Source: Acidobacteriaceae bacterium (GTDB taxonomy: Bacteria; Acidobacteriota; Terriglobia; Bryobacterales; Bryobacteraceae). From it: a stretch of 38,514 nucleotides of DNA. This document shows, one piece after another, positions 1 through 38,514 of the stretch; position 1 is the first letter of the stretch; the number at the start of each line of letters is the position of its first letter. Location: positions 1 to 38,514 of the forward strand of contig JAFAUR010000927.1 in the NCBI GenBank assembly GCA_019243205.1, read 5' to 3'. A model generated the notes under the pieces. It ran no database searches. It saw only the letters and a list, made by a program, of their open reading frames with translations, and had not been told where the DNA came from. The position numbers and the translations under genes were made by a program.

Positions 1-1
1 T

Positions 2-346
2 GTCGTGCTCGATGCGGGCGGCTACGAAGTTTACGATCGTAAAGGGAATAAGACAGGCGAGTTCAAGGAAGGGAGTGCGGCAGCATCATCGGACCTGACA
101 GGCGAGGATAAGATGACCGATCGTCACTTTGCCAACTTCATCGCCGCAATTCAGACTGGAGCAAAACTTACTCAGCCCATCGAGTCGGGAAACATCACCG
201 TGACGATGCTTCAACTTTCGAACATCGCCTGGGAGGTCCAGCGTGAACTGAAGTTGAATCCGAAGAACGGTCACATTCTGGACGATTCCGGTGCGATGAA
301 ATCATGGAGCCGCAAATACGAACCCGGTTGGGCTCCTAAGGTATAG
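2..346 (+). CDS. Gfo/Idh/MocA-family oxidoreductase, C-terminal fragment
   Basis: The left window edge cuts this gene; only the last 114 codons are present, and the frame is open to base 2, so no start can be assigned. The residues fit the C-terminal end of the Gfo/Idh/MocA family of NAD(P)-dependent sugar oxidoreductases: a FANFIAAIQTG stretch followed by a helix around SNIAWEVQREL and a tail ending WAPKV. The nucleotide-binding N-terminus is outside the window. Members oxidise or isomerise sugars, and some are glycosidases (GH109), so the exact reaction cannot be stated. It ends 20 bp before the end of the convergent acetyltransferase gene. Family assignment is from recalled sequence pattern. 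Confidence 0.72.
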   Translation, partial: VVLDAGGYEVYDRKGNKTGEFKEGSAAASSDLTGEDKMTDRHFANFIAAIQTGAKLTQPIESGNITVTMLQLSNIAWEVQRELKLNPKNGHILDDSGAMKSWSRKYEPGWAPKV

Positions 347-366
347 GTCTTTTCTAGGCCGGCAGT

Positions 367-1548
367 TTATAGCTTCACGACGATTCTGCGGCGACGTAGA
401 TAGAACACGGGTAACCAACAGAAGATCACGAAGAGAATTGACCAGATTAGGGACCGAAAGGCAGCAGACCCGAGTGCCGTAGGTATGAGGTGGTACAAAC
501 AAGCTTGAAGAGTGCCAAACCTTCTCATTGGAATGCTGCCAAGCGCAATGCTGAGCACTTCTGAGAAAACGTAGGCGGTCAGTGCGTTTGCACCGAAAGC
601 AAGGAACGGCTCCAGACTCCGTCGGAGTAGCCGCTTCTCATCGACTATCCACATCAAGAATGTAAGCAGAGCCAGGGAGATGCCCGCTGTGAACAGCACG
701 TAGGAGCTGGTCCACAAACGCTTGTTAAGTGGAAAGCTTTGACTCCAGGCGAGGCCGCATGAAGTAAGCAGCAATGCCATCACTAGCATGGCGGCCAATT
801 TGCGCGGCGTTGGGACATCACGCCGCGTGATCCAGATCCCGGTAAGAACTCCCAAGCAAGTACTGGCAATAGCGGGCAGGGTGCTCAGAATACCTTCCGG
901 ATCATAGAAGCTGAAGTGGTACCTGTGAGACTGCGGAATCAGCAGGCGATCGATGTAGCTTGCGAAATTTCCCTTTGGGTCGAGAATCGGGACATCCGTA
1001 CCCGGCAACCCGAATCCCGGCACAGGCACTTTCGTCAGCAACAGCCAGTAACCAAGAACGCTCAAGCCGGCGATCAGCATCACGCCCTTTGGGCGGAAAG
1101 CCAGGAGGGCCAGCGCCGAGGCAACATAGCATAAGCCGATGCGCTGCATAACGCCGAAATAGCGAAGCGTGGCCAGATTGGGAATCGGGAGAGCGTTCAA
1201 GGCCAAACCGATCAGGATGATCAGCGCGGTTCGCCTGAGCACTTGCCGCATGATCTCCCCATGGTTTGCACCCTTGACGATGCGCGACTGAAAAGAGATT
1301 GCAGTGGAGACGCCCATGATGAAGAGAAAAAGCGGAAACACCACATCCGTCAGCGTGCACCCATTCCATACCGAATGGCGCAGTTGTCGGTAGGAGGAGG
1401 CGCCGTCAGCCGCGTTGTTGACCAAAATCATCAATGCCACGGTAAGCCCGCGAAGGGCATCGAGGGACAGTATCCGCTGCTTATCGATCGACTTCGGCGC
1501 TGTGGCGGTCGAAATGGGTGCGCCGGCTGACCGAGTGTTTATGTCCAC
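367..1548 (-). CDS. HGSNAT/NagX-like membrane acetyltransferase (DUF5009 type)
   Basis: This 393-residue polytopic membrane protein matches the family of heparan-alpha-glucosaminide N-acetyltransferase and bacterial NagX. After a short cytoplasmic N-terminus comes the family signature LSLDALRGLTVALMILVNN (residues 28-46), then RHSVWNGCTLTD with His58, which aligns with the histidine acetylated in human HGSNAT (KHASWNGLT), then FPLFLFIMGVS and about nine further hydrophobic segments. In humans the enzyme moves acetyl from cytosolic acetyl-CoA across the membrane to terminal alpha-glucosamine; a similar transmembrane role here is inferred. The start is GTG at 1546-1548, inside the last codons of the upstream GH89 gene (10-bp overlap), so the two are almost certainly co-transcribed and translationally coupled. 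Substrate is unproven. Confidence 0.88.
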   Translation of the reverse strand: MDINTRSAGAPISTATAPKSIDKQRILSLDALRGLTVALMILVNNAADGASSYRQLRHSVWNGCTLTDVVFPLFLFIMGVSTAISFQSRIVKGANHGEIMRQVLRRTALIILIGLALNALPIPNLATLRYFGVMQRIGLCYVASALALLAFRPKGVMLIAGLSVLGYWLLLTKVPVPGFGLPGTDVPILDPKGNFASYIDRLLIPQSHRYHFSFYDPEGILSTLPAIASTCLGVLTGIWITRRDVPTPRKLAAMLVMALLLTSCGLAWSQSFPLNKRLWTSSYVLFTAGISLALLTFLMWIVDEKRLLRRSLEPFLAFGANALTAYVFSEVLSIALGSIPMRRFGTLQACLYHLIPTALGSAAFRSLIWSILFVIFCWLPVFYLRRRRIVVKL

Positions 1549-3755
1549 ATTCTGCAGTCCTCCAACATCCGCCGGGCTTCCGCGATTACATCATCCACAG
1601 GACGAGGCTTGCTAGCGACGTAAGGGGTCGCTATCCAGTTCTGGATCCATTCTTCAAGCGATGGGCCGCGCTCGCCGGCGAGACGAGCAAAGAAGACCTC
1701 CCAGCGCGCCGCGTAGTAGTCGCGAATCAGTCCGCTCCAAACGCGCGATGCATAGTCCTCCAATTCCTTCCATCCCCAAAAAGTGATAATAAGCCGCGCA
1801 TTGGAATCATAGAAGGCTGCTTCGTCAGGCGATCTGGCCCATGAGCGTGCGTCACTAACCCAGGTTTCGAGGCGGCGATCGATCCGGGTATGCAGTAATG
1901 CATCGATGCGGTGCAGCATATCTACAGCCTGTTTTGACTGTTTGTCGCGGTCGTTCGCGCGGCGTTCTTCATGAGCCCGGCAAGCTGAAGCGAGCCTGTG
2001 ATCGACTGCTCCGCCTACGGATTGCGCAACTAGTTCGATGAGATCGTTGCGGTATAGCGAAACGGCACCTAATTCGTCTGCGCAGGAGATAAATAGTTCA
2101 ACGGCTCCCTGAAACTCCGGGCTGGTATCAACGTGCAACGGTTTGGGGCTAAGCGATGGATGGGATTGGAATGCCTGTCTGGTTTTCCATACGTCGCTGC
2201 CATAAGCGCTCCTGAGCAAAAGCTGCCATGCCTGCCGCATCCGGGCCGGATACGCACCGTAACGCGCGAAACAGTAGCTCCCGATCCAGCTGTCGAGGTC
2301 AACAGGAGTCGATGTCCAGCCGATATCGGTCATCAGCTCATAAACAACCTCGTTGCTTTCGATGCCTTCCATATCGAGGCCCCACCCAATGAGGTTGCCT
2401 TTCGCGGGGTTGGCGAGAACCGCTGCAGGCTTGCTCGCGATCATCGGCAGATTGCCTTTGACATTGTTGTTCCCGCCGAAGGTGTGCGCCATTCCATTGA
2501 TCCAGGGCTTGCCGAAGAATGCATCCAGCCGTTTCCATGCATCTGGAGCATTGTGATATTCCATCTCGTGTACCGAGTCCATGTCGGAGGCGTAATCAAT
2601 TGTCAGCAGGCGATCGTTTGGCACACCTGATAGCAAAGCCTGCGTGGATTGCATATCCCAGAATTTCGGATTGTTTGCGTACTGCCATCCCTGCATGACC
2701 CAGACCCCGTCCGGATCGCCTGCCTGGATACCCGCGTAGATATTGGCCGCGCACTGCTTCAAATCCGCATATCGGTGCGTCTCCGACACTGGTGGTTGCA
2801 ATTCGTTGAACGGATCCGCCAGATAGTAGCCGCCGGTATCGAATTCCTTCTTGTAGCTCTCAATGAAGCGCCGGCCGATTTCCATGAACAAATCGCGTTC
2901 AGTGGGATCCAGCAGAAACGTGCGGCACTCTCGCGGGAACCCTGGTGCACTATCCCATAGCAGGGTGGAGATTCTGGCACGCGGGTATAGACGTTTAAAC
3001 GCCTCCGGAACATGACCGGCAAACCCTGGGACGATGGGCGTCATCCCGAGCGTCTTAGCCCGCTCGACGATTCTCTTTTGGAGTTGCCGTTTTCCCTCGA
3101 TCCAGCTTTGCGGTATCGGACCTTCGAATTGATTGATATTGCCCATACGATGCCACGGGAGCTGCGCCGGACCCGTAGCGAAACGGTTCCACTCTGCTTC
3201 GGTGACGCCGAAGGAAGACCATACACGCTGCCAAACGGCTTCCTGACCATCGAGCGCGAGCGGCATGTTGATGCCGTGCAAGGCCATCCAGTCAAGTTCG
3301 CGTTCCCATCGCCGCCAGTTCCAAAATGGCGTGGAATAGCCAAACGTGCACGGGTTCAAGTACTGCGTAAATCGATACGGGCAAACGACACGCAGCGGCC
3401 GCTGCTCGGGCCATCGCTCCGGCAGTTGCAGGCGTCGACCGCTCCAGGTAATCATTCCGAGATGGTTGTCGCGCAAGTAAGCATAAACTGCTCGCAATGC
3501 GCTGACAGCGCTGTTTGCCTTCACTTGCACTTCGCCGTCGGAAGCTGAGATTTCAAAAACGCTCTGCCCGTGCTCGGACGGAATCATACTCAGGTGAAAA
3601 TCTTGCGCGCGCTGACCGAGATAGCGAGCCAGTACGTCACGTCCTGCTGCCATTGGGTCTGTCGTGTACTGTTCCGGACTCGGTTCGCTCGCAGACGCGA
3701 GTCTCTTCATGAATGCAGCGCCCGACGCGGCCAGTAGCACTCGTCTGTTCACCAT
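1539..3755 (-). CDS. Alpha-N-acetylglucosaminidase, GH89 (NAGLU homologue)
   Basis: The 738-residue product matches human NAGLU and bacterial GH89 enzymes, which release terminal alpha-linked N-acetylglucosamine. Visible landmarks are RFTQYLNPCTFGYSTPFWNW, WERELDWMALHGINMPLAL, GGYYLADPFNELQPP (the FNE glutamate is the likely acid/base), HTFGGNNNVKG, and the EGIESNEVVYELM segment, which contains the second glutamate expected of the family. The N-terminus (MVNRRVLLAASGAAF) has twin arginines and a hydrophobic stretch, so export is likely. ATG at 3753-3755 has only a weak ribosome site. The stop overlaps the HGSNAT-like gene. In lysosomal heparan sulfate breakdown HGSNAT acts just before NAGLU, so the pairing is functionally suggestive. 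Length is normal for the family. Confidence 0.95.
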   Translation of the reverse strand: MVNRRVLLAASGAAFMKRLASASEPSPEQYTTDPMAAGRDVLARYLGQRAQDFHLSMIPSEHGQSVFEISASDGEVQVKANSAVSALRAVYAYLRDNHLGMITWSGRRLQLPERWPEQRPLRVVCPYRFTQYLNPCTFGYSTPFWNWRRWERELDWMALHGINMPLALDGQEAVWQRVWSSFGVTEAEWNRFATGPAQLPWHRMGNINQFEGPIPQSWIEGKRQLQKRIVERAKTLGMTPIVPGFAGHVPEAFKRLYPRARISTLLWDSAPGFPRECRTFLLDPTERDLFMEIGRRFIESYKKEFDTGGYYLADPFNELQPPVSETHRYADLKQCAANIYAGIQAGDPDGVWVMQGWQYANNPKFWDMQSTQALLSGVPNDRLLTIDYASDMDSVHEMEYHNAPDAWKRLDAFFGKPWINGMAHTFGGNNNVKGNLPMIASKPAAVLANPAKGNLIGWGLDMEGIESNEVVYELMTDIGWTSTPVDLDSWIGSYCFARYGAYPARMRQAWQLLLRSAYGSDVWKTRQAFQSHPSLSPKPLHVDTSPEFQGAVELFISCADELGAVSLYRNDLIELVAQSVGGAVDHRLASACRAHEERRANDRDKQSKQAVDMLHRIDALLHTRIDRRLETWVSDARSWARSPDEAAFYDSNARLIITFWGWKELEDYASRVWSGLIRDYYAARWEVFFARLAGERGPSLEEWIQNWIATPYVASKPRPVDDVIAEARRMLEDCRMWT

Positions 3756-4228
3756 ATCTTTAATCAGACAAAAAGCTGTTCCTGTTTAGGGAAGACCCAC
3801 CGGAGGACGGTCAGTCAATTGATCCCAACACTGCCGTAAGTCTGATACCAGCTTTGGCGCCAGCATCCCGATGGATACCGCTGTTGCATTCGTGCCCAAT
3901 CGCGGTTGTAGCGGAAACCTTCGTATCGTCTCCGTAGCGGCGGCTTCCGCGGGCCCGGAGCCGCTGCGGCATTCTTGGCCGATGACGAAAGCGTGCGCGC
4001 CTTCATCATCAACCAAGCTGGCATTGGACCGGGGAATCGCGTCTCCTACTTCGAAGCGTTGCTCCGATTCCTGGCCGTACTCGCCTGCCGTAACGCGAGC
4101 ATCGTTTTCTGCCGCACCCGGGGCACTTAAATCACGAAAGATTCCGATTGAGACAAAACGCTTCCGAACAGGATAAAGCGATTCCGCACCGTTAAGTCTT
4201 AGGCTGTTAGCTGTAGGGAGTTTCCTGC
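3756..4228. other. Divergent 473-bp spacer between GH89 and GH2 units
   Basis: This spacer should hold the promoters of both the leftward GH89 unit and the rightward GH2 unit. Short open frames occur on both strands, including one on + that lacks an ATG (3912-4130) and two on - (3786-4016 and 3815-4024). None has a recognisable domain or convincing ribosome site. A degraded gene is possible, since the composition is as GC-rich as coding DNA. I find no confident promoter, and no repeat or RNA gene. Confidence 0.4.
4214..4219 (+). promoter_or_regulatory. Ribosome binding site deciding the GH2 start
   Basis: A purine run (GGGAG) lies about 7-8 nt before ATG 4229 and favours that start over the in-frame ATG at 4253. 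Both starts leave the twin-arginine signal intact. Confidence 0.55.
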
Positions 4229-6772
4229 ATGCGAAACGTCCCAGGCTCGCCCATGGATTCCCCGCACTCTCATATCTTTGCTCAGCCAGCCTTCACCCGC
4301 CGCACGCTTCTGAAAGCATCTTCTGCGATTCTGACGGGTCCCTTACTTCGCGCCAGGGCAGGGGCCCCGTATTCTGATGGAGTCGCAGTTTCGAACAGCC
4401 GCCGCCTGCTCACCGGGTGGGAATACTATCGCGGCAATCTCAGTGGCCCCTGGGATGCGTGGCGCACGAGTAAGCAAGCCGCCGGTAACTTCATCGAGTG
4501 GCAGAAGGTGCAGCTTCCGCATTGTTTCAACGCTCTCGATGCTGCCGATCCGGATCACGCCTATTATCAAGGCCCTGGTTGGTACCGCACAACTCTTCAG
4601 ATCAACAATCCCTATCCGAACGGACGCACGCTGATTCACTTTGAAGGTGCGGGACAGAAGATGCAGCTGTTCGTGCATCTCGACCGCGTCGGCGAAGAGC
4701 ACATTGGGGGCTACGATGAGTTCACCGTCGACATCACCGATGCCGCGGCGCGCGCCACTGCGGAAAACAAGGGAAAGGTTCCGATCGCGATCTTTTGCGA
4801 CAACTCGCGGGACCTCGAAATGATTCCGTCCAGCCAAAGCGACTTCTGTCTCTACGGCGGCCTGTATCGCCACGTCAATCTCGTCTACGTCCCGTCTCTT
4901 TCGCTCGAGCGCGTTCACGTGTTTTCCGACGTTCAACCTGCAGGAACAGCGAACGTATCCGTTCATGCGCGGCTGTACAACCCGGGATCACTCACAGACT
5001 CGGTTGATTACTCGATACGAGTCACCGGGCCCGATGCTGGTGTCGTTCATTCCAGCTCCGGCCGCGCGACGCCCTGGAAAGCAGACCGCGAACTTCTGTC
5101 CTTCGCGGTGGACAATCCACAACTCTGGTCGCCCGGGTCCCCCAGCGTTTACAACTGCGAGGTAACGCTCAACGCGGCTTCGACCACTATGTCGGTCGGC
5201 GAGCGCTTCGGCCTCCGTCACTTCGAATTTGTCGATCACGGCCCGTTCAAACTGAACGGCGAACGTCTGCTGCTTCGCGGAACCTGCCGCCACCAGGACT
5301 GGGCCGGTTGCGCGGGAGCCGTTTCCGAAGACCTCACGCGGAAAGAATTTCAGGCGATGAAAGATATGGGGGCGAACTTCGTTCGTCTTGGGCATTACCA
5401 GCAGTCGCCCGAGGTTCTTGACGCCTGCGACGAGCTAGGGATTCTCGTTTGGGAAGAGATTCCCTGGTGCCGTGGGGGCGTTGGCGGTGAGCGCTACAAA
5501 CATCAGGCCCGCACCATGCTGCGCAACATGATCGATCAACATCGGAACCACCCGTCGATCATCCTCTGGGGATTGGGGAATGAAAACGACTGGCCCGGCG
5601 ATTTCCCGACTTTCGATCAAGCTGGCGTGCGCCAGTTGATGACGCAGCTCAACGCCCTCGCGCACGAGCTCGACCCTTCGCGCAAGACAGTCATTCGTCG
5701 CTGCGATTTTGCCAAGGACATCCCGGATGTCTACTCGCCCTCGATCTGGGCCGGTTGGTATCGCGGGCTCTATACGGAATACAAAAGCTCCTGCGAAGAC
5801 GAGTTCAAGAAAGTCAAACACTTCATCCACGCCGAATGGGGTGGCGACAGTCACGCGGGCCGTCACTCCGAAAATCCGAACACGGGCATCTCGAAAATCG
5901 CGGCCGGCCAGGGAACCGATGAACGCAGCGGCGACTATCTCGCGAGCGGCGGGCAGGCGCGCGCTTCCCGCGATGGCGACTGGTCGGAAACTTATGTCTC
6001 CGAGCTATTCGATTGGTACCTGAAAGAACAGGAGACCATGCCGTGGCTCACCGGCTCGCTCCAGTGGGCGTTCAAAGACTTCCCGACGCCGCTGCGCCCG
6101 GAAAACCCGGTTCCACGCGTGAATCAGAAAGGCCTGTTAGAGCGCGACGCAACGCCTAAAGAAGGCTACTTTGTTTTCCAGTCCTATTGGGCCGAAAAGC
6201 CGATGGTCCACATCTACGGGCATACGTGGCCCATACGTTGGGGCCGCGCGGGAGAGCGCCGATGGGTTCACGTCTACTCCAACTGTGATTCGGTTGAGCT
6301 CTTCGCTAACGGCTCGTCTTGCGGAACTAAAAAACGCAACAGCCAGGACTTTCCCGCCGCGGGCCTGCGCTGGGAAGTTCCGTTTCACGAAGGCGAAAAT
6401 CAGCTCCGGGCCGTCGGCCGCTCGAAGTCCGGTTCATCGGTAACGGACGAAATCAGCTTTCAATACCAGGTGCAGACATGGGGTAAGCCTGCCCGCATTG
6501 AAGTCCGCGAAGTCGCGCGGAATTCCGGCAGCGTCACAATCGAAGCTCGTCTTCTCGATAATTCCGGCGTTCTCTGTCTCGATAATCGCCAGCGCGTCTC
6601 GTTTCGCATCGCCGGTTCGGGCAACCTCATCGATAATCTCGGCACTCCGAAGACGTCGCGTGTTGTCGAAGTTTACAACGGGCGCGCCCTGATAAGTGCG
6701 AGAACTTTCCCAGGCGAGTCCATTATCAGCGTCCAGTCCGAAGGCGTACCGGGCGCATTCCTCAAGGTCTGA
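4229..6772 (+). CDS. Glycoside hydrolase family 2 with DUF4982-like domain and N-x-K motif
   Basis: This 847-residue exported GH2 enzyme has a Tat-like signal (TRRTLLKASSAIL, residues 23-35), a sugar-binding jelly-roll domain (about 60-225), an immunoglobulin-like domain (about 226-330) and a TIM barrel (about 335-620). The acid/base is Glu452 in LGNENDW and the nucleophile Glu536 in HAEWGG. A DUF4982-like domain and a further beta domain follow. Asn632-Gln633-Lys634 (VNQKGLL) resembles the N-x-K motif that binds the uronate carboxylate in beta-glucuronidases, although related beta-galactosidases can carry similar residues. ATG 4229 follows GGGAG with good spacing; ATG 4253 is an alternative. 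It lies 2 bp from the alginate-lyase-family gene, implying one operon. Beta-glucuronidase is favoured over beta-galactosidase, but not settled. Confidence 0.9.
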   Translation: MRNVPGSPMDSPHSHIFAQPAFTRRTLLKASSAILTGPLLRARAGAPYSDGVAVSNSRRLLTGWEYYRGNLSGPWDAWRTSKQAAGNFIEWQKVQLPHCFNALDAADPDHAYYQGPGWYRTTLQINNPYPNGRTLIHFEGAGQKMQLFVHLDRVGEEHIGGYDEFTVDITDAAARATAENKGKVPIAIFCDNSRDLEMIPSSQSDFCLYGGLYRHVNLVYVPSLSLERVHVFSDVQPAGTANVSVHARLYNPGSLTDSVDYSIRVTGPDAGVVHSSSGRATPWKADRELLSFAVDNPQLWSPGSPSVYNCEVTLNAASTTMSVGERFGLRHFEFVDHGPFKLNGERLLLRGTCRHQDWAGCAGAVSEDLTRKEFQAMKDMGANFVRLGHYQQSPEVLDACDELGILVWEEIPWCRGGVGGERYKHQARTMLRNMIDQHRNHPSIILWGLGNENDWPGDFPTFDQAGVRQLMTQLNALAHELDPSRKTVIRRCDFAKDIPDVYSPSIWAGWYRGLYTEYKSSCEDEFKKVKHFIHAEWGGDSHAGRHSENPNTGISKIAAGQGTDERSGDYLASGGQARASRDGDWSETYVSELFDWYLKEQETMPWLTGSLQWAFKDFPTPLRPENPVPRVNQKGLLERDATPKEGYFVFQSYWAEKPMVHIYGHTWPIRWGRAGERRWVHVYSNCDSVELFANGSSCGTKKRNSQDFPAAGLRWEVPFHEGENQLRAVGRSKSGSSVTDEISFQYQVQTWGKPARIEVREVARNSGSVTIEARLLDNSGVLCLDNRQRVSFRIAGSGNLIDNLGTPKTSRVVEVYNGRALISARTFPGESIISVQSEGVPGAFLKV

Positions 6773-6774
6773 AC

Positions 6775-7971
6775 ATGCTCAATCGCAGACAATTTCTATC
6801 CACTTCCGCTGCCGCGTTTGCTCTTTCCCGGACATTGCGTTCGTCTGAGTCTTTCGATCTTGCCGCTATCGAACGACCCCGTGTCCTCAAACACGCAAAC
6901 GAATTCCTGAAGGATAAACCGGTTACTGTGACCGCTTCTCACAGCGATCGGTCCGCAGGCGGTCTGCACGATTATTTTTCCGAAGGCGACTATTGGTGGC
7001 CCGATCCCAAGAATCCCAACGGGCCGTACATCCAGCGCGACGGCATGTCGAACCCCGGCAACTTCCTGGCACATCGCGAGGCCCTGCTGCGCTTGAGCGT
7101 TCAGGCTCCGATGCTCTGCTCGGCCTGGGTGCTCACGAAAGATCGCAAGTATGCCGAGAAAGCCGCCGATCATCTGCGCGCGTGGTTTATCTCGAAAGAC
7201 ACGCTGATGAATGCGAACCTGCAATATGCGCAGGCTATTCACGGCCGCTTCACCGGGCGCGGCATCGGGATTATCGATACTCTGCAGCTCGTCGATGTGG
7301 TTCGCGGTGCAAGCGCGATCAGTGGTTCAGGAGCCCTTTCAGCGGACGAGCTGCGCGCTGTTCACCACTGGTTCGCCGACTATCTGACGTGGATGACGAC
7401 CTCGAAAAACGGAATCGACGAACGCGAAGCCAAAAACAATCACGGCAGCTGCTGGGTACTCCAGGCCGCCGTATTCGCGACCTTCACCGGAAACTCGGAC
7501 GTCAAGAACTTCTGCCGCGAGCGCCTGAAAACGGTTCTGATCCCGCATCAGGTTGCGCCCGACGGCAGCTTCCCCGAAGAGCTTCGTCGTACCAAGCCCT
7601 ACAGCTATTCGCTGTTCAATTTGGAAGTGCTCGCGGGCATTACGCAGATCTTGTCCAATGCCGACGACAATCTATGGGACTTCGCGCTACCCGACGGTCG
7701 ATCGGTGGCTAAAGCTGAAGCATTCATGTACCCGTACATGGCGGATAAAGGCAAGTGGCCTCACCCTCGCGACGTTATGTACTTCGATCAATGGCCTGTG
7801 CGCGAGCAGAGCCTGCTCTTCGCCGGTCTAGCTCTCAAGATACCCGAGTACCTCGCGCTCTGGCGCAAGTTGAATCCCGACCCCACCGTAGAAGAAGCGA
7901 TCCGCAACTACCCCATTCGCCAGCCGCTGCTGTGGATGAATCCCGCTGTCGATCGCGGCGTGACGGTCTGA
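6775..7971 (+). CDS. Exported alginate-lyase-family polysaccharide lyase (PF05426-like)
   Basis: The 398-residue protein has a twin-arginine signal (NRRQFLSTSAAAFAL) and then an all-helical toroid typical of the alginate lyase family. Landmarks are HSDRSAGGLHDYFSEGDYWWP (residues 56-76), the KNNHGSCW motif (220-227, with Asn222 and His223 as likely charge-neutralising and catalytic residues), and RTKPYSYSLFN (272-282, with candidate catalytic tyrosines). Such enzymes cleave uronate-containing chains by beta-elimination; alginate, glucuronan and other uronans are all known substrates of relatives, so the name does not fix the substrate. Its ATG is 2 bp after the GH2 stop, so a lyase and an N-x-K GH2 enzyme are made together, consistent with stepwise uronan degradation outside the cytoplasm. 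Confidence 0.87.
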   Translation: MLNRRQFLSTSAAAFALSRTLRSSESFDLAAIERPRVLKHANEFLKDKPVTVTASHSDRSAGGLHDYFSEGDYWWPDPKNPNGPYIQRDGMSNPGNFLAHREALLRLSVQAPMLCSAWVLTKDRKYAEKAADHLRAWFISKDTLMNANLQYAQAIHGRFTGRGIGIIDTLQLVDVVRGASAISGSGALSADELRAVHHWFADYLTWMTTSKNGIDEREAKNNHGSCWVLQAAVFATFTGNSDVKNFCRERLKTVLIPHQVAPDGSFPEELRRTKPYSYSLFNLEVLAGITQILSNADDNLWDFALPDGRSVAKAEAFMYPYMADKGKWPHPRDVMYFDQWPVREQSLLFAGLALKIPEYLALWRKLNPDPTVEEAIRNYPIRQPLLWMNPAVDRGVTV

Positions 7972-7976
7972 ATCTA

Positions 7977-8591
7977 CTATTGACGCCTCTTATGTCTGGT
8001 GGCTACGGCCACTATCACTAGCCCGGCTCCGAGCAAAGCCAGGGCAGCTGGTTCCGGGACCGCGGTACTGGCCGCGTCGATATTATCCAGTGCCAGCGGC
8101 GAACTCGGGTTATTGATAACGACGCGGTTGAACGTTCCCGAAAACGTTCCGAGTCCCTCCCCGTTAAATGCCCCGGGCGGGAAACTGGAAGTGAAGGTAG
8201 TCGATCCCACCAGCGTGCTGTCTTCGAACGCACTGAACATAATCGGAACCGCAACGCCTGCCGTTGCGAAGTCAAATGTGATCCGAGTCAGATTCGATGA
8301 GAACGCAATCGTGATTGGGCCCGATTCCGTGGGTGGTCCGCACAGGTGCTGAATCAGTACGTTCCCCGTCAGCGAACTGAATATTCCTAAAGATTCGCAA
8401 ACAGAGGCTGATCCCGTGAATGTTGCCGAGAGCCCGTTCACAGTGTCGGTGAAAGGCGTTGAAGTACCTGCCGTGATGTTTTCAAAATCGTAAATCGCAT
8501 CTCCGCGGGCGCTGCTTAGAACAAAAAACAGAGATGTGATTGAAACAAAACCATTGAGAATTGTTCTAGAAAAACTCATTTGCCTTGGCAT
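7977..8591 (-). CDS. PEP-CTERM sorting-domain protein
   Basis: The 204-residue protein has an N-terminal signal peptide (NGFVSITSLFFVLSSARG), a beta-rich body with no family I recognise, and a C-terminal sorting signal: VPEP, a hydrophobic helix (ALALLGAGLVIVAVA) and the basic tail RHKRRQ. PEP-CTERM proteins are cut by an exosortase and are often tied to exopolysaccharide or surface structures. Two starts are possible: ATG at 8589-8591 and ATG at 8577-8579 (MSFSRT). The promoter-like TACAAT at 8590-8595 on this strand would favour the second. The gene converges on the lyase gene (5 bp apart) and is divergent from the amidohydrolase gene, sharing a palindrome-bearing spacer. Confidence 0.85.
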   Translation of the reverse strand: MPRQMSFSRTILNGFVSITSLFFVLSSARGDAIYDFENITAGTSTPFTDTVNGLSATFTGSASVCESLGIFSSLTGNVLIQHLCGPPTESGPITIAFSSNLTRITFDFATAGVAVPIMFSAFEDSTLVGSTTFTSSFPPGAFNGEGLGTFSGTFNRVVINNPSSPLALDNIDAASTAVPEPAALALLGAGLVIVAVATRHKRRQ

Positions 8592-8633
8592 TGTACCTGG
8601 CCTTTAGTACGGAATGATAGCCCTGGAATACTT

Positions 8634-8647
8634 GTTTAGTACTAAAC
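8634..8647. promoter_or_regulatory. Perfect 14-bp palindrome, candidate operator, with a half-site 32 bp away
   Basis: GTTTAGTACTAAAC is a perfect palindrome between divergent genes. The sequence TTTAGTAC recurs at 8603-8610; the two GTAC centres are 32 bp apart, about three helical turns. This arrangement suits a dimeric regulator binding cooperatively to control the PEP-CTERM gene, the amidohydrolase gene or both. No cognate regulator is evident next to it. Confidence 0.5.
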
Positions 8648-8671
8648 TCGGGGTGTTGCAGTTTCCCGGTG

Positions 8672-8677
8672 TATGAT
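8672..8677 (+). promoter_or_regulatory. Candidate -10 element of the amidohydrolase gene
   Basis: TATGAT lies 8 nt before ATG 8686. If it is used, transcription would start within a few bases of the start codon, giving a leaderless or nearly leaderless mRNA. No good -35 box is visible at 17 bp, but the palindrome at 8634-8647 sits just upstream. Confidence 0.35.
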
Positions 8678-8685
8678 CATCCGGA

Positions 8686-10107
8686 ATGCTGAAGACGAAC
8701 CTACTGCTGCTCCTGCTTCTCACGTTTCATGCTGCCGCTCAGCAGTTCGATACCGCAATCATCAACGGCCGCGTGATCGACCCGGAGTCCGGCCTTGATG
8801 CCGTCCGGAACATCGGCATTCAGGACGGACGCATAGCGATCATCTCGGCAAGCCCGCTCCAGGCTAAGTCAACGATTGACGCAAAGGGCCTTATCGTTAC
8901 ACCGGGATTCATTGATCTTCATTCGCACGGTCAAACGCCAGAGAATTATCGCTTCAAGGCTCGCGATGGGGTCACAACGGCGCTCGAGCTTGAAGTTGGT
9001 GTCTGGCCCGTTCCTTCGTGGTATGCTGCGCGAACCGGTAAGGCCTTGATCAACTTCGGCGCAAGCAGCGGCCACATCCCCGCTCAGATCGCAGTTATGC
9101 ACGATAGCGGCAAACTGCTTCCGCGGGACGAAGCGGTCCGACGCGCTCCAACCGACGAAGAGCAGCGTGCAATTCTGGCTCACGTTAAAGAAGGTCTGGA
9201 CGACGGCGCATTGGGTGTCGGAATGGGCATCGCGTACGTCCCGAAAGATACACGCGAACAGATCCTCCAGGTTTTTCAGGTTGCGGCGGCTTACAAGCAG
9301 CCCTGCTTTGTGCACATCCGCAATGGCGGACCGGTCGAGCCCGGAGTGGTCGACGCCTTACAGGAAGTCCTGGCTGATGCAGTCTCGGCGGGAGCGCCTC
9401 TGCATGTCGTTCACATCACCAGCATGGGGCTCGGCCAGACGCCCCTCGCATTGCAAATGATCGAAGGCGCGCGACGTCACGGACTCGACGTGACCACCGA
9501 AGCCTACCCGTACACAGCGGGAATGACCGACATCTCTTCAGCAGTATTCAACCCGGGCTGGCAGGAGCATCAGGGCGGAATCACATATCACGACCTCCAG
9601 TGGGCCGCGACCGGCGAGCGGCTCACCGAAAAAACATTCGAACTGTATCGCCGACAGGGAGGAATGGTCGCGATTCATAGCATTCCCGAAGCCGATGTGA
9701 AAATCGCAGTCGCCGATCCCTCCGTGATGATCGCGAGTGACGGTATTCTCGACAACGGCAAAGGACACCCCCGCGCGGCCGGTTGTTACGCCCGCGTCCT
9801 CGGCCGCTATGTTCGCGAAGGGCATGTACTGTCTCTCATGGACGCGGTGCGAAAAATGACGCTCCTGCCCGCCAACCGTCTCGGATTGCAAAACAAGGGG
9901 CGCATCCGCGTGGGTGCCGACGCGGACCTCACCGTTTTCGATCCCGCGCACGTCATTGACCGGGCTACCTTCGAAAATCCCGCCCAATACTCGGAAGGGA
10001 TTCTGTATGTCCTTGTAAACGGCAGTCTCGTGGTGAAAAACGGCGCGCTCCAGGAAAGCGTTGCTCCTGGACGTCCTGTCAGACGCGCGGTCCACGCTAC
10101 CAGCTAA
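8686..10107 (+). CDS. Exported N-acyl-D-amino-acid deacylase-like amidohydrolase
   Basis: The 473-residue protein belongs to the amidohydrolase superfamily and looks like D-aminoacylase. A signal peptide (LLLLLLLTFHAAAQ) precedes the small beta domain (INGRVIDPESGLDAVRNIGI). The metal centre is readable: His79 and His81 in DLHSHG, a glutamate at ELEVG (101-103), His210 in CFVHIRNGG, His243 in VVHITSMG, and Asp352 in IASDG. NRLGLQNKGRIRVGADADL near the end is the usual closing motif of the family. It probably hydrolyses N-acyl-D-amino acids or a related amide in the periplasm, perhaps from cell-wall or secreted peptides; the substrate is not deducible. There is no clear Shine-Dalgarno, and a -10-like box sits directly upstream. 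Confidence 0.85.
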   Translation: MLKTNLLLLLLLTFHAAAQQFDTAIINGRVIDPESGLDAVRNIGIQDGRIAIISASPLQAKSTIDAKGLIVTPGFIDLHSHGQTPENYRFKARDGVTTALELEVGVWPVPSWYAARTGKALINFGASSGHIPAQIAVMHDSGKLLPRDEAVRRAPTDEEQRAILAHVKEGLDDGALGVGMGIAYVPKDTREQILQVFQVAAAYKQPCFVHIRNGGPVEPGVVDALQEVLADAVSAGAPLHVVHITSMGLGQTPLALQMIEGARRHGLDVTTEAYPYTAGMTDISSAVFNPGWQEHQGGITYHDLQWAATGERLTEKTFELYRRQGGMVAIHSIPEADVKIAVADPSVMIASDGILDNGKGHPRAAGCYARVLGRYVREGHVLSLMDAVRKMTLLPANRLGLQNKGRIRVGADADLTVFDPAHVIDRATFENPAQYSEGILYVLVNGSLVVKNGALQESVAPGRPVRRAVHATS

Positions 10108-10145
10108 CGCTCCGGGCTTCCGTTTTGTGATCTACGTTAGTGAAC

Positions 10146-11111
10146 ATGACCTCAACCCCGCCCGCCGGAACTACCGGCTCGCACACCAGCGCTGATCTCG
10201 GCTTCAGCCAGCACTTATCGCAACGTCTGCATCGACTCGTCAATCGCGATGGCCGCATCAATGTGCAACGTTCGGGTCGAGGTCTGATGGATTCCGTTTC
10301 GTACGATAGGCTGCTGCTTATGTCGTGGCCACGCTTCTTTGTGCTGGTGACGTTTTCGTTTATTCTCCTCAACGTAATCTTCGGCGCCGCATACTTGGCC
10401 TGTGGCAAACAAGCGCTCGCGTTGAACGGACCGGATATAAAGGTGAGCGACGTTTGGCGGGCATTCTTCTTCAGCGTGCACACCTTTGCAACCATCGGCT
10501 ACGGCAACATCGTTGCGATTGGCCTACCGGCAAACCTGTTAGTTGCTCTGGAAGCGTTGGTCGGACTACTCGCATACGCGATTGCCACGGGCCTCCTCTT
10601 CGCTCGTTTCTCGCGCCCGCTGGCCCGCATTCGCTTCAGCCGCTACGCCGCCATCGCCCCTGACGCGGCCGGTAATTCAGCTCTCGAGATTCGTCTGGCA
10701 AACCCCACTCGCACCGAGATGATTCAACTGAAAGCAGGTCTCTTATTCTCATTTTTCGATAACTCGCTAACCCCCGCCGCCCGGCGTTTCTTCCCGCTGT
10801 CGCTGGAACGAGAAGCCGTCGCCTTTATGCCGCTCATCTGGACACTCACGCATCCGATCGACAAGAACAGCCCTCTGTTCGGGCTTGATGCCGCTCGTTT
10901 GAACGCGACGCGTGCGGAGATTCTCCTTAATATGGCCGGTATCGACGAGGTCTCGGCTCAAAGCGTCTACTCACGCACGTCTTACACCGCCGCCGATATC
11001 GTGTGGAATGCCAAGCATTCCGACATCTATATCCGCGATGCCGATTCCAACCTGCTTGGCATCGATCTCAGCCGCTTTGATGAGATGATCCCGCTCGAGA
11101 GCCGCAGGTAG
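10146..11111 (+). CDS. KirBac-type inward-rectifier potassium channel
   Basis: The 321-residue protein has the bacterial Kir plan: cytoplasmic N-terminus, a slide helix, outer membrane helix (WPRFFVLVTFSFILLNVIFGAAYLA), pore helix with selectivity filter TIGYGN, inner helix (LVALEALVGLLAYAIATGLLFARF), then an immunoglobulin-like cytoplasmic domain of about 170 residues. FARFSRP after the inner helix is typical of KirBac. It should conduct K+ across the inner membrane under control of its cytoplasmic domain. I prefer ATG 10146 over GTG 10140, two codons upstream; neither has a strong ribosome site. It follows the amidohydrolase gene by 38 bp and may be read through from it, but no functional tie is evident. 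Family call is firm; ligand and gating are unknown. Confidence 0.93.
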   Translation: MTSTPPAGTTGSHTSADLGFSQHLSQRLHRLVNRDGRINVQRSGRGLMDSVSYDRLLLMSWPRFFVLVTFSFILLNVIFGAAYLACGKQALALNGPDIKVSDVWRAFFFSVHTFATIGYGNIVAIGLPANLLVALEALVGLLAYAIATGLLFARFSRPLARIRFSRYAAIAPDAAGNSALEIRLANPTRTEMIQLKAGLLFSFFDNSLTPAARRFFPLSLEREAVAFMPLIWTLTHPIDKNSPLFGLDAARLNATRAEILLNMAGIDEVSAQSVYSRTSYTAADIVWNAKHSDIYIRDADSNLLGIDLSRFDEMIPLESRR

Positions 11112-11156
11112 TAAGCTGTGCCGTGATTTCGATACCAGCGCTGATTCCAATCCCTT

Positions 11157-11187
11157 CGCGTGTGGGCTCGACAGCCCGATAGACGCG
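11157..11187. terminator. Hairpin between convergent genes
   Basis: Nested inverted repeats CGCGT/ACGCG (11157-11161 with 11183-11187) and GGGCT/AGCCC (11164-11168 with 11173-11177) form a stem with a 4-nt loop and a small internal loop. It lies between the ends of the channel and phosphatase genes. There is no T-tract, so factor-dependent or bidirectional termination is only a guess. Confidence 0.4.
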
Positions 11188-11215
11188 GGAGCGAAAGGAC
11201 CGGAGCACTAACGAG

Positions 11216-12028
11216 CTAGTTAACCGTGGCTTGCGGCGCGGCCGGCGGCCGGCTCAGCGTAATCGAATCGGTTCGAATCTTGTCCCATTCCTGCAGCGTC
11301 AATCCGTGCGACTGAAAGAAGGCGCGAATCTGCGCCGCCGTCCAGCCAAACAGATCCTCCAGCATGGGAACCAGGACGCTCGACGCATCCTCGCTCAGAA
11401 TGGTCCGGCTCGCAATCGGGGTTAAGTACTTGTTCTCCGAGACGGCAATCGTCAGCCCATCCAGGCGGTTTACGTGAAGCATCACGTGCACGTCGGAACT
11501 GCCGTCGCCGACATACACGATGCTGTCATGTCCAATCTTCATCTGCGCTCTCAGCTCGTCCACAACGGTGACCTTGCCGTATCCGGCCGGAAGCTGAATG
11601 ATCGACTCGATCTCGCCCGATTCGGTATACCGGAAGCGCGTCCCGTGAATGTGGTCGGGTTGCACCATCCCTTCAAGCGCCGATTGAATCACCTCTTCCG
11701 GCGCCGCTGAGACGACGTGAAACGAAAACTCATTGCCGTTCAGGTCTCGCAATATATTCGAGAGGAGATCAATATTCTCCTTAAGCCGGATCTGCTTGCC
11801 GACCGCGGCCAGATGTTCTCTGCGAACACACCGGAACTGCGGGTCGTGCAAGAGCAGGTACGCCAGCTCGCCGCCCTGCTGAACCAGGTGAATATCGGCA
11901 AGGCCTCTCACACGCTCCTCGAATCCTTCTACGCCGATCATTTTGCTTAGCACAAGGCCCGAGTCGTTGAAGCTGAGTGTCTGATCGAAGTCGCTGACAA
12001 ATAAATAATGTTTTCCTGTGCGGGTCAT
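11216..12028 (-). CDS. HAD-superfamily phosphatase, SerB/HAD-IB-like
   Basis: The 270-residue cytoplasmic protein carries all four HAD motifs: DFDQT (Asp13 nucleophile and Asp15), Ser107 in VVSAAP, Lys152 in GYGKVTV, and GDGSSD (Asp175 and Asp179). The layout is closest to the phosphoserine-phosphatase-like HAD-IB group, with a helical cap between motifs I and II. It is a phosphomonoesterase of unknown substrate. AGGAG lies at a good distance from ATG 12026-12028. The gene is divergent from a GntR/LacI-type sugar regulator, so a sugar phosphate is a fair guess, but nothing in the protein itself shows it. It converges with the potassium channel gene. Confidence 0.82.
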
Positions 12029-12186
12029 GAAATTTCTCCTATGTTGATATCGGAAGAGAAACGCTGCTAAATCGCTTGTCGGAGGGAAACTCGTCTCGGA
12101 CGTGCGTGGTAGCGAACGGGGCAGGAAGGAGCGTTAGAGGTGCAACGTCCCCTCATACGAGTTTAGATGGAAACCGCCCCGCGTCG

Positions 12187-12215
12187 TTGCCGAGGACGCG
12201 AGAAAGTTGTTATAT
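12187..12215 (+). promoter_or_regulatory. Candidate sigma70 promoter of the GntR/LacI regulator, apparently leaderless
   Basis: TTGCCG (12187-12192), a 17-nt gap and TTATAT (12210-12215) make a fair promoter. The transcript would begin about 12222-12224, and the preferred ATG is at 12226, leaving almost no leader. This also argues against a longer reading frame that opens at 12076. Confidence 0.5.
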
Positions 12216-12225
12216 CTGGTTGCGC

Positions 12226-13344
12226 ATGGCTGGTGAGCACTCGCTCCGGTTCAGGCCGAAATATCAGCAACTGTTCGAATCGCTGAAGGCCGACATTCTT
12301 TCCGGGCGCTACAAACCAGGGCAAAAACTTCCGAGTGAGGCAGCGCTCGTGAAGAGATCGGGCGCCTCCCGCATCACTGTCGGTCGCGCGATACGCGAGC
12401 TGCAGAATCTAAATCTCGTCGACCGCGTCGCCGGGTCCGGCACGTACGTTCGCGATCTCGCGACCGAAACGCGCCCGCATCTCTTCGGTCTTCTGATTCC
12501 CGATCTCGGCGAAACAGAGATCTTCGAACCGGTGTGCCATGGTATTGCCAATGCTCCCGAAGCGCCCGAGCACGCCCTGCTATGGGGCCACGCCGATGCG
12601 CACGCCGCGAAACCCGAGCAGGCGTGGCGCCTCTGCCAGCAGTACATCGCGAATCAGGTGTCCGGTGTGTTCTTTGCTCCGCTCGAGTTTGAAAGCGAAG
12701 CCGGCAAGACGAACCGCCGTATTCTGCTCGCACTGCGCCAGGCCAACATCCCTGTCGTGCTGCTCGACCGGCGCGCTTCGAAAACGCCGGAACGGAATCG
12801 CCCTGATCTGGTCGGCCTCAACAATCGTCATGCCGGCTATATTGCAACTGAGCACCTGATCAACTTGGGGTGCAGGCGAATCGCTTTCCTCGCTCAGCAC
12901 GGCGCTGCGTCCAGCATCGACGAGCGTCTCGCGGGTTACAACGAGGCGCTGTCTGCGCACGGGTTGCGTCCCGAAGTGGAATCCACCCAGCTCGACTCCG
13001 ATAGTCAATCGCTGTTTTCACCGCGCCGCAACAGGCAAGTGTCGAGCGAGGCTTTCGTGTGCGTCAACGACCGGGTTGCCGGACAACTCATGCAAGTCTT
13101 TCTCGGCCGCGGGATCAGAATCCCCGACGATGTCCGGCTTGTTGGAATCGACGATGTTTCCTACGCCACTCTGTTGCCCGTTCCTCTGACCACCATTCGC
13201 CAGCCCACGCGCGAAATCGGCGAAGCCGCGCTACGCACGATGCTCGACCGCCTTCGTACACCTCGGCTTCCGCCGCGCGAAATCCTGCTCGATGGTGAAC
13301 TCATCGTGCGCAAATCCTGCGGCGCGTCTGCAAACGTTGCTTGA
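12226..13344 (+). CDS. GntR-LacI chimeric transcriptional regulator
   Basis: The 372-residue protein joins a GntR winged helix (about residues 10-77: YQQLFESLKADILSGRYKPG, LPSEAAL, ASRITVGRAIRELQ, GSGTYV) to a LacI-type sugar-binding domain (about 85-365), as in AraR-like repressors. The C-terminal half shows VVLLDRRA, RRIAFL, FVCVNDRVAGQLMQVFLGRGIRIPDDVRLVGIDDVSYA and PLTTIRQP, all classic for the LacI/GalR fold. It should bind an operator and be released or engaged by a small sugar. The frame extends upstream to 12076, but those 50 residues are unlike any domain, and a promoter-like sequence lies immediately before ATG 12226. A perfect palindrome 3' of the gene, ahead of GH13, is a candidate binding site. 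Targets probably include GH13 and itself. Confidence 0.9.
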   Translation: MAGEHSLRFRPKYQQLFESLKADILSGRYKPGQKLPSEAALVKRSGASRITVGRAIRELQNLNLVDRVAGSGTYVRDLATETRPHLFGLLIPDLGETEIFEPVCHGIANAPEAPEHALLWGHADAHAAKPEQAWRLCQQYIANQVSGVFFAPLEFESEAGKTNRRILLALRQANIPVVLLDRRASKTPERNRPDLVGLNNRHAGYIATEHLINLGCRRIAFLAQHGAASSIDERLAGYNEALSAHGLRPEVESTQLDSDSQSLFSPRRNRQVSSEAFVCVNDRVAGQLMQVFLGRGIRIPDDVRLVGIDDVSYATLLPVPLTTIRQPTREIGEAALRTMLDRLRTPRLPPREILLDGELIVRKSCGASANVA

Positions 13345-13373
13345 CCTGCCAGTGGCAGGTTTCGATGTATACT
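13344..13373 (+). promoter_or_regulatory. Perfect inverted repeat with downstream -10 box ahead of GH13
   Basis: ACCTGCC-AGT-GGCAGGT (13344-13360) is a perfect inverted repeat with 7-bp arms. The sequence TGTATACT follows, giving a -10 box TATACT at 13368-13373. The repeat covers where a -35 box would lie, so a repressor bound there would block RNA polymerase. The repeat starts on the last base of the regulator gene, making autonomous control of GH13 by that regulator plausible. The expected leader to ATG 13507 is about 125 nt. Confidence 0.55.
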
Positions 13374-13506
13374 GAAGCCCCAGGGATCGCAGAAGGGTAC
13401 ACTCCCGTGCAAAGAACCGTTCCCCCCGTTGCTCTGTACCATCTGTGCTCGCGATACCAAGAGCCGGCGCGGGTGCACGCATGGACGCTCAAGCATCATC
13501 CCGGGG

Positions 13507-15000
13507 ATGAACGCCTTGAATAACGCCAAGTGGCCGCAATATCCAAACATTTACGAAATCAACACGTGGGTTTGGCTATCCGAGTTGTCTCAGCGAAGCA
13601 ACAGCCGTATTGATCTGAACGGCGTAAACCCGCAGGTATGGGATGCGATCGGAAGCCTGGGCTTTGACTCGGTTTGGCTGATGGGCGTTTGGGAGCGAAG
13701 TCCGGCTGGAATTGAAATAGCCAACGCGAACCCCGCCTTACGAGCTGAGTTCGAACGGGTTCTTCCTGATTTTGCTCCCGAGGATAACGTCGGCTCTCCG
13801 TATTGCATTCGGAATTATCATGTCGATCGCCGGCTTGGGGGTGATGAAGGACTGGCATTAGCCAGAAGGGCGCTCGCTGAACGCGGGATGCGCCTGATTC
13901 TGGATTTTGTCCCGAATCACGTTGCCCCCGATCACGATTGGGCCCGCGAACATCCGGAATACTTCATTCAGGGAAGCAAGCAAGATCTTGCAAACGATCC
14001 GGCGGGGTTCATGGAACGCGAGGGAACGGTTTTTGCACGCGGGCGAGATCCGTACTTCCCGCCATGGCCGGATGTGCTTCAAATCAACGCGTTCGAACCC
14101 CGGCTCCGAAGCGCGGTAATCGAGACTATCTCGCGGATCGCTACCCAATGCGACGGGATTCGCTGTGATATGGCAATGCTGTTTCTGAATGCCATCTTCG
14201 AGCGCACCTGGACTTTTCGTGCCGGACCGCCACCAACATCGGAGTACTGGGAAGACGTGATACACGCCCTTAAGAGCTCCCATCCCGATTTTTTGTTCAT
14301 CGCGGAAGCGTATTGGGATTTGGAATGGGAGCTACAGCAGAAGGGATTTGACTTCTGCTACGACAAGCGACTTTATGACCGCCTGAAAAGCGAAAATGCC
14401 GAATCCGTGCGGCTTCACCTCTGTGCGGACCCGGCATATCAGGACAAGCTGCTTCGGTTTCTCGAGAATCATGACGAGCCCAGAGCCGCCTCCGAATTTC
14501 CGGAGCCGAAACTCCGCGCCGCGGCGATAACGACTGCAACTCAAACGGGCGCGAGGCTCTTTCATGAGGGGCAGTTCGAGGGCCGGAAAGTTAAACTTCC
14601 CGTGTTTCTCGGCCGGCGACCGGCGGAGATCGTGGATGTAGAGCTTCAAGATTTCTATCGCAAGCTGCTAAAGATAATTAACGCGGCTGCTTCTGGTGAG
14701 AGTGACTGGAAACTTTGCGAACGAAGCGGATGGCCGGACAATTCGAGCTTCGAAAATATCGTTGCCTGGAGTTGGGCCAGCCCGGAACAGCGATATCTCG
14801 TAATCGTAAATCTCAGCCCTCGTTCGGCTCAAGCGCAGGTGCACCTGCCTTGGAGCGACTTGGGAGGAAGAGTGTGGCATTTGGAAGACCAGTTGTCAGG
14901 AGCCCGTTTCGATCGTGATGGTAATCAGATGCAGTCTCCCGGACTGTACGTGGACCTGGGGCCGTGGAACTACCACGTTTTACAATGCAAGCCCGTCTGA
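13507..15000 (+). CDS. Cytoplasmic GH13 alpha-amylase-family enzyme
   Basis: The 497-residue protein has the GH13 catalytic barrel: LGFDSVWLMGVWE (conserved region near beta2), DFVPNH (133-138), nucleophile Asp221 in GIRCDMAM, acid/base Glu267 in FIAEAYWD, and transition-state Asp323 in ENHDEPR. A C-terminal beta domain follows (VIVNLSPRSAQAQVHL). No signal peptide is seen, so it acts in the cytoplasm, on maltodextrin, glycogen or a related alpha-glucoside; hydrolysis versus transglycosylation cannot be told. GLFH-type substrate loops are not diagnostic here. ATG 13507 (MNALNN) is chosen because residues upstream look unrelated to the family. It follows the regulator and a palindromic operator, and GH77 lies 4.6 kb downstream. 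Confidence 0.9.
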   Translation: MNALNNAKWPQYPNIYEINTWVWLSELSQRSNSRIDLNGVNPQVWDAIGSLGFDSVWLMGVWERSPAGIEIANANPALRAEFERVLPDFAPEDNVGSPYCIRNYHVDRRLGGDEGLALARRALAERGMRLILDFVPNHVAPDHDWAREHPEYFIQGSKQDLANDPAGFMEREGTVFARGRDPYFPPWPDVLQINAFEPRLRSAVIETISRIATQCDGIRCDMAMLFLNAIFERTWTFRAGPPPTSEYWEDVIHALKSSHPDFLFIAEAYWDLEWELQQKGFDFCYDKRLYDRLKSENAESVRLHLCADPAYQDKLLRFLENHDEPRAASEFPEPKLRAAAITTATQTGARLFHEGQFEGRKVKLPVFLGRRPAEIVDVELQDFYRKLLKIINAAASGESDWKLCERSGWPDNSSFENIVAWSWASPEQRYLVIVNLSPRSAQAQVHLPWSDLGGRVWHLEDQLSGARFDRDGNQMQSPGLYVDLGPWNYHVLQCKPV

Positions 15001-15694
15001 CCGCCGGCGTAGTTGCATTTTCCGCGCGCAGTCTGTGGTTGCAGGGCTTCGAGAAGATTTTCACCTCTTAATCGAACGATTGTTGATCGCTTACAGCAGA
15101 CCCCGGGCTCCTGGCAAAACCTGCCTGAGACTCTCCGCCGTGGAATCTTACCATCGCGCTCCCTGCTTCCGGGTGGCCTCACCTGTCCTTTCTCTACCTA
15201 CTAACGGGATCGAAAGGTCACTTGCGCACTCATCTGCTTTGCGGAATGATCAAGCCCAAACGCACCATTCCATACGTCGTTGAGCCGCACGCGGCATGTA
15301 TAACTGACACCTTCAACAGGGGTGCACGCTTGGAATGCGCAAGAATTTCTCGTCTTCGTACGCGTACTCTGCTCTTCGGCGGAACCTTTGTACCGTTACT
15401 AATTCCATCGGAGTATAACGATAAGTGCCATTATCGGCGTAAATCGGTGGAACGCTAACATTTTCAAGGGAAATTGTCTTTCTACAATAGACCAATCGCT
15501 TTATCAGGATAGTCCTAGATGGACCATTGAGTCACTCCTAATGCCGTAAGTTTTACAGGGCTATCCATCTTCTCTAAGTCGTTTGTCCCCAGTACATTTG
15601 GTGGTTGTAGTTAGTAAATGCAGTTCTTTCCTCGGGAGGCACATGTCAGTTAGTCTGGCGTTGGGTAGGGAGCCTCAGGGTTATCTGTACCTGG

Positions 15695-15710
15695 TCATGA
15701 CTAGTCATGA
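15695..15710. promoter_or_regulatory. Perfect 16-bp palindrome upstream of PEP-CTERM gene
   Basis: TCATGACTAGTCATGA is a perfect palindrome that ends 22 nt before ATG 15733 and 13 nt before its ribosome site. The half-site TCATGA is also directly repeated. Its place suits a repressor operator or an mRNA hairpin near the ribosome site. A weak -10-like TTATCT lies at 15681-15686. Confidence 0.5.
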
Positions 15711-15723
15711 AAATTCTCTCTAC

Positions 15724-15729
15724 GGAGGA
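15724..15729 (+). promoter_or_regulatory. Strong ribosome binding site for the second PEP-CTERM gene
   Basis: GGAGGA lies 3-4 nt before ATG 15733 and supports that start over the in-frame ATG 15643, which also has a GGGAGG upstream but would put an extra 30 residues before the signal peptide. Confidence 0.6.
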
Positions 15730-15732
15730 CAA

Positions 15733-16485
15733 ATGCATTTATCTAAACTCATAGGAGCGAAAGCTTCGAACGGGGGTAGGATTGGAAACCGGTTCCTTCT
15801 TGCTCTCGCGATCGGCGCGATTGCGGCTGCACCTTCTTTCGCAAGCACAATCGACCTGGGCATTAACGGCGACGCAGAAGTAGGTGCGAACTTCATTCTC
15901 TTCGCTAGCGACTATCCGCACGACACAACCTTTGCGCCTGCATCCGGCTACGGGAACATCGTTGTGACGCAGGTTCAGCCTGGCAACATCCTGAGCAATG
16001 CCGGCGTAACCGCGGGTGAAGGCGGCTCCATCATGAGCCTGAGCTCCGCCACTACTCCGGTAAAGTCCAACCCGGACTTCACAAACCCCTACAGCCCGTT
16101 TCCGTTCATCACATTTGCAAGCGGCGGTTCCAATGAGCAGTTGTATCTCACGGCTCTGTTGCAGGGTGATTTCGCACCGGGCACCCCCTTCACTTTCACC
16201 AATACCCCGAATGGCCTGGTAGCGAGCTTCAATGTGGACGGGTACATCCTGGATATAAGCAGCGGCGCGAAGACGAACTATACAGGCACGTTTTCGGCGA
16301 CGTTCAATGGCGTCATGTCAAGCGCGGACCTGCTCGCCGCGCTGCCGGTGCAAACGCCTTTCTCTGCTACCTTCACTCTGACGACCGCACCCAGCGTCCC
16401 GGAGCCCGGCTCCCTGATGCTCATGGGAGCTGGATTGCTGAGCCTCGGCTTCATCGGCCGGCGCCGGTTCGCCCAGAAGGGCTAA
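15733..16485 (+). CDS. PEP-CTERM sorting-domain protein, second copy type
   Basis: The 250-residue protein has a signal peptide (RFLLALAIGAIAAAPSFAS, residues about 20-38), a glycine-, serine- and threonine-rich beta body with no family I recognise, and a classical PEP-CTERM tail: VPEPGS, hydrophobic LMLMGAGLLSLGFI, and basic GRRRFAQKG. It should be exported and cut by an exosortase near the outer surface. The body is unlike that of the first PEP-CTERM protein, so the two are not recent duplicates. GGAGGA precedes the chosen ATG, and a perfect palindrome lies just upstream. The next gene, an NHL-repeat protein, is 146 bp downstream on the same strand. Role unknown; surface matrix or adhesion is the usual inference. 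Confidence 0.87.
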   Translation: MHLSKLIGAKASNGGRIGNRFLLALAIGAIAAAPSFASTIDLGINGDAEVGANFILFASDYPHDTTFAPASGYGNIVVTQVQPGNILSNAGVTAGEGGSIMSLSSATTPVKSNPDFTNPYSPFPFITFASGGSNEQLYLTALLQGDFAPGTPFTFTNTPNGLVASFNVDGYILDISSGAKTNYTGTFSATFNGVMSSADLLAALPVQTPFSATFTLTTAPSVPEPGSLMLMGAGLLSLGFIGRRRFAQKG

Positions 16486-16631
16486 TTCAGAACGCTTCGC
16501 ATGTCTCCCGCGCGGAGGAAGCGAAGGGAATAGCAGTCTCCCTACCTTTCTCCACGCTTTTTGTTTTGTTTCCGGGTTCGAGCGGATATAGTATGCAAAG
16601 GGTCTCGCTCACAACCTAAATTCAGAGGAAT

Positions 16632-18872
16632 ATGCTTCGCTTTATTAAATCTCTCACCATCTCTAGCTGGCTGCTTCTTACGTTCTCTGCGGTGTCGCCC
16701 GCGCTTCCGGCAGGCTATATCACCACCATTGCGAACCGTACTAGCCAATCACTGGGCTCGTGGACACCGGTGGGCGTCGCGATGGCGCCCAACGGCAGTA
16801 CTGCCTACGTCGCCGACATCACTGGAAACGCCGTCTGGGCGATTAACGTATCGAACGGACAGGCAACTCGGTTTGCCGGCACTGGAACGGGAGGCTATTC
16901 CGGAGATGGCGGTCCCGCTACCAGTGCCACGCTCACAGGCCCGCGGGGGCTTGCTGTTGACGGCAGCGGCAATGTGTTGATCTGCGATGCCGGAAATAAC
17001 GTAATTCGCGAAGTGAAGATATCGAGCGGCGTGATCACGACCGTTGCCGGAACGGCATCCTCGTCCGGCGGTTTCTCGGGCGACGGGGGCCCGGCCGTGA
17101 ACGCGCAGTTGAAAGGTCCCTACGGCATCGTCGTGAATGCGAGCGGCGATCTGTTTATCTCGGACACAGGCAATGCCCGAATACGCAAAGTGGGCAACGT
17201 CGGCGGCCAGCTTACGTCGGCCTCTGTCATCACCACTTACGCGGGTACTGGGCAAGTCGGGTTCGCTGGGGATGGTGGCGCTGCGGCTGCGGCTCAGTTC
17301 AATCAGCCCATTGGACTCGCCGTAGACAGCGCCGGAAATCTGTACATCGCGGACGAACTGAATTATGTTGTCCGCGAGATCACCGCCTCCTCCGGTAACA
17401 TCAACACCGTCGCCGGCAACCACACGCCGGGCTACTCAGGCGACGGCGGTCCTGCAACCAGCGCTTCCCTTTTCGATCCGCTCGGCCTCGCCGTTGACTC
17501 ACATGGCGATATCTATGTTTCCGAAATAGGGAATAACACCCTGGTCAGGCGGATCACCGGCGACACCCACATCATCAGCCCCTTCGCGGGACAGTACAAC
17601 AAGCTCGGCTACTCAGGTGATGGTGGGCCGGCAACTAGCGCTGCGCTCAATCAGCCTACCTTCATCGCACTTGACCAGTTCGGAAATCTCTTTATCAACG
17701 ATTCCATCAACTATGCCATTCGTGAAGTTTTCTCGGCGACCAACGGACTGCTGTTCGTCCCCGTTTCGCCGTGCCGCGTAGTTGACACCCGTAACGCCAA
17801 CGGCACCTTCGGTGGTCCGTTCCTCTCTGGTCAGGTCAGTCGAGATTTTCCAATTCCGTCCAGTTCCTGCAACATCCCGGCATCCGCCCAGGCTTACTCT
17901 CTGAACGTTACAGTTGTCCCGAAGATCGGTCTGGGGTATCTGACGGTCTGGCCTACTGGACAAGCTCAGCCCACGGTCTCTACGACAAACTCGCTCGATG
18001 GCCGAACCAAGGCGAACGCGGCCATTGTTCCAGCCGGGGCAAACGGTTCGATCAGTGCATTTGCGAGCAACGATTCGGACCTCGTTCTGGATATTGACGG
18101 ATACTTCATCGCAGCAAACGCACAGAACTCGTCGAGCGCGCTCGCCTTTTTCCCGCTGACACCATGCCGGATCGCGGATACTCGCACCAGCAACGGACCT
18201 CTCGGCGGCCCGTTTATTCCTGGGCAGGGCACACGTACCTTCACCATTCCCGGCACGTGCAATGTCCCGACATCGGCCCAGGCCTTTTCGCTCAACATGA
18301 CAGTTGTCCCGAAAGTAGGTTTGGGATACCTGACCGTTTGGCCTGCCGGACAGTCACAGCCATTCGTCTCTACGCTGAACGCACCTACAGGAACAACAAC
18401 AGCTAATGGCGCCATTGTGCCTGCTGGCGCAAATGGGGCTATTAACGTCTTCGCCAGCAACGACACGGACCTTGTCATCGATATCAACGGCTACTTCGGA
18501 CCGCAGGGCAACGGCGGCTTATCTCTGTACAATGTCACGCCTTGTCGCGTGATCGACACGCGCAACGCCCCCGGGCCGTATTCCGGTCAGTTTGACGTGA
18601 ACGTTCAGGGTAGTTCCTGCGCTCCTCCTTCCGTGGCAGAGAGCTACGTGCTGAACGCCACGGTCGTGCCCAACGGTGGAGGACTAGGTTACCTGACGCT
18701 CTGGGCTCAGCTCGGTGCACAGCCCACCGTCTCCACTCTCAACGCGCTGGACGGAACCGTTACCTCAAATCTGGCGATTGTGCCGACCACGAACGGTTCA
18801 ATCTCGACGTACGCCTCTACTCAGCAAACGACGTATCTCGTCCTCGACCTGTTCGGATATTTCGCACAGTAA
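16632..18872 (+). CDS. Secreted NHL-repeat protein with three tandem C-terminal beta domains
   Basis: The 746-residue protein has a signal peptide (SSWLLLTFSAVSPALPA), then a beta-propeller of NHL repeats (about residues 28-370). The propeller has five copies of a GYSGDGGPATSA-like motif about 60 residues apart, each with GLAVD...GNLYIAD...IREV. Three tandem domains follow (about 374-493, 504-623 and 631-746). Each opens with PCRxxDTR, has a second cysteine about 25-32 residues on (C381/C413, C512/C543, C638/C663), contains GYLTVWP and QPxVST, and ends with a D-x-GYF-type strand. The paired cysteines suggest one disulfide per domain. Similar repeat domains are common in Acidobacteria; their function is unknown. 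AGAGGA precedes ATG 16632. Likely extracellular, in binding or scaffolding. Confidence 0.85.
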   Translation: MLRFIKSLTISSWLLLTFSAVSPALPAGYITTIANRTSQSLGSWTPVGVAMAPNGSTAYVADITGNAVWAINVSNGQATRFAGTGTGGYSGDGGPATSATLTGPRGLAVDGSGNVLICDAGNNVIREVKISSGVITTVAGTASSSGGFSGDGGPAVNAQLKGPYGIVVNASGDLFISDTGNARIRKVGNVGGQLTSASVITTYAGTGQVGFAGDGGAAAAAQFNQPIGLAVDSAGNLYIADELNYVVREITASSGNINTVAGNHTPGYSGDGGPATSASLFDPLGLAVDSHGDIYVSEIGNNTLVRRITGDTHIISPFAGQYNKLGYSGDGGPATSAALNQPTFIALDQFGNLFINDSINYAIREVFSATNGLLFVPVSPCRVVDTRNANGTFGGPFLSGQVSRDFPIPSSSCNIPASAQAYSLNVTVVPKIGLGYLTVWPTGQAQPTVSTTNSLDGRTKANAAIVPAGANGSISAFASNDSDLVLDIDGYFIAANAQNSSSALAFFPLTPCRIADTRTSNGPLGGPFIPGQGTRTFTIPGTCNVPTSAQAFSLNMTVVPKVGLGYLTVWPAGQSQPFVSTLNAPTGTTTANGAIVPAGANGAINVFASNDTDLVIDINGYFGPQGNGGLSLYNVTPCRVIDTRNAPGPYSGQFDVNVQGSSCAPPSVAESYVLNATVVPNGGGLGYLTLWAQLGAQPTVSTLNALDGTVTSNLAIVPTTNGSISTYASTQQTTYLVLDLFGYFAQ
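17751..18869 (+). repeat. Three-copy intragenic domain repeat
   Basis: Three in-frame units of about 350 bp encode the C-terminal domains of the NHL protein: roughly 17751-18110, 18141-18500 and 18522-18869. The first two are closest to each other (shared VVPKxGLGYLTVWPxGQ and AIVPAGANG), and the third is more diverged, pointing to a recent duplication of the first pair. Confidence 0.75.
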
Positions 18873-18881
18873 GGCTTTTCC

Positions 18882-18920
18882 GCGGCACCCCGTCCGGCTT
18901 TGCGGCACGGGGTGCGCCGC
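18882..18920. terminator. Strong hairpin between convergent genes
   Basis: GCACCCCGT (18885-18893) pairs perfectly with ACGGGGTGC (18907-18915) around a 13-nt loop, and flanking GCGG/CCGC can extend the stem. It sits 10 bp after the NHL stop and 7 bp before the end of the convergent gene. The T-tract is absent or poor on both strands, so termination is inferred from position. Confidence 0.6.
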
Positions 18921-18926
18921 TCGGCC

Positions 18927-19376
18927 CTATTGAACCGTCAGCACAACACCGGATCTCTCGTCATCGGCTCTCCTCACCTGCCGAAGAGCCTCCACCAGCG
19001 CCACAGCCTCCGGGATGCTTCCCAGCTTCGAGTACGTTTCCTCTCGCCCTAGCGTGAACGCCACAAATGCCTTGCGTGTAACGAAATAGGCGATCAGGAA
19101 AACTGCTGCGACGAGCGCCAGGGGCGGTCCCGCGCCGTCGCCCTGTTTCGAACAGAACGCTGCTGCCGAAACGAGCCCCAGCGCACTGGAACTTACGAGC
19201 AATCCAGGATGGGTGACTTTCACCACTCTCGCGTCCGACAAACGCGAAAGGGAGAGCAACGTTTGCGTTCGACCCGTGAAGCCGCGGATCAGAACGCAAC
19301 TTTCAGTAATCGTAGCCAGCGAATTGGATTCGACAATCTGCTCGCCGGAAAGCGCGTCGATCAGGAAATTCGCCAT
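18927..19376 (-). CDS. Small membrane protein of unknown function
   Basis: The 149-residue product has a soluble beta-like N-terminus (about residues 1-55), two hydrophobic segments (LLVSSSALGLVSAAAFC and LALVAAVFLIAYFVT) and a cytoplasmic tail with REETYSKLGSIPEAVALVEALRQV. The plan resembles DUF6232-type membrane proteins, which also have two central membrane segments, but I cannot confirm membership. ATG 19374-19376 lacks a clear ribosome site. It is convergent with the NHL gene and divergent from GH77, with 227 bp between. It shows coding character and no competing frame with domains, so I consider it real. No function is proposed. Confidence 0.62.
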   Translation of the reverse strand: MANFLIDALSGEQIVESNSLATITESCVLIRGFTGRTQTLLSLSRLSDARVVKVTHPGLLVSSSALGLVSAAAFCSKQGDGAGPPLALVAAVFLIAYFVTRKAFVAFTLGREETYSKLGSIPEAVALVEALRQVRRADDERSGVVLTVQ

Positions 19377-19603
19377 AGCTGGGTACAGCTTGCGAAAGAA
19401 GACCTATCAACTCATTATCGTGGACTGCCGACGAGAGTCTAGTAAATTATCCCGGAATGGATGCGTGATGCCGGCCAGCGCCGCGGGTCTACATTGCCGC
19501 GGTGTCCGACGCGCCCCTCCTGCAGCTCATCCCATTTCGCGAATTGGCGGAATTCTCACGATCGTAAGAACGCTTTCGTTTTACATTCGCATCTCATGCT
19601 TTA

Positions 19604-21493
19604 GTGAAAAAGAAGACGCCCACGACAAATCGCTGGGGCATCGACCTGAACTACGAAGATGCTTTCGGCGAATGGCACGACACTCCCGGCGAGACGGTCA
19701 AGGCCATACTTCAGGCCATGGGAGCAGACCCGGACACGGAGGGTCCGGCCCGCAGTGATACGGTTCTTGTTGTCAGACAATCCGAATCGAGAAATTTAGG
19801 AAAATCCGGAACCATCAGACTAGAGACCGGCAAAACGCTCTCATTTTCAAACCAACTCCCGCCCGATTTGCCGCTGGGTTATCACGATCTGCACCTCGAA
19901 GGGAATCGAGAGGTCACTCGCCTCATCGTGAGTCCGGCAAAGTGCTGGCTGCCGCAAGATCTTCGAACCTGGGGATGGGCCGTCCAACTCTACTCATCGC
20001 GATCAAGAGAAAGCTGGGGAATCGGAGACTTCCGGGATCTCGACCGCCTCGCTGCATGGTCCAGCAGTGAACTTGGGGCAGGCATGATGCTGATCAATCC
20101 CCTCAGCGCCCCTGCGCCCATCAAGCATCAGCAAGCCAGCCCCTATTACCCCAGTTCACGGCGCTTCTTGAATCCACTCTGGATTCACATCCCCTGGGTA
20201 CCGGGCGCTTCTTCGGAATCTGTGCCCGGCTTGGCGAATATCGCCCGTGCCGCGCAGGAACTCAATCGAAAGCGTGAGATCGATCGTGATCGCGTCTTTG
20301 ACGAGAAGATGAAAGCCCTCTGTTTGCTCTGGTCTTCTTTCCCTGGAGACGCCCGATTCGACAGTTTCTGTGCCGACTCTGGAATCGATCTGCAACGCTT
20401 TGCCACCTTTTGTGCCTTGGCGCAAACGTATAACTCGGGATGGCACTGCTGGCCGGAGCAATTTCGCGATCCAAACTCCCCGGCGGTTGAACGTTTCGCG
20501 CGAGACAACGAGCGCAATGTCCAGTTCCATAAATGGCTGCAGTGGTTAATCGACGTGCAGCTCGAAAAGTCTTCTCGCCACCTTGCACTGATGCAGGATC
20601 TTCCCATCGGGGTTGATCCCGACGGGGCAGACGCCTGGGCCTGGCGGGATGTGCTTGCAAACGGTGTGGCTGTGGGGGCGCCGCCGGATGAATTTAATAC
20701 GCAAGGACAGAATTGGGGCTTGCCTCCCTTCATCCCCGAAAAACTTCGCCAAGCCTGTTACGAACCCTTTATCCAGACGATTCGTGCCGGTTTCCGGCAT
20801 GGAGGCGGACTCCGCATCGACCACGTGATGGGTTTGTTCCGCCTGTTCTGGGTTCCGTCGGGCATGCAGGCGTCCCAAGGCACGTATGTGCGGTACGATC
20901 CCGACGACATGCTGTCAATTGTGGCTCTGGAAAGCGCGCGAGCCAAAGCTTATGTCGTCGGCGAAGATTTGGGAACCGTGGAGGAAGCCGCGCGTGAAAA
21001 GCTATCTCAATACGGCATCATGTCTTATCGCCTCCTGTGGTTCGAGAAGGACGACCCGAGAACCTATCCGCGGGAAGCTCTTGCCGCCGTTACTACTCAC
21101 GACCTGCCTACCGTTGCAGGTCTGTGGACGGGCTCCGATCTCGATAGGCAGCATCAACTCGGCCTGAAGCCAAACGAGGAAAGCACGGCCGAGATTTGCG
21201 AGCGGTTGAGAACGTCAGCAAACTTGAGCCCTGATTCAAAACTCGACGAAGTCGTTGAGGGTGCTTACAAGCTCTTGGGAAATGCACCCTCCAGGATCGT
21301 AACGGCTGCACTCGACGATGCCGCGTTAGCGCAGGATCGGCCGAATTTTCCGGCTACCACGTGCGACCAGAATCCGAACTGGTCCATTGCTCTTCCTGTC
21401 CCCATCGAAGATCTCATGAAAAGCGCCCTGCCGCGTCGCATCGCCAGGGCATTGAGTAGAACGGGCGGTACGCCGCCTCCGAGTACGGATTGA
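19604..21493 (+). CDS. malQ: 4-alpha-glucanotransferase, GH77
   Basis: The 629-residue cytoplasmic enzyme matches MalQ/amylomaltase, which moves alpha-1,4-glucan segments between maltodextrins. The nucleophile is Asp406 in GLRIDHVMGLFRLFW, the acid/base Glu454 in VGEDLGTV, and the stabilising Asp500 in THDLPTVAG. WGIGDF, DLPIGVDPDGAD and PDEFNTQGQNWGLPP are all family marks. About 120 residues precede the barrel, as in the longer MalQ subtype. The start is GTG 19604 (MKKKTPTTNRWGIDLNYEDAF); no ATG in frame fits better. Together with GH13 upstream it suggests maltodextrin or glycogen turnover. The gene stands alone, 227 bp from the divergent membrane protein, with no clear operator seen. Confidence 0.93.
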   Translation: MKKKTPTTNRWGIDLNYEDAFGEWHDTPGETVKAILQAMGADPDTEGPARSDTVLVVRQSESRNLGKSGTIRLETGKTLSFSNQLPPDLPLGYHDLHLEGNREVTRLIVSPAKCWLPQDLRTWGWAVQLYSSRSRESWGIGDFRDLDRLAAWSSSELGAGMMLINPLSAPAPIKHQQASPYYPSSRRFLNPLWIHIPWVPGASSESVPGLANIARAAQELNRKREIDRDRVFDEKMKALCLLWSSFPGDARFDSFCADSGIDLQRFATFCALAQTYNSGWHCWPEQFRDPNSPAVERFARDNERNVQFHKWLQWLIDVQLEKSSRHLALMQDLPIGVDPDGADAWAWRDVLANGVAVGAPPDEFNTQGQNWGLPPFIPEKLRQACYEPFIQTIRAGFRHGGGLRIDHVMGLFRLFWVPSGMQASQGTYVRYDPDDMLSIVALESARAKAYVVGEDLGTVEEAAREKLSQYGIMSYRLLWFEKDDPRTYPREALAAVTTHDLPTVAGLWTGSDLDRQHQLGLKPNEESTAEICERLRTSANLSPDSKLDEVVEGAYKLLGNAPSRIVTAALDDAALAQDRPNFPATTCDQNPNWSIALPVPIEDLMKSALPRRIARALSRTGGTPPPSTD

Positions 21494-21526
21494 ATCAATT
21501 TCTTGGTAAATCGGCATCCAATCTGT

Positions 21527-21778
21527 ATGCGGAAGGTATGCTCAGGTGTGTTGCTGGGCGTTGCAGTTGTCTTGACGGCCTGCGGCCACAGCGAGTCGGA
21601 AGCGCAACGGCAGCACGATGCCAACACACCCGCGGGTAAGGTTGGCCAGGCAGCTCATAAGGCCGCGGTCGAGGTCGATAAAGCCGGTAGGGCCGTGGGG
21701 CGCCAGCTCGACAAAGCCGCTCATGATGCTCACGAAGGTTGGAAAGAAGATGCTCGCCGCGATACAGGCAAAAAGTAG
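21527..21778 (+). CDS. Small lipoprotein
   Basis: The 83-residue protein has a short signal peptide (VCSGVLLGVAVVLTAC) with lipobox LTAC, so the cysteine at residue 19 would be lipidated. The mature part is hydrophilic and alanine- and lysine-rich, with heptad-like VGQAAHKAAVEVDKAGRAVGRQLDKAAHDA, probably one long helix. It resembles many small periplasmic lipoproteins of unknown role. ATG 21527 is preferred to the in-frame start at 21503 because it begins the signal peptide directly. It ends 38 bp before the pyrophosphatase start. No enzyme function is expected. Confidence 0.75.
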   Translation: MRKVCSGVLLGVAVVLTACGHSESEAQRQHDANTPAGKVGQAAHKAAVEVDKAGRAVGRQLDKAAHDAHEGWKEDARRDTGKK

Positions 21779-21816
21779 ATATCCGTCGGTGGCGGTTATT
21801 ATCTAAAAAAAACTTC

Positions 21817-22359
21817 ATGGACAATTTGCTGGAATGCGCGAATCGGTGGAATCCGAAAAAGCGCGAGTGTAAGGCGATCATCGAAACGCCGAAAGGGCGT
21901 CGCAATAAGTTCGACTACGATCCGGAATATCGTATGTTTTCTCTGGGAGGATTGCTTCCCGAGGGATTAGCGTTTCCGTTTGACTTCGGCTTCATTCCCT
22001 CAACGCTGGGAGATGATGGAGATCCGCTTGACGTGGTTATTCTCCTCGATGAACCCGCACATGTCGGTTGCCTTCTTGATATACGAATCATCGGCGTCAT
22101 AGAGGCTGAACAAATCGAGGATGGCAAGCGCACTGTCAACAATCGCCTGATCGGGGTCGCGGTACATTCCTATTCAAATCAGGATGCGGAATCGATCAAC
22201 GACCTGAGTAAGCCTATCCTCGACCAACTGGAGGAATTCTTCGTCTCTTACAACAAAAGCAGAGGAAAGAAGTTCAAGGTCAAAGGCCGATCAGGTCCCA
22301 AGAGAGCCGCCCAGTTGCTCGAGGCGGGACACGCGCTGTTCGAAAAGAAGAAATCGTAG
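21817..22359 (+). CDS. ppa: Inorganic pyrophosphatase, family I
   Basis: The 180-residue cytoplasmic enzyme hydrolyses pyrophosphate to two phosphates and pulls biosynthetic reactions forward. The family I signature D-G-D-P-L-D is intact at residues 67-72 (Asp67, Asp69, Asp72), and IETPKG, KFDYD and FPFDFGFIPST are typical of the fold. The length is normal. ATG 21817 is chosen because upstream residues in the same frame are unlike the family; the site has no Shine-Dalgarno, only A-rich sequence. TATTAT at 21797-21802 could be a -10 box, leaving a leader of only about 8 nt. The gene is convergent with yifB with 14 bp between stops. Confidence 0.92.
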   Translation: MDNLLECANRWNPKKRECKAIIETPKGRRNKFDYDPEYRMFSLGGLLPEGLAFPFDFGFIPSTLGDDGDPLDVVILLDEPAHVGCLLDIRIIGVIEAEQIEDGKRTVNNRLIGVAVHSYSNQDAESINDLSKPILDQLEEFFVSYNKSRGKKFKVKGRSGPKRAAQLLEAGHALFEKKKS

Positions 22360-22373
22360 CCGGAGCGGTCCAT

Positions 22374-23894
22374 TTAATTCCAGTAATTCCGATCCAGATT
22401 CCGATACTGCACGGCTTCGGCGAGATGTTTGGCCGTTACAGTTTCAGAACGATCGAGATCGGCGACTGTCCTCGCTACGCGGAGCATGCGATCGTGGGCT
22501 CGCGCAGAAAGATTTAGCCGGCGTACCGCCATTTCTAGCGTCCGTTCGCCTGCTGCGTCGAGGTCGCAGTACGAACGAAGCTGCGACGGCGGAATCTGCG
22601 AATTGTAGAACCCACGCCCGCGCTGGACCGAGCGCGCTGATTCCACGCGTTCCCGAATCTGCGTCGAACTCTCTCCGTCGCCGCGGCTTCGGAGTTCTTT
22701 GTAGGGCACTGCGGGCACTTCGATGTGCAGATCGATGCGGTCGAGTAGCGGACCGCTCACCTTCGCAAGATATCGCTGGATTATGCCCGGTGTGCACCGG
22801 CATTCACGGGTGGAGTCGCCGTAGAACCCGCAAGGGCACGGATTCATGGCGGCCACCAACATCAGGCGCGCTGGAAACGTAAGCGTACCGTTGCTGCGCG
22901 CCAGCGTTACTGAGCCCTCTTCCAAAGGCTGGCGAAGTTGCTCGAGAACGCCGCGCGGAAATTCAGGCAATTCGTCGAGGAAAAGGACGCCCTGGTGGGC
23001 GAGGCTGATTTCTCCCGGACGCGCGCTACCGCTACCTCCTCCAATCAGCCCAGCATCGGAAATCGTATGATGCGGAGCGCGAAACGGACGGCTCCGAAGC
23101 AGCCCCAGACCAGCGGGAAGAGAGCCCACGACTCCGTGGATCTGGGTCGCTTCGAGCGCTTCGCGAAAAGTCAACTGCGGCAAAATTCCCGGGAACCGTT
23201 TCGCGAGCATCGTCTTGCCGGACCCGGGTGGCCCGATCATAAGCACGTTGTGATTGCCGGCTGCAGCTACTTCGAGTGCTCGCTTTGCCATCGTCTGCCC
23301 CCGCACTTCGACGAAATCCGGTTGTTCGGAGTGGCCGATGGCACCGTCCGGGAGAGCAGCCCGTGCGGGCGTGAAGCTCGAGGGGTCGTTCAGAAATTTC
23401 ACTACTTCCGCGAGATGCCGAAGGCCGAAGACTTTGATTCCTTCAGCAACCGCGGCTTCGGCGGCGTTGTCTGAAGGAACCACCAGATGCTTGATGCCCT
23501 GGTTGGCTGCGCAGACCGCTATGGACAGAGCGCCCCGGATGGGCCGGAGACTTCCATCGAGCGATAGCTCGCCGACCAGCATGTAATCATCGGCGCCGGT
23601 CACGGTTCCCATTGCGCCAAGAATCGCGACAGCCATCGGAAGATCGAATCCCGCGCCCTCTTTGCGCACGTTTGCGGGAGCAAGATTGATGGTTACGGAC
23701 TTGCTCGGATAGCCGAACCCGGAATTCAAAAGAGCCGACTTAATACGCTCGCGACTTTCCTTAACTGCAGCATCCGGCATTCCCACCGTCACGAAGTCGC
23801 GGTTCGTCCCCGAGGGATACATGTCGACTTCTACTTCGACGCGGTGTGCTTCGATGCCCTGGATGGCCGCACTACGAGTCCGAAACAATGCCAC
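22374..23894 (-). CDS. yifB: YifB/ComM-family AAA+ ATPase
   Basis: The 506-residue protein has the YifB plan: a Lon-type N-terminal domain (about 1-170: MYPSGTNRDFVTVGMPDAAV, KEGAGFDLPMAVAILG, VGELSLDGSLRPIRGAL), then an AAA+ core with Walker A GPPGSGKT (221-228), Walker B LFLDELPEF, and a four-cysteine-like PCPCGFYGDSTRECRC segment, then PLLDRIDLHIEVP. Databases often call it a magnesium-chelatase-like protein, but the characterised relative ComM is a DNA branch-migration helicase used in natural transformation. The start is GTG 23892-23894. It is last in a leftward run after the TPR lipoprotein, the CAAX-protease-like protein and a small membrane protein. The gene is complete. Confidence 0.94.
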   Translation of the reverse strand: MALFRTRSAAIQGIEAHRVEVEVDMYPSGTNRDFVTVGMPDAAVKESRERIKSALLNSGFGYPSKSVTINLAPANVRKEGAGFDLPMAVAILGAMGTVTGADDYMLVGELSLDGSLRPIRGALSIAVCAANQGIKHLVVPSDNAAEAAVAEGIKVFGLRHLAEVVKFLNDPSSFTPARAALPDGAIGHSEQPDFVEVRGQTMAKRALEVAAAGNHNVLMIGPPGSGKTMLAKRFPGILPQLTFREALEATQIHGVVGSLPAGLGLLRSRPFRAPHHTISDAGLIGGGSGSARPGEISLAHQGVLFLDELPEFPRGVLEQLRQPLEEGSVTLARSNGTLTFPARLMLVAAMNPCPCGFYGDSTRECRCTPGIIQRYLAKVSGPLLDRIDLHIEVPAVPYKELRSRGDGESSTQIRERVESARSVQRGRGFYNSQIPPSQLRSYCDLDAAGERTLEMAVRRLNLSARAHDRMLRVARTVADLDRSETVTAKHLAEAVQYRNLDRNYWN

Positions 23895-23926
23895 AAGCTG
23901 CTAGTGGTCTCGCGCTTAGGCGATTC

Positions 23927-24202
23927 TCAGCGGTTCCGGCGGCCTCTCAGCCCGCCCCCGACGAGCCCAAGATCGAGGATGACAGCGATGAACAGAAAAA
24001 TAAGCTGCTCGAGGCCCAGTACACCTGGAGATGTTCGCTGGAAATACGTGTACACGATCAGCGTGAGCGGCAGGAAGAGAAAACCGAGTATCGGGATCAG
24101 GATCCCCCGGTAGATACCGGTGAAAAAATTAGTGAACAGCCAAAGGAGGATGATCGCGATGCGAGGAAAAGCGACCGCGAGTATTGCGAATAAACAGGGC
24201 AT
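23927..24202 (-). CDS. Small three-helix membrane protein
   Basis: The 91-residue protein is nearly all hydrophobic: CLFAILAVAFPRIAIILLWLF, then a short link FFTGIYRG, ILIPILGFLFLPLTLIVYTYF, and LEQLIFLFIAVILDLGLVGGGL. It ends with GLRGRRNR, a basic tail likely in the cytoplasm. Short proteins with this plan are widespread in bacteria and lack a known role. ATG 24200-24202 begins the first helix. The gene lies 66 bp after the CAAX-protease-like gene and 32 bp before yifB on the same strand, so it is probably in their operon. No function is proposed. Confidence 0.7.
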   Translation of the reverse strand: MPCLFAILAVAFPRIAIILLWLFTNFFTGIYRGILIPILGFLFLPLTLIVYTYFQRTSPGVLGLEQLIFLFIAVILDLGLVGGGLRGRRNR

Positions 24203-24268
24203 GACGGATGGCTCTGACTGTTGACTGTAACATCGAGCCGCATTTTCGCCTACACAGGCTGGTTCGGG

Positions 24269-24964
24269 TTATTGCCAGTACTGCCATTGGCCGGTAACGA
24301 TGACGAACCCGCTTAGGACGCCATTGGTAACGGCATGCATCAGGATGCAGTCCGCGACTGACCTGGTTTTGACCATCCAGAAGTTATAGATTAATCCGGC
24401 CAGGAGGCCGACGTCCCAATAAGGGCCGTGTTCGGATGCGAACAGGAGCGCTGTCAGCCAGAACGCGACCGGAGTGTATGCTCCCAGAGGTACGCGGCGA
24501 AAATCGTTGTTGATCAACCACCGCATTAGCCAGGCTCGCCAGAACAGTTCTTCCACGATCGGAACTATCAGGACGGCTCGGGCGGTTCTCCAGGCAAGCA
24601 CCCAAGGGCTCTGCAATTCGGCGCTCGTCATCGACGAATGAAGATGGCCGATGAAGTCGTTCGAGAAGAAAACCGTTTGCCGATAGCCTGGGATCAAGAC
24701 GTCCGGTGCGATCCAGACCGCAAAAACCGCGACTCCGACGGCCATGCTGCTGATCCAATGGACTGGGCGAGGCGAGATTTCGGCTGGCCAGCAGACGAAG
24801 CAAACAATCGCGAGGAGAATGACCCACAACGGAACCGCCCAGGCGGCGTCGGCGTGGACCTGAGACGACACGGATAAGAAAGCAAGAAAGAGTACGAACG
24901 GCGCGACATATTGCACGGCGGGATATTTGTCGCGCCACGAGTACGAGACAGGGTACGTAGACAC
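24269..24964 (-). CDS. CPBP/CAAX-protease-like protein, exosortase-associated type
   Basis: The 231-residue polytopic membrane protein has the CPBP intramembrane protease residues: Glu138-Glu139 with Arg143 (EELFWRAW), His179 in ASEHGPYW, and His210 with Asn214 in LMHAVTNG. Length and sequence style fit the CAAX prenyl protease-related group that is found with exosortase systems (recalled as TIGR03008). It likely cuts a membrane substrate, perhaps in PEP-CTERM processing. The start is GTG 24962-24964, 5 bp after the TPR lipoprotein stop, so the two are tightly coupled. No exosortase gene is in the window, so the sorting enzyme must be elsewhere, or this protein has another role. Confidence 0.85.
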   Translation of the reverse strand: MSTYPVSYSWRDKYPAVQYVAPFVLFLAFLSVSSQVHADAAWAVPLWVILLAIVCFVCWPAEISPRPVHWISSMAVGVAVFAVWIAPDVLIPGYRQTVFFSNDFIGHLHSSMTSAELQSPWVLAWRTARAVLIVPIVEELFWRAWLMRWLINNDFRRVPLGAYTPVAFWLTALLFASEHGPYWDVGLLAGLIYNFWMVKTRSVADCILMHAVTNGVLSGFVIVTGQWQYWQ

Positions 24965-24969
24965 TCAGC

Positions 24970-27324
24970 TTAGCCGATTTGACTTACGAACGAACGAATC
25001 TTGTTCTGATCGTCGGGACGCGAAGCGGTCCGCATCGCTTTCTCAGCCTCGTCCCGTGCACCTTGTTTGTCGCCCTGTTTGAGGAGGGCCATTGCGAGGT
25101 GCAGCCTGAATGTCGGATTCTGCGGATTGCCTTCGACCACTTGCCGGAAGATGCGAAGCGCTTCGGAGTTCAGATTTTTCCGGTAGTAAACAAATCCAAG
25201 CGTATCCGAGATGTCCGGACTGTTCGGCGCTCGTTTCTTTGCGCGTTCCGCAAAGGTCATAGCCTGATCGAGATTGGTTCCGTTGTCCGCATTGATAAAA
25301 GCGAGATTATTAAGAGCGGCTGGATTTTCCGGATCGATTCCAAGAACCCGATTGTACGCGTCAACGGCTTCTTTTTTCCGGCCGAGCGACTCGAGCAAAA
25401 TCGCTTCGTTCAAAGCAGCGCTCGCGTTACGCGGATCCGCCTTGCTGGCCTGCTCGAAAGAGGCAAGCGCGGCATCATTCTGGCCCAGCTGCCGCTGCAG
25501 CAAGCCAAGATGTAGCCAAGCGTCCGCTGAATCGGGCGCCGCTTTGGCGACTTCCTTGTAATCGACCGCCGCCTGCTCGAAAAACTGTTTTGCACGAGCC
25601 GGGTCTGAGTTCATCGCCCGTATTCCTGCGCTCGCTTCAAAGCCGGCGAGCTGGGACCGATAGGCCGGATTCCCCGGGTTCTTCGCAGCCAAATCCTGCA
25701 TGGTCCGGATTGCTTCGTCATCTTTGCCCTGAGCCATTTTCAAGGTTTGCATCGCGAGCAAACCGCGGATATCAGCAGGGTTCGCTTTTCCTACCTGATC
25801 AAATTGGACAGCAGCCTTATCGTATTGCCTTTGAGAAAGATAAATGTTCCCGAGGAGAAGATGCGCATCGCCGAACTGCGGCGCCTCTTTAATAAGCGCC
25901 TCGAGATCGGGCTGAGCACGATCCACCTGCTGCATTCCAACCAGGGCGCGGTCTCGGATAAAGCGCGCTTCGATATTCTTCGGATCCGAGGTCAGTATCG
26001 TTTCGGCCTGTTCCAGCCCCTTGGCGTGATCGCCTTTGTCCTCGTATACCTGGCCGGCGATGGACCGTGCTGCCATCACGAGCGGAGCGCGGGGCATCTT
26101 TGATTTGTTTTCGTCATTGATTGCTTCGAGCGCTTCACTGAGCGATTTATCCGGCTGGCGCATCGTCAGGTACACGCGCGCGAGATCCAGGTGAATGAGC
26201 CCGTCGTCGGGATTATTCTGCTGCAGGTTTTGCAGTTCGCCAAGCAGGTGCTTAGGGTCAGATTTAGCTGCATTCTGCAACAGAAGCGAAGCATACATGT
26301 CGCTGGCGATCCGATCCTTCGGATGTTTGGCAACCATCGACTTAGCCAGATCCATCGCCTCTTTCTGACGGCCTGTCGCCTCGTACACTGTTACAATCCG
26401 CTGCTGGTAGCCCAAGGTGTTCTTTGAATCTTCATTCAAGCCGGCTTGATACTGCTGCAGAGCCTGATCGAATTTCTTCTCACGAAGATAAAAATCGCCA
26501 ACCATCTGACGGGCGCCGGGGAAGTTTTTTCTGTCATCGAGTACGCGCTTGACAACGGACTCTCCTTCATCTGGTCGACCGGTCGCTACCAGGTAACCGC
26601 CAAGCGAAAGAATCGCAGCGGCACTCTTCGGGTCGTTCGCAACATGCTGTCGAAGTACGCTCTCGGCCTTCGGCTTATCGTTCTGGCGTATGTACATCTG
26701 AAAGAGGAAGTCGTACCCAGGACTCCAGGTCTTGTCCGAAGCCAGAGTGTCGTGAACAAGTTTCTCCGCTTGAGCTGTCTGCCCGAATGCTGCAAGTGTC
26801 TGCGCGTACCAGCCGGCGAGCAAGCGGGAGTTAGGCTTGATGCGATTGGCTTTCTCGAAACTTTCGAGAGCCTTCTCGCGATCGTTGTTCGCCAGGGCAA
26901 GAAGTCCCTGGATGCGCAGTCCGTCGAACGATTGCGGGTCATGTTGCAGGATCTTATTGTCCAGTTCCTGGACTTCGGGCAGCAGATTCTTTAACTTCTT
27001 GTTGGTGGCATAAGCTCCGAGGTAGATCTCTGAAAGCTTTGTAGCGGCATCGGCATTATCCGGTTTCAGATCCACCGCGCGGCGAAGGTACTTAGAGGCT
27101 TCGGCGAAATCGCCTTGATCAATAAGATTTAATCCTTCGCGATAGTACGCTTCCGCATTCGTTTTGTCTTTCAGGATAGCCTTCTGATAGAGGATCGACG
27201 CTTCCTTATATTGCTTCCTGTCGTGATAGCGATTTGCGGCGGCGATGAGCTTTTGCGGGCTTTGCGTGCAACCTGTTGTTAACAAAACGGCACAAATCGG
27301 CACTACTGCGAGGACATACTTCAT
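24970..27324 (-). CDS. TPR-repeat lipoprotein, PEP-CTERM-system PrsT-like
   Basis: The 784-residue protein begins with a lipoprotein signal (MKYVLAVVPICAVLLTTGC; cysteine at residue 19), then TPR units from AANRYHDRKQYKEASILYQKA to the C-terminus, near-continuous helices of 34 residues. This is the layout of the PEP-CTERM-system TPR lipoprotein (recalled as TIGR02917, PrsT), which is tied to exopolysaccharide and exosortase loci. ATG 27322-27324 is preferred over an upstream in-frame start at 27390, since it begins the signal peptide directly. It is the first gene of a leftward run that continues into the CAAX-protease-like gene. It is probably anchored in the periplasm as a protein-protein scaffold. 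It is shorter than some relatives but not obviously truncated. Confidence 0.85.
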   Translation of the reverse strand: MKYVLAVVPICAVLLTTGCTQSPQKLIAAANRYHDRKQYKEASILYQKAILKDKTNAEAYYREGLNLIDQGDFAEASKYLRRAVDLKPDNADAATKLSEIYLGAYATNKKLKNLLPEVQELDNKILQHDPQSFDGLRIQGLLALANNDREKALESFEKANRIKPNSRLLAGWYAQTLAAFGQTAQAEKLVHDTLASDKTWSPGYDFLFQMYIRQNDKPKAESVLRQHVANDPKSAAAILSLGGYLVATGRPDEGESVVKRVLDDRKNFPGARQMVGDFYLREKKFDQALQQYQAGLNEDSKNTLGYQQRIVTVYEATGRQKEAMDLAKSMVAKHPKDRIASDMYASLLLQNAAKSDPKHLLGELQNLQQNNPDDGLIHLDLARVYLTMRQPDKSLSEALEAINDENKSKMPRAPLVMAARSIAGQVYEDKGDHAKGLEQAETILTSDPKNIEARFIRDRALVGMQQVDRAQPDLEALIKEAPQFGDAHLLLGNIYLSQRQYDKAAVQFDQVGKANPADIRGLLAMQTLKMAQGKDDEAIRTMQDLAAKNPGNPAYRSQLAGFEASAGIRAMNSDPARAKQFFEQAAVDYKEVAKAAPDSADAWLHLGLLQRQLGQNDAALASFEQASKADPRNASAALNEAILLESLGRKKEAVDAYNRVLGIDPENPAALNNLAFINADNGTNLDQAMTFAERAKKRAPNSPDISDTLGFVYYRKNLNSEALRIFRQVVEGNPQNPTFRLHLAMALLKQGDKQGARDEAEKAMRTASRPDDQNKIRSFVSQIG

Positions 27325-27500
27325 AGATTTCGAATGCTTATTTGGATTGTAGGGGATCTTCAAGGGGGTTACAATTGGCAGCCCGGGCAATGTTCTCTAC
27401 CACCAGCTGCTTCGAATCCTTCCTTTGAGCCTTATCGGTAAGCACGACAACAAACTTGATGTCTGTTCAGAACCACCAGTTTCTCAGCTTCAAGTCCCTT

Positions 27501-27506
27501 TATAAT
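27501..27506 (+). promoter_or_regulatory. Consensus -10 box of the cyclophilin gene, near-leaderless
   Basis: TATAAT, a perfect -10, lies 9 nt before ATG 27516, so the transcript would start about 3 nt ahead of the start codon. No good -35 is visible. No Shine-Dalgarno lies in between, in keeping with leaderless translation. Confidence 0.45.
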
Positions 27507-27515
27507 CAGCGATAA

Positions 27516-28211
27516 ATGCGATACCGATTTTTTGCGGCCTTTCTGCTGTGTTGCTGGGCGGGTTCCTTCTTGCACCTGACCGGACAGGTCTCCAAATCAC
27601 AAGCACACCGGGCAGCCAAGCCCACCACGCCGGCCGAACCTGCGTTACCGCCGGTCGCTCTTCCCGAACAGCCCGGTTTGTACGCCGTTATCTATACTTC
27701 GATGGGGAATATCGTTTGCAGGCTATTTGAGAAGGAGGCCCCGAAAACCGTAGCGAATTTCAGAGGGCTCGCGACGGGAACCAAGGTTTGGACGGACCCG
27801 ATTACCGGCAAGCCGAAGCACACGCCGCTTTACTCCCGCACCAGCTTCCATCGGGTTATTCCGGATTTTATGATTCAGGGGGGCGATCCCGCCGGAGACG
27901 GGACGGGCGCGCCCGGCTACAAGATCGACGATGAGATCAGCCCGGATCTGAAATTTGATCACCCTGGTGTGCTTGCAATGGCAAACTCGGGACCAAACAC
28001 CAACGGGAGTCAATTCTTCATCACCGTCGCTCCCGCGGAACACCTGGAGGGGCACTACTCGATCTTTGGAGAAGTTGTTTCGGGGCAGGAAGTAGCGGAC
28101 GCGATTTCGAAAGTCCCTCGCGACGACAACGACAAGCCAAAGGAGCCGATCAAGATCAAGGCGATTGCAATCCGCACGGTTCCGTCTACCACCGCCGGAT
28201 CCGGCCGGTGA
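27516..28211 (+). CDS. Exported peptidyl-prolyl cis-trans isomerase, cyclophilin type
   Basis: The 231-residue protein has a signal peptide (FFAAFLLCCWAGSFLHLTG), a proline-rich linker (about 25-52) and a cyclophilin domain (about 55-222). Family marks are FHRVIPDFMIQGGDPAGDGTG (Arg113, Phe118, Gln121), MANSGPNTNGSQFFIT and HYSIFGEVVSGQEVAD. It should speed proline isomerisation during folding of exported proteins in the periplasm. The ATG has no Shine-Dalgarno, and a perfect TATAAT lies only 9 nt before it. It is divergent from the TPR lipoprotein, with 191 bp between. The proline-rich linker and the conserved KPKHTPLY loop are normal for bacterial relatives. Function is secure; clients are unknown. 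Confidence 0.94.
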   Translation: MRYRFFAAFLLCCWAGSFLHLTGQVSKSQAHRAAKPTTPAEPALPPVALPEQPGLYAVIYTSMGNIVCRLFEKEAPKTVANFRGLATGTKVWTDPITGKPKHTPLYSRTSFHRVIPDFMIQGGDPAGDGTGAPGYKIDDEISPDLKFDHPGVLAMANSGPNTNGSQFFITVAPAEHLEGHYSIFGEVVSGQEVADAISKVPRDDNDKPKEPIKIKAIAIRTVPSTTAGSGR

Positions 28212-28338
28212 CAAAATTTGCAAAAAGAATATTTCTAACGCTTTGAGCGAATTACCGACTTAAACTGCACCCGGATCGTCCTCTCACCGGCTAACTCTGG
28301 ATCAGGCCAGCGATGTGCGGGCCACTGAGGAGCTTCGA

Positions 28339-28950
28339 ATGAGAAGGTTAGTTTTGGCCGCTTGCATGTTGGCTTGCGCGGCCGTTTCTGTGCGCGCGCA
28401 GGGTACGTTTGAGGTTACCGGTACACCGATTCCGAACGACCTCTTGCAGCAAAATTATGGGACGGTATCGAAAGCGATCGTCGGATACGACCTGAGCATT
28501 TGCAACATTACCCAGTCCAAGCAATCCGTCGTCAGCAGTAAGATTTACCAGGCACTTGCCCAGGCAAACACGCCCCTGCAACCCATCGGGAAGCAGATCC
28601 TGCTGGCCGCCATCCTTCGCAACCAGAGTCACAGCAAATCGGTCGTGTTGAGCGTGGCCTTGAATTCTCTGAATGGCGTGTTGTCGATTCTGGCGGCATC
28701 CAAGTACAAGGTGCCGCCCGGGCTGTTGACGGCTGCAACCCTGATTTCACTTTCAGGACAACAGATCATGAGCGGCGTCAAGCCCGTGCTTCCGGCGGAT
28801 CTCGTCGAGAAGTATGAGAGTCAGGTGCTCGAACCGGCACTTGTCCTTGATGGTGGATCTTGTGTGGAGCGGACCGTATTCGCGATCGCGGCGGGTGCGA
28901 CCGCAAAAACTCGAGTAAAGGCAGAGTCTTTGACTTTCCACATCGAATAG
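28339..28950 (+). CDS. Secreted protein of unknown function
   Basis: The 203-residue protein has a signal peptide (LVLAACMLACAAVSVRAQ) and a mature part of mixed composition with hydrophobic stretches (SVVLSVALNSLNGVLSILAAS and GLLTAATLISLSGQQIM) and two cysteines (in SICNIT and GSCVERT) that could form a disulfide. I do not recognise a family. GAGGAG precedes ATG 28339 by 6 nt and decides this start over ATG 28315. It follows the cyclophilin gene by 127 bp on the same strand. A stable hairpin lies just after its stop, and a second follows. No function is proposed. Confidence 0.72.
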   Translation: MRRLVLAACMLACAAVSVRAQGTFEVTGTPIPNDLLQQNYGTVSKAIVGYDLSICNITQSKQSVVSSKIYQALAQANTPLQPIGKQILLAAILRNQSHSKSVVLSVALNSLNGVLSILAASKYKVPPGLLTAATLISLSGQQIMSGVKPVLPADLVEKYESQVLEPALVLDGGSCVERTVFAIAAGATAKTRVKAESLTFHIE

Positions 28951-28972
28951 GTCCTCGGGCCTAGAAGTGGCG

Positions 28973-29022
28973 CTTGAAGGTGGCTGAACCGATGCTATGG
29001 GCGGCTTCGGTTCACCTTCAAG
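28973..29022 (+). terminator. Long imperfect hairpin after the secreted protein gene
   Basis: CTTGAAGG...TGAACCGA (28973-28992) pairs with TCGGTTCACCTTCAAG (29007-29022): a 16-bp stem with a 4-nt bulge and a 14-nt loop. It starts 22 bp after the stop. There is no T-tract, so it may be a terminator, an mRNA 3' stability element, or part of a structured RNA. Confidence 0.45.
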
Positions 29023-29043
29023 CAGCACAACGATGTGGTTCCC

Positions 29044-29066
29044 GTGCCGGACCGGGCATCCGGCAC
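29044..29066 (+). repeat. Second perfect hairpin downstream
   Basis: GTGCCGGA (29044-29051) and TCCGGCAC (29059-29066) form a perfect 8-bp stem with a 7-nt loop, 21 bp after the longer hairpin. The two in tandem within a 226-bp gap make this a candidate structured RNA or REP-like element. Confidence 0.4.
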
Positions 29067-29176
29067 GCTCCGCGCAGGAAGCATCACTTCGGGCGAGTGG
29101 TGCTCCTGCGTGGAGTCAACGCTTCCAGACGTAACGCGATGCCTGCGAACGGATCTTCAATACAGAAGTAGCCGCG

Positions 29177-29659
29177 ATGAAGACGAATACACCGCACCTT
29201 CCGAAGACAAACAGCCCCGACTCCGACGAAACTGCCCGGGGGAAACACGCCTACGCGGGCGACGACGTAATGCCGGATGCCAGTCTGGATACCGAAGGCC
29301 TGCAGACGTCAAACAAATCAGGTAAACACTCGTCAGTTGAAAAGTTGGCCGCCTCCCGGCCGGAATTTGGCTCAAGCGCGGGTGCGAAACCCGTCGATGG
29401 CGCGTTTGGTGACGACCCCGATCACCCCATCACGGGCAGGGAAGCTGCGCCGGGCACAAACGAATTTCGCTGCAGCGGGTGTGGACGTTATTTCAACAGC
29501 GCGGAGGAACTCGCGGGACATGAACCGGAATGCCGCCTGGCCAGAGCTGCGACGGCCGAGGGACGCGAAAGTTTGCGCCACGAAGACAGCCAAAAGCATG
29601 ATCCGAACGATGCCGAATCGAAGCAACTGCGCTTTCAGCACGGCACAAAACGGAGCTAA
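29177..29659 (+). CDS. Small C2HC zinc-finger protein
   Basis: The 160-residue protein is hydrophilic and probably disordered, except for one segment: FRCSGCGRYFNSAEELAGHEPEC. This fits C-x2-C-x3-F-x5-L-x2-H-x3-C, a classical C2H2-type zinc finger with cysteine in the last position (Cys99, Cys102, His115, Cys119; core Phe106 and Leu112). Such a motif is rare in bacteria outside the Ros/MucR group and suggests DNA or protein binding. The spacing is too exact to be chance, which supports this frame over overlapping frames. The ribosome site of ATG 29177 is weak. The gene sits between the secreted protein and an aminotransferase; no functional partner is evident. Target unknown. Confidence 0.68.
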   Translation: MKTNTPHLPKTNSPDSDETARGKHAYAGDDVMPDASLDTEGLQTSNKSGKHSSVEKLAASRPEFGSSAGAKPVDGAFGDDPDHPITGREAAPGTNEFRCSGCGRYFNSAEELAGHEPECRLARAATAEGRESLRHEDSQKHDPNDAESKQLRFQHGTKRS

Positions 29660-29692
29660 CCAGCCTTAGCCACCGCCATGGCACAGTGAAGT

Positions 29693-30868
29693 TTGTACCG
29701 CTATTCGAGCAGGCTCCGCTGGGACCTGCCGCAGAACTCCATCAGTCGTGCTATCGCAGCCAAGAAAACCCGCGGAGAACGGCTGATTGACCTCACGGTT
29801 TCGAACCCGACAGAGGTTCTCAACAACTATCCACACGAGGAGATCCGACGCGCCCTGTGTCAGGTAGCGGATTTCGCCTATCAACCTGACGCACTCGGCC
29901 ACCTGGCTGCCAGGGAAGCAGTTGGGGCGTATTACCGCGCTCGCGGCATCTCCGTCGATGCGGGGCAGATCGTTCTCACTGCGAGCACGAGTGAGGCCTA
30001 TAGCCTTCTTTTCAAGCTGTTTTGCGATCCGGGCGATGAGATCCTCATTCCTGTCCCCTCCTATCCTCTGTTCGAATTCCTGGCGGGCGCGGAGAGTGTC
30101 CGCGCGGTTCCGTACCGGCTCGTCTACGATGGCGTCTGGTGCATCGATTTCGATGACCTCGAGTCTCGAATCTCCGAACAAACCCGGGCGGTCGTAATCG
30201 TTTCCCCCAATAACCCAACGGGTTCGTTTTTGAAACTGCGAGAGCGCGAGCGGTTGCTGGAATTGATGGGTGATCGGAAGATTCCCTGTATATCCGATGA
30301 GGTCTTCGCAGATTACTGTCTAGATCGTACCGAGAACGCCGGAACAAGTCTGATCGGCTCTACCGGAAATTTAAGTTTTTCGTTCGGCGGGCTATCTAAA
30401 TCCGCCGGCATGCCACAGATGAAAGCTGCCTGGATCATCATCAGCGGTCCCGAGGACGAATGTCGGTCGGCGGTCTCCCGTTTGGAACTGCTGACGGACA
30501 GCTTCTTGTCTGTGGGTACGCCCGTGCAGCGGACAATGCGCGAATTGCTTCAGATCGGGGACGAGGTGCAGCAGGTCTTACAGCAGCGAATCCGCACGAA
30601 CCTCGATTACGCGAAAAACACGTTGCACGACACAGCTGGCAGCGTTCTGAGAACCGAGGGCGGCTGGTCGGCGATCATCCGTGTTCCGCAAGTCTGCTCA
30701 GAAGAGGTGTGGGTTACCAGGTTGTTGAATGAGCAGAATGTTTTGGTTCAGCCGGGCTACTTCTTCGATATGCGTTCGGAGGCTTACGTCGTCACCAGCC
30801 TGATCACAATACCGGAGATTTTCGAGCAGGGTCTGGAACGGATCAAAGTCTTGCTTACTCAATGCTGA
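29693..30868 (+). CDS. PLP-dependent aminotransferase, class I/II
   Basis: The 391-residue enzyme is fold-type I. The PLP lysine is Lys236 in FGGLSKSAGMPQMK; other marks are LTASTSEAYSLLFKL, SPNNPTG (171-177), and SDEVFADY with Asp202. Its opening, SSRLRWDLPQNSISRAI...LIDLTVSNPTEV, is typical of alanine/aspartate-type aminotransferases of this subgroup. The amino acid substrate cannot be told. The start is TTG 29693; the in-frame ATG 29678 meets a stop after three codons. Its end overlaps the end of the convergent periplasmic-protein gene by 14 bp. The enzyme is cytoplasmic and complete. It is not obviously linked to the neighbouring zinc-finger gene beyond shared strand and a 33-bp gap. Confidence 0.88.
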   Translation: MYRYSSRLRWDLPQNSISRAIAAKKTRGERLIDLTVSNPTEVLNNYPHEEIRRALCQVADFAYQPDALGHLAAREAVGAYYRARGISVDAGQIVLTASTSEAYSLLFKLFCDPGDEILIPVPSYPLFEFLAGAESVRAVPYRLVYDGVWCIDFDDLESRISEQTRAVVIVSPNNPTGSFLKLRERERLLELMGDRKIPCISDEVFADYCLDRTENAGTSLIGSTGNLSFSFGGLSKSAGMPQMKAAWIIISGPEDECRSAVSRLELLTDSFLSVGTPVQRTMRELLQIGDEVQQVLQQRIRTNLDYAKNTLHDTAGSVLRTEGGWSAIIRVPQVCSEEVWVTRLLNEQNVLVQPGYFFDMRSEAYVVTSLITIPEIFEQGLERIKVLLTQC

Positions 30869-31814
30869 ATGACTGCTTGAACTCGGATGTACGATTTCCG
30901 ATCAAGTCATGCAACGCCAGAGTGATTACGTACTGGCCCCTCTCCGCGTTCGGCGGAACAGTAAGTGCGATCGTACCGGGAAGATACTTCGCTGGGTAAA
31001 AGCTATCGCCCTTTAATTCCGCCGCTTGGGGATTATTCAAAAACGGCCGTCCATCCGGACGAAGAACGGTGACACCGTACGAAAGATTGTATTCGTTCTT
31101 TTGCCCGAGTCTGAATCCCACTAGATTGAAACGTGCGAATACCGTATCTCCTGGTGAATACGCGGGAACTTCCAATGGCTCCCGATCATTCTCTTTGCGG
31201 AGAAACGCGAAATTCTGTGCTGTGATGACATCCGGCTGAAGCACCTTCACTCCGCCGATCAGAAATGGCACGTCTGCGGTCGTTTCGGCCTTCGCGATCG
31301 AATCCTGAACAGCCACATGCAGATGATATTGGCCGGCTGCAACGTAAGACGGCAGTAAGAACGAGGCGCGGCGTTTGGGCGTCCACTCCTTGTCTTCAGG
31401 ATTGAGGTCGACATCGATCCCCCCCTTGATTGTTGGAGCCAGGGAAACGTTTTCTGAGTCTTGCGGCGTGATCTCGTACGTGAGCGACATGTGACGAGTA
31501 CCCGCCTCGGGATTCGTGCGCACGTGGAATCCGGCTATGTCGAAGGTGAAATACACATAATCACCTGGCATGAACCGAAAATCAGCGGGAACAAAGGGCG
31601 CGTCTTCCGATTGTTGAACCCCGGCTCGAATGACGGCGAGTCCGGAGTCCGCCTGCGCGCTCCGAGATCCGAATAGCAGGGATAATCCTATCCCACATAC
31701 GGAAACCAATAACCTGGCCCAACCGTCGAAACGACACGCTGTGCCTTTGAAGCGTTGAGCGGCATCGAAAGCTCGAACCCACTTCTTTGTTTTCAGATTA
31801 TGAATCGGAGACAT
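30855..31814 (-). CDS. Exported beta-rich protein of unknown function
   Basis: Read from ATG 31812-31814 the product has 319 residues: a basic N-terminus, a hydrophobic helix (WARLLVSVCGIGLSLLFGSRSAQA) and two immunoglobulin-like beta repeats. Both repeats carry a similar pattern, FMPGDYVYFTFDIAGFHV and YSPGDTVFARFNLVGFRL, and each ends with a GQYHLHVAVQDSI/GQYVITLALHDLI strand, so the protein looks like an internal duplication. I do not recognise a family. The frame is open further upstream to 32258, but that part overlaps the methyltransferase gene and is not credible. The chosen start overlaps the divergent methyltransferase start by 15 bp; a TTG start just before the hydrophobic helix would remove the overlap. 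Confidence 0.72.
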   Translation of the reverse strand: MSPIHNLKTKKWVRAFDAAQRFKGTACRFDGWARLLVSVCGIGLSLLFGSRSAQADSGLAVIRAGVQQSEDAPFVPADFRFMPGDYVYFTFDIAGFHVRTNPEAGTRHMSLTYEITPQDSENVSLAPTIKGGIDVDLNPEDKEWTPKRRASFLLPSYVAAGQYHLHVAVQDSIAKAETTADVPFLIGGVKVLQPDVITAQNFAFLRKENDREPLEVPAYSPGDTVFARFNLVGFRLGQKNEYNLSYGVTVLRPDGRPFLNNPQAAELKGDSFYPAKYLPGTIALTVPPNAERGQYVITLALHDLIGNRTSEFKQSFSIE

Positions 31815-32492
31815 TCTGGCTTTTCGGGAATTCTGCTCGCGCTTCTGATATGGATCGCAGGCGCGCCACCGGCCATCGTGGCGCAGACTACACATCCCGT
31901 CACAGGACGGCGAATCGCGCCTGTGATGAGCCTCAGCGGCGCAGACTGGCTCGATCGCGAGGAACGGGAAAAGCAGGAGCAGCCCGAAAGAGCGCTCGAG
32001 GCCCTGGAACTGCGCCCTGGGATGCTTGTTGGAGACGTGGGCGCCGGCACCGGATTTTATAGTATTCGGATCGCCCGCGCTATCGCTCCGGACGGTATAG
32101 TGTACGCGAACGATATCCAGCCCGGGATGCTTGACCGCCTGCGGGCGAACGCCGCGGCGCAAAAGGTAGCGAATATCGAAACGGTTCTGGGCACCGAATC
32201 GGACCCGAAACTCCCCGCCGGGAAATTGGACCTGGTCCTGATGGCCGACGTCTACCACGAGCTATCCCGTCCCCAGCGGATGCTCGACAGAGTGAGAGAA
32301 TCGCTAAAGCCCAATGGACGGCTCGTCATCCTGGAGTTTCGCAAGGAAGATCCCACCGTGCCGATTCGCCCCGAGCATAAGATGACGGTAGGCGAAGTGA
32401 AAGCAGAGGTTACTCCTGAAGGTTATCAGTTCGAAAAAGTGGTGGACACTTTACCCTGGCAGCACATCATCTTCTTCCGAAGGACCGAGTGA
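31800..32492 (+). CDS. Exported class I SAM-dependent methyltransferase
   Basis: The 230-residue protein has a Rossmann methyltransferase domain: motif I GDVGAGTGFYSIRIAR (78-93), acidic end of strand 2 at Asp105 (YANDIQPGML), DLVLMADVYHEL (motif IV), and LKPNGRLVILEF. The fold and length suit small-molecule methyltransferases, but the substrate is unknown. Before it lies a credible signal peptide (FSGILLALLIWIAGAPPAIVAQ), odd since SAM is cytosolic; similar exported relatives do occur in Acidobacteria and Planctomycetes. ATG 31800 is used. The stop TGA is followed directly by the GTG of pantothenate kinase, so the two are co-transcribed. Its 5' end overlaps the divergent periplasmic-protein gene. 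Confidence 0.85.
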   Translation: MNRRHSGFSGILLALLIWIAGAPPAIVAQTTHPVTGRRIAPVMSLSGADWLDREEREKQEQPERALEALELRPGMLVGDVGAGTGFYSIRIARAIAPDGIVYANDIQPGMLDRLRANAAAQKVANIETVLGTESDPKLPAGKLDLVLMADVYHELSRPQRMLDRVRESLKPNGRLVILEFRKEDPTVPIRPEHKMTVGEVKAEVTPEGYQFEKVVDTLPWQHIIFFRRTE

Positions 32493-33491
32493 GTGAAGGC
32501 GACTGCCCGGCCAGCCGAGACCGAACTGGATCTACGCAGCAGCATTTCCTCGTCCTCGCTTAGCCGGTATGACAGTTTCACCCGCGACGAGTGGAGATCG
32601 CTGCGGGCCAATACGCCACTCCTGCTTAGCGAAGACGAGCTCGCCAGTTTGCGGGGCATCAACGAGACCGTCTCGCTGGCCGAGGTAGCGGATATCTACG
32701 TTCCCCTCTCGAGGCTCCTGAATCTCCACGTCGCCGCTGTGCAACACCTCTTCAAGGCGCGGCAGCATTTTCTCGGGTCGTCGCCCGTGACTCAGAAAGT
32801 GCCTTACATCATCGGTATCGCTGGAAGTGTCGCGGTCGGCAAAAGCACTTTTTCCCGCGTGCTGCGTGCCTCTTTGGCCCGGTGGCCTGATCATGCACGC
32901 GTCGATCTGGTGACAACCGACGGTTTCCTCCACCCGAACCGGATTCTCGAAGAACGCGGGCTGATGAAGCGCAAAGGTTTTCCCGAGAGTTACGACCAGC
33001 GCCGCTTATTGAAATTTCTGGCCGATGTGAAGGCCGGCCTGCCCGTCGTGTCCGCTCCCGTCTACTCCCACCTGCACTATGACATCGTGCCCGGCAAGTC
33101 GCAGGATGTGCGGCGGCCAGACATCCTGATTCTGGAGGGCCTCAATGTCCTGCAATCGCCAGATGGCAAGCGAGGCGCATCACGAGTTTTCGTGTCCGAC
33201 TTCTTTGATTTCTCGATCTATCTGCACTCGGATCCGGAGACCATTGAGCGCTGGTACATACAGCGCTTCCTGACCCTTCGCGAGACGGTCTTTCAGAAGA
33301 GATCGTCTTACTTCCACCGTTATGCCAAGCTCAGCCAGGAAGAATCCGTCGAGGTAGCCCGAAATATCTGGCGCGAGATCAATCTGGTGAATCTGATCGA
33401 GAACATCGCGCCAACGCGAGAGCGGGCGCATCTGATTCTGGACAAAGCTGAGAATCACTTGGTACAGACCGTCCGGCTGCGGCGGGTGTGA
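32493..33491 (+). CDS. coaA: Type I pantothenate kinase
   Basis: The 332-residue cytoplasmic kinase makes 4'-phosphopantothenate, the first step of coenzyme A synthesis. The P-loop is GSVAVGKST (111-119), and [46 protein letters not shown] and [18 protein letters not shown] are all classic for CoaA. The length is typical. The start is GTG 32493, immediately after the TGA of the methyltransferase with no gap, implying translational coupling. It ends 4 bp before the end of the convergent GH127-like gene. Assignment is firm. Confidence 0.96.
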
Positions 33492-33495
33492 TCGC

Positions 33496-35487
33496 TTAGC
33501 TAACTTTCCAGTAAATCGAGTACGGACGCCCCGCGCCGATGGTGTTGAACGGAACGAGTGTCAGAGAACCCGCCGCATTGAACGTGAGTGGCTCTTTGGC
33601 TTTGGTGATCCACTTCTGTGGATCCTCGCCGCCGCCGTGCAGCTCGGGAACGGAGGGTGGCGCGTGCTTTTTGAAATCCGGACCCATCGGTCCAACCACC
33701 AAACTGTCCGGCATTTTGCCGTCTCCTACGACGCCCGCAAGCAGAAGCGGCCCATACAGGAATGCTTGTTGGGCGGGGTCGTCGGGCATGGGCCGGGCGT
33801 ACACACACATCGGGAGAGTGATATCCACGCGATCGCCGTTCTGCCACAAACGCGCGATAGCGATATAGCTTCCCGGTCCGGCGGACACTTCGGCCGGCTT
33901 ACCGTTCAGCGAAACAGTTGGAAAACTGCTCACCCATGAAGGCACCCGGATGTTCAACGTGAACGGCTGAGGCGAATCACTGAAGAAATCCAAATGCGTC
34001 TTTGGCTCTTGCGGAAACTGATTGGTTTGCCGTAAGCGAATTTGCCGCTCTTTCCACTCCAGCTCAGACGGAATGAAGAGATTTACAAATACTGCGTCGT
34101 CGGTTCTAAAGTAAATGCTGTCGCCCAACTTCGAGTACTCTTCGACACCGGTTCCATTGCAGCACCAGAAGGAGTGTTCCTCAGTGCCGAACGTTCGCCA
34201 CGATCCAGGAACCACGCCCAGGTAATACTGGGTGTGCCCCTTATCTCCGTCGATCGTGCCGAGTCTGTGGTTGTATAGCAACTGCTCGTAATAGTCGAAG
34301 TATCGCGGATCGCCTGACCACGCGTACAGGTGACGCGTGAGCTTCATCATGTTGTAGGCACAGCAGCACTCGTTTGTCTGCGTGCCCTGTTTCAGTTCTT
34401 CGGCCAGGTGATTCGGCTCCGTCAACCAACCTTCGTTGTTGCTTGTTCCTCCAGTCGCGTACGTGCGCGTTTTGACCACCTCGTTCCAGAAAGCGTCAGC
34501 AACATCGTGAAATCGATGATCACAGCTGATTTCGTAGCGTCGTGCCGCTCCGATCACCTGCGGTATATGCGTGTTCGTATGCAGGCCCCGCAATTGATCG
34601 CGCTGCAATGCTAGCGGGTTGAAGAACCGTCGCTTCGTGAACCGGTCGCCAACTACCGCATAACGGTCCGAGTCCGTCAGCGCCGCAAGATTGTATAACG
34701 CTTCATTCATCCCACCGAACTCTTCATCCAGGACCTTTTGCATCTGTTGTTCGGAGAGCCGCGCGGTCCACGCATCCGTCCAATCGGCCATGCCCTTTGC
34801 AACCGTGAGCGCCTGTTCGTTTCCGCAAAGTTGATGCATGTCGATCATGCCGGCCAGGATCTTGTGGTACGTGTAGAAAGGCGCCCAGACTTTCTCTCTC
34901 CGTTCGAGGCGATCGAACAATTCTGTCGGAAACGCGCTCAGGTATCCCCCGCCGAGTTTCGCTTGACACTTTGCGAGTTCGGCAACCAGGTAGTTGCCTT
35001 TCTGCTGGACCCCGGAGTCGCCTGTGGCGGCAAACATAAGCGCACATGCCGACAGATAGTGTCCGGCGAAGTGCCCTCGCAGTTCACAATCCGGCCGCTC
35101 CCAACCGCCAAGCGGCTGCGCAGTCGATGGCAGACCGGCATTGAGACGAAAGGTGTGCAGTATCCGTTCCGCCGAGTACCGATGCAGCAGGTCGCGGTTC
35201 GCCTCCTGCGCAGCATAGAACGCGCTCGGCAGCAGACGGACTTGCGCGAGCGGGAACGGTTCCGCTTTGATGCGCAGGTTCTTTCCTTGGAACCGGAGCG
35301 GGTCATTGAACGGCTGGGTTGGCGACTGAGTGCCCGGTTGCTCCTTAGGAGCCGCAGGATCTCCCGGAACCGAAGCCTGTGTGATGGATTGTGACTCGCT
35401 GCTCTGCGCGACCAGCGGTGCAAGTGATGACGATGCAGTCAATGCCACAAAGGCTCTTCGACTGAACGGGGGCTTGGGGGATGACAA
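33496..35487 (-). CDS. GH127/GH146-like beta-L-arabinofuranosidase (DUF1680)
   Basis: The 663-residue exported enzyme has a Tat-like signal (FSRRAFVALTASSSLAPLVAQ), a low-complexity linker to about residue 60, and an (alpha/alpha)6 barrel with a beta domain. The zinc-cysteine centre of HypBA1-type enzymes is readable: Glu373 and Cys375 in TNECCCAYNM, and Cys442-Cys443 in FWCCNGTG, one of which is the nucleophile. LGGWERPDCELRGHFAGHYLSA and APFYTYHKILAGMID are typical. It should release beta-L-arabinofuranose from plant glycans. The start is TTG 35485-35487, backed by GGAG 6 nt upstream. It is divergent from a TonB-dependent receptor, which suggests a small arabinan/arabinogalactan unit. Confidence 0.92.
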   Translation of the reverse strand: MSSPKPPFSRRAFVALTASSSLAPLVAQSSESQSITQASVPGDPAAPKEQPGTQSPTQPFNDPLRFQGKNLRIKAEPFPLAQVRLLPSAFYAAQEANRDLLHRYSAERILHTFRLNAGLPSTAQPLGGWERPDCELRGHFAGHYLSACALMFAATGDSGVQQKGNYLVAELAKCQAKLGGGYLSAFPTELFDRLERREKVWAPFYTYHKILAGMIDMHQLCGNEQALTVAKGMADWTDAWTARLSEQQMQKVLDEEFGGMNEALYNLAALTDSDRYAVVGDRFTKRRFFNPLALQRDQLRGLHTNTHIPQVIGAARRYEISCDHRFHDVADAFWNEVVKTRTYATGGTSNNEGWLTEPNHLAEELKQGTQTNECCCAYNMMKLTRHLYAWSGDPRYFDYYEQLLYNHRLGTIDGDKGHTQYYLGVVPGSWRTFGTEEHSFWCCNGTGVEEYSKLGDSIYFRTDDAVFVNLFIPSELEWKERQIRLRQTNQFPQEPKTHLDFFSDSPQPFTLNIRVPSWVSSFPTVSLNGKPAEVSAGPGSYIAIARLWQNGDRVDITLPMCVYARPMPDDPAQQAFLYGPLLLAGVVGDGKMPDSLVVGPMGPDFKKHAPPSVPELHGGGEDPQKWITKAKEPLTFNAAGSLTLVPFNTIGAGRPYSIYWKVS

Positions 35488-35659
35488 GGGACGCTCCAGG
35501 AAAACCCAGTATACGGGCTTCAGCGAAGGAGACCATCACGCCGGTGATTGCGGGCCCGCTCATCCCCGCCAGGTTAAACAAGAAATAAACACAATTTTGT
35601 ATCCCAGGTCATGTTTTTGTAATAGGCTAGCAGTGAACTAGGGATCTTGGGGGGAGTGG
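35488..35659. promoter_or_regulatory. Divergent promoter region between GH127-like gene and receptor
   Basis: This 172-bp spacer must drive both genes. An AT-rich core (35575-35625) with TTTTGT and TAATAG-like boxes is the only promoter-like part. GGGGGGAG (35649-35656) is a strong ribosome site for the receptor. No clear palindrome is seen. Confidence 0.4.
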
Positions 35660-38514
35660 ATGTCGAAGCTCAGCGGCTTACTAACTATTCTTTTGCTTGC
35701 TTCCGGCTGTGTGTTCGGGCAATTCGAGACTGCCGAGGTTTTGGGAACCATCCATGACCCGAGCGGGTCGGCGATTCGCAGTGTTTCCGTCACGCTCAGG
35801 AACGAGGGAACGGGCGTGGAGCGCAAAACGGCGTCCGATGATAGCGGGCTTTACGACTTCTTTAATGTGCCGCCCGGGCAATACACGATAACGGCAGAGT
35901 TGACCGGGTTTCAGACGTTCAGGACCACAAATGTTGCAGTGGACGTGAATGCGCGGCAGCGTGTCGATATCAATCTGCAACTCGGGTCAGTCAATCAGGT
36001 CGTCAACGTTTCGAGCGCGGCCGAGACGCTGGAGACCGATTCGAGCCAGCACGACCAGGTGATCAACAGGCAGCAGATTGTCGAGCTACCTCTCAATGGC
36101 CGTAACTATTCCGATCTGGCGCTGCTTTCGACAAACGTGCACCGCTCCCCCATGTCGGTCCTGTTTTCCGCGACAGGCACTCCGCGCGAAGGCGCATTCA
36201 ACGTGAACGGAATGCGCAGTACATTTAATAATTTCTTACTGGACGGACTCGATAACAACGCCTATTCCCCAAGTAATCAAGGGTATTCCAGTCAAGTCGT
36301 GCAGCCTTCGCCCGACGCGCTGGCCGAGTTCCGTGTTATCACAAGCAACTTCAGTGCGGAATACGGTCGCGTTAGTGGAGGTGTCATCAATGCGGCGATG
36401 CGATCAGGAACGAACCAATTCCATGGCACCGTTTATGAGTTCTTGCGGAACACGGATTTGAACGCCACAGGGTTTACGTTCAGCCCCGCTGTTTTCAAGA
36501 AGCCGACCTTGCAGCGAAATCAATTTGGAGTAACGATCGGCGGCCCATTCATAAAAAACAAGCTGTTCTTTTTCGCCGATTATGAGGGGTTTCGGCAGCT
36601 GCAGCGTTATCTGAACTTTGATTCGATCCCGACTCTGACGGATCGCAACGGTGCCCTTCCGGTACCGGTCTACAATCCACTGAATCAGACGGTGTACCCG
36701 GCGAACACGCCAATCCCGGTCTCGCAGTTGAATCCGTTCGCGGCCACGGTACTGAGCGGCTTGCCGGCGCCGAACGGACCCGGGCGTTCGAACAACTATG
36801 AAGCGCTGCTGCTCGTTCGAGACTACTACGACAAATACGACGCGAAACTGGATTACACCATCAACGACAAAATGAGTGCTTTCGTGCGCTGGAGCCAGCG
36901 CAAGGACCTGCAGTACTATCAACCCGACCTTCCCGGACCTTCTGGAGGCAACGGGAACGGCTACATACATGCCATCCAGCAACAAGCGGCGGCTGGATAT
37001 ACGTGGACTCTGACTCCAGGGTCGCTGCTTGATGCTCGCTTTGGTTTCAGCCATGTTCTGGCGGGGAAAGTGCCGCCCTATCTCGGTGGCCCGAGTATGC
37101 AGCAGCTGTACGGAATATCGGGTTTGCCGACCAGTCCGGACCTGACCGGCGGGCTGAATTCGCAGTCGATCAGCGGGTTCTCTCAACTCGGACGGCAAAC
37201 GAGCAATCCCCAATTCCAGAATCCGACAACCTTCAATCCGAAGGTCAACTACTCGTTGATCCGCGGGCGGCACGCGTTGAAGATGGGCTACGAATTTATG
37301 GCCGTTCGGACGGAGGTTCTGGACATCAATCCTCTATATGGGGCGGACACTTACGCCGGTCAGTTCAGCAGGCCGACCTGCGCACTCTTGAAGCTCGCGG
37401 CTAATTGCTCGGTCGCTTCAGATGCGGCGAGCTATAACCTCGCTGATTTCATGTTCGGTTTGCCGAGCACCATTCAGCTCGGAAATGATCTGGTGACGAA
37501 TTTGCGCCAGCATGTCAATTCGCTCTACCTGCAAGACGACTGGCGGGTAAACGAGAAGTTGACCCTGAACCTCGGCCTGCGATGGGAGTTCGCAACGCCG
37601 ATTTGGGAACGCGACAACCTGTGGTCGAACTACGATCCGGCGACGAATACGTTGGTGCGCGCCTCCGGCGGCAGCCTGTATAACCGCGCGCTCGTCCACC
37701 CGGATTATCACGATTTTGGTCCACGCTTCGGGTTTGCCTACAGTGCCACGCCAAAAACCGTCATCCGAGGGGGCTACGGAATCACCTACTCGTTCTTCAA
37801 CCGGCCCGGGAGCGCGCAAGAGGGCATCAACGCGCCGCTTGCGTTGTTTGGCATTCAGACGCAGTCAATTCCGGCCGGCGGTACGCCCCCGCTCGGATTC
37901 CTCACCACGCAAAACAGCTTCACGACCGGGCTCGACGTTCCGGCGAACTTCAATCCCATCTTGTCGAACATCGACTACATTCCCTCTGACACCCGTTGGC
38001 CGTACACGCAGTCATGGCTGTTTTCGGTGCAGCAGGAGCTGACGCATGACACCTTCCTCGAACTCGCGTATAACGGGAACCACACCTTGCGGCTGCCGAT
38101 CATCGCCGATTACAACCAGGCCAATCCAAACGCGCTGACTGCAACCTGCAACGCGACAGTCACATCCGGGTGTCTCGGTGTTCAGGCGCGCCGCCCGATT
38201 CAGAGTTTTGGTCCCATCACGTGGCTCGATCCGGCCGGAAACAACAACTACAACGGCTTCTCTGCGCGCCTCGAGCATCGCTTTGGTGGCGGACTTTATT
38301 TTCTGAACTCGTTTACGTGGTCAAAGGCAATGGGCACCTCAGAGCAGGCGCTTGAATACTTTGCCGGATATTACGCTGCGAATCCGCAGAACATACGCGC
38401 GCTCTCGAACGAGCGTGGACCTTCGTCCTTCGACATCGAGTTCATGAACGTTACCAGCCTTGTGTACCAGATTCCTTTTGGGCGCGGACGGAAATTTGGC
38501 TCGAACATGAATGC
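35660..38514 (+). CDS. TonB-dependent receptor, Oar-like, N-terminal part
   Basis: The gene runs off the right edge; 951 codons are present without a stop. ATG 35660 follows GGGGGGAG. A signal peptide (LLTILLLASGCVFG) is followed by a carboxypeptidase-regulatory beta domain (about 22-115: GTIHDPSGSAI, SGLYDFFNVPPGQYTITAELTGF), a plug (about 125-255: LPLNGRNYSDLALL, GMRSTFNNFLLDGLDNN, FSAEYGRVSGGVINAAMRSGTNQFHG), and the start of an outer-membrane barrel, down to FGRGRKFGS. This is the Oar-like receptor type abundant in Acidobacteria. It should import or bind a large substrate using TonB energy. Being divergent from GH127 suggests an arabinose-rich glycan, but ligands cannot be read from sequence. 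Confidence 0.93.
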   Translation, partial: MSKLSGLLTILLLASGCVFGQFETAEVLGTIHDPSGSAIRSVSVTLRNEGTGVERKTASDDSGLYDFFNVPPGQYTITAELTGFQTFRTTNVAVDVNARQRVDINLQLGSVNQVVNVSSAAETLETDSSQHDQVINRQQIVELPLNGRNYSDLALLSTNVHRSPMSVLFSATGTPREGAFNVNGMRSTFNNFLLDGLDNNAYSPSNQGYSSQVVQPSPDALAEFRVITSNFSAEYGRVSGGVINAAMRSGTNQFHGTVYEFLRNTDLNATGFTFSPAVFKKPTLQRNQFGVTIGGPFIKNKLFFFADYEGFRQLQRYLNFDSIPTLTDRNGALPVPVYNPLNQTVYPANTPIPVSQLNPFAATVLSGLPAPNGPGRSNNYEALLLVRDYYDKYDAKLDYTINDKMSAFVRWSQRKDLQYYQPDLPGPSGGNGNGYIHAIQQQAAAGYTWTLTPGSLLDARFGFSHVLAGKVPPYLGGPSMQQLYGISGLPTSPDLTGGLNSQSISGFSQLGRQTSNPQFQNPTTFNPKVNYSLIRGRHALKMGYEFMAVRTEVLDINPLYGADTYAGQFSRPTCALLKLAANCSVASDAASYNLADFMFGLPSTIQLGNDLVTNLRQHVNSLYLQDDWRVNEKLTLNLGLRWEFATPIWERDNLWSNYDPATNTLVRASGGSLYNRALVHPDYHDFGPRFGFAYSATPKTVIRGGYGITYSFFNRPGSAQEGINAPLALFGIQTQSIPAGGTPPLGFLTTQNSFTTGLDVPANFNPILSNIDYIPSDTRWPYTQSWLFSVQQELTHDTFLELAYNGNHTLRLPIIADYNQANPNALTATCNATVTSGCLGVQARRPIQSFGPITWLDPAGNNNYNGFSARLEHRFGGGLYFLNSFTWSKAMGTSEQALEYFAGYYAANPQNIRALSNERGPSSFDIEFMNVTSLVYQIPFGRGRKFGSNMN

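Follow-up and report, generated by a model that had tools for sequence, protein, structure and literature searches.

The window analysed here, 38,514 nucleotides in length, is a complete contig (C382) whose ends are both contig ends, from an assembly of 7.79 Mb in 1139 contigs with a completeness of 90.7% and a contamination of 6.08%. Its G+C content is even throughout, at 55–58%. An outer-membrane protein from a genome of the same class finds its best plasmid matches in Granulicella and Acidisarcina, both acidobacterial, so that the phylum is probably Acidobacteriota. Between positions 367 and 7971 lie four genes arranged as two divergent pairs, with the following features.

367..1548, minus strand: HGSNAT-like membrane acetyltransferase of 393 aa that starts with GTG and matches Pfam HGSNAT_cat and human HGSNAT structures
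1539..1548, minus strand: 10-bp overlap in which the GH89 gene stops and the HGSNAT-like gene starts (GTG)
1539..3755, minus strand: GH89 alpha-N-acetylglucosaminidase, 738 aa, with all three NAGLU domains
3756..4228: divergent intergenic region, 473 bp
4229..6772, plus strand: GH2, glucuronidase-type, 847 aa, with Glu452, Glu536, and Asn632-x-Lys634; 6d7j and 6d1p are its nearest relatives of solved structure
6775..7971, plus strand: PF05426 lyase of the PL38 type, 398 aa

Open reading frames and Pfam searches bear out these genes as an earlier sequence-only reading of the window had placed them, including the overlap at 1539–1548 and the divergent pair of a GH2 gene with Asn632-Gln-Lys634 and an alginate-lyase-family gene. 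The overlap suggests translational coupling of GH89 and the HGSNAT-like gene; the GH2 and lyase genes, both on the plus strand, are separated by 2 bp. A simple scan of the intergenic region found neither a sigma-70-like promoter nor a terminator. Inspection by eye revealed twin-arginine-like N-termini in GH89, GH2, and the lyase (NRRVLLA, TRRTLLK, and NRRQFLS, respectively), suggesting that these three proteins may be exported. The earlier reading had also noted the absence of a sulfatase, and a Pfam scan found none among the 20 window ORFs; elsewhere in the genome, 12 stretches match sulfatases, and some of these are fragments of a single gene.

The GH89 protein matched the Pfam domains NAGLU (E = 9.8e-122), NAGLU_C (E = 4e-49), and NAGLU_N (E = 5.7e-19). 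Its Glu318 and Glu463 sit in conserved motifs, at positions that we take to be those of the GH89 catalytic pair. The protein is nearer to human NAGLU (4xwh, 407 bits) than to the Clostridium perfringens enzyme (271 bits), and in the alignment it is gapped at the s-t-w-g loop of the latter, the site of what is probably Trp685, a number read from the alignment only. This Trp loop has been tied to the recognition of GlcNAc-alpha1,4-Gal in GH89 (PMC8225759, in excerpt). A mucin-type target containing that linkage thus appears less likely for the window enzyme, the loop being apparently missing, and is kept in play by the beta-galactosidase-like neighbours of GH89/HGSNAT pairs elsewhere. According to the same excerpt, Bt3590, a GH89 of Bacteroides, cleaves the ends of heparosan oligosaccharides (PMC8225759). 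Enzymes of the Bt3590 type are likewise hNAGLU-like, and the window GH89 may resemble them in having no Trp loop; it differs in its operon with HGSNAT, and its activity is predicted only.

The HGSNAT-like protein contains the Pfam domain HGSNAT_cat (PF07786; E = 3.5e-13, 50 bits against a cut-off of 22) and aligned with human HGSNAT structures over human residues 257–617 (E = 1e-26). Window residues His58, Asn44, and Asp68 align with human His269, Asn258, and Asp279; roles of a catalytic His, an acetyl-CoA Asn, and entrance residues are described for the human protein in the available portion of PMC11357348. The His269 equivalent is kept in 48 of 48 HGSNAT-like rows, and equivalents of Asn258, Asp279, Arg344, Asp469, Glu471, and Glu587 are kept by the window protein as well as by 19/19 pairs from its phylum. 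Where human HGSNAT has His586, the window protein has Ser, and pairs from Bacteroidota have Arg or Gln in the Asn258 column and His in the Glu587 column. By domain and residues, we classify the window protein as a probable member of the HGSNAT/YeiB membrane acetyltransferases. Its sole NCBIfam match is NagX (NF046061), for which it falls below the cut-off (165 bits versus 480). This cut-off is strict, because a protein in nag-gene context (L182) also misses it with 350 bits. Scores to NagX were 162–178 bits for the window and for alphaproteobacterial or phylum pairs, and 322–350 bits for Bacteroidota pairs.

The pairing of GH89 with HGSNAT was surveyed in 396 genomes of the phylum, with a GH89 threshold of E ≤ 1e-40. 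GH89 was present in 21 genomes, at 24 places, and at 19 of these, window included, an HGSNAT ORF was directly adjacent on the same strand, a recurrence that puts the adjacency beyond chance; the remaining five places (L103, L107, L108, L109, L125) had no adjacent HGSNAT. A search led by HGSNAT yielded five further pairs (L224, L225, L226, L229, L232). Within the fetched stretches of the five other GH89-containing genomes of the same family, HGSNAT did not lie beside GH89. Plasmid records contained GH89 in 22 cases, an HGSNAT-like match in 26, and both in 10, with the two genes adjacent in nine. These nine pairs are all alphaproteobacterial (Asticcacaulis 4, Novosphingobium 4, Sphingomonas 1) and account for every alphaproteobacterial plasmid record with GH89 (9/9); in all five that are annotated, the two genes overlap by 4 nt. 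GH89 was also found in eight of ten Bacteroidota genomes picked through the GH2 work described below, and among nine loci fetched from them HGSNAT adjoins GH89 in three and is missing as a partner in six. The three pairs come from Pedobacter and share the order SusC-SusD-phosphoesterase-HGSNAT-GH89-GH28-GH92. At one Pedobacter pair locus (L170), GH89 is split over two frames.

These data indicate that the coupling of GH89 and HGSNAT is real and recurs in three phyla; a limited literature search found no mention of it. The dependence is one-sided: GH89 is rare and usually accompanied, and HGSNAT-like genes are common without GH89, occurring in 141 of 299 genomes of the class. Such a dependence is what would be expected, indirectly, of an enzyme that prepares the substrate of GH89.

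The other pair of the window has a different distribution. Pfam identified GH2 domains in the 4229–6772 ORF, and its best match, nearly full length, was 6d7j (deposited as Beta-Glucuronidase) at 1041 bits, followed by 6d1p at 928 bits; we take both to be GH2 glucuronidases of gut Bacteroidales. The score to the GUS LacZ4 model was 292 bits (cut-off 950). Both glucuronidase features tested, the N-x-K motif and Glu452 with Glu536 as assigned by homology, are present, and we assume for them the roles that they have in beta-glucuronidases. The 6d7j match and the N-x-K motif thus make the GH2 look like the glucuronidase that the earlier reading had proposed; it shares the motif and the near full-length match with the 6d7j/6d1p type and differs from it in its Tat-like signal. 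The lyase carries an Alginate_lyase domain (Pfam, E = 2.4e-83), and its nearest match is the uncharacterised 3nfv (191 bits), followed by the PL38 type of 8bdq (150 bits), which we take to be BoPL38. Belonging to the same Alginate_lyase fold family as the PL38 lyases, it is probably a PL38 enzyme by kinship to characterised members. In the parts of PMC13027841 and PMC11790493 available, PL38 enzymes are reported to act on alginate, glucuronan, hyaluronan, and chondroitin, and an Akkermansia PL38 is reported as active on every GAG tried, with 'heparin sulfate' as the exception.

When public genomes were scanned with the GH2, 221 relatives came up; the best 80 loci, all Bacteroidota by title, were kept. 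A PL38-type gene lay within the fetched locus in 63 of the 80, directly adjacent (<400 bp, same strand) in 28, and a GH88-like gene was present in 62; GH89 was found in none of these 80 loci. Fucosidases are often near the GH2 and lyase: gene clusters over 83 GH2 loci, scanned through one representative each, showed GH95 in 28 and GH29 in 21. Within the window's own family, one locus (L013) has lyase, GH2, and GH88-like genes in a row, and two on short contigs (L014, L015) have GH2 without a nearby lyase. Because the GH2 and lyase recur without GH89, they belong to a module for uronate polymers that has no fixed link to GH89. A distant HGSNAT-like gene was noted in 8 of the 80 loci. The HGSNAT-like genes beside GH2/PL38 in eight Pedobacter loci were rejected as support for a four-gene block, as they belong to a distant branch and have no equivalents of Arg344 and Glu471.

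We envisage the four genes as two catabolic modules head to head, probably independent of each other in this cell, with the PL38-type lyase and GH2 beta-glucuronidase degrading a polysaccharide that would contain beta-glucuronate. For the other module, the human lysosome provides a model, in which HGSNAT and then NAGLU act on glucosamine-ended chains in the breakdown of heparan sulfate. Our best reading, to which we give slightly less than even weight, is that the HGSNAT-like protein would N-acetylate a terminal alpha-glucosamine in the periplasm and that GH89 would then remove it. With acetyl-CoA from the cytoplasm, the membrane enzyme would N-acetylate the likely acceptor, a terminal alpha-glucosaminide, on the periplasmic side, and so turn a molecule on which GH89 would not act into one on which it would; GH89 would release GlcNAc for import and use, the steps presumably following in that order. 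In this way the operon could strip both terminal alpha-glucosamine and alpha-N-acetylglucosamine from oligosaccharides, probably periplasmic ones. That the acetyltransferase re-acetylates ends so that GH89 can act had been suggested from the DNA sequence, and the mechanism appears reasonable since the coupling recurs and the acetyl-transfer residues are present. The window pair shares with the human step the two families, the proposed order, and the key residues; unlike the human step, it forms a single bacterial operon and has other partner glycosidases, and its HGSNAT homologue corresponds to the membrane part only (393 aa) of human HGSNAT. Counting against acetylation followed by cleavage are the absence of a partner at 5 of 24 phylum places and 6 of 9 Bacteroidota loci, the column changes in Bacteroidota, the Ser at the His586 position of the window protein, and the unpaired state of its nearest HGSNAT relatives.

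A strong rival, possible in our judgement if rather doubtful, is a NagX-like function, in which periplasmic free glucosamine is N-acetylated for GlcNAc transporters and GH89 is co-expressed because both enzymes feed GlcNAc catabolism. According to excerpts of Price et al. 2022 (PMC9007349), NagX, which has a conserved His, serves glucosamine use as judged by fitness data from five bacteria, and periplasmic acetylation was proposed. The window protein resembles NagX in superfamily, length, and conserved His, and NagX is its only NCBIfam match; it differs in scoring 165 bits versus 480 and in having GH89 as operon partner. HGSNAT relatives outside GH89 loci adjoin nagA, murQ, or nagB genes, and in Novosphingobium nagA and the genes of a SIS protein and a PTS fusion lie divergently to the pair (nagA called by Pfam in L159, and in L184 and L185 by similarity to the L159 NagA). 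Most phylum pairs, however, have no shared nag neighbour, and no NagA match was found in L126–L145. Moreover, GH89 yields GlcNAc, and we know of no GH89 that releases free glucosamine, so that an enzyme for free glucosamine is not needed beside GH89 and has no obvious reason to accompany it. The main, indirect, argument against the NagX-like function is the one-sided dependence of GH89 on HGSNAT. Given the nag genes near HGSNAT relatives and the Novosphingobium pair, GlcNAc catabolism would be the common end point in either reading.

The sequence-only reading had joined all four genes into one block for a heparan- or heparosan-type polymer; in such a block the lyase would cut a GlcA-beta/GlcNAc-alpha chain, GH2 and GH89 would trim it alternately, and HGSNAT would repair unacetylated ends. 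We consider this improbable. The gene set is enzymatically suited to such a polymer, Bt3590 acts on heparosan oligosaccharides (PMC8225759, in excerpt), and PL38 enzymes with GAG activity exist (excerpts of PMC13027841 and PMC11790493). The genome also holds one GH88 match and the 12 sulfatase stretches, and both modules occur in three Pedobacter genomes, but on different contigs. Conservation of GH89/HGSNAT with GH2/lyase in relatives, the test by which that reading could have been refuted, came out against the block: with GH89 in 0 of 80 GH2 loci, the two modules are separate. Similarly, among 150 genomes of the same family, GH2 (E ≤ 1e-100) was present in four and GH89 in six, and only the window's genome had both. 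None of the fetched GH89/HGSNAT loci had a glucuronidase-type GH2 or PL38 beside the pair, and the GH2-type neighbours in L129 and L225 are beta-galactosidase-like, with no N-x-K in the C-terminal half. Heparinase II/III (PF07940), the one heparinase family searched, had no match in the genome, which is 90.7% complete, and the Akkermansia PL38 was inactive on 'heparin sulfate' in the excerpts cited above, a property in which other PL38s may differ. The four-gene block therefore joins two separate modules and is not a conserved unit, and heparosan is a weakly supported substrate. What stands of that interpretation is the GH89/HGSNAT coupling, the acetylation mechanism as a proposal, and the glucuronidase-like character of the GH2; the single heparosan block does not. 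It is very improbable that the HGSNAT homologue is instead a transporter importing GlcNAc released by GH89, as proposed for the related TfMurT, which is mentioned in excerpts of Price et al. (PMC9007349); this would explain the coupling to GH89, but the protein retains the catalytic His and the residues for acetyl-CoA, and the same authors argue against transport by NagX.

The neighbours of the pair in other bacteria may bear on the glycan involved. In two Novosphingobium loci (L184, L185), the next gene downstream of GH89-HGSNAT, on the same strand and 15 bp after HGSNAT, is a GH115 gene, and a second N. humi record has GH115 likewise downstream by coordinates. GH115 is best known from xylan. 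It was present in seven of the nine adjacent-pair plasmid records (adjacent in three, ~3 kb off in one, and 12–19 kb off in three from Asticcacaulis), and in none of 16 HGSNAT-only or 12 GH89-only records (Fisher p = 2.9e-6, a value that ignores the origin of the seven records from three genera and the greater gene number of large replicons). Of the five nearest HGSNAT relatives, three (L217, L218, L219) also have GH115 in their loci; it was found in none of 20 phylum GH89 loci (L126–L145), and the window genome has two GH115 matches, on other contigs. Near the pair are beta-galactosidase-like GH2 genes in L129, L225, L156, L160, L186, and L158, and GH92 in L163, L165, L170, and L229. Among neighbouring ORFs of HGSNATs without GH89 (70 of 84 scanned with Pfam), the matches listed, which are the best 25 of 82 families and leave room for chitinase families, include GH115 in two and GH2 domains in three.

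In excerpts of PMC8099651, plant GIPC of series A is given as GlcNAc-alpha1,4-GlcA-alpha1,2-inositol-1-O-phosphorylceramide, and tobacco GIPC as having both GlcNAc and GlcN forms, with Gal, Ara, and Man added; GlcN-GlcA-IPC is thought to be a deacetylation product (PMC9113257, in excerpt). It is conceivable, if unlikely, that the pair is a lysosome-like step of acetylation and cleavage targeting the GIPC head group GlcN(Ac)-alpha1,4-GlcA-alpha1,2-inositol-P-ceramide. HGSNAT would acetylate the GlcN form, GH89 would remove GlcNAc, and a GH115-family alpha-glucuronidase would remove the exposed GlcA; in the window's genome, this last role would fall to one of two GH115 genes unlinked to the pair. 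GIPC suits the pair because its GlcN form presents the kind of end for which HGSNAT would be required, with an alpha-linked GlcA next to it, and we hypothesize that the GH115 and beta-galactosidase-like neighbours of the pair or its HGSNAT kin fit GIPC better than heparosan. The case is weaker for the window than for Novosphingobium, because the window pair adjoins a beta-glucuronidase and GH115 is unlinked. A literature search, far from exhaustive, found no report of a bacterial route dismantling GIPC head groups.

The GH89/HGSNAT part of the locus is of more interest than the sequence-only reading could show. Loss of the HGSNAT step causes Sanfilippo disease type C. If the proposed mechanism is true, this step has a genetically tractable bacterial counterpart with a soluble partner, assembled several times, and the acceptor and the order of acetyl transfer become testable outside lysosomes. 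If GIPC is indeed the target, the pair would belong to a first candidate route for the bacterial breakdown of head groups in one of the major classes of plant membrane lipids.

The origin of the pairing was examined on trees of both proteins by a quick method. The paired label required at least 6 changes on the GH89 tree, 5 of them forced by well-supported branches, versus 14.0 in shuffles; on the HGSNAT tree, which included the nearest relatives, it required at least 8, 5 forced, versus 19.6. On either tree these changes may be gains or losses alike. The HGSNATs of the phylum pairs, a single group (support 94/94) on a tree without the nearest relatives, split once these join. The window HGSNAT groups with L216–L220 (support 99), five copies with no GH89 beside them, and its nearest relatives (52–60%) are likewise not beside GH89. 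The window GH89 groups with L103–L106 and L225, four of these five being paired. Because its HGSNAT falls with unpaired copies and its GH89 with mostly paired ones, the window pair looks to have been assembled on its own. In one genome (G198), a GH89/HGSNAT pair lies ~10 kb from a copy of the unpaired kind that resembles the window HGSNAT.

In three loci, the HGSNAT gene, among those nearest to that of the window, is convergent with a gene for a protein of about 810 aa, at these positions:

L216:10861-13284, ~810-aa protein
L218:5259-7700, ~810-aa protein
L219:6778-9216, ~810-aa protein

These proteins are more than 60% alike among themselves, and a Pfam search at 1e-5 gave no match for them. 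The window's own genome carries a second HGSNAT-like gene (L175:7331-8566; ~27% identical), which is adjoined by a Gfo/Idh/MocA oxidoreductase gene.

Eight Pedobacter clusters (L041, L049, L055, L057, L076, L085, L093 and L099) encode a GH2, a distant HGSNAT/DUF5009 protein and a GH2-PL38, and a GH18-cluster gene is also present in several of them. The Pedobacter GH89 at L170:9108-11317 reads as split over two overlapping frames, possibly due to a frameshift or a sequencing error.

Pfam analysis of the window also identified the following:

7977-8591, -, PEP-CTERM protein, one of two
10140-11111, +, inward-rectifier (Kir-type) potassium channel, with an IRK_C domain
12076-13344, +, regulator whose DNA-binding part is GntR and whose sugar-binding part is LacI-type
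15583-16485, +, the other PEP-CTERM protein

An alpha-amylase-family gene lies downstream of the regulator.
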